Below are positions 1 through 40,706 of a stretch of 40,706 nucleotides of DNA, piece after piece (position 1 is the first letter of the stretch; each line of letters opens with the position of its first letter). Origin of the DNA: Bacillus sp. ISL-45 (lineage in GTDB: Bacteria; Bacillota; Bacilli; Bacillales; Cytobacillaceae); NCBI RefSeq assembly GCF_018613195.1, contig NZ_JAGGQQ010000022.1, positions 1 through 40,706 on the forward strand, given 5' to 3'. The notes below the pieces were generated by a model that saw only the letters and a program-made list of their open reading frames with translations, had not been told where the DNA came from and did no database searches. The translations under genes and the position numbers were made by a program.

Positions 1-910
1 AATTATATGGACTTAATCCGAAGTTGCCTTGGGTTCGGACAAATTCCCTTTGACTTGCTCCGATTTTGTCCGAAGTTGCCCGGGGTTCGGACAAAAGTCC
101 GGCGGTTTCCTCCGATTTTGTCCGAAGTTGCCTTGGGTTCGGACAAATTCCCTTTGACTTGCTCCGATTTTGTCCGAAGTTGCCCGGGGTTTAGACAAAA
201 GTCCGGCGGTTTCCTCCGATTTTGTCCGAAGTTGCCTTGGGTTCGGACAAAAGTCCGGCGGCTTCCTCTGGTTTTGTCCGAAGTTGCCTTGGGCTCAGAC
301 AAAAGTCCGGCGGTTTCCTTTAGTTTTGTCCGAAGTTGCCCGGGGTTCGGACAAAAGTCCGGCGGTTTCCTCCGATTTTGTCCGAAGTTGCCTTGAGTTC
401 GGACAAATTCCCTTTGACTTGCTCCGGTTTTGTCCGAAGTTGCCCGGGGTTCAGACAAAAGTCCGGCGGTTTCCTCCGATTTTGTCTGAAGTTGCCTTGG
501 GTTCAGACAAAAGTCCGGCGGTTTCCTCTGATTTTGTCCGAAGTAGCCTGGAGTTCGGACAAAAATCCGGCGGTTTCCTCTGATTTTGTCCGAAGTTGCC
601 CGGGGTTCAGACAAAAGTCCGGCGGTTTCCTCCGATTTTGTCCGAAGTTGCCACGGGTTCGGACAAAAGTCCGGCGGCTTCCGTTGATTTTGTCCGAAGT
701 TGCCTTGGGTTCGGACAAATTCCCTTTGACTTGCTCCGATTTTGTCCGAAGTTGCCTTGGGTTCAGACAAAAGTCCGGCGGTTTCCTCCGATTTTGTCCG
801 AAGTTGCCTCAGGTTCGGACAAAAGTCCGGCGGTTTCCTGCGATTTTGTCTGAAGTCGCCCTGGGTTCAGACAAACCTCCACCGGTTTCCTCTAAACTTG
901 TCCGAAGTCT
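1..910. repeat. Tandem array of a 52-bp palindromic unit, about 17 copies
   Basis: The element TTTTGTCCGAA recurs at 64, 116, 168, 220, 272, 324, 376, 428 and on to 896, an exact 52-bp step. Each unit holds an inverted repeat (TTTGTCCGAA, an 11-nt loop around GTTGCC, TTCGGACAAA) and a linker. The linker comes in two equal-length versions, one around GTCCGGCGGTTTCC and a rarer one around TTCCCTTTGACTTGC (in the units covering about 49-63, 147-165, 400-425 and 717-737). The last two units are more diverged. The array runs off the left edge, so its full length is unknown. Because 52 is not a multiple of 3 and the unit lacks stops, long open frames appear on both strands; these are not convincing genes. 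Confidence 0.95.
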
Positions 911-934
911 AACCTACATAGAAATTTAACACGC

Positions 935-967
935 CCAATAAAAACAAAGCCGCCCAAATTGGCGGCT
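935..967 (-). terminator. Intrinsic terminator of the EamA gene
   Basis: The stem AGCCGCC/GGCGGCT (948-954 and 961-967) is followed on the minus strand by a T-rich run. It lies just after the stop codon at 975 and separates the transporter gene from the 52-bp array. Confidence 0.85.
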
Positions 968-974
968 CTAGTCC

Positions 975-1904
975 TTAACTATTATTTTGCTTAACAACTT
1001 GTCCTTCAACTGACACTTTCTTATCGCCGATCGACAGCCAGGTCACGAAGATGAGCATGATCATTGCTCCCATTAGCTGGACGCTTTGGAGCATCGTATC
1101 AAACCATATCACTGAAATGACCATAACCGTTAAAGGCTCAACACTTGATAGAATGCTAGTTTCAACTGCAGTAATATAGTTCATGCTGCCTAAGAATAGC
1201 AGGAAGGCCAATGTGCCAAAGAAAATCAAGATGGCCATGATAAAAATCATCTTCGGCTGAGCCAAGATGAGCCATTCATTGCTCATCCAAACCCGGTTCA
1301 TTATTCCCAGGACAATTCCGCCAAACAGCATACTCCAGCCTACAATCACCAGTACGCTCCATTCCTTCATTAAGCGAGCCGGGTAAAGGGTATAGAAAGC
1401 AAATGTCAGCCCAACCGCTATTCCCCATAGCAACGCAGCAGGACTGACTAGCAGACTGCTAATGGAACCGTTCGTCAATAACAGAAACAGCCCGGCCAAT
1501 GTACCAGCTATCCCCAGCATCTGATAGCGCGGCGGCCATTTTTTATGATTAAAAGAGACATAGAGTACAACAAAGATTGGAGAGGAGAATTGCAGCAAGG
1601 TTGCTACGACAGCATTGCTTGCTTCAATGGCCATGGTAAAAGTATACTGCAACCCGACCATTCCAAGAATGCTGAATACGATTAGCTGATTCCGCCAGTA
1701 TGGCGTTTTTGCCACTGTGAAAATATCTTCTTTTTTGATTGCCAGGAACGCCAGGATACTGCTTCCGGCAATCATCATCCGGATTGTCAGAATAAAAGGA
1801 ACTGATAATTCAGTATTAGCAAGCACCCACTCCGTGATCGACCCCGTCATTCCCCAGAGCATGGCTCCAATGACAATCATGAGTATTCCTTTTAAACGTA
1901 CCAT
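975..1904 (-). CDS. EamA/DMT-family membrane transporter
   Basis: This encodes a polytopic inner-membrane protein of about 309 aa with roughly ten hydrophobic segments, arranged as two EamA repeats (about residues 5-135 and 150-285). This is the drug/metabolite transporter layout, and members export small metabolites or amino acids; the substrate cannot be read from sequence. The frame is also open from a GTG at 1910, but the ATG at 1904 sits about 8 nt from the ribosome binding site AGGAG, while the GTG sits only 2 nt from it, so 1904 is preferred. It is transcribed alone, away from the gene at 2144, and ends at a good terminator. A second, unrelated-looking family member lies at 15211-16131. 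Confidence 0.9.
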   Translation of the reverse strand: MVRLKGILMIVIGAMLWGMTGSITEWVLANTELSVPFILTIRMMIAGSSILAFLAIKKEDIFTVAKTPYWRNQLIVFSILGMVGLQYTFTMAIEASNAVVATLLQFSSPIFVVLYVSFNHKKWPPRYQMLGIAGTLAGLFLLLTNGSISSLLVSPAALLWGIAVGLTFAFYTLYPARLMKEWSVLVIVGWSMLFGGIVLGIMNRVWMSNEWLILAQPKMIFIMAILIFFGTLAFLLFLGSMNYITAVETSILSSVEPLTVMVISVIWFDTMLQSVQLMGAMIMLIFVTWLSIGDKKVSVEGQVVKQNNS

Positions 1905-1951
1905 TGCCACCGCTCCTGTCTTTGACTTGAAATATATATAAATCTACAAGA

Positions 1952-1971
1952 CCGGAAATCTACCTTTCCGG
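1952..1971. other. Short perfect hairpin between divergent genes
   Basis: CCGGAAA and TTTCCGG form 7-bp arms around a 6-nt loop in the shared upstream region of the EamA gene and the fibronectin-like gene. No T-run follows on either strand, so it may be a leader structure or an operator rather than a terminator. Confidence 0.35.
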
Positions 1972-2143
1972 GCACCGTCTATCTCATTAAATATTATCTT
2001 ACCATAAAAAAACAAATGCCATTCATAAATAGCCATCCAAACTAGAGTTGCTGCACCTTATTTTACCAGTCCATAATCGACAGACACTCTATTAGAATGT
2101 CATTACTTTGGGTAAATAATAAAAAACTCAAGGTGGTGGATGA

Positions 2144-3466
2144 ATGAATAGTCAGACCCAATTGCAAACTTTAAAACAATATCGGACTGGCAAGATATTA
2201 CCGATTGCTGCTCTAGGAATTGCCGGGACACTCTATGCTGTCAAATGGAATCGCCGGCGCAAGACTGCCGCTTTTTCCCACTCAAGGATGCTTAAAAATA
2301 TTGAGCAGGACTCTAAACATATCAAGCTTGAATGGAAGGGTATGAACAGGCCTTATCGTGTATTTAGAGGTAATGAACTCGTATACGAAGGATTGGAGCC
2401 AAAGCTGGTGGACCAAAACCTTGTTCCAGGAACCCTTTACACCTACTGTATAGAAACCCTTGATGACCAAGACAATGTATTGGACAGAATGCGAATCCAA
2501 ACAACTACAGCAGTTGATTTCAGGGAAAGAGAGAATATTCTTGAGGATTTGCTCATAACAACAATAGTTACTCCTGGTCAAATCAGTTTTGAATGGGAAC
2601 CGATCGAGGGTGTTACAGAGTATAGTATTTTCAGGAATGGCGTAAAGCTGGAAACAATGACTTCCTGTGCTTTTATCGATAAAGGGATTGATGATCACGA
2701 GAATTATATTTACAGGATTGAAGCCAGACGGCCTATGCAGCGTTCCGAACAGGTAAAGTGGGAGCTGAAATCGGTTATCGCCAATGCGGTGGGGGCAATC
2801 AAGAAAGATTCTTCCACTGAAATGGCTGCTGATGAGGAATTTACTATCACAAAAAGGATTGGACCAATACAGGAATTGCTGAAATCCCCGCAGGAAAGAA
2901 AGCTTAAACCAGGAAACTGGCAGTTTAGGTACACAACTTTTTTAAAAGAAGAATGGCTTAAAAATCCAAATGCCGCATCACAGGAGCAGGTTTTCAAAGG
3001 CGACCACCGCTTATTCGATCCTGAGTCCTCTGAATTCAGGACCAGAGGCGACGTATTTATCGACACTGAAAATCCATCTGCCCTTCTTAGCAAGGCTACC
3101 GGGAAAACAGAAGCATTTAACAGTGAACAGGAACCTATAGAAACCGCGAGCGCTTCTGACGAAGGAATTCAATTGGAAAAGGTTCTTACAGACGATGACA
3201 GAGTCAAGTTTCACCTGAACCATTCTGTCAGCAATCCGCTCGTGGTCTCCCCTGCCATTGACTACCATGTTTGCGGAACCTTTTATAATGACAACGAATA
3301 TGACCTTGTCGGAATCCACGATCAGGCGCCTGAGCATGAGGTATATCTTAAGGAACCAGGCACAGATGAGTGGCATGTCATCCACCAGGCTCACAGCAAA
3401 GGTCTCGAAATGATGGCAGAACCAATGGCCAATCATTACTGGCGCTACTCTACTTTCACTAACTAA
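2144..3466 (+). CDS. Membrane-anchored protein with fibronectin type III-like repeats
   Basis: This 440-aa protein starts at an ATG behind AAGGTGGTGG. One hydrophobic segment near residues 18-35 is followed by a basic stretch (WNRRRK), suggesting a single membrane anchor. Two beta-rich repeats (about residues 58-125 and 140-198), each with a typical fibronectin-like YxxYxxE-type strand, follow. The C-terminal half (about 255-440) contains FKGDHRLFDPES and FHLNHSVSNPL and resembles, from memory, the DUF3238 domain found in Bacillus; that name is unverified. Its function is unknown; binding or scaffolding at the membrane is an inference from the fold. It is a single gene ending at a strong terminator shared with the convergent gene at 3508. 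Confidence 0.8.
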   Translation: MNSQTQLQTLKQYRTGKILPIAALGIAGTLYAVKWNRRRKTAAFSHSRMLKNIEQDSKHIKLEWKGMNRPYRVFRGNELVYEGLEPKLVDQNLVPGTLYTYCIETLDDQDNVLDRMRIQTTTAVDFRERENILEDLLITTIVTPGQISFEWEPIEGVTEYSIFRNGVKLETMTSCAFIDKGIDDHENYIYRIEARRPMQRSEQVKWELKSVIANAVGAIKKDSSTEMAADEEFTITKRIGPIQELLKSPQERKLKPGNWQFRYTTFLKEEWLKNPNAASQEQVFKGDHRLFDPESSEFRTRGDVFIDTENPSALLSKATGKTEAFNSEQEPIETASASDEGIQLEKVLTDDDRVKFHLNHSVSNPLVVSPAIDYHVCGTFYNDNEYDLVGIHDQAPEHEVYLKEPGTDEWHVIHQAHSKGLEMMAEPMANHYWRYSTFTN

Positions 3467-3467
3467 A

Positions 3468-3502
3468 AAAACGGAAAAGCTGACTGCCAGCTTTTCCGTT
3501 TT
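3468..3502. terminator. Bidirectional terminator
   Basis: ACGGAAAAGCTG and CAGCTTTTCCGT form a perfect 12-bp stem with a 5-nt loop, with A-runs before and T-runs after, so it can serve both convergent genes (ending at 3466 and 3508). Confidence 0.92.
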
Positions 3503-3507
3503 TTCTC

Positions 3508-3897
3508 TTATAAAAATCTCTTTCGCACATTAGGCGGAGGCAGCATACAGCTGTCCTTCTGGCCGAACCATTTGAATCGGTTTTTGGCAATGAGATCATA
3601 TACAATATTCCTGATTGGCGCTGGAACGATCATAAACACATAAAGCAGCTTCCATGCTCCGCGCAAATGGCGACTGATCCGCAGTGCAGCGGACGATTTA
3701 TAATAAACCTTCCCATTCTCGATCAGAATCATGCTGTCCACATCATCAGGCACATTATGTTTCTTCAGCAATTCCTGTCCTGCATCACTCTGGAGCGATG
3801 CGAAACGGAACAGCTCTTTGTCGTCACGGTCGAGGATAAATTGGACACTGGCATCACAAAAGTTGCATACACCATCGAATAAGATAACAGGCTGCAT
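3508..3897 (-). CDS. DCC-family thiol-disulfide oxidoreductase-like protein (DUF393, YuxK-like)
   Basis: This small soluble protein of 129 aa begins with the family signature LFDGVCNFCDASVQF, whose D-x-x-C-x-x-C core names the DCC family. The segment RFASLQSDAGQELL and the later basic region match the usual architecture, and the length is normal. The family is predicted to be thioredoxin-like, but its substrate is not established; B. subtilis YuxK is a member. The ATG at 3897 has AGGAGG 7-8 nt upstream. It is a monocistronic gene convergent with the fibronectin-like gene. Confidence 0.9.
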   Translation of the reverse strand: MQPVILFDGVCNFCDASVQFILDRDDKELFRFASLQSDAGQELLKKHNVPDDVDSMILIENGKVYYKSSAALRISRHLRGAWKLLYVFMIVPAPIRNIVYDLIAKNRFKWFGQKDSCMLPPPNVRKRFL

Positions 3898-4004
3898 GCT
3901 TCATCCCTCCTCAATTGAGATTGAGTGATATCTCTATTGTACCATTTATCCTTTTTGAGGAAGATAAAACAACGCTTCAGAATTTTCTCAGGATTTATCT
4001 CTGG

Positions 4005-4583
4005 TTAATTCTTCTCCAGTACGCTACTTCTGACCATGAGCCTGTTTAAGTATTTCATCCCTGCCAAACTGAGGCGCATCCAAATAAAGCTGTACAACAG
4101 ACTAAAAACAATAACTCCTATCGTAACACTAACACTTATTTTGCTCGAGATCGCAGGACCCAACACCGGAAACTGGAACAAGTACAGCAAGGTTAAGATT
4201 CCAGATGCCAGGGAAAGCCCTCCAGTGATTGTAACTGAGGTTTGATTTTTTGCCAGTTTAAATCCGGTACCCAGCGAGACGCCAAGCAATCCTGTCGTAA
4301 ATACAAAGATAAGCACTTCTGACGGCTGGAGGAAAATTAATAGCATGGCAGTGACCACATAAGTGAGAAAACCAATGCGGGCCGAAATGACAGTCGCCAG
4401 AACAATAGGACCTGTAGCTGCAATGCTGAAAGCATAACCAAGTCCTCCGAATAATCCTGCTGATTGAAGAATCGCCGCAATCGCCCCCAGCAGGCTACCG
4501 GTGATCAGCTTGACATTCTTGGAACGATGTCCAGGAATGGCTTGATGCTCTTTTTGAAATAAATTGATTAAACCCACAAGCAT
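4005..4583 (-). CDS. Small polytopic membrane protein of unknown function
   Basis: This 192-aa protein has five or six hydrophobic segments (about residues 28-45, 50-72, 75-90, 92-110, 120-145 and 150-170), short loops and a basic C-terminal tail. The start at 4583 has GGGGG close upstream. I do not recognise the family. Its size and many small residues recall substrate-binding membrane components or small transporters, but no motif supports a specific assignment. It stands alone, with no clear terminator downstream. Confidence 0.75.
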   Translation of the reverse strand: MLVGLINLFQKEHQAIPGHRSKNVKLITGSLLGAIAAILQSAGLFGGLGYAFSIAATGPIVLATVISARIGFLTYVVTAMLLIFLQPSEVLIFVFTTGLLGVSLGTGFKLAKNQTSVTITGGLSLASGILTLLYLFQFPVLGPAISSKISVSVTIGVIVFSLLYSFIWMRLSLAGMKYLNRLMVRSSVLEKN

Positions 4584-4947
4584 ATCCCCCTGCTTAAATC
4601 ATCGATTTTGTCTAAGAAAGGCTTCAAACATCCTCTTTGTAAAGGAATCAAATTGGATCCATCTCTAACATGTATTCCTGAAGAAGTATTTCATGTATTA
4701 TTTTTTCATGGACAATCGCAAACTCGATGCTAACAATCCCCTTTTTATTCCAAAAAATAGCCGATGAACTTTAAATGGTATTAAAGAATCTTGAACAGAC
4801 CTTTACTATGATATTTTTAACCGATGCATAAACATTATGGCCAGGAATAACGCTTGTGAATTCTGGGTGACTGCCCATTTGCCCCGGGACATCTATCCTA
4901 TTCTCCTTGCTTTGAATATAGTGTAGAAGCTATGGGAGGTGACTGTG
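4584..4947. other. Intergenic stretch without visible gene
   Basis: This AT-rich spacer separates the divergent genes at 4583 and 4948. No long open frame, tRNA-like fold or strong terminator is apparent. It presumably holds both promoters, but no pair of promoter boxes with good spacing stands out. Confidence 0.5.
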
Positions 4948-5697
4948 ATGACTGGCTTGTATACACATGGTTCCTCACCGCTGGGAGATCTGCAGGAGTG
5001 GGAAAAGCAGGCACTTGAAAAATTCTTCGTTAAAATGAGCGATAAAGAAAAGCCCTTCCCATGCATCCCGGCAACGATTGGATTTTCGATGAATCAGCTG
5101 CGATATGGATTTGTTGGCAATCCAGGAATGGAAACAACGATTAACGAACTTGCCAGCTTACTGACAAGCTATACAAAGCATTCAAAGGAGATAGGAAATT
5201 ATACTTCTTTGGTTATTTTTTATGAGACACCTGAATCAATGAAGAATGAATCCGTTGAAGAATTTGAACAATTATTCTGGAATCATTTAAGTGGTCTAAG
5301 CACACTGGATGAATTTGATTGGCCAGAGGATATTCCTACTGACCCACATGATCCTATTTGGGAATTTTGCTTCAGTGGCGAGAAATATTTTATGTATTGT
5401 GCTACCCCTGCACACAAAAACCGGAAAAGCAGGCATTTTGACGTGATGATGCTTGCGATTACTCCGCGCTGGGTTCTGCAGGAATTTAATAAGTCACAAA
5501 GTTATGCAGGGAGAATTAAGGCCCAGGTGAGAGAACGGCTTGCGAAATATGACAGCATTGCGATTCACCCAGACCTGAACACATACGGAGCTGAGGATAA
5601 TTTTGAATGGCGGCAGTACTTCCTCCGGGATGATGATACTTCTTTATCAAAATGCCCATACCATAGGGTGCTTAGATTCCTTGGCATCGATAAATAA
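4948..5697 (+). CDS. YqcI/YcgG family protein
   Basis: This protein of about 249 aa matches the Bacillus YqcI/YcgG family in length and in its C-terminal signature, which includes IAIHPDLNTYG, EWRQYFLRDDD and the closing KCPYH. An N-terminal stretch with PFPCIPAT and GFVG is also conserved in the family as I know it. The conserved Cys/His residues near the end hint at metal binding, but no biochemical role is known to me. The frame extends to a GTG at 4939 that overlaps the ribosome binding site GGGAGGTGA, so the ATG at 4948, about 7 nt from it, is chosen. A terminator follows directly. Confidence 0.87.
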   Translation: MTGLYTHGSSPLGDLQEWEKQALEKFFVKMSDKEKPFPCIPATIGFSMNQLRYGFVGNPGMETTINELASLLTSYTKHSKEIGNYTSLVIFYETPESMKNESVEEFEQLFWNHLSGLSTLDEFDWPEDIPTDPHDPIWEFCFSGEKYFMYCATPAHKNRKSRHFDVMMLAITPRWVLQEFNKSQSYAGRIKAQVRERLAKYDSIAIHPDLNTYGAEDNFEWRQYFLRDDDTSLSKCPYHRVLRFLGIDK

Positions 5698-5728
5698 GCG
5701 CAGAAAGCTGGCTCCTGCGCTTTATTGT
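5696..5728 (+). terminator. Intrinsic terminator after the YqcI/YcgG gene
   Basis: AAGCGCAG pairs with CTGCGCTT around an 11-nt loop, followed by a T-rich tail (TTTATTGTT). It begins inside the stop codon. Confidence 0.8.
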
Positions 5729-5892
5729 TCATTCAACTGGCTAATGATTTCAGCCGTATTCTTTGTCACTGCTGGACTTTTTACTCACAATCACTCTATA
5801 TCATGGAAATTACTTCAAATCTCATTGCTAATCATGGTAAACTCTATGAAGATGTTTTTTACATAGGCGAAAACTTGATGAGGAGGATTTTT

Positions 5893-7314
5893 GTGAAACG
5901 GTATTCGCTGTTTTTCTTGATATTCACGTCACTCGTTCTTTCTGCGTGCAGGAGTGATGAACCGGATGAAGAAGTCGGAGCCGAACAACCGGCTAAGGAA
6001 GTTGTTAAAAAGGAAGTAACAATGCAGATTAAATCTGAACATTTGAAGAATATAAGTATAGAGGTTACAGAGGAAAGCCTGATGGACCTGGAGCCCGGCT
6101 CGATGATGGGCGACCTGACCTATGAAAAGGACATAGAAGACATTGGTTTCAATACACCTGAATTAGACTCCGAGCTAAAAAATCAACTGCCGGCGAAACT
6201 CGAAGAACTCGCCAATGGCGCAGCTGACTTGGAGACAATTAAAAAGGGACTCGTTTCCCTGCTAGCCAGTCCACATTATAAACAGATTATCGAAAATGCT
6301 AAAGCTTATGAACCGCATTTCGAAGAGCCTTTCCTGCCAGACCCGACAAAGTCTGTAAGTGAAGAAGAGGAAACGAAGGCTTCTGATAAAGCGATCATCC
6401 TTCTTGATGCAAGCTCAAGTATGCTTCAACAAACAGATGGCCGTATCAAAATGGAAATCGCAAAAGACGCGGTAAAAAGCTTCGCCAAGACGATTGGCCA
6501 GTCCAGTGAGGTTTCACTGCTAGTGTACGGTCATAAAGGCTCCGATTCAGATGCCGATAAAGGAGCTTCCTGCTCAGGAATTGAAGAAGTATATCCTATG
6601 GGCAAATACGAAAAAGAAGTTTTCCACGGAGCGGTCGATTCATTTGATAGCAAAGGCTGGACTCCACTTGCAGGTGCCATCCAAAAGGCCGCAAAGATGA
6701 GCAGCAGCTATGACGGCAATACAACGATTTACATTGTCAGTGATGGAGCCGAAACCTGTGATGGCAATCCCGTCGGGGCCAGCAAGGATCTGGTGGCCAA
6801 GAATGCTGAAACTACAGTGAACATCATCGGATTCGATGTAGATGGTGGAACAGAGAATCAGTTGAAGGCAGTTGCTGAAGCCGGAAACGGAGAATACTTC
6901 AAGGCTGACAACCCTGAGGAATTGAAAAATACAATCCAATACGAGTGGCTCCCTTCCACCCTCGACCTGGCATTTGCATTTACAATGGCGCCAGATGGAT
7001 GGGATATGGTCGCAGAATACAAAGTCGCAGAAAAGTACCCTCTTGAACTTTGGACCGTTGGAAGAAAGGAAGCACATCGGATCATCGACGCAGCCGCCAT
7101 CATGTCCGAGAAAGGCTGGATCAGCGATGAACAATATTCCGAGTTAAGAGATTGGGGCTTTGAACGCAGTGAAGCCATGAAAGAACTCCATTACGCCATG
7201 AGCAAAACCAATCGTGAAAAAGCAGAGACCGAAAGCAAGGAAATCAGGCAAAGAGTCGACGACTGGGTGGAGAAAATGAAAGAACTGAAAAAAGAGCGCG
7301 GCGATACGTGGTAA
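5893..7314 (+). CDS. VWA-domain lipoprotein
   Basis: This 473-aa protein starts at GTG 5893, placed 6 nt after AGGAGG; the longer open frame upstream lacks a ribosome binding site and would bury the signal peptide. The N-terminus is a lipoprotein signal (KRYSLFFLIF, lipobox LSAC). A von Willebrand factor A domain spans about residues 165-330, with the MIDAS residues visible: DASSS near 171, the Thr of GWTPLAG near 255 and the Asp of VSDGAE near 282. The C-terminal 130 residues are helical and charged. Extracellular VWA lipoproteins bind metal-dependent ligands; B. subtilis YwmC and YwmD are comparable. The ligand is unknown. Confidence 0.9.
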   Translation: MKRYSLFFLIFTSLVLSACRSDEPDEEVGAEQPAKEVVKKEVTMQIKSEHLKNISIEVTEESLMDLEPGSMMGDLTYEKDIEDIGFNTPELDSELKNQLPAKLEELANGAADLETIKKGLVSLLASPHYKQIIENAKAYEPHFEEPFLPDPTKSVSEEEETKASDKAIILLDASSSMLQQTDGRIKMEIAKDAVKSFAKTIGQSSEVSLLVYGHKGSDSDADKGASCSGIEEVYPMGKYEKEVFHGAVDSFDSKGWTPLAGAIQKAAKMSSSYDGNTTIYIVSDGAETCDGNPVGASKDLVAKNAETTVNIIGFDVDGGTENQLKAVAEAGNGEYFKADNPEELKNTIQYEWLPSTLDLAFAFTMAPDGWDMVAEYKVAEKYPLELWTVGRKEAHRIIDAAAIMSEKGWISDEQYSELRDWGFERSEAMKELHYAMSKTNREKAETESKEIRQRVDDWVEKMKELKKERGDTW

Positions 7315-7340
7315 TGCGCCTCGTTTTAATTGTACATTTT

Positions 7341-7375
7341 AAACAAAGGGCCCTCAGATAGAGGGCCCTTTGTTT
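7341..7375. terminator. Strong bidirectional terminator
   Basis: AAACAAAGGGCCCTC and GAGGGCCCTTTGTTT form a perfect 15-bp stem around AGATA between the convergent genes ending at 7314 and 7404. Confidence 0.92.
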
Positions 7376-7403
7376 CGACTTATACTTTGTCCAGCAAGAG
7401 TTT

Positions 7404-7697
7404 CTATTCTCTCACCACACCATGGTTAGTAATCATTAGTTTGATTTTCTTGTATTGTTGTGCACCGTCATAAACAGATTTGTTCACAACCATTTTTTCT
7501 CCGTTCAATTTGATCCAGTATTGCCGTTCCTCTGCAAAATTCCCATAAATATTCCTGGTTGCTATACTGATCCCTTTATCTTCAACAATTCCCACTGCAG
7601 AATCCACCTTAAAATTTGAATAGAGATAATCCTCATACGCGAACGCCAGTAGAATAATGCAGAAGACCCAAATTACAAAATAGAGTATTTTTTTCAT
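7404..7697 (-). CDS. Small membrane-anchored protein of unknown function
   Basis: This protein of about 97 aa has an N-terminal hydrophobic segment (ILYFVIWVFCIILLAFA) and a polar extracellular part of about 75 residues with beta-rich character. The GTG at 7706 overlaps the ribosome binding site AGGTGA, so the ATG at 7697 is preferred. I do not recognise a family. It could be a single-pass protein or be secreted if the signal is cleaved. It is monocistronic, convergent with the VWA lipoprotein gene. Confidence 0.7.
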   Translation of the reverse strand: MKKILYFVIWVFCIILLAFAYEDYLYSNFKVDSAVGIVEDKGISIATRNIYGNFAEERQYWIKLNGEKMVVNKSVYDGAQQYKKIKLMITNHGVVRE

Positions 7698-7827
7698 CTT
7701 TATCACCTAAAGGTAGTTTGCGTTGAATTAGAAAGAAATACTCTTGAAATTTTGATTGTATGTATATTTCCAACAGGTAAAATATGCTAAAATCACTATG
7801 AGCCCACTGGGGAGGATGAGAAGTTTT

Positions 7828-8664
7828 ATGCATGCTGAGCAATTAAAGTCAGAACTGACAAAATTAGATTTTCAAAAACCTGAAACTGTTAAGAGCAAGG
7901 ATCTTAATCATCTTATTCAACAAATGGTTGAGCATATCGGTTCTACTGACCCCGTACTAAGGGATAAATTGATTTACACTTCATTTTATTATTTAACGAA
8001 AGATAATTATTTAAATCATCAACAAATGACATACTTAATCGAAACCTGTCTTGGCAAAAACCACTTATATAAAGGCATTGATCTGACAGACGATGATTCG
8101 GTATTCACGAGAGCATTTTCTACCCTTGTGATTGCGCTTATTTTAGACAGGGACCGTGAAGAACGATTTCTTTCGGAAGAATTAGCCCTTAAAGCCATAG
8201 AGAGCAGCATTCTTTATTTAAAAGAAGAAGAAGATACTCGAGGATACGTCGAGGAAAAAGGCTGGGCCCATTCTATAGCACACGGAGCTGACCTTTTGGC
8301 TGAGGCTATTAAGCACCCATTATTTGACTTATCTTTAGCAAGCGAATGCCTTAATACAATCGGCGGTTGCATCCTAAAAGAAACAGCTTATATCGATGAA
8401 GAAGATGAGCGTCTTATCTATGCGGTGATTGCCCTATTAGAAAAGGGGATGAATGAACATCTATTAAAAGAGTGGATTGTGAATCTATCAAACAAAGTAA
8501 TGGATATTAAAAATACAGCTGGGTATACCCCTTACTTCTTCCGGATGAACACGAATGTAAATCAATTCATAAAATCGCTTTACTTCCGGCTGCTGTTTTT
8601 AAACACCGGGATGAATACAAGACAGGAGATTGAACGTATTTTAAAATCTCAAGTCACAGTATAA
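7828..8664 (+). CDS. DUF2785 domain-containing protein
   Basis: This soluble, mostly helical protein of about 278 aa carries the DUF2785 signature GWAHSIAHGADLL near the middle, with conserved His and Asp. The function is unknown. The frame also allows an ATG at 7816, but that codon abuts the ribosome binding site GGGGAGG; 7828 gives 12 nt of spacing, a little long, so the exact start is uncertain. It is followed at once by a terminator shared with the convergent lipoprotein gene. Confidence 0.85.
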   Translation: MHAEQLKSELTKLDFQKPETVKSKDLNHLIQQMVEHIGSTDPVLRDKLIYTSFYYLTKDNYLNHQQMTYLIETCLGKNHLYKGIDLTDDDSVFTRAFSTLVIALILDRDREERFLSEELALKAIESSILYLKEEEDTRGYVEEKGWAHSIAHGADLLAEAIKHPLFDLSLASECLNTIGGCILKETAYIDEEDERLIYAVIALLEKGMNEHLLKEWIVNLSNKVMDIKNTAGYTPYFFRMNTNVNQFIKSLYFRLLFLNTGMNTRQEIERILKSQVTV

Positions 8665-8682
8665 AGAAATTTTTGGCGACTA

Positions 8683-8714
8683 AAAAGAACGCAAAGGTGC
8701 TTTGCGTTCTTTTC
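8683..8714. terminator. Bidirectional terminator
   Basis: AAAGAACGCAAA and TTTGCGTTCTTT form a stem with a small loop (GGTGC), with A- and T-runs on both sides, between the convergent genes ending at 8664 and 8719. Confidence 0.9.
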
Positions 8715-8718
8715 ATAC

Positions 8719-9261
8719 TTATAACATTTGTTTGGCCAATGAAATGGTGTCTTTCTTAATCTGCTCTTCGGAAATATTCGGATTGTTGTAACCAATATTA
8801 TAATAGACCCCATCCTTTTCAAAAGAAAGAGTTCCGTTATAGTACCCTGCGACTCCTTCAGTTATTTGAACTTCATCCCCTAACGACTCGGCGTATTCCA
8901 CTTTAAAGTTATGGATAGAAATCATAAGAATGATGTTATCTTCTTTGTTTTTTGAAACACTCATAAAATCGACTCTTAACTCTTTCCCATCGTGCTTGAA
9001 ATCCTCAATCGTCATTTTCAGCGGCATAGCGTCAAAAGGAAGTTCCTTAGGCGGGTATACTTCAAATGGCAATGCATCTAAGCCTACTTTCAAGGATGGT
9101 ACATTATATAAGATCGGTATTCTTTTCAACTGTTCCTCGGTGGCATTCCCGGTTTGTTCCACTTTCTCGAGTTTACTAGTATCGAGCGCTCCATTTTGTT
9201 TTTGCTGGCAGCCGAAAAGCAATAGTATTAGGATTATAGGAATAAATGATAACTTTTTCAT
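8719..9261 (-). CDS. Lipoprotein with DUF4367-like C-terminus
   Basis: The start at 9261 follows AAAGGGGGAG and gives a 180-aa protein with a clear lipoprotein signal (MKKLSFIPIILILLLFGC). An upstream in-frame extension to 9312 lacks a signal and is rejected. The C-terminal part, with VAGYYNGTLSFE and GVYYNIGYNN ahead of a final helix, resembles the DUF4367-type domain seen on Bacillus lipoproteins; this is a resemblance only. Role unknown. It is a single gene. Confidence 0.78.
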   Translation of the reverse strand: MKKLSFIPIILILLLFGCQQKQNGALDTSKLEKVEQTGNATEEQLKRIPILYNVPSLKVGLDALPFEVYPPKELPFDAMPLKMTIEDFKHDGKELRVDFMSVSKNKEDNIILMISIHNFKVEYAESLGDEVQITEGVAGYYNGTLSFEKDGVYYNIGYNNPNISEEQIKKDTISLAKQML

Positions 9262-9439
9262 TTTTTCTCCCCCTTTACCTTTTAATACGGAAGAACGTTG
9301 GAAAAGTTTCAAAATTTACCCAAATACTCAAAAACTAAACAAACATTCTTTCTTATTGTTCCAAACGTTTGCTCCAAAGCCCACCGCCAGGACACTGAAG
9401 ATACTTCCAATCAAGATAGATTATCATATTTTACCTCAG

Positions 9440-9470
9440 AAAAAACAAAAAAGCAGGGGAATCCCTGCTT
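9440..9470 (-). terminator. Terminator of the S-box operon
   Basis: AAGCAGGG and CCCTGCTT pair around a short loop, followed on the minus strand by TTTTTTG. The stem starts inside the stop codon of the ATP-grasp gene. Confidence 0.9.
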
Positions 9471-10422
9471 ATCTTGTCACAGCCCCGTACTCGGCAGCCA
9501 GCTTTTCTCTTAAAAACTTTGCCAGCTCAAGCATGCCAAATTTTCCTGCCTTTGCCTCTGCATCGGAATTGTAGTTCGTATTTGTATTGATATCGTAAGT
9601 GAAGATTTCCCCTGCCTCGTTTCTGATGAATTCAATTCCGGCAACATGAATTTTATTTGATTCAAGTACTCTTTTATATTTTTCAATAATGGGATCATTA
9701 AAGCCTTCAATTACCTGGAATTTCGGCTTTTCTTCAACCTCTTCACCTACCGGGCAGAACAGGTCTCCAATCTGGCATGCATCAGCCGGGCATAATTCAA
9801 AACCTTCCGAAGTATCGACTTTCACTGCATAAACAAACTGGCCGCCGACAAACTCGCATCTGGTAATATAGCTCTCCGGGGACTGGATATATTCCTGAAT
9901 CAGTGTCACACCATCTACCGGTTCTTCAAAAGAAGGTCCGTCAACATATGCCTTCAGTGCTTCGATTGATTGAAACAGCTGGACCCCAAGACCTTTTCCT
10001 GCTCGATTATGCTTCGTGATAAATGCCTTCCCGTCAAATTCCTTCGCAGCATCCAATAGCTGTTTTTTCCCGACAGTCGCAATTGTCCTCGGAGTTTCTA
10101 CTCCCTGCTTGGCCAGCTCGAGGTATTGCTTGACCTTGCTTACTTCCAGTTCCAGCGCCCGGGATCCGTTGTATACCTTCCTGCCGTTGTTCTCCAGCCA
10201 CGATAGAACCTGCGCTGTATATTCAGGGGCGAAGCGATGGCCTCTTGTGTGAGAGGAAGCGCTCATCCTGCTGTAAAAAATACCTTCTGGCGGTTCCTTC
10301 GATAAATCCAGCAGGCCTTCGTCCAGATGCCATTCCTCAAAAGGAATCCCCAGCTCCTCAAGCCTCTTAGTTAAATGAATGGTCCATTCACTATTTTCAT
10401 GTATGATGTATACTTTGCTCAT
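9469..10422 (-). CDS. RimK-like ATP-grasp ligase
   Basis: This is a 317-aa cytoplasmic enzyme of the ATP-grasp fold. The central lysine regions (AFITKHNRAGKGLGVQLF), the ELCPADACQ segment and the metal-binding end DINTNTNYN, all typical of RimK/glutamate-ligase type proteins, are visible. These enzymes join a carboxylate to an amine or thiol with ATP; the substrates here are unknown. The ATG at 10422 has GGGGAGG upstream, and only 30 bp separate it from the stop of the monooxygenase gene. The two therefore form one transcript under the SAM riboswitch, which suggests a link to sulfur metabolism or scavenging. Confidence 0.85.
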   Translation of the reverse strand: MSKVYIIHENSEWTIHLTKRLEELGIPFEEWHLDEGLLDLSKEPPEGIFYSRMSASSHTRGHRFAPEYTAQVLSWLENNGRKVYNGSRALELEVSKVKQYLELAKQGVETPRTIATVGKKQLLDAAKEFDGKAFITKHNRAGKGLGVQLFQSIEALKAYVDGPSFEEPVDGVTLIQEYIQSPESYITRCEFVGGQFVYAVKVDTSEGFELCPADACQIGDLFCPVGEEVEEKPKFQVIEGFNDPIIEKYKRVLESNKIHVAGIEFIRNEAGEIFTYDINTNTNYNSDAEAKAGKFGMLELAKFLREKLAAEYGAVTR

Positions 10423-10452
10423 TATTTCTTCCTCCCCTTAGTTTAACGTAGA

Positions 10453-11502
10453 TTATACAATCGCTTGCTTTCTTTTTGCCTCAACAAGCGGCATTACTTG
10501 TTTTGCGAAACGTTCCATTTCTTCGAGCTGCGGAGAGAATTGCAGTAATAGCAATCCTAAACCGGCATCTTCATACTGCAATATCCGCTCGGCGATTTGT
10601 TCTGGTGTCCCTACTAAATTTGGCCTCAGTCCACGGTTTGATACCGAGTAATCCTGGAGCTGAATTTGCTGTTCAAGCTGGGATTTGCTTGTAAAGTCCT
10701 TAAAGCCCGCATAGGCACTTGATTCTTTTACAGTCGTGATCCGTTCCAATTCTGCAAATGCTTCTTCTTCAGTATCGCGGCAAATGACATAGGCAGCCAT
10801 TCCGAACTCTGACAGTCCTGGATTTGACGTGGCAGCTCTGCGGTCTTTCATATCTGTTATTTTCTGTTCAATTTCTTCTACTGTTCCGCCATGCATGACA
10901 TAGGCATCGCATTTTTCAACAATAGTCTGTTTTCCCTTTGGACTTTCCCCTCCGGCATAAAGAATCGGATTTGGCCGCTGGACTGGTTTCGGGAACAGCT
11001 TCGTATCCTTCAGCTGATAAAACTTCCCTTCATAAGAGAAGCTATCTTCACTCCATAGTCCCTTGAGTACATCAATGAACTCCGTAGTCCGCTCATATCT
11101 TTCATCATGTTCGGTAAAGATCCCGCCGTACTGACGCGCTTCTTCCTCCCACCAGGCAGAAACGACATTGAGGGTAAATCGCCCGTTGCTGATTTGGTCT
11201 ATGTTTGCCGCCATCTTTGCTGTGATTGCAGGATTGTGGAAACCCGGCCTAACAGCAGCCATGATCTCGATTTTTTCAGTCACAGAAGCCAAAGCAGCAG
11301 CTGTTGTCCAGGCTTCTAGGGAGTCATGCTCCGGGCCTTTGATATCATTAAGATACAATTCGGCGATCAAAGTAGTTGAGTAGCCCCATTCTTCTGCTGA
11401 CTGAATCACCTGCTTTGCATAATCAAAGGTAGGCGGCATGTTTTCATCCTCTACATTCCTTAGCCATCCGCCAAATATCGGCAGCCAAAATCCATACTTC
11501 AT
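10453..11502 (-). CDS. LLM-class flavin-dependent monooxygenase (SsuD/SfnG-like)
   Basis: This protein of about 349 aa has a bacterial luciferase-like TIM barrel. Visible family features are KYGFWLPIFGGW at the N-terminus, ISNGRFTLNVVSAW, the HDERYERTTEF segment and PILYAGGESPKG. Relatives oxidise alkanesulfonates or dimethyl sulfone with reduced FMN to free sulfite. Three consecutive ATGs (11508, 11505, 11502) follow AGAGGAGAG; the third has the best spacing, and a further in-frame ATG at 11523 is too far upstream. The gene is first in an operon with the ATP-grasp ligase and is preceded by an S-box riboswitch, so it should be made when SAM is low. No flavin reductase gene is nearby. Confidence 0.9.
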   Translation of the reverse strand: MKYGFWLPIFGGWLRNVEDENMPPTFDYAKQVIQSAEEWGYSTTLIAELYLNDIKGPEHDSLEAWTTAAALASVTEKIEIMAAVRPGFHNPAITAKMAANIDQISNGRFTLNVVSAWWEEEARQYGGIFTEHDERYERTTEFIDVLKGLWSEDSFSYEGKFYQLKDTKLFPKPVQRPNPILYAGGESPKGKQTIVEKCDAYVMHGGTVEEIEQKITDMKDRRAATSNPGLSEFGMAAYVICRDTEEEAFAELERITTVKESSAYAGFKDFTSKSQLEQQIQLQDYSVSNRGLRPNLVGTPEQIAERILQYEDAGLGLLLLQFSPQLEEMERFAKQVMPLVEAKRKQAIV

Positions 11503-11596
11503 CATCATCTCTCCTCTGCTCATTTAAACTCAACTTAACCAACCCGATAAGTTGGTTTTATAGGAAAAACATTAGAGACTTAAAATTAAGCCTCCT

Positions 11597-11752
11597 AAAC
11601 ACAAAAAGCTCCCTTCTTTAAGAAGAGAGCCATAGAATACTCTCTTCTCATCTTTCAGACAAAATTGTCCGCAGGAATTGGCACAGTATTCTTTCAGAAC
11701 CTGTTGCCGAGGTTTCGCAGGGCCTTTCCCTCCACCTCTCTTGATAAGAAGA
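11597..11752 (-). ncRNA. SAM-I riboswitch (S-box leader) with antiterminator and terminator
   Basis: Read on the minus strand from 11751, the leader shows the S-box core in order: CTTATCAAGAG, GGTGGAGGGA, GGCCCTGCGAAACC, CGGCAACAGG, GTGCCAATTCCTGC and AAAGATGAGAAG. The end pairs back with the start as stem P1. The 3' strand of P1 (GAGAAGAGAG) can instead pair with CTCTCTTCTT downstream, which is the left arm of a terminator (GCTCTCTT/AAGGGAGC then TTTTTG, about 11601-11626). SAM binding frees the terminator, so low SAM turns on the monooxygenase/ATP-grasp operon. Confidence 0.96.
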
Positions 11753-11784
11753 CATCATGTATTAAATTTTAGTTTAATAAAGTG

Positions 11785-11813
11785 ATAATATTCTAAATTC
11801 AAACAAAAGTCAA
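11785..11813 (-). promoter_or_regulatory. SigA-type promoter of the S-box operon
   Basis: On the minus strand TTGACT (11808-11813) and TATTAT (11785-11790) are separated by exactly 17 nt. The start of transcription would fall about 25-30 nt before the riboswitch aptamer. Confidence 0.85.
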
Positions 11814-11832
11814 TTCGTTTATCGAAATATTT

Positions 11833-13014
11833 TTATATTTCTATCGGAAATCCTGACAGAAATTTATTTACCCTCCGAGATGCCTCTATTAGTCTTTCTG
11901 GAGGCTGAACCATAGCGATCCTGACATACCCTTCGCCTTGTTTGCCAAAAGCATCACCAGGAACGACGGCAATCCCTTCTTCCTCAATTAGCTTGAAGGC
12001 AAAATCACGGGATTTCCAGCCGGCAGGAATTTTAGCCCACACAAACATCGTTGCCGGAGAATTAGCCACTTCCCATCCGCTGTCCCGAAAACCAGAAACC
12101 AAAGCATCCCGCCGTGCTTCATACTGCTTTAGCTGATTCTTCAGGAAAGAATAATCAGAAGTAAGTGCGGCAATCGCTGCTTTTTGGATTGGGTAAAAGA
12201 TGCCGTAATCGATATGTGATTTAAAGGAAGCAAGAATATCGATGACCTGTGAATTTCCTGCTACATATCCAATACGGCAGCCTGCCATATTGAAAGTCTT
12301 TGAGAGTGAATTGAACTCTACTCCAACTTCCTTTGCACCAGGAACGGATAAGAAACTGATTTGCGGGTTATGATCGTAAATCAATTCAGAATAGGCAAAG
12401 TCATGTACGACTAGGATATTATGTACTTTGGCGAATTCGATCACCTGTACAAAAAAGCTGGTGTCCGCAAGAGCAGTGACAGGATTTCCAGGATAGCTCA
12501 AGATCATCATTTTTGTTTTTTGTAAAATTTCAAGAGGAATCTCATTAAGCTGCGGCAGGAATTGATTCTCCTCCAGCAAAGGCATAGGATAAATAGTTCC
12601 GCCTGCGATGGTAACACTCGCTTCATAGATCGGGTAACCTGGATCTGGAACAAGTACAAAATCACCAGGATCAATGATTGCTGTAGCAAGATGCGCAAGC
12701 CCATCCTGCGAGCCCATCAGCTGCAGGACTTCACTTGCAGCTTCCAGTTCAACCGAATAACGCTGATGGTAAAAGTATTTTACCGCCTCGTTAAATTCAC
12801 TGATTCCCTTAAGCGTGTACCCATATTTCCCTGGATTCATCGAATATTTAGCAAGCTCCTCCATGACAAAAGAAGGCGGTCCAAAATCCGGGCTTCCAAT
12901 ACTCAGGTCGATCACATCTTTCCCGTTCATCAAGGCCGCCTGCTTACGGTCAACCACTTCCTGAAAAATACTGGATGTCATTTTTCTAATCTTTTCTGAT
13001 CCGTAGATTTTCAT
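11833..13014 (-). CDS. PLP-dependent class I/II aminotransferase (LL-DAP aminotransferase-like)
   Basis: This enzyme of about 393 aa has the fold-type I aminotransferase motifs: PDPGYPIYE, YPGNPVTA, the Asp of VVHDFAYSELIYD, the PLP lysine in NSLSKTFNMAGCRIGY near residue 238, and the substrate arginine in GYVRIAM near the C-terminus. The subgroup looks like LL-diaminopimelate aminotransferase and PatA-type enzymes, but the substrate cannot be fixed from sequence. The ATG at 13014 lies 7 nt after AAGGGGA; the in-frame ATG at 13020 is too close to that site. It has its own promoter and is not under the S-box, which lies downstream of its stop codon. Confidence 0.9.
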   Translation of the reverse strand: MKIYGSEKIRKMTSSIFQEVVDRKQAALMNGKDVIDLSIGSPDFGPPSFVMEELAKYSMNPGKYGYTLKGISEFNEAVKYFYHQRYSVELEAASEVLQLMGSQDGLAHLATAIIDPGDFVLVPDPGYPIYEASVTIAGGTIYPMPLLEENQFLPQLNEIPLEILQKTKMMILSYPGNPVTALADTSFFVQVIEFAKVHNILVVHDFAYSELIYDHNPQISFLSVPGAKEVGVEFNSLSKTFNMAGCRIGYVAGNSQVIDILASFKSHIDYGIFYPIQKAAIAALTSDYSFLKNQLKQYEARRDALVSGFRDSGWEVANSPATMFVWAKIPAGWKSRDFAFKLIEEEGIAVVPGDAFGKQGEGYVRIAMVQPPERLIEASRRVNKFLSGFPIEI

Positions 13015-13094
13015 GGACATTCCCCTTTACTGTTCATTCATTCATGATGTTTTCGTCGAGGTTGATTCATCTGAATTTTTAAAATATAAATTCG

Positions 13095-13127
13095 ATTATA
13101 GCATTTTCGTTTGATCAGTTCTAGAAA
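13095..13127 (-). promoter_or_regulatory. Probable promoter of the aminotransferase gene
   Basis: A perfect TATAAT (13095-13100, minus strand) is preceded by TG one base upstream, an extended -10. The -35 region is weak, with TAGAAC at 17 nt. It lies about 80 nt upstream of the chosen start. Confidence 0.6.
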
Positions 13128-13329
13128 AAAATAATATGAGCTGCTATCCACCTTAACTTGCAACTGATTAAGCTTTTATTGCGGATAATTCCAGTTGGTG
13201 GCGATTTTTAATGTCAGTTTGATTTTTTTTAACATTGATTGAAAGCCTTTTAATACCTGTTACCAACAATTTAATACCAGTTGGGATTTCGGGTAACCGG
13301 ATAGGTTAGATTAGCGAATATCGATGTTA
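13128..13329. other. Intergenic spacer without visible gene
   Basis: An AT-rich stretch lies between the aminotransferase promoter and the clpP terminator. It holds no open frame with a ribosome binding site, no tRNA-like sequence and no strong hairpin. Confidence 0.5.
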
Positions 13330-13360
13330 AAACACAAAAAGAGCTGCCCAGGGCAGCTCT
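13330..13360 (-). terminator. Terminator of the sigma/clpP operon
   Basis: AGAGCTGCC and GGCAGCTCT pair around a tiny loop, followed on the minus strand by TTTTTGTGTTTT. It lies directly after the clpP stop codon. Confidence 0.92.
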
Positions 13361-13363
13361 CCA

Positions 13364-13945
13364 CTATTCTCGTGTGATGATTTTGTCGATAATCCCATAT
13401 TCGAGTGCTTCGTGGGCACTCATGAAATAATCCCTGTCTGTATCCTTTGCGATTTTTTCCACTGGCTGGCCTGTTCTCTCGGATATAATCTTGTTCACAT
13501 GATCACGCAGCTTAAGGATTCTTTTGGCTGAGATCTCAATCTCCGTCGCCTGGCCCCTTGCACCGCCCAGCGGCTGATGAATCATGATTTCACTGTTTGG
13601 CAATGCAAATCGTTTCCCTTTTGTACCGGCAAGCAGCAGCATGGCTCCAAACGATGCGGCCATTCCGATACAGATTGTGCTGATATCGGGCTTGATGTAT
13701 TCCATCGTATCAAAAATAGCGAAGCCTGCTGTGGTTGAACCTCCAGGACTATTAATATAGATGGAGATATCCTTTTCAGGATTATCTGCTTCAAGAAACA
13801 GAAGCTGAGCAATAACGCTGTTTGCCACCTGGTCATTGATTTCATCTCCAAGCATGATGATCCTGTCTTTTAAAAGCCTTGAATAAATATCGTATGAACG
13901 CTCTCCACGGTTGGATTGTTCTATGACATAAGGAATTGTACTCAC
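13364..13945 (-). CDS. clpP: ClpP protease subunit, ClpP2-like paralogue
   Basis: This 193-aa serine protease subunit of the Clp proteasome-like machine has a complete catalytic triad: Ser98 in GMAASFGAM, His123 in MIHQPLGG and Asp172 in TDRD. The GTG at 13945 follows AGGGAGGACC, and the alternative upstream frame has no such site. The sequence reads closer to the B. cereus-group ClpP2 ([29 protein letters not shown]) than to the housekeeping ClpP as I recall them. It starts 20 nt after the sigma factor stop, so the two form an operon. A main clpP is expected elsewhere in the genome, making this a dedicated second copy. Confidence 0.93.
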
Positions 13946-13965
13946 TTTGGTCCTCCCTTTCCTGC

Positions 13966-14628
13966 TTACGCAGCCATTCTGAAAGTAGAGAGTGGTGAAC
14001 GGGAGTGCAGAGACATTTCCGGTGAACACGGAGCAAGTGCCGGAATCTCCTGGATATTTTCAAGCAACACAGTGGGATCCTCAGACTGAAGAGATTCGCA
14101 AAGCAGGTCTGACAGCAGCTTTTCTTCTTCGTCATTCAGTTCCTGATCCACTTCACGCAGGCTGCCTTCCCTCTCAAGCCTTTTCCTTGCACGATGAAGT
14201 GCTGCTTTAACCGCCATTTCTGTTGAGTCCAGCAGTTCGGCAATTTCACGTGATTGAAAACGAAATGCTTCCTTCAGGATAAAAATCACTGCCTGCTTCG
14301 GCGTCAATTTGGACATGACCATCTCGACTGTATCCCTTACGCTCCCCTGAGTGAATGAGGCGAGATTTTCTGGTATGCCCGTTATCTCGCGGCTTTGCTT
14401 CCTGATTGTATCCACCCATTGGTGATAAGCTATTTTTTTCAGTAAGGCCGCGCTGATTTGAGACGGCTCATAATGGCGAATTGCCTTTACCGTTACTTCC
14501 TGGACAAGGTCATCGCCGTCCCAGCTGCTCTTGGTAAGAAAACGGCAATATTGCTGCAGACTTTTATAGTGGATCATGATTCCGGAATCCTCTGCTCTAT
14601 TCAAACTCCTGAGTTTATTGATCGACAT
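13966..14628 (-). CDS. ECF-like sigma-70 family RNA polymerase sigma factor
   Basis: This protein of about 220 aa has region 2 at about residues 20-75 ([17 protein letters not shown], then [10 protein letters not shown]) and region 4 at about 105-155 ([15 protein letters not shown], then a helix-turn-helix ending in [10 protein letters not shown]). An acidic, then Ser/Pro-rich tail of about 65 residues follows region 4, longer than in plain ECF factors. ATG 14628 is 8 nt from AGGAG; the GTG at 14637 overlaps that site. It is cotranscribed with clpP and no anti-sigma gene adjoins it, so the tail, or ClpP itself, could control its activity (inference). Confidence 0.87.
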
Positions 14629-14971
14629 CCTGTTCACTCCTTTGAACCTCTCTGCCCCTTAAACGGCTGGAGGGAGAGAAAAGATACGGCCTTACAAAAT
14701 AAATTTATTCTTTCTTCAGTATATGCTGGGAAACAACTTAGCCAGCTTTTTCATACCGTTTATTTTTTCTAAGTACTACTGCTAATGGTATTAAAGTTGG
14801 TATTAAAGCCAGCAAATAAGTCTAAATGGATTCATCCCTTTTCCGTCTGAGGTCAGAAAAAAACATCACACTTAGTTATGAAATAAATACGCATTAATTA
14901 TTGTTTTTATATTCTTATCATTAAAGGTATCTTAATCTTTTTGAAGGATTTTGAAATGGATTTGTAAGGCT
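14629..14971. other. Spacer upstream of the sigma factor gene
   Basis: AT-rich DNA that must hold the sigma/clpP promoter. A direct repeat of GGTATTAAAG occurs near 14788 and 14801. No open frame with a ribosome site was found, and no promoter could be fixed with confidence. Confidence 0.45.
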
Positions 14972-15148
14972 GTTCGTAAAGATTGTTGTTAAAATCCTAA
15001 AGCCGATTTTAACGTATTATAAGGCCATTTTGCAGGTCGGTATTAAGTTGGCATGCTCTTTTCTTACAAAGGAGTCAATTTTGCGAAGAAAAATGGGTCA
15101 TTTAATTTTATTTTGTAGTCAAAAGCAACAAAGTTTGAGAAAAGAGCC
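14972..15148. repeat. Dispersed structured intergenic repeat, copy 1
   Basis: About 177 bp that reappears at 23638-23807. Shared landmarks in order are TTCGTAA, GATTGTTGTTAAAATC, TAAAGCCGATTTTAACGTA, GCCATTTTGCAGGTCGGTAT, GCATGCTCTTTTCT, GGTCAT, AGCAACAAAGTTTGAGAAAAG and AGCC. It contains two hairpins: GTTAAAATC/GATTTTAAC and a wide one, GCTCTTTTCT/AGAAAAGAGC, enclosing about 80 nt. It lies between the EamA gene end (15211) and the region upstream of the sigma factor. A short frame beginning at 15094 has no good ribosome site and is repeat-derived. Confidence 0.85.
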
Positions 15149-15210
15149 ATTTGTAAAAACCAGGCAGCGATTTTACATTCAGAAAAAGTGACGAAACTTA
15201 TGAAATCAGC

Positions 15211-16131
15211 CTAGCCATTTAATGGTTTTGCCACTTTATCTATGTCACCCTCATGATTCCCTGTCCCCTTTTTAAACGTCCAGTTCACCAGAAAAATCCC
15301 TATGAAAATCAGCGCTCCGCCTGCATACACATACCACTCCACGACTTCATCGAGCAGAACCCAGCCGGTTAGTACGCCAAAAAAAGGCGCGAGGAAAAGG
15401 AACGCGCTTGTTTTCCCTGGGTCACCTTCATTTAAAAGGTAAAACCAAATCGCAAACTGAACGATAGATGCCATTATCGCCAGCCAAAATATGACCGTAA
15501 CTGACACCATATTGATCGTCAGACGCGGAACTTCTAGAGTCACACCCAACAATAATAGGATGCTTCCGCCAAATAGCATTTGATAAGCGGTCAACACCCA
15601 GACATTGAAGCGGCTGCCCCATTGTTTGATCAAAATGGTCCCGATCGACCATGACACCGCTGCTCCAAGTCCCAGAAGCGTTCCGGTTGTCAGCTGCAAA
15701 TGGAATCCGAGCGTAATGAATACACCGAAAAAACCGACAACAGCCCCAATCCACTGAAGAAGCCTGTAACGGATTCCCAGGAATACCGTTCCCATTACCA
15801 CAACCATCAAGGGATTGGTAAAGGTTAAGATTGAGGACTCTCCAGCAGTGATTGTTCGCAAGCTAAGAAAAATACAGCCCATGACCCCTGCCGTCTGCAT
15901 CATACCAATCGTGAAAATCCTTCCCCAGTCAGCGAGCTTGTCCGGCTTACTCCTTTTTCTTACAAGTACCGCCATCAGCAACCCGGCAATCGTGAATCTT
16001 AATCCAACCAATAGCAAGGGCGAGACATAATTTAAACCAATCTTTCCGACGGTAAAAGAAGAGCCCATGAGAAATGTAGTGACAACAACTAGGACGATGA
16101 ACATGAGTGGATGAAGATTTGTTTTTTCCAT
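15211..16131 (-). CDS. EamA/DMT-family membrane transporter
   Basis: This 306-aa protein has about ten membrane segments and two EamA repeats (about residues 10-140 and 150-285). Recognisable stretches are FLMGSSFTVGKIGL, GLRFTIAG and, in the second half, LFGVLTGWVLLDE-like text near 245-262. The ATG at 16131 has GGGGG 5 nt upstream. It probably exports a small metabolite, but the substrate is unknown. It is a single gene with a short basic tail; no clear terminator is seen before the dispersed repeat at 15148. Confidence 0.9.
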   Translation of the reverse strand: MEKTNLHPLMFIVLVVVTTFLMGSSFTVGKIGLNYVSPLLLVGLRFTIAGLLMAVLVRKRSKPDKLADWGRIFTIGMMQTAGVMGCIFLSLRTITAGESSILTFTNPLMVVVMGTVFLGIRYRLLQWIGAVVGFFGVFITLGFHLQLTTGTLLGLGAAVSWSIGTILIKQWGSRFNVWVLTAYQMLFGGSILLLLGVTLEVPRLTINMVSVTVIFWLAIMASIVQFAIWFYLLNEGDPGKTSAFLFLAPFFGVLTGWVLLDEVVEWYVYAGGALIFIGIFLVNWTFKKGTGNHEGDIDKVAKPLNG

Positions 16132-16197
16132 AATGGCCCCCTTTTACAGAAAGTATATTCTGCTTAATAAGTGAATTTCCCTTTAAGATGAAGCCTC

Positions 16198-16226
16198 GAA
16201 AAAACTTAGAGGATTTCCCCTCTAAA
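16198..16226 (-). terminator. Terminator of the isochorismatase-like gene
   Basis: TTAGAGG and CCTCTAA (16206-16212, 16219-16225) pair, followed on the minus strand by GTTTTTTC. Confidence 0.8.
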
Positions 16227-16263
16227 CTTCTGTTTAAGGTTCAGAAGGTTTCAGTGTTCATTC

Positions 16264-16797
16264 TCAGGCTTTCGGGCTTAATCGAATCTCATCGCTAGAC
16301 TTCACATCTGCAAACCAGCGCAATGCTTTATTATGATGGTTGATGATTTGCTGTGCTGTTAGTTCGGAGCTTGTCCAAGTGCTATGTAAATCGGAAACTA
16401 AAGTAACTTCATATCCCTTGCTGAATGCACTTCTGCATGTCGTATCAACGCAAATCTCCGTTTGTATGCCAACGAGAAAGAGGTGTTCGATTCCCTTTTT
16501 TCTTAACTTCTGGTCCAGGGTTGTTTTTAAAAAGGAGTCCGGGGTAGTTTTTTGAACAACTATTTCTCCCTCTTCCGGGCTAATTTCTGAATGGATTTCC
16601 CAGCCATATGTACCGTTTTCCAATGGATATCCGGTTGTTTCATTATGTTGGATATATACGACAGGTATTTTTGCCAAACGTGCCTGTTTGATCAGCGCCT
16701 TGATACCTTGCAGCAGTTCATTCCCATTGAAAACTTCTTCTCCTTCCAAAAACATCGTGTTTTGAACATCAATGATGACTAATGCTTTGTTTTCCAT
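16264..16797 (-). CDS. Isochorismatase-family cysteine hydrolase
   Basis: This cytoplasmic enzyme of about 177 aa has the family triad visible: Asp10 in VIIDVQ, Lys83 in VVQKTTPDSF and Cys116 in GIQTEICVDTTC. The cis-peptide region before the cysteine is also present. The family hydrolyses amides or vinyl ethers (nicotinamidase, isochorismatase, carbamoyl compounds); the substrate here is not evident. The ATG at 16797 is 7 nt from GGGGGA, better than the ATG at 16803, which abuts the site. It is monocistronic with a good terminator. Confidence 0.9.
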   Translation of the reverse strand: MENKALVIIDVQNTMFLEGEEVFNGNELLQGIKALIKQARLAKIPVVYIQHNETTGYPLENGTYGWEIHSEISPEEGEIVVQKTTPDSFLKTTLDQKLRKKGIEHLFLVGIQTEICVDTTCRSAFSKGYEVTLVSDLHSTWTSSELTAQQIINHHNKALRWFADVKSSDEIRLSPKA

Positions 16798-16929
16798 TTT
16801 CATTCCCCCAGTATCTTCTCCAGCTTCTTTACGTTTTTTTCACTGGCAAAAGCATTAAAATGATTCAAAATTAATCGTCTACATTGTATTTCTATAACCT
16901 GATCCCATTCCCCTTTCCCGAAAAGAGAA

Positions 16930-16957
16930 AACGGTACTTCAACTTAGAAGCACCGTT
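16930..16957 (-). terminator. Terminator of rpiA
   Basis: AACGGT-CTTC and GAAG-ACCGTT pair with one internal mismatch, followed on the minus strand by TTTTCTCTTTT. Confidence 0.75.
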
Positions 16958-16963
16958 CAAAAT

Positions 16964-17629
16964 TCACCTTGTTTTTTCAACCAGTTCATTATTTTCAATC
17001 GTAATCAGCTTTTTAGCCAAATTTACAAACAAACCGTTCTCAACCACGCCCGGAATCATATTCAGCTTCCTTTCTAATTCCTCAGGTGATTCTATCTGTT
17101 TAAAATCGCAGTCGAGAATATAGTTCCCATTGTCAGTAATGATTGGCTGGTTCCCTTTTAGTCTTAATTTCGGTTTACAGCCAATCTCAGCGATTTTCTT
17201 CGAGGTCATTTCTGCGCCGAACTTTACGATTTCAACCGGCAGTGGGAAAGTTCCCAATTTATTTGCTCCTTTGGATGAATCTGCGATAACAATAAAGGCA
17301 GAAGCAGCATTAGCGATGATTTTCTCCCTTAGCAGTGCCCCTCCGCCGCCTTTAATCAAGTTCAAATCAGCGTCAAATTCATCCGCTCCATCAATTGCGA
17401 CATCGATCCCTTCCACATCCTTAAAATCCACAAGCTGGATACCATGCTCCACAGCTAGTGCAGCAGTTTGCTCCGATGTTGGGATTCCTTTAATCTTTAG
17501 ACCGTTTCTCACTAACTCACCCAATTTTTTGATTGTATAATAAGCGGTTGATCCAGTTCCAAGTCCAACGACCATTCCATCTTTTATGTATTCTACAGCT
17601 TTCTCGCCAACCATTTGTTTTTCATTCAT
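16964..17629 (-). CDS. rpiA: Ribose-5-phosphate isomerase A
   Basis: This 221-aa enzyme interconverts ribose 5-phosphate and ribulose 5-phosphate in the pentose phosphate pathway. Typical RpiA motifs are present: GLGTGSTAYYTI, the catalytic region DGADEFDADLNLIKGGGGAL with the Asp and Lys residues, and LPVEIVKFG. Length is normal. The ATG at 17629 (MNEKQM) follows GAGGTG; the longer frame adds ten unlikely residues. It is a single gene with a terminator. Confidence 0.96.
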   Translation of the reverse strand: MNEKQMVGEKAVEYIKDGMVVGLGTGSTAYYTIKKLGELVRNGLKIKGIPTSEQTAALAVEHGIQLVDFKDVEGIDVAIDGADEFDADLNLIKGGGGALLREKIIANAASAFIVIADSSKGANKLGTFPLPVEIVKFGAEMTSKKIAEIGCKPKLRLKGNQPIITDNGNYILDCDFKQIESPEELERKLNMIPGVVENGLFVNLAKKLITIENNELVEKTR

Positions 17630-17775
17630 TGCCCACACCTCTGCTGAAATTAAATACATCTTTCATTTTACCCTTTTAAAAGAATAAAACTCGCATTTAA
17701 CCCGAGCCTATATACACACAAATATAATAACCTGGGCATTGGGCTAATTAAAACGGGACATTTGTTTGGGATAAC

Positions 17776-18114
17776 TTACTCTTTAACCTTTACACCAACT
17801 ATGTCCTTAAATTTAATACTTATCACACTTCCATCTTCACCGACCATCCGGATCTCTTTCCGTATTGGATCAAGAAAATGGACATGGCCTTTTTCTTCAT
17901 ATGTAAATCCATCTTCCCACTTCGTAATTTTAACTGGGTATGTATATTCCATGGCGTAACAAACCCGATTTTCAAACTCCTGAATTTCGTATTCGTCCAG
18001 CAGCGGCCTGGCTTGCCGCAGTTCGTCACGTGCCAGTTCGCGCAGTAATGCCCGGTGCTCAGGCATAAAGTGTGCAGGCATGAATTTGATTTTTCCTCTG
18101 TCTCGTATTCTCAT
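17776..18114 (-). CDS. YolD-like family protein
   Basis: A protein of about 112 aa with the YolD-like fold: a basic N-terminus (RIRDRGKIKF), a PEH segment, then beta strands in the pattern YTYPVKITKWEDG, HFLDPIRKEI and IKFKDIVGV. In Bacillus such genes often adjoin Y-family polymerase genes, but none is seen here. The function is not established. The ATG at 18114 is preferred over the one at 18123, which abuts AAAGG. Confidence 0.88.
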   Translation of the reverse strand: MRIRDRGKIKFMPAHFMPEHRALLRELARDELRQARPLLDEYEIQEFENRVCYAMEYTYPVKITKWEDGFTYEEKGHVHFLDPIRKEIRMVGEDGSVISIKFKDIVGVKVKE

Positions 18115-18194
18115 GCTGACCATCCTTTCGGGAGTACTTAAAGCTATTATATCCCGAACAAACGTTCGTAAACTAGAGAAAATTAATTTTTAAA

Positions 18195-18217
18195 TAAAAA
18201 AACTGGCCTAGGCCAGT
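18195..18217 (-). terminator. Terminator after the HEIGH gene
   Basis: The palindrome ACTGGCC-TA-GGCCAGT is followed on the minus strand by a run of T, directly after the stop codon. Confidence 0.88.
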
Positions 18218-18586
18218 CTATGCAATCACTTCATGATATTTAAAATAAGTAGAAAGCTTGGAATCAACGTGGTCCTTCCACCCGTCTAAAGGAACATTCA
18301 GTTTCTTCAGGATTTTATAGGCGTGTACCCATGCGCTCATTTCAGCAGTAATTCTATAAGACCAATCATTCAGCCATTTTTCATAGTCAAGATCGTCATT
18401 TACAAAATCAATACAGTGGCCAATCTCGTGTGCAAAGGCATATACATTTTCCAGTGTAGTCGATAATGGAATCGTTATGGACATGTTTGGATTAAAATTG
18501 ATTTTTTTCTTAGAGTCGTAAATCACCTTGCAGTTCAACTTTTCCGCCTCTTCTACTAAAAGTAAAAAAGCTCCGTACGTAACCAT
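18218..18586 (-). CDS. Small ImmA/IrrE-like zinc metallopeptidase
   Basis: This 122-aa protein has a zincin motif HEIGH at residues 53-57 (preceded by VYAFA) and a possible third ligand Glu near 82 in ITAEMSAW. ImmA/IrrE peptidases cleave repressors, but they usually sit beside a helix-turn-helix regulator, which is absent here, so the target is unknown. The ATG at 18586 lies about 8 nt after AAGGGG. It is a single gene, divergent from the LysM hydrolase gene. Confidence 0.75.
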   Translation of the reverse strand: MVTYGAFLLLVEEAEKLNCKVIYDSKKKINFNPNMSITIPLSTTLENVYAFAHEIGHCIDFVNDDLDYEKWLNDWSYRITAEMSAWVHAYKILKKLNVPLDGWKDHVDSKLSTYFKYHEVIA

Positions 18587-18751
18587 ACCATTTTCCCCTT
18601 TTATCTTTATAGTTTTTCTCTCTATTATATCGGTATTTTTTAAAATATATACACTTATTCTAAATATTCTGAAATAAGCCGTTTTACAGATAGGACATCT
18701 TTGGCTGGCATATCATGATAAGAGGCACCATAACTTGGAGGATGATTTAAT

Positions 18752-20164
18752 ATGAAAATACATGTTGTAAGACCTGGTGACACTTTATGGGCCATTTCAC
18801 AAGGCTACCTAACTGCCATGAACCAGATTATTTTAGTGAATGAGATGGATAATCCCAATATATTAGTGGTTGGACAGTCCCTTGTGATTCCGGAAACTAA
18901 CCGGGAGTATATCGTACAGCAGGGTGACAACTTATGGGGAATAGCCTCACGGTACGGAGTAACTGTACAGGAACTGGCTAGCTATAACAATATCGCAGAT
19001 CCTTCGCTGATTTTTGTCGGCCAGATGCTTCAGATGCCATTCTTGAGTCACACCGTGCGTTCTGGTGAAACCTTATGGGCAATTGCCCAGCGATACGGTG
19101 TAAGTATTAACCAAATCACAGAAACTAACAGTATATCGAATCCTTCACTCATTTATCCAGGAAGTGTTTTAAGAATACCTGCGCCTCCAAAACCATTAAT
19201 TGAAGTAAATTCCTATATAACGAGAATGAATGAGACAGGCAGAAGAAATGTTTTGTCACGTGGGCACCTTTTCACTTACCTTGCTCCTTTTTCCTATAAG
19301 ATGGGTGAAGATGGATCACTCCTGAATCTACAGGATACAAATGTTCTTCAAGCGGCAAACATGACCAACACCTCACCATTATTGACGATTACGAATGAAG
19401 CGGAAGGCTCCTTCAGTTCGGATCGGGCAGCCGCCATCCTGCGAAATCCAGCTGTCCAGGACACATTGTTGAGCAATATCGTCGCTAAAATGAAAGAAAA
19501 AGGCTATACCGGCTTGAATATCGATTTCGAATACGTCTATCCGGAGGACCGCGAAAACTATAATAACTTTTTACGAAAAGCCGTTGCGCGTTTGCATCCG
19601 GAAGGGTATACCGTTTCGACTGCACTGGCTCCTAAGCAAAGTGCAGGTCAGCAAGGTTTGCTGTATGAAGCGCATGATTACGAAGCACACGGAGAAATAG
19701 TTGATTTTGTCGTGATCATGACATATGAATGGGGCTGGTCCGGCGGCAGGCCATGGGCCATCGCACCGATCAATGAAGTAAGGAAAGTTCTCGACTATGC
19801 CGTAACAGCCATCCCCCCTGATAAAATCCTGATGGGCGTGCCTTTATACGGAAGAGACTGGCGCATTCCCTGGGTGCAGGGAACCTATGCGCGAACGGTC
19901 AGCCCCAAAGGAGCAGTGGATCTTGCGGCACAACAGGGCGTCAATATTCAATTCAATGATACTTACCAATCACCATTCTTCCGCTATACCGACGCAGACG
20001 GCCAGCAGCACGAAGTCTGGTTCGAAGACGCAAGAAGCGTTCAGGCCAAGTACGATACAGTGAAAAATTATGGATTGCGCGGTGTCAGCTTCTGGACATT
20101 AGGGCCATCATTTCCTCAAAACTGGCCAGTCCTGCATAATAACTTTAGGGTGAGGAAGCTATAA
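18752..20164 (+). CDS. LysM-GH18 spore peptidoglycan hydrolase (SleL/YaaH-like)
   Basis: This 470-aa protein starts behind GGAGG. Three LysM repeats bind peptidoglycan (about residues 2-46, 52-96 and 97-141; each begins VRPGDTLWAI-like, as in VRSGETLWAIAQRYGV). A GH18 glycosidase domain follows, with the catalytic acid in GLNIDFEYVYPED near residue 260 and MGVPLYGRDW near 365. There is no signal peptide, as is usual for SleL/YaaH, which assemble into the spore coat and cleave cortex fragments during germination. The B. subtilis relative has two LysM repeats; this one has three. It is monocistronic with a perfect terminator. Confidence 0.92.
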   Translation: MKIHVVRPGDTLWAISQGYLTAMNQIILVNEMDNPNILVVGQSLVIPETNREYIVQQGDNLWGIASRYGVTVQELASYNNIADPSLIFVGQMLQMPFLSHTVRSGETLWAIAQRYGVSINQITETNSISNPSLIYPGSVLRIPAPPKPLIEVNSYITRMNETGRRNVLSRGHLFTYLAPFSYKMGEDGSLLNLQDTNVLQAANMTNTSPLLTITNEAEGSFSSDRAAAILRNPAVQDTLLSNIVAKMKEKGYTGLNIDFEYVYPEDRENYNNFLRKAVARLHPEGYTVSTALAPKQSAGQQGLLYEAHDYEAHGEIVDFVVIMTYEWGWSGGRPWAIAPINEVRKVLDYAVTAIPPDKILMGVPLYGRDWRIPWVQGTYARTVSPKGAVDLAAQQGVNIQFNDTYQSPFFRYTDADGQQHEVWFEDARSVQAKYDTVKNYGLRGVSFWTLGPSFPQNWPVLHNNFRVRKL

Positions 20165-20170
20165 ATATGA

Positions 20171-20204
20171 AAAATCCTGCGATTCCGGGATCGCAGGATT
20201 TTTA
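20171..20204 (+). terminator. Terminator of the LysM-GH18 gene
   Basis: AATCCTGCGAT and ATCGCAGGATT form a perfect stem with a small loop and a TTTTTA tail. It overlaps the end of the opposing 58-aa gene. Confidence 0.92.
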
Positions 20205-20378
20205 TATGCCATCAAATATAAACCTTGCAAGAAACCTGAACAAATAGAAAACCAGCCGGAACGGAAGAATGATCAATTCCGGAATCCAAAACAGCACATC
20301 AAAAACAAAGTCCCAAAAATTATAGCTGCCATCCTGCTTCTTTTGCCTTCTTTTTTCAGACCGTTTTTCTACAAACAT
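20202..20378 (-). CDS. Small hydrophobic protein, 58 aa
   Basis: The minus strand has a 58-codon frame with a strong ribosome site (AGGAGG, about 8 nt before ATG 20378). The product starts MFVEKRSEKRRQKKQDG, a basic head, and continues with an aromatic, hydrophobic helix rich in Phe and Leu (residues 22-55). It could be a small single-helix or membrane-surface protein. I know no family. Its start lies 12 nt after the stop of the zinc-ribbon gene upstream, and the AGGAGG overlaps that stop codon, so the two are coupled. Confidence 0.75.
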   Translation of the reverse strand: MFVEKRSEKRRQKKQDGSYNFWDFVFDVLFWIPELIILPFRLVFYLFRFLARFIFDGI

Positions 20379-20390
20379 TTCAGGTTCCTC

Positions 20391-20555
20391 CTATTTATTG
20401 TTGCACTCTTCGCAAATGATCTTACCCTGATACTGGATAAAAGCTTTGATCTCCGTCATACCCTTCTTTTCCGGGTACCTCATTTTTACGTAAATCTCTT
20501 CATTTGCTTGAATTTCCTTCTCGCATTCCGAACACCGTGGCGTGATTTTGAACAT
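20391..20555 (-). CDS. Small four-cysteine zinc-ribbon protein, 54 aa
   Basis: This 54-aa frame starts at ATG 20555, 6 nt after GAGGTGA. Two CxxC knuckles (CSEC at 8-11 and CEEC near the C-terminus) are spaced about 37 residues apart, the pattern of a zinc ribbon. Similar Bacillus proteins are often labelled as a hydroxamate transporter component, a name with no basis that I can see. It is the first gene of a two-gene unit with the 58-aa protein. The plus-strand frame across this place is a shadow. Confidence 0.78.
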   Translation of the reverse strand: MFKITPRCSECEKEIQANEEIYVKMRYPEKKGMTEIKAFIQYQGKIICEECNNK

Positions 20556-20635
20556 GACCTTCACCTCGGTTTTAAATACGTTTTTTAAGTATTAAAAGTT
20601 TCAACCTTTTTATTGGTACTGCTATAAAACATGTC

Positions 20636-20790
20636 AACCGTTGATAAATTCCCTCTAACCGTTGATAAAACTGCGACAACCGTTAATATATTCTCTCTAA
20701 CCGTCAAAATAATTGCTGCAACCGTTAATATAACCCCTATAGCCGCTCATACATCTCTCTAACAGTCCATTCACACCCCTCAAACCAATA
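20636..20790. repeat. Degenerate 21-bp tandem repeat
   Basis: AACCG (or a close variant) recurs at 20636, 20657, 20678, 20699, 20720 and 20741, an exact 21-bp step, with a weaker seventh copy near 20762. The best conserved core is AACCGTTGATA or AACCGTTAATA. The ends of the units alternate between TCTCTCT-like and CTGCGAC-like text, hinting at an older 42-bp unit. It lies upstream of the zinc-ribbon gene and beyond the terminator of the ABC operon. Confidence 0.85.
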
Positions 20791-20794
20791 GAAT

Positions 20795-20826
20795 CATTAA
20801 AACCCTGACCAATATTGGCCAGGGTT
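20795..20826 (-). terminator. Terminator of the SGNH/ABC operon
   Basis: AACCCTG-CC and GG-CAGGGTT form a long near-perfect palindrome (20801-20826), followed on the minus strand by TTTTAATG. Confidence 0.88.
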
Positions 20827-20834
20827 CTCACAAT

Positions 20835-21815
20835 TCAATAGATATCCTGCCTGATAAACACGGTAAATGAAACAATCAAAGCAGCCAATCCCCACAGCGC
20901 CAACACGACAAGAGAAAAACCAAGGGTCATCCCTTCAATTGGCGGCGCCTGGCCAGAAAGATAGCCTGTCAGATTCAAATTGATCATAAACAAATATTTT
21001 GCTGACTCCCAGGATGAGACCATATTGCTGAGGATTGCTCCGGAAATCAGCGCAGCGAGCATGACGCCCATCCCTGCAGGTGTGTTCCGGATCAAAACTG
21101 ACAGCATGAAAGTGATTGTTCCAACAATCAGGGCCACAAACCACACAAGGCTGAACTCCATTAACAAGTATTGCCACTGGGGAATCATCTGAATCGTATT
21201 CGTATTCAATTCATTTCCTTCGACACTGAACCCGGTTATAACAGGAGCAGCCCAGCCTTGGTACCCAAAAATGAGGCCGGATATCAAATAGGACAGCACC
21301 CCAAACAACACGACAATGATTGATACGGATAGAATCAAAGTGATATATTTGCTCATCAGAATCTTCCAGCGCTTCACCGGCCTTGTCAGCAAAAGCTTTA
21401 CCGTTCCTGCGCTCCGTTCGGAGGAAACAATATCAGCTGCCACCACCATAATCATCAATGGCAGGAACAAGTTGATCGAGTGCTCCGCGAAAACACGTGC
21501 AAAGCTAGGCGCGCCTGGCTCCATCGGATTCACATTGTTATCAAGATAGTATTGCTGCTGCTGGATACGGAGCTGGAGTTCGCTTTTCCACTCATCTGAG
21601 ATTCCACTGCTCGTGATCCGATTTTGAGTATCGATGATTTGCTGCTGCAGAGTCGTCCGCCAATCAACATCCCCAAAGCGCTCGAGCCTTCTTTCAATTT
21701 CCCTGTATTGAGAATAGGTAAAAAGTGCGACCAGCACCGCTATGATTCCAGCGACAATCAGGATTCTTTTTTTGCGAACAATCTTCAGCATTTCATTCCT
21801 GACGAGGTTAATCAA
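20835..21815 (-). CDS. ABC-2 type transporter permease
   Basis: This membrane protein of about 326 aa has one N-terminal segment (about residues 20-37), a polar, helical extracellular domain to about 105, then five more segments, matching ABC-2 permeases. The start is most likely TTG 21815, 8 nt after GGAGG; the GTG at 21824 touches that site. The TTG lies inside the end of the ATPase gene (8-bp overlap), so translation is coupled. With the ATPase it should form an exporter; the substrate is unknown. Confidence 0.9.
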   Translation of the reverse strand: MINLVRNEMLKIVRKKRILIVAGIIAVLVALFTYSQYREIERRLERFGDVDWRTTLQQQIIDTQNRITSSGISDEWKSELQLRIQQQQYYLDNNVNPMEPGAPSFARVFAEHSINLFLPLMIMVVAADIVSSERSAGTVKLLLTRPVKRWKILMSKYITLILSVSIIVVLFGVLSYLISGLIFGYQGWAAPVITGFSVEGNELNTNTIQMIPQWQYLLMEFSLVWFVALIVGTITFMLSVLIRNTPAGMGVMLAALISGAILSNMVSSWESAKYLFMINLNLTGYLSGQAPPIEGMTLGFSLVVLALWGLAALIVSFTVFIRQDIY

Positions 21816-22719
21816 TCGACTCACCTCCAGTCAGTTCAAGGAAAAGGTCTTCAAGTGCAGGCAATTTCCTGTTCATTTCATTCACCTGGACACCCTTTTC
21901 CACCAGCATCCGGTTCCATTTAGCACTTTCATTTTCTAAATAAGGAGTAACCAAAGCTCCATCTGTCCCATCCGCAACCGTTGTCACTCCATTCAGAATC
22001 TCTTTCGCAGTATCACGCGGTTCCGCTTGCCAGATGACTTTCTCCTGCAATGCCAAAAGATTTTCAACATAGTCCACTTTGATAACTGAGCCTTTCGAAA
22101 TGATCGCGACCCGGTCACACATCAGCTGGATTTCACTTAATAAATGGCTCGATACCAGCACCGTCAATCCTTCTTCTTCGGCCAAATATCGAATGAAGTT
22201 CCTCATCTCCCTAATTCCCATAGGATCCAATCCATTCGTCGGCTCGTCCAGGATCAAAACCTTTGGCTTTCCCAGCAAAGCCTGGGCAATCCCAAGACGC
22301 TGCCGCATTCCAAGGGAATATGTCCTAACTGGATCATGGATACGTTCTTCCAATCGCACGAGCTCCACGACATAATTCATATGCGTCCAGTCCACTTCAG
22401 GAAGCATCCTCGCAAAATGCTCAAGATTCTCCCAGCCTGTCAAATAGGAGTAGAGTTCGGGGTTTTCGACGATACAACCCATTTGTGACATTGCCTTCGT
22501 AAAATCCTTTCTGACATTGCAGCCGCCAATTTCAATTGTCCCGGAACTTGGCTTGATCAATCCCACAAGCATACGGATTGTTGTCGTTTTACCAGCACCG
22601 TTCGGACCAAGAAACCCAAAGACCTCGCCTCGTCTTAAATCAAAATCGATTCCTTTGATGATCTCTTTTTTGCCGATCGTCTTTCTCAGCCCTTTTACAG
22701 ACAGCGTGATTTCACTCAT
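21808..22719 (-). CDS. ABC transporter ATP-binding protein
   Basis: This 303-aa ATPase has all nucleotide-binding motifs: Walker A GPNGAGKTTT near residue 40, signature YSLGMRQRLG, Walker B VLILDEPTNGLDP and the switch histidine in VSSHLLSE. The C-terminal tail of about 90 residues is typical for partners of ABC-2 permeases. The ATG at 22719 follows GGGGGGAG. It is the middle gene of an operon with the SGNH hydrolase (12 bp upstream) and the permease (overlapping). Confidence 0.94.
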   Translation of the reverse strand: MSEITLSVKGLRKTIGKKEIIKGIDFDLRRGEVFGFLGPNGAGKTTTIRMLVGLIKPSSGTIEIGGCNVRKDFTKAMSQMGCIVENPELYSYLTGWENLEHFARMLPEVDWTHMNYVVELVRLEERIHDPVRTYSLGMRQRLGIAQALLGKPKVLILDEPTNGLDPMGIREMRNFIRYLAEEEGLTVLVSSHLLSEIQLMCDRVAIISKGSVIKVDYVENLLALQEKVIWQAEPRDTAKEILNGVTTVADGTDGALVTPYLENESAKWNRMLVEKGVQVNEMNRKLPALEDLFLELTGGESID

Positions 22720-22731
22720 TGTTCTCCCCCC

Positions 22732-23511
22732 TTACCATGTAATCAAAGACGCGACCCGTTCTGCAATCAACCTGTAGCCCTCAGCATTCGGGTGGAATTT
22801 ATCTGTGTACAAGTAATCGTTCACACTCAGCTGGAACAAGTCGAAAGTAGGCACATAAACGGCTTTCTCATTCTTGTCAAGCAGCTGATTTGTATCGTAG
22901 TTCCAATCTCGGACGATCTTCGTTGTCTGCTCGGAATCATTCAAATCGATGAACGGATTATATAGTCCAATATGAAAAATGACAGCCGAGTCATTAATTG
23001 TCCTCAACTCTTTTAAAATCGAATCAAGGTTTTTCAAATAACTTTTCTTGGCCTGTGCTATTTGCTGCTCATCCATTTGCAAAAACGTTTGCCCGCTCTG
23101 GAACAAATCATTGCCGCCAATCGTTATGAGGATGTAGTCTGCACTTTGAATCTTCCTCTGGATTTCTCCTTGCTTCAGCTGATCCAATAGCTGATTGGAA
23201 CGGTATCCTTTAACCCCGAAATTATGTATTGTGATCTTTTCCTTTGATTTTTCCTCAAGCTCATCAACCAGATAGCCAATATAGCCTTTGCCTGTATCAT
23301 CCCCGGTTCCCCGAGTCAGTGAATCCCCAAGGGCCACAACCACCTTGCCGTCCTTTTCCGTATCATCTTCTACTGGCTTTTTCTCTTCGGTGACTCCCGA
23401 CGCTCCATTGCTGAAAAATTGATTCTGAATCGTCCATCCAAGACCGAACAGCATTAATAATAATGAAAGCACTGAAAAAACCAGTGTTAAACTAAGCGAA
23501 TACCTTTTCAC
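22732..23511 (-). CDS. Membrane-anchored SGNH/GDSL hydrolase
   Basis: This 259-aa protein has an N-terminal hydrophobic segment (about residues 8-28), then a linker, then an SGNH esterase domain. Block I is VVALGDSLTRGTG (nucleophile Ser), block III contains ITIGGNDLF, and block V is DKFHPNAEG (Asp and His). It is a probable extracellular lipase or acyl-esterase acting at the membrane or wall. The GTG at 23511 follows GAGGGTGG. It is the first gene of an operon with the ABC exporter, which suggests they act on a common lipid or envelope compound (inference). Confidence 0.9.
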   Translation of the reverse strand: MKRYSLSLTLVFSVLSLLLMLFGLGWTIQNQFFSNGASGVTEEKKPVEDDTEKDGKVVVALGDSLTRGTGDDTGKGYIGYLVDELEEKSKEKITIHNFGVKGYRSNQLLDQLKQGEIQRKIQSADYILITIGGNDLFQSGQTFLQMDEQQIAQAKKSYLKNLDSILKELRTINDSAVIFHIGLYNPFIDLNDSEQTTKIVRDWNYDTNQLLDKNEKAVYVPTFDLFQLSVNDYLYTDKFHPNAEGYRLIAERVASLITW

Positions 23512-23637
23512 CAGACCACCCTCGTTCCACTAATTGGTAAGCTTTATTTTATAATAATTTCGATCGGAATAAAAATGATAATAGTGGGGCGAATGTGCTG
23601 GAGTGTGCTTTTGCCAATTAAAAATGCAAAAAGCTTG

Positions 23638-23807
23638 TTTTCGTAAGGATTGTTGTTAAAATCTTAAAGCCGATTTTAACGTAATAAAACGCCATTTTGC
23701 AGGTCGGTATCAAGCTTGCATGCTCTTTTCTCACAAAAGATCCATCTTTCCGAAGGTAAATAGGTCATGTTATGAGGTCAGTAGCAACAAAGTTTGAGAA
23801 AAGAGCC
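23638..23807. repeat. Dispersed structured intergenic repeat, copy 2
   Basis: About 170 bp closely matching 14972-15148 in the same orientation, including both hairpins: GTTAAAATC/GATTTTAAC and GCTCTTTTCT/AGAAAAGAGC. The stretch between the arms of the wide hairpin is less conserved (CCATCTTTCCGAAGG against CAATTTTGCGAAG), while the arms are kept. It lies just beyond the terminator of the SleB-like gene, as copy 1 lies just beyond the end of the DMT transporter gene. Confidence 0.87.
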
Positions 23808-23813
23808 TAAGCA

Positions 23814-23848
23814 AAAAAGCGCGCAGCTTTATATGCTGTACGCGCTTT
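23814..23848 (-). terminator. Terminator of the SleB-like gene
   Basis: AAAGCGCG-AGC and GCT-CGCGCTTT pair with small internal mismatches, followed on the minus strand by TTTTTTGC. Confidence 0.85.
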
Positions 23849-24360
23849 TAGATAGCAAATGCATGCTTTCCAATTTTTTTGACGACATTTCTAGTGAAAA
23901 TCCATTGGCTTGTTGCTGTCTCAGGATTATAGAAGTAAAGAGATTTTATATTATTCTCATTTACAAGGGCATCTTCTACTGCTTTAATTGCTTCTTCACC
24001 TGCAGGTTTATTGATCGCACCATTTTGGACCGGCTGGAATGCGTTTCTTTGATAAATGACTTCTTTTACAGTATCAGGAAATTGTTCATGTTCCACTCGG
24101 TTCAGTACGACTTCTGCAACAGCAACCTTTCCTTCATATGGCTCGCCTTTTGCCTCCGCATGGACCAGGCGGGCAAGCAGTCTCACTTCTTCTTCCTTGA
24201 TGAAGCGTTTGTCTGTAACCGAAGATTCCTTCGTATCAACATCTACCTTTTTGGCTGTCAAAGTCTCAGCCGGCTTGGTCGTTTTTGTTGATTCTGCATA
24301 AACTGTATATGAACCAATTACTAATGTAAGGATTGAAACTAGCATAAGAATTTTTTTCAT
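23848..24360 (-). CDS. SleB/CwlJ-type cell-wall hydrolase
   Basis: This 170-aa secreted protein starts at ATG 24360 behind AGGAGGT. A signal peptide (MKKILMLVSILTLVIGSYTVYA) is followed by a linker and the hydrolase-2 domain. Visible catalytic-region motifs are LLARLVHAEAKGEPYEGKVA, in which the Glu is the expected catalytic acid, and VAEVVLNRV. The family cuts spore cortex or vegetative peptidoglycan. It lacks a wall-binding domain. It is monocistronic. Confidence 0.9.
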   Translation of the reverse strand: MKKILMLVSILTLVIGSYTVYAESTKTTKPAETLTAKKVDVDTKESSVTDKRFIKEEEVRLLARLVHAEAKGEPYEGKVAVAEVVLNRVEHEQFPDTVKEVIYQRNAFQPVQNGAINKPAGEEAIKAVEDALVNENNIKSLYFYNPETATSQWIFTRNVVKKIGKHAFAI

Positions 24361-24564
24361 TGTAGACCTCCTGTTTTGTATTAGACTGAACAGGCCCTAT
24401 ATTAGGCTAACAGGTTTACAATCATACCACACTAGTTAATCACTGGGTGAATTTTAAACTTCATACCAACACGGGTAAAAACTGTAATTATTATTACGTA
24501 ATAAGAGGTATTCGTAACCTTTGTTACAAAATTAAAATATCATTATTTCGAATAAGGCCTCCGT
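24361..24564. other. Spacer upstream of the SleB-like gene
   Basis: AT-rich DNA with no open frame. It should contain the promoter of the hydrolase gene, but no sigma-specific box could be assigned. Confidence 0.4.
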
Positions 24565-24912
24565 TTATACAGTAAAAAGTGTTCTCAAATTTTTAAGGAT
24601 ATGGATTCTAGCTGTCAGGATAAATAAGTCTGAATGATGATATTCAACATAATCATCTATGATCACCAGCCCTTTCCAAAACCGCTCCACCAGCAATAAT
24701 GTATATTTTTCATCCCACTCAAACATGTTGATTCTCGCGAGCTCCTCAGCGAGCTGGTTAAATTTATACTCCTCCACCCAGAGCTTCACCTGGTACAGCT
24801 TATCATGATTCAGAATCAACCCTGATTTGTTGTCAGAACATTTCTGGACAAACTCCGCAAAACCCTTGATATTCTCCGCCAGCAGGTTGGCTTTCTGCAT
24901 TTCGAAATTCAT
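24565..24912 (-). CDS. Small helical protein of unknown function
   Basis: This 115-aa soluble protein has mostly helical, mixed-charge sequence with aromatic pairs (FERFWKGL-like region near residue 78). The ATG at 24912 follows AAGGAG with 8 nt of spacing. I do not recognise the family. It is divergent from the small membrane protein pair at 25020. Confidence 0.7.
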   Translation of the reverse strand: MNFEMQKANLLAENIKGFAEFVQKCSDNKSGLILNHDKLYQVKLWVEEYKFNQLAEELARINMFEWDEKYTLLLVERFWKGLVIIDDYVEYHHSDLFILTARIHILKNLRTLFTV

Positions 24913-25019
24913 TTACACCAACTCCTTCTATAAAACAAATATGTTTTAAGAGGGATTTTTAAAACTCCATCATTCTAAATGGATATTTATGTTAAGATGA
25001 ACATATGGGGTGATTCTTA

Positions 25020-25175
25020 ATGAAATCCAATTTTCAAACAAGGAGAATCCAAAAGAAGTATCAGGAGAAAATCAGTAAAAAAGCAGAAAAAAATCGCTCC
25101 TCTTTATGGATCAATATTATTGCTCTTGTAGTCATTGTCATTTTTATCTTGAATCTGTACATTGATTGGTTATAG
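25020..25175 (+). CDS. Small membrane protein, 51 aa
   Basis: This 51-codon frame starts at ATG 25020, about 7 nt after GGGGTGAT. The first 28 residues are basic (MKSNFQTRRIQKKYQEK...), followed by one transmembrane helix (WINIIALVVIVIFILNLYI), as expected for an inside-anchored bitopic protein. A possible extended -10 (TGTTAAGAT, about 24993-25001) lies upstream. It is 18 bp from the next gene and probably cotranscribed. Confidence 0.72.
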   Translation: MKSNFQTRRIQKKYQEKISKKAEKNRSSLWINIIALVVIVIFILNLYIDWL

Positions 25176-25193
25176 ACGGAAGGAGGAATAAAT

Positions 25194-25379
25194 ATGCTGT
25201 GGTTAGCTTTGCTGTCCCCGTTAATTGTTTTGGTTCCCCTGGCTATTTATATGGATAAAAAGAAAGGAACCGGTGATCCGAAGCTCGATTCTGAAAATCA
25301 CCGAATTGAACAAGATCAAGCCTTGCATGACAAGTCTTTCATTTTCCCAGGCGGAAATGGACCCACTGACGGTCAGTAA
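25194..25379 (+). CDS. Small membrane protein, 61 aa
   Basis: Start ATG 25194 lies 7 nt after AGGAGG. The product has an N-terminal membrane helix (MLWLALLSPLIVLVPLAIY), a basic stop-transfer stretch (DKKKG) and a polar tail. The family is unknown to me. It is the second gene of a pair with 25020, followed by a terminator shared with the convergent gene. Confidence 0.72.
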   Translation: MLWLALLSPLIVLVPLAIYMDKKKGTGDPKLDSENHRIEQDQALHDKSFIFPGGNGPTDGQ

Positions 25380-25383
25380 TATA

Positions 25384-25412
25384 AAAAAGCATCGACTTTT
25401 TCGATGCTTTTT
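25384..25412. terminator. Bidirectional terminator
   Basis: AAAAAGCATCGA and TCGATGCTTTTT pair around a short loop between genes ending at 25379 and 25411. Confidence 0.92.
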
Positions 25413-25677
25413 AATCTATATATTCAGCCATTTTCTTAAGCAGTTCGTCCGAATCCTCTGCGGTTACAAAATCACCATTGACCATAGCATACGGAGACAC
25501 TCTGCATTCCTTGCACCTGCTCTGGCATTCAAATTCCTTATGCTCTACATTTTTGCGGCTCATGAATTCATTATAGTCGGCAAAGTTCTCTTCCGGTAAA
25601 AACTGCTCCAGATTACGCTGGCAGAATTCAACCTTCACCTTCTTTTTTTTTGAAAAAAACTTCTGGATTACATTCAT
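25411..25677 (-). CDS. DUF1450 (YuzB-like) protein
   Basis: This 88-aa protein has the DUF1450 pattern: VEFCQRN near the N-terminus, then CQSRCKECRVSPYAMVNGDFV with the conserved cysteines. Iron-sulfur or zinc binding is possible from the cysteine spacing, but the role is unknown. It starts at ATG 25677, directly abutting the stop codon of the DUF3817 gene (TAAATG), with AAAGGAAG inside that gene as ribosome site, so the two are translationally coupled. Confidence 0.85.
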   Translation of the reverse strand: MNVIQKFFSKKKKVKVEFCQRNLEQFLPEENFADYNEFMSRKNVEHKEFECQSRCKECRVSPYAMVNGDFVTAEDSDELLKKMAEYID

Positions 25678-25986
25678 TTATGAGGCTTCCTTTACTGAAA
25701 AAGTCCGCTGTAAAAAGCGATCCAAAACGATATTGCCAAAAGGAATGAACGCAACTGCAAACGCACTCACAACCCATAAAATGGACCATCTGACCTTGAA
25801 GGTCGTATAAGCAATTGTAAGCACATATAGAACAAACAAGAAACCGTGCAAAGAACCTGCGAACCGAACAGCCTCAGGAAAACCAGCCCAATACTTAAGC
25901 GGCATCGCAATGAACACAAGCAGCAGCAATGATCCACCCTCAAGCAAACCCATCATACGAAAACGACTAATAGCAGTATTTTGCAT
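25678..25986 (-). CDS. DUF3817 membrane protein (YdzA-like)
   Basis: This membrane protein of about 102 aa has three hydrophobic segments (about residues 15-33, 40-62 and 70-90) and the SLHGFLFVLYVL stretch typical of DUF3817. The function is unknown. The start at ATG 25986 is 6 nt from AGGTG; the in-frame GTG at 25995 overlaps the site. It is the first gene of a two-gene operon with the DUF1450 gene. Confidence 0.85.
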   Translation of the reverse strand: MQNTAISRFRMMGLLEGGSLLLLVFIAMPLKYWAGFPEAVRFAGSLHGFLFVLYVLTIAYTTFKVRWSILWVVSAFAVAFIPFGNIVLDRFLQRTFSVKEAS

Positions 25987-26036
25987 ACTCAACACCTACT
26001 TCCTAACCAAGAAATTATAACATTTTTTATCAATGA

Positions 26037-26084
26037 CTAGAAATACTAAATTCTAGCATATAACCACCTATTAAAATATGCTAG
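26037..26084. promoter_or_regulatory. Overlapping inverted repeats between divergent genes
   Basis: CTAGAA/TTCTAG (26037-26042, 26051-26056) overlaps CTAGCATAT/ATATGCTAG (26053-26061, 26076-26084). The second ends 20 nt before the DUF3891 start codon, just before its ribosome site. The arrangement suits an operator or leader hairpin. Confidence 0.5.
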
Positions 26085-26104
26085 GTATAAAGGGGTGATA
26101 TGAA

Positions 26105-26860
26105 ATGATAATCCATGAACGGGATCATGAATTCGTCATGGTGGCCCAGCATGACCATGCCCTTGTATCTCGCGATGCTGCACAATGGTGGAGAGATGAT
26201 TATTTTTTCGGAATAGACAAGAAAGACTCGGTAGTCCTCGCCGTGCGGGAACATGATCGCTGCTGGATCGAGCTCGATAAAGAACCATTATGGAACGAAC
26301 ATACCAAGCAGCCCTACTCCTTTATGAATTACCCGGGCAGTCCGAAGCTTGCCTTTTACAAAAAAGGAATCGATGAAGTTGTACAGATGGACCCATATGC
26401 CGGCCTTCTGTGCAGTCTCCATTACGCTTCATTTTTGAAGGAGGCAACAAGCACGATCGGGAAGGATTTTTGGGTCGCGGAAAAACAAAGACAGCAGAAG
26501 TTGCTGAAGGAATTAGGGATTTCTAATGACAAGATCCTCTCCTTCCATTTAAATCTGTTAAAATTCTGCGATAACCTGTCATTGTATATTTGCCTGAATG
26601 ACCCTGGAACGCCAAAAGAAAAAGAACACTATTTTTACCAAAATGGCTTTCCGCAGAAATTCACATTTGCTAATGACCAAATTATCCATGCAAAATGGTC
26701 AGACCAGAAAACCGTGTCCCTGTCGATTTCCCCCTTTAAAAAAGAGCTTCATGTCACTCTGCCTTATAAAACAGTGGAAAAGGAACAAATCAAAGAAAAA
26801 GGATTGGCACCAGCTTATCGAAACAGCCCGATTTTGTATAGAGATGTAACATTCCTTTAA
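26105..26860 (+). CDS. DUF3891 family protein
   Basis: This 251-aa soluble protein has the DUF3891 features: MVAQHDHALVSRDAAQWW at the N-terminus, VREHDRCW, and LCSLHYASFL near residue 103. The many conserved His and Asp residues suggest a metal site, but the activity is not established. The ATG at 26105 follows AGGGGTGAT. It is a single gene divergent from the DUF3817/DUF1450 operon. Confidence 0.88.
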   Translation: MIIHERDHEFVMVAQHDHALVSRDAAQWWRDDYFFGIDKKDSVVLAVREHDRCWIELDKEPLWNEHTKQPYSFMNYPGSPKLAFYKKGIDEVVQMDPYAGLLCSLHYASFLKEATSTIGKDFWVAEKQRQQKLLKELGISNDKILSFHLNLLKFCDNLSLYICLNDPGTPKEKEHYFYQNGFPQKFTFANDQIIHAKWSDQKTVSLSISPFKKELHVTLPYKTVEKEQIKEKGLAPAYRNSPILYRDVTFL

Positions 26861-26890
26861 CCGTACAGAATAACTCGCTGTGCGGTTTTT
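26859..26890 (+). terminator. Terminator of the DUF3891 gene
   Basis: AACCGTACAG and CTGTGCGGTT pair (one G-T) around a 9-nt loop, followed by TTTTCT. Confidence 0.85.
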
Positions 26891-27020
26891 CTATACTATT
26901 TTTTAGCATTGTAAAGAGAATTTCAAACAACTGTAACCTCATCTACAAAAACCTGAAATGAAGTTATGGGATAATGACCACTTCTGGTAAAAAGGAAAGT
27001 TCAGCCCGGGTGGTGTAAAA

Positions 27021-27944
27021 ATGAAAAAAAAGAGAGACAAAAGAGTAAGATGGGGAAGAGTTTTCAGCGCCCTGCTGCTCCTAGGAATTTTCATGGTTGG
27101 TCTTTTTACCGTATTTCAGTACATAGAAGGAACGTTTAAAGCAATCAATCAACCATTTCAAAAGGCAGAAGCAGATTCCTTTCAAGGAGAGGAAAACACG
27201 ACAGAGGAAGTGAATGTTCTGTTATTGGGCAGCGACTCACGCGGAGAAGAAGGTGCGCGAACCGATTCAATCATGGTCGCCCATTACAACCCACAAACGC
27301 ATAAGGTAAAACTGATCTCCCTTATGCGCGATATGTATGTGAATATCCCAGAACACGGACAGCAAAAATTGAATGCTGCCTATTCCTTTGGAGGTCCCGA
27401 ATTACTCAGGGAAACGATCAAAATGAATTTAGGCCTGGACATCCACCATTATGCGATAGTCGACTTTAAGGGCTTTGTTAAAGCAGTCGACCTCCTCGTT
27501 CCCAATGGAATTGAAGTAGAAATCCCATACGAAATGTCCGAAGGAATCGGAATGACATTGGAGGAAGGAACCCAACAACTGAATGGCGAAGAACTGCTGG
27601 GCTACGTCCGCTTCCGCCAGGACCGACTTAGTGACTTCGGACGAGTCCAAAGACAGCAGGAAGTCGTATCCAAATTAAAAGAAGAAGCCGTATCCCTAAA
27701 CAGTGTAGCCAAGCTCCCCGAACTGTTAGACCTGTTAAGTACATACGTCGATACCAATATCGAAACACCCACAATCCTGACCATCGGAAAAGACATACTC
27801 ACCAATGAAACCGGGGACATACAAACCCTTCGCCTTCCTGCAGATGGCAGCTTTGAGAATGAAAGTTATGAAGGGATTGGTGAGGTTTTAGAGGTGGATT
27901 TAGATTCTAATAGAGAAGCATTGAAGAAGTTTTTAGAGGAATAA
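27021..27944 (+). CDS. LytR-CpsA-Psr (LCP) family cell-wall polymer ligase
   Basis: This 307-aa protein has a cytoplasmic basic N-terminus (KKKRDKRVRW), one membrane helix (about residues 14-34) and an extracellular LCP domain (about 65-215). Conserved arginines and aspartates are visible in LLLGSDSRGEEG, GARTDSIM, LISLMRDMYV and FRQDRLSDFGRVQRQQE. LCP proteins transfer wall teichoic acid or other anionic polymers from lipid carriers to peptidoglycan (TagTUV in B. subtilis). The ribosome site GGTGGTG is modest. It is monocistronic with a terminator. Confidence 0.93.
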   Translation: MKKKRDKRVRWGRVFSALLLLGIFMVGLFTVFQYIEGTFKAINQPFQKAEADSFQGEENTTEEVNVLLLGSDSRGEEGARTDSIMVAHYNPQTHKVKLISLMRDMYVNIPEHGQQKLNAAYSFGGPELLRETIKMNLGLDIHHYAIVDFKGFVKAVDLLVPNGIEVEIPYEMSEGIGMTLEEGTQQLNGEELLGYVRFRQDRLSDFGRVQRQQEVVSKLKEEAVSLNSVAKLPELLDLLSTYVDTNIETPTILTIGKDILTNETGDIQTLRLPADGSFENESYEGIGEVLEVDLDSNREALKKFLEE

Positions 27945-27959
27945 CGTAGCCTGACAAGC

Positions 27960-27988
27960 AAAAAACCGCACCAAGTGTGCGGTTTTAC
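27960..27988 (+). terminator. Terminator of the LCP gene
   Basis: AACCGCAC and GTGCGGTT pair around CAAGT, with an A-run before and TTTTACT after. Confidence 0.88.
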
Positions 27989-27999
27989 TATTTATGAAT

Positions 28000-28067
28000 G
28001 GCGGGAATGCGTGGGAATCAAACCCACCTGATCTGGCACGCATGTCACAAGGTGGTTTGAAGTTTGG
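28000..28067 (-). pseudogene. 3'-half of a selenocysteine tRNA gene (selC-like fragment A)
   Basis: On the minus strand: anticodon loop CTTCAAA (UCA anticodon), a long variable region, T arm GTGGG-TTTGATT-CCCAC, an 8-nt acceptor strand GCATTCCC, then G and CCA. The 12 nt after the T arm (rather than 11) fit the 8-bp acceptor of tRNA-Sec. No matching 5' half (GGGAATGC) is found upstream, where the M3 peptidase gene begins within 15 bp, so this is a remnant or an attachment site, not a working tRNA. Confidence 0.72.
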
Positions 28068-28079
28068 CTGGCTTCAGCA

Positions 28080-29774
28080 TTAAAGAGCCTTATCATCAAC
28101 TGTATTCAAATAAGCATCAATCTCATCAATAACAGATTTCACACAACCATCTTCGAATGGAGAAATTAAGTTCGCTTCTTTGACTAGCTCTGTGAATGAC
28201 TGGCTTCCACCTTGCTTACAAAGGTGCAGATAATCTGTCCAAGCATCCTCTGTATTTTCTTGCGTACGTTTCCAAAATTGCAGCGCACAAATTTGAGCTA
28301 GTGTGTAATCAATGTAGTAGAAAGGAACCTTGTAAATATGTCCCTGCTGCTGCCAGAAACCACCGTTTTCCAAGAAGTCATTTCCTTCATAATCGCGATG
28401 TGGCAGGTACTTCTTCTCGACTTCTCTCCATGCTTGCTTGCGCTCAGCTGGGGTTGCCTCGGGGTTGGCATACACAAAATGCTGGAATTCATCGACTGCT
28501 ACACCATAAGGAATAAATAGAACCGCTTCACTTAAATGAGAGAACTTGTACTTATCCGTATCTTCCTCGAAGAAAAGATCCATCCATGGCCATGCAAAGA
28601 ATTCCATACTCATCGAGTGGATTTCACACGCCTCCAGTGTAGGGAACCCGTACTCAGGCACTTCAAAAACACGACTTTCAAATACTTGGAACGCATGTCC
28701 TACTTCATGCTTTAATACACGAACATCGCCTTTTGTTCCATTAAAGTTTGCGAAAATGTATGGTGACTTATGTTTGCTAATATAGGTGCAGTATCCACCG
28801 CCAGCCTTACCTGCTTTACTTAATAGGTCCATAAGATTGTTTTCTACCATATAAGTGTAAAACTCATTCGTTTCAGGAGACATTTCCTCGTACATTTTCT
28901 TCGCCTGATGGACAATCCACTCCGCATCTCCTTTTGGATCAGGATTTCCTGTCTTAAAGCTGAAGCTGTCATCGTAGTATTTAAATGTATCGACACCAAT
29001 TCGTTCCTGCTGTCTTTGTTTCAGTTTCGTAGCTAAAGGGACGATGTACTCTTTCACCTGGTCACGAAACTTTGCTACCATTTCAGCATCATAATCAGTA
29101 CGAGAAAGTCGAGCATAGGCTAACTCTGTAAAAGAAGAGAATCCTAGCTTCTTAGCAATACGAGTACGTACTTTTACAAGCTTGTCGTATAAATCATCTA
29201 ATTGATCGGCATGCTCAACGAAAAAGTTGTACTTCGCTTCATTTGATTCCTTCCTAATGGTACGATCAGGTGATTGGTGATAAGGAACTAACTGAGCAAG
29301 ATTTTTTACTTCCCCATCAAACGGGATTTTAGCTGAAGCAAGTAAATCAACATACTCACTAACGAGCTTGTTTTCTTCCTGCATGTCTTTCAACACATCA
29401 GGAGAGAACGTCTTTAATTGACTGTCAGCTAATAAGAATAATTGTTTACCCCACTTTTCTTCTAACTGAGAGCGGAATTTAGAACCTGTAAGTGCCTCGT
29501 AATATTTTGTGATCAGACCCTTGTATGCCGGTCCTACTTCATTGAAAAAATCCTTTTCTTTCTTATAAAACTCATCCGTTGTATCAATCGTCTGACGGAT
29601 TTGAACAATCTGCCTCATGCTTTCAAACTCTGAGCGTAACTCATTGATTTCTTTCATTACTCCGTCCTGAACCTCAAAGGACTCAGCAGATTGGAACCTC
29701 TCGAGTAATTGGTTAAAGTTCCCCTCCACCTCTTCAATATTTGGTCTTGCATATGGATAATCGTTAAACTGCAT
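28080..29774 (-). CDS. M3-family oligoendopeptidase
   Basis: This 564-aa cytoplasmic zinc peptidase (thimet oligopeptidase/PepF clan) has the zinc motif HEVGHAF near residue 358 with a downstream Glu in TLEACEIHSMSMEFF. The long helical N-terminal lid matches the family. It would cut short peptides. The ATG at 29774 follows AAGGGGGA. It lies between the two selC-like fragments, its end only 12 bp from fragment A. Confidence 0.93.
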   Translation of the reverse strand: MQFNDYPYARPNIEEVEGNFNQLLERFQSAESFEVQDGVMKEINELRSEFESMRQIVQIRQTIDTTDEFYKKEKDFFNEVGPAYKGLITKYYEALTGSKFRSQLEEKWGKQLFLLADSQLKTFSPDVLKDMQEENKLVSEYVDLLASAKIPFDGEVKNLAQLVPYHQSPDRTIRKESNEAKYNFFVEHADQLDDLYDKLVKVRTRIAKKLGFSSFTELAYARLSRTDYDAEMVAKFRDQVKEYIVPLATKLKQRQQERIGVDTFKYYDDSFSFKTGNPDPKGDAEWIVHQAKKMYEEMSPETNEFYTYMVENNLMDLLSKAGKAGGGYCTYISKHKSPYIFANFNGTKGDVRVLKHEVGHAFQVFESRVFEVPEYGFPTLEACEIHSMSMEFFAWPWMDLFFEEDTDKYKFSHLSEAVLFIPYGVAVDEFQHFVYANPEATPAERKQAWREVEKKYLPHRDYEGNDFLENGGFWQQQGHIYKVPFYYIDYTLAQICALQFWKRTQENTEDAWTDYLHLCKQGGSQSFTELVKEANLISPFEDGCVKSVIDEIDAYLNTVDDKAL

Positions 29775-29945
29775 GGAAGAATCCCCCTTATGTAGTAAAA
29801 ATATCGTATAAAGTACCTATTTCGACAAAATGAGATAATCTCCTTTTAATTTCAGAAAAAAATTTCGTTATTCGAAATATAATTTCTGCCGTTATTCTTA
29901 AGAGAAGCACAGGCACGTTAAAATATATCCTAAAATTCCCACCTT

Positions 29946-29954
29946 TGTTATAAT
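29946..29954 (+). promoter_or_regulatory. Probable extended -10 promoter of the oxoamine synthase gene
   Basis: TGTTATAAT (perfect TATAAT at 29949-29954 with TG one base upstream) lies about 45 nt before the start codon. No good -35 box is seen. Confidence 0.5.
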
Positions 29955-29999
29955 AATCAAATAAGATCGGCTACATACTTTTAAGGGGGAAACTTTATC

Positions 30000-31274
30000 A
30001 TGAATAGCACTGCATACAGAGATATCTTTGATAAATGCAAAACCAATCAAGGATATTTCGGTGATTTTAGGACTTCTGGAGATGATTATTTTATTTCTCC
30101 AGTAATCGATTCAATACCAGGTCCGACAATTCAATATGATGGGAAAGAAAAAGTGATGTGGGCAACCAATGACTATTTAGGTCTTGCCAATCATCCAGAT
30201 ATCCGAAATGTTTCCATTGAAACAGCTGCCGAATGGGGAGTTAGCGGTCCAATGGGTTGCCGAATGGTTAGTGGCAATACGCGAGAGCATGAAGCGTTAG
30301 AAAAAGAACTTGCTGCTTTTGCGGATAAAGAAGCATCTATTCTCTTTAATTTCGGCTATTTAGGTATTATTGGCACTATTAGTTCCCTTGTTGGAAAAGA
30401 TGATGTAATCATCATGGACAAATTATGTCATGCTTCTATTGTTGATGCGGCAAAACTTGCAGTATCGAATCCTAGAAACATCCGAGTATTTCGACATAAT
30501 GACATGAATAGTTTGGAAAAACTAATAAAAACAGTCAATAAAACACGCAAAGGCGGTATTTTGATCTTAACAGAAGGTGTATTCAGTATGACTGGGGATC
30601 TTGCGAAACTCGATCAAATTTGCAAACTCAAAGAACAATACGGGGCAAGATTGTTCGTTGATGATGCACACGGCTTTGGTGTTATAGGAAAAACGGGAAA
30701 AGGGGCTGCTGAACATTTTGGTGTTCAGGATAAAGTCGATATTTATTTAGCCACTTTTGCGAAGGCTTTTACAGCAATAGGCGGGTTTGCAGCAGCTAGT
30801 CAAGAAGTTATCGACTGGATTCGTTACAATGCGAGAACGCAAATTTTCGCCAAAAGTCTTCCGATGATTTATGTAAAAAGTCTTCGAAAAACATTAGAAA
30901 TCGTCAAAGCAGGAGACGAGAACCGTAATAGATTGTTTGAAGTATCGATGAAACTGACAGAAGGACTTAAAAATCTTGGATATTTTGTGGCGGATACGGA
31001 ATCACCGATTCTCTCAGTTTATGTTCCTGGAGGCGATCTTTCTATCGGTCTTCCTTGGATAAAATTTTTAAGAGAAAACGGAGTGTTTTTGCAGGCTGTC
31101 ATGTACCCTGTGATTCCAAAAGGAATGTTGATGTTCCGAATCATCCCAACCGCTGCTCATAGTGATGAACAAATTAACTTTACGGTAGATGTATTCCGTA
31201 AACTCCGCGATCACCAAAAGATGCAACTAGATATCAATTTAAAAGATGTGGATCGTATTTATTCTAATTCGTAA
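30000..31274 (+). CDS. Alpha-oxoamine synthase family acyltransferase (Kbl/BioF/CqsA-like)
   Basis: This 424-aa PLP enzyme has alpha-oxoamine synthase motifs: ATNDYLGLANHP, GPMGCRMVSGN, FNFGYLG, the Asp of LFVDDAHGFGVIG, and the PLP lysine in LATFAKAFTAIGG near residue 253. The family condenses an amino acid with an acyl-CoA and releases CO2. Candidate roles are Kbl-type, lipid (SPT-like) or CqsA/LqsA-like signal synthesis; sequence alone does not decide. The ATG at 30000 follows AAGGGGG. It stands alone between the selC fragments. Confidence 0.88.
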   Translation: MNSTAYRDIFDKCKTNQGYFGDFRTSGDDYFISPVIDSIPGPTIQYDGKEKVMWATNDYLGLANHPDIRNVSIETAAEWGVSGPMGCRMVSGNTREHEALEKELAAFADKEASILFNFGYLGIIGTISSLVGKDDVIIMDKLCHASIVDAAKLAVSNPRNIRVFRHNDMNSLEKLIKTVNKTRKGGILILTEGVFSMTGDLAKLDQICKLKEQYGARLFVDDAHGFGVIGKTGKGAAEHFGVQDKVDIYLATFAKAFTAIGGFAAASQEVIDWIRYNARTQIFAKSLPMIYVKSLRKTLEIVKAGDENRNRLFEVSMKLTEGLKNLGYFVADTESPILSVYVPGGDLSIGLPWIKFLRENGVFLQAVMYPVIPKGMLMFRIIPTAAHSDEQINFTVDVFRKLRDHQKMQLDINLKDVDRIYSNS

Positions 31275-31288
31275 CAATAAAAGAAACT

Positions 31289-31320
31289 AAAAAATGCTTC
31301 TCTTTTATGAGAAGCATTCA
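31289..31320. terminator. Hairpin after the oxoamine synthase gene
   Basis: AATGCTTCTC and GAGAAGCATT form a perfect 10-bp stem. The T-run is on the minus strand only, so it would act best on transcripts coming from the right; on the plus strand it is a weak terminator. Confidence 0.65.
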
Positions 31321-31468
31321 GACTGTATACAACTGCCATAAAAATCCGTTATAGCTTTGAGAATTATAAATGGCCCCTAGAGGGCACCCGGTAACAAAAA
31401 TTCACTATATACAAATTAATCTTTACGAACTGAACTTAATGTCCATAAAAACTTTGATTTAATTGAAT

Positions 31469-31536
31469 TGGCGGGACCGCCTGGGAATCGAACCCAGCTA
31501 ACCTGGCACGCAGGTCACAAGCGGTTTTGAAGTTTG
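31469..31536 (-). pseudogene. 3'-half of a selenocysteine tRNA gene (selC-like fragment B)
   Basis: This has the same organisation as fragment A: loop CTTCAAA, variable arm with TGACCTG/CAGGTTA pairing, T arm CTGGG-TTCGATT-CCCAG, acceptor strand GCGGTCCC, G, CCA. 57 of 68 bases match fragment A, and the T-stem differences are compensatory (G-C against C-G), so each came from a working tRNA-Sec. No 5' half lies upstream, so it is a remnant or attachment site. Confidence 0.74.
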
Positions 31537-31843
31537 CTAGCATCTGTCTTTCTAGTACCTTCATGTACCCAGAGGTACTTTTAAATCAAGGTTTCTTACT
31601 CTCCGATATTCCCTTGTGATTTCTTATTTTAAAAATTCGGGCACCAAGCATGGCACCAATTAGCACCTATATAATGTTTGAGTTGGAACTTCTGAATTTG
31701 TAGGTTGGAACTCCAACCTGTCCGAGCTTTAGTATTCTTGTGAGAGATAGATGTTCCCACAGACTTAGTGTGGGACTGCTGATTGTAGGTAAACTTAATG
31801 GATTTCGAGTGCCTTAGTTGCTAGGTAAGCGGCTCTGTCCTAA
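31537..31843. other. Gene-free island margin next to selC fragment B
   Basis: This stretch holds a perfect short palindrome (AGGTTGGA-AC-TCCAACCT, 31702-31719) and a second copy of GTTGGAACT close by. On the minus strand, about 31576-31659, a 27-codon frame reads VLIGAMLGARIFKIRNHK then more, a text that could be the last residues of an integrase beside its attachment site; this is tentative. Nothing else is recognisable. Confidence 0.4.
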
Positions 31844-32080
31844 ATTGCATATTCGTCTCAGACATCTAAATCAAGATATGCTGAGAAAGTTTCAATACAA
31901 AAGGAATTGAAGGTCGGAGAAAAAGCGTATGTAGTTGATAAAGGCAATAATTTCGAGGACTACAAAATTACACGAAGACAAGATGGGGAAATATTTTGGT
32001 CAAGCTTTGGAATGGGCACAACACCGCTTAATCCTAACAGCGACTCTGAAAAAGATTTAAATTTTAAAATTCTTTTTTAA
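31844..32080 (+). pseudogene. C-terminal remnant of an unknown gene
   Basis: An open frame of 78 codons without a start codon or ribosome site ends at TAA 32080 and is followed by a strong terminator. The translation contains KELKVGEKAYVVDKGN and ends near NSDSEKDLNFKILF, looking like the end of a real protein, perhaps beta-rich. It is probably a gene truncated when the island formed. Confidence 0.5.
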
Positions 32081-32087
32081 ATAATAG

Positions 32088-32118
32088 CACGGGCAAGCAT
32101 TAAGCAAGCCCGTTTTTT
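32088..32118 (+). terminator. Intrinsic terminator
   Basis: ACGGGC and GCCCGT (32089-32094, 32107-32112) pair, followed by seven T. On the other strand it lies just beyond the stop codon of the HNH gene. Confidence 0.8.
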
Positions 32119-32125
32119 TGTACCT

Positions 32126-32848
32126 TTATTCGTAACCATGTTTAAGCCTATGTTCCTGTAAATATACGCTTTCAGGATAATCCTCTGTCGGCATTGAAAA
32201 AGAAAGGTTTGTAGATATCCTTTGCCCTTCAAAATCATAATCGAGAGAGTACAGAACGTTATAGTCATCAGAAAGGCTAATATTGCCGTTTTCAAAAAGA
32301 CCATCATGTAACTTACAAAGCAATATTGCGTTTGTTGTATCTATTCTTTCTTCAGCAGAAGCTGTAGACCACGTTTTAATATGGCTTGTAACCAACAATT
32401 TAGGATCGTTAATACTGCACAAGGCACACTTTGAACGGTAATATTGTAGTAATGCCTTACGCAGCTTGTATTGTCCTTGCCGTGCTTTTATTGTACGAAA
32501 TACGTCTTTGCCGTCATTTTCAGAAAAGGTAATTTTACGGGCAACTTCATTGCCGTCATAATTAGCTAAATGGAACTCTTCCAAATCTTCAACGTTAACA
32601 TTTAATATGTTTTCCTCTATCTTTTTTAACGTTAACCTCGGGTATTTAGCTTTGCTATTGCTGTCAAATCCGTAAAAATGAATTACAGACCAGGCCTGCC
32701 AACCGTCCTCTTCTGCAAGCGCATCTATTAGCCCCTCTATTTTACGGTTACTTATACCTTCCTTTAAAAAAAGATATAATACTTGCGCTCTTACTTTAAT
32801 GGTTAAACTTTTAACAAAATTAATTCGTCTTTGGTCTAATTTTGCCAT
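32126..32848 (-). CDS. HNH endonuclease (HNH_2 type)
   Basis: This 240-aa protein has a helical, basic N-terminal half of about 125 residues and a C-terminal HNH nuclease (about 139-190) with CALCSINDPKLL, the SHIKTWS histidine, DTTNAILLCKLHDGLFENG and the final strand region. The arrangement (LLVTSHI ... LLCKLHDGLFDNG-like) is that of HNH_2 restriction-type nucleases. The ATG at 32848 lies 21 bp after the stop of the 88-aa gene. It is the third gene of an operon with an EVE-like HNH nuclease, so a role in restriction or defence is likely. Confidence 0.85.
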   Translation of the reverse strand: MAKLDQRRINFVKSLTIKVRAQVLYLFLKEGISNRKIEGLIDALAEEDGWQAWSVIHFYGFDSNSKAKYPRLTLKKIEENILNVNVEDLEEFHLANYDGNEVARKITFSENDGKDVFRTIKARQGQYKLRKALLQYYRSKCALCSINDPKLLVTSHIKTWSTASAEERIDTTNAILLCKLHDGLFENGNISLSDDYNVLYSLDYDFEGQRISTNLSFSMPTEDYPESVYLQEHRLKHGYE

Positions 32849-32869
32849 TAAAAAACCTACTCCTAATTC

Positions 32870-33136
32870 TTAATTAAAACAAGCGGTACATTTCCTCCAA
32901 CCGTTCGGTTTACTAATTTCATCTACTTCTGCTAATAAATCGTTAAGATTTATGGAACAGTATTTAGGGTAATTAGTGTACGTCCCTTTGCGAGAGGGTA
33001 CGTTTAAATGGCGACAGCCAACCGTGTGCAGTACGTTACCAGTTGGACCTCCCGCCCTATTAAATACATAACCTTTTTTATTGTTATTGCACCACTCTTC
33101 GTATTCACGTTCTTTATGTTTAAACTCATCAATCAT
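32870..33136 (-). CDS. 88-aa Cys/His protein in the HNH operon
   Basis: This small protein has a charged helical head (residues 1-20), then GYVFNRAGGPTGNVLHT, VGCRHL, NYPKYCS and a closing GWRKCTACF. The Cys and His residues (H37, C41, H43, C60, C82, C85) could bind zinc. I do not recognise a named family. It starts 4 bp after the stop of the EVE-like/HNH gene and ends 21 bp before the second HNH gene, so all three are one transcript. Being sandwiched between two nucleases, it may be a DNA-binding, specificity or control subunit (inference). Confidence 0.75.
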   Translation of the reverse strand: MIDEFKHKEREYEEWCNNNKKGYVFNRAGGPTGNVLHTVGCRHLNVPSRKGTYTNYPKYCSINLNDLLAEVDEISKPNGWRKCTACFN

Positions 33137-33140
33137 ACGC

Positions 33141-34019
33141 TCACCTACTTTTAACGGTGTTCAATATTTGTTTAAGTTCGCTAATCGAAAGCCACGGTCT
33201 TTTACGGTGTAGCATACGGTGACAGTTGGAGCATATAATTGCTATATCTTCAACCATTGTAAGTCCGGTTTCGCCCATTTCCGATACAGGCTTTGTATGG
33301 TGTCCTTCTATATAACCTTCACCTATTTCGCCGTAATGCTCCACAAAATCAAATCCGCATACCTCGCAAAAGTATTTACCGTGCATTTGTAGAAAGCGTC
33401 CCTTTGCTAGATTAATAACTTCGGGGTTGCGTTCCCTTATTAAATGTTGCTTTAATACCCGGTTACCTTCAGGAAAACCTTCGTCATCCTCCGTAAAGCC
33501 AATACTTTCGGCTTCTGCTAACCTTTTAACCGTTTCACGTTGTTTTATAAAGCCGTATTCCATAATGGCGTTAGATTCTGTATCCGTAATACCTTTGCCC
33601 GATACAACACTATTTTTAAAAGCAACCCCAATTTCGCTTAAATATACGGGATTATCGAACGCTTTAAAGTCGGATAAAATAATGCCACCAATTTCACCCG
33701 TATGTGCATCCGTTTCAAACATATCGTTCATACGGTTTATAAACTCTTCCCTAACTTCATCGCCGTTACCATTATGGTATCTATCCCATGCCTCGTTAAC
33801 GGATAATCTCACAAACCTTTCGTATGTAGCCGTACCCAATACCGCTCTTTCCCCTCTTACGCCTTTTTCATTTTTAACAAGGAAAAAGAATGGTTCACCT
33901 TGTTTTAAAACGTTAAAACTATTGGTATTTTTACGCCAAAAATTAACCTCATTTATGCCGTTATAAGATGATAAAAACGTAAACCATTTCCTTGATGTAA
34001 CACCGATATACCCTGCCAT
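33141..34019 (-). CDS. EVE-like domain/HNH endonuclease, probable modification-dependent restriction enzyme
   Basis: This protein of about 292 aa has two parts. Residues 1-150 look like a PUA/EVE-type base reader (AGYIGVTSRKWF, NEVNFWRKN, GEPFFFLVKN, VLGTATYERF). A C-terminal HNH nuclease follows (about 225-285: CEVCGFDF, IEGHHTKPVSEM, DIAIICSNCHRMLHR). Proteins of this plan, such as VcaM4I, cut DNA carrying modified cytosine. The ATG at 34019 is preferred over the frame start at 34028, as it is spaced about 7 nt from AGGGTG. It is the first gene of the operon with the 88-aa protein and the second HNH nuclease. Confidence 0.85.
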   Translation of the reverse strand: MAGYIGVTSRKWFTFLSSYNGINEVNFWRKNTNSFNVLKQGEPFFFLVKNEKGVRGERAVLGTATYERFVRLSVNEAWDRYHNGNGDEVREEFINRMNDMFETDAHTGEIGGIILSDFKAFDNPVYLSEIGVAFKNSVVSGKGITDTESNAIMEYGFIKQRETVKRLAEAESIGFTEDDEGFPEGNRVLKQHLIRERNPEVINLAKGRFLQMHGKYFCEVCGFDFVEHYGEIGEGYIEGHHTKPVSEMGETGLTMVEDIAIICSNCHRMLHRKRPWLSISELKQILNTVKSR

Positions 34020-34364
34020 TGTACGCACCCTTTCAGTCAGCTCTATCTGTAAAATATTGTATCAAGTACTATAAATTTGCTAGTTTTATAGGTTGGTAAA
34101 CTGTGATTCCTCGTATTTTAAAATTTTTTAGGCAAATTTTACGGGCTAGGCAAGCGGAGGCCTCTTACCACATACGCCTTGCTATTACTGCCTAACCATT
34201 ACCCGTATATTTTACCGTAGCTTAAGCTGTTACATCCGTTACGATCACTACGTTATAGCCGCTATGCCAGTAATGCTTATTCGTTACATTACAACCTTAT
34301 TTTACCGATAATACGGGTAGTAAGCGGTACTTTTACAGGCTTAATATCCTCCCCCCCGAAATCG
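34020..34364. other. Gene-free spacer with inverted repeats
   Basis: Rich in CGTTA/TAACG text, like the neighbouring genes. Hairpin arms are GGCTAGGCA/TGCCTAACC (about 34143-34151 and 34190-34198, one mismatch) and ACCCGTAT/ATACGGGT (about 34199-34207 and 34311-34319). It holds the promoter of the HNH operon and the end of the AbiJ-like gene. No open frame is visible. Confidence 0.45.
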
Positions 34365-35222
34365 CTATAACGTTAACCCTGCCTTAATGCTCTTTTCCGT
34401 TAAGTAGTTAACAAACGCAGAGCAGGCAACTAACATAAATTTAGCATCCTCGAAATCTACTTGTTTATCGCTCTTTAAGAAATGGCGGATACCGTCATCG
34501 CTCGTATAGCCGTACAGCTTATCGAAGGCTTGCTTTAACGCAGGGTGCAATTCGATATGGCTTTCCTTTTCGATAACCTTTAACGCTGCTCCTAACGTTG
34601 AGGCCTCGTTTCCACTGACTTTTGTAATTGCCGTACAAATTGCTTCAACGGCGGAAATAGATTCCTTAATGGAATTTCGGAAATCAGGGTTCTGTTTATC
34701 CGCTAACAACCTTAAAGCCTCTTTAATATGAGTTGCGGCGTAATGGGTAGCTGAAGTATTAACGGTTGCCTGTTCTATCTCTTCTATTTCTTCATCCCCA
34801 GTTATTTTTACAAGTTCATTGCCCACAAACCTGTACCCAGACATTTCACTTGTTAAAATGGTATTAAATTTATCAGGAAGGTTTATTTGACGAAAATCTT
34901 TAGCCAAAAATTCTATTAAATCATATACTTGATACCACTCACTCTCAAAGACATATTCTTCTAATTCTTCCGCTAGAGATCTAACCTTTGCTGGCATTTG
35001 GTTTATTGGTCTTTTCAAGTGATTTGTCCACACCCTAACGGCTGTTTTAAATGCATCCGAACTGCTATTCATGTATCCTTCACTCGAACCTCCCTTTAGG
35101 CATTGAATGTAGTGTACATATATAACGTTCCATATTCCAACCCTTAAAGCATGATCCATAGATTCCGTTTGTAGTATCGTTCTTACTTGGGTTATCCCCA
35201 TCCTTTGAGAAAAACTCTGCAA
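34365..35222 (-). CDS. AbiJ-like abortive infection protein
   Basis: This protein of about 285 aa has an AbiJ N-terminal type domain at about residues 1-60 (SFSQRMGI, then ALRVGIWNVIY) and a C-terminal helical domain (about 155-285) with HIKEALRLLADKQNPDFRNS and FEDAKFMLVACSAFVNYL. AbiJ proteins give phage resistance by abortive infection. The most likely start is TTG 35222, 7 nt after GGAGG; the frame reaches 35237 at another TTG that precedes the site. It is monocistronic and next to a decayed recombinase. Confidence 0.8.
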   Translation of the reverse strand: MQSFSQRMGITQVRTILQTESMDHALRVGIWNVIYVHYIQCLKGGSSEGYMNSSSDAFKTAVRVWTNHLKRPINQMPAKVRSLAEELEEYVFESEWYQVYDLIEFLAKDFRQINLPDKFNTILTSEMSGYRFVGNELVKITGDEEIEEIEQATVNTSATHYAATHIKEALRLLADKQNPDFRNSIKESISAVEAICTAITKVSGNEASTLGAALKVIEKESHIELHPALKQAFDKLYGYTSDDGIRHFLKSDKQVDFEDAKFMLVACSAFVNYLTEKSIKAGLTL

Positions 35223-35290
35223 TATTATCCCTCCCAATCTCTAATGTCTATTTTATCCAATAGTAGTTAAGGAAGTAAATATAAGAGCAT

Positions 35291-35321
35291 AAAAGTAAAA
35301 GCCTACCGTAATTGGCAGGCT
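35291..35321 (-). terminator. Terminator beyond the decayed recombinase
   Basis: AGCCTACC and GGCAGGCT pair with one mismatch, followed on the minus strand by TTTTACTTTTA. Confidence 0.7.
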
Positions 35322-35346
35322 ATTACGCTTAAAACTTTATGTTATT

Positions 35347-35442
35347 TCACGGGCTAAACCGCTCACGCATATCATTAACATTTACGTTAGCCATTTGTAA
35401 ATAACGCCGTGTCATGGGTACATCGTTATGCCCTAATATCTT
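35347..35442 (-). pseudogene. Tyrosine recombinase, C-terminal fragment
   Basis: A 31-codon remnant reads ILGHNDVPMTRRYLQMANVN and on to a natural stop. It carries the catalytic LGH motif and the nucleophile Tyr (TRRYL) of phage-type integrases. Just upstream the frame hits a stop, and the rest of the gene is missing, replaced by the promoter region of the PARIS-like genes. It shows that an integrative element was rearranged here. Confidence 0.85.
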
Positions 35443-35508
35443 TTATAAAATATATTAATTGAGAAAAAAAACGTAACTCTCTTTGAAACAAATCACTCTA
35501 TAAAATCA

Positions 35509-35544
35509 AATAATTACCATAACTGTAATTATTTTTGGTATACT
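35509..35544 (+). promoter_or_regulatory. Promoter and palindrome upstream of the PARIS-like operon
   Basis: An extended -10 (TGGTATACT, with TATACT at 35539-35544) lies 26 nt before the start codon. The palindrome AATAATTAC/GTAATTATT (35509-35517, 35525-35533) covers the expected -35 zone and could be an operator. Confidence 0.6.
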
Positions 35545-35570
35545 TTTCTATGTGAAAAGGGGGTTAAATT

Positions 35571-37064
35571 ATGCTTAAAACGGTAGAAGTAGAAGATTTT
35601 TACGAGAAAGACAATCCAGTTTACTTAGATTTATCGGAAGGTTTGACAATCCTTACGGGAGACAACGGAGCAGGCAAGACAACACTATTAAATTTAATTT
35701 TTAATATTTTAAATGGTGACTTTGAAACGGTAATTAAGGCAAGATTTTCAAAGGTTATTTTGAAACTTGATGTAGAGGAAATTTCAAACAAGAAGATTAA
35801 TATTGTTCATAGAATTGAGGTTAGCAAGAAGGAGGAAACATTAGAAGTAACTTATTTTCTTAAAACTAAACGCTATGTCATTGGGCTGACCAAGTTAAAC
35901 CTACCTTATATTCAGTATGACTATACATATCATCTTATTCATCCTAAAAAGGAGGAAAAAAAATCAGAAAATTGGTTTTCCAACCTTACTTCACCATTTC
36001 AAAAAAATATTAGACATAATTTATTTGAATTAATAAAAGATTATAATGAATTGAATTTTATTCAACTCCTAAGAGAGAATATTATCTACTTCCCTACTTA
36101 TAGAAGAATTGATAGCGATATTATTGAACTATTAGAGCAAAATTATCCGGTTCTAAATGAAGAAGAGCTCTATGAAATCAATAGAACTATCAACTCCTTT
36201 CCAAGGGATAGAAGAATAGTTGGGGTTAATGATAACGACATCGCTTACCTATATCAAAGTTATTCAGAGAAATGTAGAAAGTTAAATTCTGAGGGTTTAG
36301 ACAGAGTTCTTAAAACATTTGTAGAAGAAATGATTGTTAACACCTATAAAAATAATTCGAACAAGTACAAGATGAAGAACCCTATTAAACTATATGATAA
36401 GGCTCCCGATCAACTAATCGATTTGTCGAGGCAATTAGGAATCGAAAATATAAATGAAACAGAGATTAAAGAGTATTTTTCAAAACAAAAACAAGTTGTG
36501 GAATTTTCAAAAGGCGGTGCTTCTTTTAATCTAACAATCAAGCCTAAGAATGAGACTCACACTATGGAAGAAGAAAATATGAGTGATGCTCTTAAAGATG
36601 TACTGCTAAGCAGTCTGCTTTCTGTTGGTGAAAGCAATAACTTGGTAATGCGGCTAATAAATTTATACGATGAGCATATGAAAAATGTAAACAGGGAGCT
36701 TGAACCTTACGAGTACCTTAAGAAAAGTTTTAATAGTTTCTTTAAGAATAGGATTACTCTTAACTTAGAAAATTATAATTTAAAGTTATCAAAACCCTTA
36801 GAAAGTCTTTCAACAGGAGAGAAGCAGTTAATAACAATTCTCTCCTATGTTGCTCTGTCATTAAAGAGAACAATTTATAAACCACTGATTATAATAGATG
36901 AACCAGAACTGTCTTTGCATATCTCCTGGCAGTTAAACCTAATTGATAAATTACTGGATTTACCTAGTGATAAGAATATTTTATTAGCAACTCATTCTCC
37001 CTATATTGCTAATAGTGATTATGAGAATTTCATTTGGCAGCTAGGTGATATTGATGGGTATTAG
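35571..37064 (+). CDS. AAA/ABC-type ATPase, AriA-like subunit of a PARIS-like system
   Basis: This 497-aa ATPase has Walker A GDNGAGKTT at residues 30-38, the ABC signature LSTGEKQL, Walker B PLIIIDEPELSLH near 441 and the switch ATHSP. A long, helical insert separates the two halves, as in AAA15/OLD-like ATPases. The next gene encodes a DUF4435 protein, overlapping by 11 bp; this ATPase plus DUF4435 pairing is the PARIS anti-phage system (AriA/AriB), in which the ATPase senses a phage anti-restriction protein and releases the toxic partner. The ATG at 35571 follows AAGGGGG. Confidence 0.87.
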   Translation: MLKTVEVEDFYEKDNPVYLDLSEGLTILTGDNGAGKTTLLNLIFNILNGDFETVIKARFSKVILKLDVEEISNKKINIVHRIEVSKKEETLEVTYFLKTKRYVIGLTKLNLPYIQYDYTYHLIHPKKEEKKSENWFSNLTSPFQKNIRHNLFELIKDYNELNFIQLLRENIIYFPTYRRIDSDIIELLEQNYPVLNEEELYEINRTINSFPRDRRIVGVNDNDIAYLYQSYSEKCRKLNSEGLDRVLKTFVEEMIVNTYKNNSNKYKMKNPIKLYDKAPDQLIDLSRQLGIENINETEIKEYFSKQKQVVEFSKGGASFNLTIKPKNETHTMEEENMSDALKDVLLSSLLSVGESNNLVMRLINLYDEHMKNVNRELEPYEYLKKSFNSFFKNRITLNLENYNLKLSKPLESLSTGEKQLITILSYVALSLKRTIYKPLIIIDEPELSLHISWQLNLIDKLLDLPSDKNILLATHSPYIANSDYENFIWQLGDIDGY

Positions 37065-38055
37065 AAGAGGGAGCTCTCTAAAGGAAAATGTAAAGGCTGT
37101 ATTAACCGAGACAAGATTCACAAAAAGAGAATTATCAGAAGATAAACTTCTATTACTGGAGGGACCAGATGATATAGAAGTTATAAGAAATTACTATTTA
37201 TATAAAGGTAAAGAAGTAACAAGAATTTTTAGATTAATAAAGGCGAATGAAGATCAAACAGACGGAGTCGCGGGAAAGAAAAATGCCTTAAAATACTATC
37301 AAAAGCTCAGGTCTGAAAACAGAAATGTTATTTGTTTGTTAGATAGGGATTATGATTTTTATTTAGATGAAAAGAACGATGATCCTCGCATAAAATACTA
37401 TGATTATTTTGAGCTGGAAAATTATCTATTTGATGACTCTTTGTTTAGAATCATCCTAAAAAATGTATGTGATTATCCTGATGTTAATTATTATAATGAA
37501 TTGGTTCTTTTATTACACGGAATAGAAGAATCATGTAAACCCTTTATTTTATTATGCTTCCTACGTGAAGTTAATTACAGAAAAGATATTCTGACAGAGG
37601 AGCAACTCAAAAAAGTCCTAGAAATAATTAGATTTAATCCAATGAGTATTATGCAAATGACCAATTTGAACACCGAAAATGTACTAGATAGAATTCCAAC
37701 CTTTGTTAATAATGAATTACAAAAGGTTGGGTTAAATATCCAGTTAGTTTGCCGATTATTACAGGATAATAATTATGACCCACGTTACATTACAGATATA
37801 ACAGAACCTTTATACCTATTCAGATATACTATCAAGGGTAAAACAATATCAAACTCTTTGGATTACTTCTTTAAATACATCCTAGAACAAAATCCACATT
37901 TAAAAGAAATAAAATCTAAAGGAAATCTTTCAAGCATTATAGCTAGACTTAAGATAGAATGGATACCTAGTTTATCTGAGAGGTTTACAGAATTAATAAC
38001 AAAGATTGAAAACGAATACCAAACCCTCACAAGTCAAGAATCCCCTCATACTTAA
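37054..38055 (+). CDS. DUF4435 TOPRIM-like protein, AriB-like effector of a PARIS-like system
   Basis: This protein of about 333 aa has the DUF4435 features: Glu36 in LLLLEGPDDIEVI, the acidic pair in ICLLDRDYDFY near residue 97, and YYDYFELENYLFD. These are the TOPRIM-type metal-binding residues; AriB effectors are nucleases that cut host tRNA. The ATG at 37054 is 5 nt from AGGTGA, inside the end of the ATPase gene; the in-frame GTG at 37045 overlaps the ribosome site. Length fits AriB. A strong terminator follows. Confidence 0.86.
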   Translation: MGIRRGSSLKENVKAVLTETRFTKRELSEDKLLLLEGPDDIEVIRNYYLYKGKEVTRIFRLIKANEDQTDGVAGKKNALKYYQKLRSENRNVICLLDRDYDFYLDEKNDDPRIKYYDYFELENYLFDDSLFRIILKNVCDYPDVNYYNELVLLLHGIEESCKPFILLCFLREVNYRKDILTEEQLKKVLEIIRFNPMSIMQMTNLNTENVLDRIPTFVNNELQKVGLNIQLVCRLLQDNNYDPRYITDITEPLYLFRYTIKGKTISNSLDYFFKYILEQNPHLKEIKSKGNLSSIIARLKIEWIPSLSERFTELITKIENEYQTLTSQESPHT

Positions 38056-38108
38056 TTATTTAGGTTTTTAAAAGGGGATAAAATTGGCTGTAAACGTAGG
38101 AATGGAGA

Positions 38109-38136
38109 CAGAAGCGGGTTCCCGCTTCTTTTTTTA
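38109..38136 (+). terminator. Terminator of the PARIS-like operon
   Basis: AGAAGCGGG and CCCGCTTCT form a tight stem with a 2-nt gap and a run of seven T. Confidence 0.93.
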
Positions 38137-38524
38137 TGCTAGTTTTTTGGATAATAGAATATTTATACTCAGACCTTTTAGGAATTAACTTACATCGCTA
38201 GCAGGAATAAAAAAGCTGCGATAAAAGGAGACGAACAAAAAAAATATAAATGGTCCCCGTTATCTTCTACTATTAGTATTTATTTTAAGAAACAATACTC
38301 TACTTGTTTGGAATGGCTGATTGTAGTAATAAAGCGAATGATGTAGCCTTAGTCACCCTTTCCGCGTTTTTTACATCATGCAATCCATTCTTCTGAAAGT
38401 TTCAAAAGGGTTTGAAATATGCTTTATTGTTTCGAAAGATTCAGAACTGTATGCTGAGCAAAAAAACCGCACATAACTGAACGGCCTTTCGGTTTGCTCT
38501 TATTAAGGTACTTTTTGAAAGTGT
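38137..38524. other. Gene-free spacer
   Basis: An AT-rich stretch between the PARIS terminator and the ParB-like gene. A weak AACCG/CGGTT hairpin lies near 38466-38495. Short frames lack ribosome sites. It may contain decayed sequence, but nothing is recognisable. Confidence 0.4.
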
Positions 38525-38588
38525 CTTATGGAGGAGGGAGTCCCCCCTGAGTACATTCATTTAATAGGACTCAAAGAACTTCCATAAG
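38525..38588. other. Nested inverted repeat, about 64 bp
   Basis: CTTATGGA/TCCATAAG (38525-38532, 38581-38588) encloses GAGTCC/GGACTC (38538-38543, 38567-38572). It lies just beyond the stop codon of the ParB-like gene but has no T-run. Confidence 0.5.
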
Positions 38589-38593
38589 TTTAA

Positions 38594-39052
38594 TTATCCC
38601 TTGTTTTTTCCTCTTTTAAAAAGCTTACTACATTTCTTTTTAATACTAAGTTTATTTACCGCTTCAATCAATCCTTGAGGAACAGTCACATCTTCTTTGA
38701 TTACAAGTACAGGTATCATATCAAAGTACTTCTTTGATACCTCTGCTCGGTGTCTTCCTTCCTGCTCTTTTGAGATATAATCAAGATAAGGCAGTGGAAG
38801 TTTACTTTTACTTTGTATAGCATCTTCAATCATGTTCATTCGGGTTAGGTCAAGTGCATAGGTGTTTTCATTCCAGTTCATTAGCTTATGGCATTTTTCA
38901 AAATACTCGTCAGGAGTCATTTCTACAACTTCAAAAATATACGGTTTATTTTTGTAATAATGTCTCCCCTCAGCAGGCTTATGTAACCTAGAATCGTACC
39001 ATTCATAATCTGTCCTAGTTGTATCAAAGTAATCCTTATAAACTAAATTCAT
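38594..39052 (-). CDS. ParB/sulfiredoxin-fold-like protein of unknown function
   Basis: This 152-aa protein has a middle segment LPLPYLDYISKEQEGRHRAE followed by IPVLVIKEDV, resembling the ParB-like fold in which an EGRHR motif binds a nucleotide. The C-terminus is very basic (KKKCSKLFKRGKNKG), fitting nucleic-acid contact. The ATG at 39052 follows GGGAGAG. Similar small proteins occur on phages and mobile elements, but I cannot name a function. Confidence 0.65.
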   Translation of the reverse strand: MNLVYKDYFDTTRTDYEWYDSRLHKPAEGRHYYKNKPYIFEVVEMTPDEYFEKCHKLMNWNENTYALDLTRMNMIEDAIQSKSKLPLPYLDYISKEQEGRHRAEVSKKYFDMIPVLVIKEDVTVPQGLIEAVNKLSIKKKCSKLFKRGKNKG

Positions 39053-39160
39053 TTAACTCTCCCATTCTAATATCATCTGTTATGTTTTTCTTTGACTAAG
39101 CTAGGTATTCAAAGAATAAATGATGTAAGGATTTCCACGATTGTGACCTTGCAGCAAATA

Positions 39161-39715
39161 TTACCTTCTGAATCTCCAATCTGTACCTTGTACGTATGAG
39201 TCCAACCTTTTGACAAGCTTTGGAAGAAGCTGTCTTTCTACGATTTTTATTAGTTTCTCATCTGTTTGATTATGTGCCTCCCTCTTATAAGTTACAATGC
39301 CATTGGACATTTCAAGGAGTTTTATATCCTGCATCCAGCCTTTATACACGTAAACAATCCCTGTCCACCTTTCTCCGTTCATTTTAAAGCCAATTTTAAA
39401 CCTTTCAGATTCTATTACTCCCGAGTTGTGCTTGGCGGTTATCCTGTCGTGGACAGAGATTAATTTAGGATAGGTAGGTTTGAATTCAAGTATTTTAGGA
39501 TCAATGCCATATTTCCTAGCGTATTCCTGCCAACGGTGCCGTTCATTCCATCGGCTTGCAAGAAAAAAAGACCAAACTCCAATAGTCAGACAGCGATTGC
39601 ATTCAGGATCGATTCTTGAAATAGAATAGCTGTAGGCTACGTCTTCAAATTCAATCCGAAAGTTTTTTTTCAACTTGTCCTTCCGCCCGCATTTGGGACA
39701 CTCTTCAGATTTCAT
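39161..39715 (-). CDS. Zinc-ribbon protein of unknown function
   Basis: This protein of about 184 aa starts with a zinc ribbon (ECPKCGRKD near residues 5-13 and ECNRC near 43). The rest mixes aromatic and basic residues (FLASRWNERHRWQEYARKYG) and a beta-rich part with no recognised motif. The frame is open further upstream, but the ATG at 39715, 8 nt after GGAGG, gives a natural start. It lies 34 bp after the stop of the gene at 39750, so the two are probably cotranscribed. Confidence 0.65.
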   Translation of the reverse strand: MKSEECPKCGRKDKLKKNFRIEFEDVAYSYSISRIDPECNRCLTIGVWSFFLASRWNERHRWQEYARKYGIDPKILEFKPTYPKLISVHDRITAKHNSGVIESERFKIGFKMNGERWTGIVYVYKGWMQDIKLLEMSNGIVTYKREAHNQTDEKLIKIVERQLLPKLVKRLDSYVQGTDWRFRR

Positions 39716-39749
39716 AACCATAACCTCCATCACATTTACTTCGACTGTA

Positions 39750-40454
39750 CTATCCGTCTTTAACAATAAACAGAAAGCTTCTCTTGAGTTCTTCCATGAA
39801 CGGGTTGTTGTTGTTCTCCAGGACAATGAAGTGGTGCCAATCATAAGTATCATGAATGATATTTATAGCACGTTGGTGGCGATCTTGAACCTTTGAAAAG
39901 ACAACGGTAACGGACTTGAAATCTTTATGTTGCTTGTGACGTATGTTGTCAATGCGATGAAAATCCACTATACCATTGTTACACACCTGATTCGGTCCAT
40001 TCTTACTCATTAAGTGTTTAACCACTTCACTCTCTTTTTCAAAACCCTTTGGAGAGTTTGTTGCTAGGGCATTTTTAATAGATAATAAGTGAGTAATAAC
40101 TCCATTGCTTTCTATCACAATATCAGGATCTTGATATCTCCCGTTCTTCCCCATAAATCGCTTCCCGATTGATAGTTGATGGTTTCCGTCTGAGACGGAC
40201 TTATTAAAGATCGGGGCGGTCATTCCAAGAGCGTGGTAAAGGTAACGAAAGATAAGTAGTTCAGTTATACCTGTAAAATTCGAAGTACTGCCAGTGAGGA
40301 AACTAACCATTTCATAGAAATCCTGCTTTATCCTAAATAGATTGTGGCATGTGATAGTGTGTAGGTGTTTCTTAAGGTAAGTATCTAAGTCATTAAAGGC
40401 ATTAGTAAATATCAAGGTTACTCCTACTTTCTCATCTGCAAGTATAAATCTCAC
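39750..40454 (-). CDS. Unknown protein, possibly nuclease-like
   Basis: This 234-aa frame starts at GTG 40454, with no good ribosome site, so the N-terminus may be truncated or wrong. A middle stretch GRYQDPDIVIES, then HLLSIKNA resembles a PD-(D/E)XK core in spacing, but the expected Glu is Ser, so the reading is weak. The C-terminal half has many His and Asn residues. Its position in a defence cluster, next to a zinc-ribbon gene, is the only other clue. Confidence 0.55.
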   Translation of the reverse strand: MRFILADEKVGVTLIFTNAFNDLDTYLKKHLHTITCHNLFRIKQDFYEMVSFLTGSTSNFTGITELLIFRYLYHALGMTAPIFNKSVSDGNHQLSIGKRFMGKNGRYQDPDIVIESNGVITHLLSIKNALATNSPKGFEKESEVVKHLMSKNGPNQVCNNGIVDFHRIDNIRHKQHKDFKSVTVVFSKVQDRHQRAINIIHDTYDWHHFIVLENNNNPFMEELKRSFLFIVKDG

Positions 40455-40551
40455 AATTCATAAAAAAAGTCCTTCGATACTGCCCCGTTCAATAAGGAAT
40501 TCAACAAAAAAGGGGTGAATCCTTCCTGGATCAATGCAACGGTTACTTTAG

Positions 40552-40674
40552 GTAGATTATTTCGCAATCTTTCTAGTAAAAGAGCGTGATTGTGATTTTA
40601 AGTTTCAGGGAAGTGTTGCTGATTTAATCATTGTAGACAATATTCAGACGTACAATTTAGATGAACATCTTTAA
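40552..40674 (+). pseudogene. Possible gene remnant at the window end
   Basis: A 40-codon frame without a start ends at TAA 40674; it reads protein-like text such as RDCDFKFQGSVADLIIVDN. It could be the tail of a decayed gene. The family is unknown. Evidence is weak. Confidence 0.25.
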
Positions 40675-40706
40675 CAAACCTGCCGCGTTCGTATTATAAG
40701 GTCATC

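Follow-up and report, generated by a model that had tools for sequence, protein, structure and literature searches.

A 52-bp satellite array of Bacillus, its dyad geometry and the association of such arrays with IS256-type insertion elements

The interrupted array and its surroundings

The window, i.e. the whole stretch of 40,706 nucleotides of Bacillus sp. ISL-45 contig NZ_JAGGQQ010000022.1 that was analysed, opens with the terminus of an insertion element, followed by a 52-bp satellite array, a terminator-like inverted repeat and an EamA-family transporter gene (Table 1). Tandem Repeats Finder (TRF) reports the array at 17–908, with a period of 52, 17.2 copies, 82% matches, 0% indels and a score of 1147, and the listing of units at a step of 52 comprises 17 units with starts from 13 to 845. 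The initial annotation, which had claimed at least 17 units at an exact 52-bp step, was correct in this respect, as it was in describing arms that are kept while linkers come in two equal-length forms: each unit consists of the arms TTTGTCCGAA and TTCGGACAAA, an inner spacer of 11 nt and a 21-nt linker, which reads TTCCCTTTGACTTGCTCCGAT in four units (starts 13, 117, 377 and 689) and A(G/A)TCCGGCGG... in 12, the diverged unit at 845 falling outside both versions. The extent it had given, 1..910, holds for the array proper at 19–908 and not for positions 1–18, which belong to the insertion element; the first, seemingly diverged arm TTAATCCGAA is accordingly the element end plus array and not an arm of the array. 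Judged by its linkers, which are two related versions and not unique spacers, the array is not a CRISPR array. At the gathering score, Rfam 15 gave no match in the array, the sole match in the window being a SAM riboswitch elsewhere. One frame is open throughout in 8 of 39 long arrays, compared with 5.9 expected from tiled shuffled units, and 52 is not a multiple of 3; open frames are thus not in excess, and the arrays are probably non-coding.

Table 1. Features of the window and of the far side of the interrupted array (TRF, Tandem Repeats Finder).
Feature	Position	Strand	Basis or remark
Insertion element right terminus (..ATTATATGGACTTAATC), interrupting the array	1..18	.	Rest of element outside the assembly
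Presumed 8-bp target duplication CGAAGTTG	19..26	.	Second copy at start of contig C12; by eye
52-bp satellite array	19..908	.	~17 units visible, 0 indels; TRF and unit listing
Example of 27-bp dyad core, TGTC-N19-GACA (unit from 65), repeated every 52 bp	67..93	.	Unit listing
Example of 25-bp linker joining two dyad cores	94..118	.	Minus strand purine-rich
Terminator-like inverted repeat and T-run, between the EamA gene (3' of it) and the array	941..967	-	By eye
EamA-family transporter gene, 3' end toward the array	975..1910	-	Pfam PF00892; orthologous anchor in 17 other genomes
SAM riboswitch	11645..11750	-	96.6 bits
FosM/FosB-like bacillithiol transferase gene, far side of the interrupted array	L024 (contig C12) 570..998	-	267.8 bits to NF038306, cut-off 255

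Since the window opens at a contig start, the array is cut. The start of contig C12 carries units of the same family (nine full units in the unit listing, 9.3 copies by TRF), and we take contigs C12 and C15 to be opposite flanks of a single array that has been interrupted, which would comprise about 26 units or more when the units of C12 are added to those of the window. In the four sister loci inspected by eye (L035, L040, L042 and L043), the array is followed by an oppositely oriented gene similar to FosM/FosB.

Satellites of this length, the 52-nt tandem repeats of Bacillus, were reportedly described by Subirana and Messeguer in J Bacteriol in 2020. The array of the window is a member of this class (PMC8161180) and not a new element. 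Its repeat length, constant within an array at 51–53 nt in the class, is 52 with 0 indels, and its genome holds many arrays with differing sequences (30 arrays, several arm families). The statement in the initial annotation that no element with this unit had been described was wrong, as the part of PMC8161180 available to us lists 52-nt repeats including a B. alkalitelluris family, 71_52_7, whose consensus has nearly the same arms.

Dyad geometry, compensating arms and helical phase

Four 400-kb samples, 1.6 Mb in total, were drawn from the genome of the window (C23 and C24) and from two sister genomes (G078 and G089). Among the 75 tandem arrays with a TRF score of at least 100 in this 1.6 Mb of the genus, 54 have a period of 50–53 and 46 a period of exactly 52, well beyond what chance would give. 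The density of arrays of period 50–53 is about 34 per Mb, with 30 in the 0.8 Mb of the window's own genome, and the arrays account for 1.2% of the sequence sampled from these genomes and for 6.2% of its non-coding part.

Arrays with unrelated arms share a dyad of 27 nt, mostly TGTC-N19-GACA, and a linker of 25 nt. The dyad of 51 of 63 array consensuses is reached by at most 5 of 100 shuffles, and in all 48 period-52 arrays that pass at ≤10 of 100 shuffles the dyad axis lies on a base. The TGTC...GACA foot, 27 nt from end to end, is present at 7 or 8 of its 8 positions in 42 of the 56 dyad arrays; it is weaker in 13, which match at ≤5 of 8 positions, and in one more at 6. In an array from outside the genus (G328) the best stem is even-spaced, yet TGTC-N19-GACA is also present. 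The arm sequences vary (CCGAA, CCGATAGA, CCGTCAT, CTAA, CAAGA and others), as do the loop lengths, while the 27-nt span is constant. When spacings from 4 to 45 were scanned, TGTC-N19-GACA-N25-TGTC was found 182 times in the 1.6 Mb, the next best combination reaching 7, and in 0.738 Mb from other families the 19/25 combination was found 29 times, the next best reaching 2. The two-unit pattern TGTC-N19-GACA-N25-TGTC-N19-GACA is present in 136 of 193 family genomes, representing 17 of 25 genera, and a reversed control pattern in 2 of 193, at one place each; across the class, the pattern was found in 9 of 398 genomes, other families and orders included, and the control in none. In four genomes of other families or orders (0.738 Mb), 9 of 17 arrays carry the foot with no more than one mismatch among its 8 positions. 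The published table (PMC8161180) gives 27 consensus units: TGTC-N19-GACA is present in 5, and a 27-nt dyad passes the cut-off of ≤10 of 200 shuffles in 16 but not in the other 11. These 11 units, and the 14 arrays with a weaker foot, speak against a DNA-level model. The proposal that spacing is constrained while sequence changes, made initially for the one array, is supported, since the 52-bp step and its division into 27 and 25 recur in different genera and families among arrays whose arms are unrelated.

For the pairing of the arms, the 71 arrays of the TGTC type (440 units) were reduced to 32 with different inner sequence. At dyad offsets 4–9, 133 of 192 cells are Watson–Crick pairs, versus 64 ± 7 when the arms are re-dealt among the 32 arrays, with a maximum of 90 in 10000 shuffles. 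Base entropy at these paired offsets is 1.6–1.9 bits, and pairing declines past offset 13. That the inner arms are paired despite the high base entropy indicates that change in its letters leaves the 27-nt dyad intact. Such complementary arms are also compatible with hairpins in RNA or in single-stranded DNA, a point against a model at the level of double-stranded DNA.

A length of 52 bp fits the five turns of B-DNA proposed in the initial annotation, and A/T positions recur within it with a phase of 10.4 bp. When the foot is masked, 46% of the AA/TT power and 61% of the A/T power fall on harmonic 5 (10.4 bp), more than in any of 1000 shuffles; harmonics 2, 7 and 12 likewise lie above all 1000 shuffles in at least one of the two profiles, which speaks against a DNA-level model. 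In the raw arrays, 38% of the power of harmonics 2–11 lies at harmonic 5, which is the strongest harmonic in 10 of 32 arrays taken singly. With a hand-entered wedge table, predicted curvature amounts to 18.8 degrees per 21 bp versus 14.9 in shuffled arrays, being above shuffled in 40 of 50 arrays, and to 16.9 in other intergenic regions. As this effect is modest, isolated curvature was rejected as the sole cause.

Genomic placement, copy number and insertion elements

The unit of the window array recurs in many arrays of its own genome and in relatives: its strict palindrome pattern (≤3 mismatches) is found 80 times in this genome, distributed over about ten arrays. Of the 193 family genomes, 18 contain the pattern, and 16 of these belong to the 21 genomes of the genus. 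A single occurrence with variable unit length in sister strains, which the initial annotation had associated with simple slippage, is not what was found, as 10 of 18 orthologous sites on the 3' side of the EamA gene carry an array of period 51–52, with 2.0 to 17.2 copies. The remaining 8 sites, including those of G084 and of more distant species, are without a 51–52 array. Growth of the arrays by whole units is evident from higher-order blocks of 104 and 156 bp. Substitutions number 1674 versus 89 deleted positions in 21539, a count in which TRF favours regular arrays and insertions are left uncounted. Other sites gave further observations: at the EamA site of one species, a 20–21-nt array (L049, 1322–1437) lies where sisters have a 52-nt array; arrays occupy one divergent gap in two species (C23, 12295–12577, and the G078 sample, 34183–34511), between FAD monooxygenase and NUDIX-like genes as judged by eye; and a record titled Chryseobacterium sp. 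ISL-80 (L022) contains the Bacillus-type unit of the window array, so that its title is probably wrong.

With gene calls from a simple in-house caller, the 47 dyad arrays of the four samples divide into 25 in tandem gaps, 12 in convergent gaps, 8 in divergent gaps and 2 at contig ends, convergent gaps being enriched (odds ratio 2.7, p 0.009). Tandem-gap arrays, of which there are 29 over all loci, start at a median of 94 nt past the upstream stop. Of 32 arrays with known replichore, 28 have the motif oriented with the leading strand (11/11 in convergent, 5/6 in divergent and 10/13 in tandem gaps, 2/2 at contig ends). In the gene-neutral convergent and divergent gaps together, 16 of 17 arrays follow the leading strand. 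Agreement of motif orientation with the gene, taken from the same comparison, is 11 of 17. Among 34 tandem arrays, 28 have their purine-rich strand in agreement with the upstream gene, but this relationship is confounded with replication, and gene-strand orientation was rejected.

The terminal pattern AWTWATATGGACTT occurs seven times in the genome of the window, always at a contig start (the window contig and six others), and six of these termini open directly into an array, which begins within 24 bases. A second presumed 8-bp duplication, CGATTTTG, is found by eye at the C22 start and the C23 end; if C12 is joined to C15, and C22 to the C23 end, there are six insertions, five of them in arrays, with 8-bp duplications in both pairs (by eye). 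No IS256-type transposase was matched in this genome at E ≤ 1e-50, the interior of the element lying outside the assembly. In other genomes, IS256-type transposase genes lie next to related termini (Transposase_mut, PF00872, at 1e-116 to 4e-133 in L248, L246 and L260), and the window copy may belong with the IS256/Mutator-type elements, judging from terminal similarity and the 8-bp duplications. Nine of 20 loci with similar termini were inspected: L246, L247, L248, L249 and L260 have a 52-nt array at the terminus, L244, L255 and L256 have none, and none was reported by TRF at L252. Four termini in other genomes of the genus, L231 and L234 (with the own-type sequence) as well as L227 and L228, were rejected as chance matches because they lie inside ordinary genes.

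Flanks were taken for 20 of the 120 matches listed, one side each, picked for spread before viewing; these comprise 15 close copies (52–64% identity) and 5 distant ones (29–43%), one close copy (L273) being left out because it is masked after its end. On the side examined, 9 of the 14 assessable close copies are flanked by a 51–53-nt array (in L271 it begins 55 nt off, and in L267 TRF gives a period of 49 with a 51-nt consensus), and none of the 5 distant copies is, two of which (L276 and L277) have similar ends (..GGACTTGA..) and no array. The close copies without such an array are L268 (one unit only), L272, L274 and L275, and L270 adjoins a 21-nt array, which suggests that the clade may target both satellite classes. 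Under random insertion in non-coding DNA, 9 of 14 has a probability of 2e-8, calculated with the array content of the genus and with copies treated as independent, which those in sisters are not. The array families differ among the element junctions.

Measured from the dyad axis, the 19 insertion centres fall near 5, 15.5 and 26 bp, which are A/T maxima. Distances of 3.5–6.5, 14.5–15.5 or 25.5–26.5 bp account for 18 of the 19 insertions if known feet help to place the axis, and for 15 if it is placed from pairing only. Phased at 10.4 bp, the mean cosine is -0.81 with known foot sequences helping to choose the axis and -0.58 by pairing alone, a value as low being reached in 1 of 20000 null draws; a single array family, in two sisters, accounts for 3 of the 19 insertions, and an 8-bp duplication is assumed for all. 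This phase could follow simply from a preference of the transposase for A/T-rich centres.

Possible level of action and relation to known repeats

Of the levels at which the arrays might act, DNA architecture is the best supported by the computed geometry, compensating arms, phasing, whole-unit copy changes and element insertions with their phase, whereas DNA bending, a binding protein and a benefit to the cell are what we infer from them, the protein and the benefit being guesses. We tentatively propose, with belief and doubt close to balanced, that the array acts at the level of double-stranded DNA as a bent or wrapped segment for a nucleoid-type protein and is exploited by an IS256 clade. 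The unit would span five helical turns, a 27-bp dyad and a 25-bp linker with A/T-rich steps once per turn, so that every unit would present the same face; a protein reading shape and spacing more than sequence would explain why the arms can change and the length is fixed. Arrays would grow and shrink by whole units, and the IS256-type clade would use them as landing sites, one copy lying inside the window array. A further-reaching version, which we consider doubtful, is that 52-bp satellites form a structure-coded scaffold of the Bacilli chromosome, with five-turn units that may drift in sequence as long as the 27/25 dyad and the once-per-turn A/T steps keep their register, wrapped or bent over kilobases by a protein; the IS256 clade would read this shape, and not the sequence, when inserting on one helix face; if so, one-face insertion would be a natural footprint of the wrapped state. 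A nucleosome array of bacterial or archaeal histones was rejected, as the histone fold PF00808 is found in 0 of 21 genus genomes.

Two improbable alternatives explain part of the same evidence. The units could act as RNA hairpins, either as a transcribed sponge, a role for which Hfq has been suggested as the partner in PMC8161180, or as a source of small RNAs. Array units of B. coagulans appear in RNA-seq according to PMC8625621, which speaks against a purely DNA-level model, two-unit RNA folds are strong (z of -3.0, -4.2 and -3.4 in the three stretches tried, both strands), and the units are directional with purine-rich linkers. Stem defects show a slight excess of G.U over A.C when read by the purine strand (127 vs 103 and 197 vs 168), but almost equal numbers by the leading strand (96 and 98, with 239 other mismatches), by the upstream gene (83 and 84) and at the consensus level (25 and 27; in arrays, 23 vs 24). 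With so little strand preference, an RNA-hairpin role, which the initial annotation had also considered, is left without clear support. Moreover, 8 of 47 arrays lie between divergent genes, where no upstream gene reads in, the strict 52-bp spacing and the 10.4-bp A/T phasing would be unexpected for RNA, and the array has no Rfam match. Equally, we give little credence to the arrays being an unselected by-product, in which slippage and unequal crossing-over copy units and template switching perfects palindromes. This would account for the range from 2.0 to 17.2 copies at one orthologous site, for the 104- and 156-bp blocks, which point to whole-unit duplication, and for inner arms that are palindromic whatever their sequence, as template switching could yield. 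It leaves unexplained, however, the 27/25 split, the TGTC foot and the 10.4-bp A/T phase common to unrelated arrays and to different families and orders, and the preponderance of substitutions over deleted positions also argues against it, subject to the bias of TRF and the uncounted insertions given above.

That the arrays are REP/BIME-like repeats dispersed by a RAYT, an HUH tyrosine transposase, is very unlikely. The palindromes are short, intergenic and present in many copies, and their leading-strand orientation (28/32) is what single-strand mobilisation predicts, but Y1_Tnp (PF01797), found in 18 of 21 genus genomes, is absent from the array-rich G085 and G089 (506 and 519 two-unit matches). 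Such a transposase is therefore not required, and this origin was rejected; head-to-tail 52-bp arrays are also unlike REP dimers, and the array kept across species at the EamA site suggests slow movement. Scarcely credible is an operator array for one sequence-specific transcription factor, for which the dyad symmetry, the conserved TGTC/GACA foot and the fixed helical spacing would be suitable, given that one genome holds many inner-arm sequences and that arrays are found in convergent, tandem and divergent gaps, with enrichment in the convergent ones. Architecture of double-stranded DNA remains our preferred reading. On the basis of sequence comparison, the dyad geometry and the helical A/T phase would represent a testable common design by which satellites could be found in a genome with one pattern. 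Should a protein read the shape, the array would be a nucleoprotein structure so far unrecognised in Bacilli; the association with IS256 elements would add a new example of target choice by DNA architecture in a transposon, and the insertion phase may offer an in vivo footprint.

The 52-nt repeats in the part of PMC8161180 available to us occur in about 30% of 176 Bacillus genomes and, like the arrays described here, combine a constant unit with variable sequence, several families per genome and short signals together with their reverse inside one repeat, the length being strain-dependent. They are reported there as constant in length without sequence conservation, their length unexplained and their function unknown, and the words "palindrom" and "hairpin" are absent from the text of the paper. 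The common 27/25 geometry, the helical A/T phase and the IS256 insertions, found in the present analysis, go beyond it. A literature search of titles and the starts of abstracts, with subscription papers mostly outside its reach, returned no paper on a common satellite geometry or on IS256 elements inside satellites; the satellite class is known, and the geometry, compensating arms, A/T phase and insertions appear to be new. A second satellite class, the 20–21-nt tandem repeats of Bacillus (PMC8161180, same portion), likewise spans a whole number of helical turns, but its A/T phasing is only weakly above expectation (0.22 vs 0.10, 26 arrays), so that a phasing shared with the 52-nt arrays was not accepted. 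The window itself holds a short 21/42-nt tandem array of this class at 20635–20732.

Two other systems share individual features. The GTAG- and CGTC-tagged palindromic repeats, as presented in PMC3733652, are also short stem-loops with a tetranucleotide tag, CGTC being changed to TGTC in many, and the CGTC repeats likewise have no dedicated transposase known; a word search of that text gave no match for Firmicutes. Their tag is unpaired and they occur mostly as singles or dimers, whereas here TGTC pairs with GACA in 52-bp arrays. REP elements, according to PMC1525189, are intergenic palindromic repeats favoured as targets by ISPpu9, ISPpu10, ISPsy8 and others, as the satellites are here. In contrast to these targets, the satellites are head-to-tail 52-bp arrays of unrelated sequences associated with a Mutator/IS256-type transposase, and the place of insertion follows helical phase rather than any one sequence.
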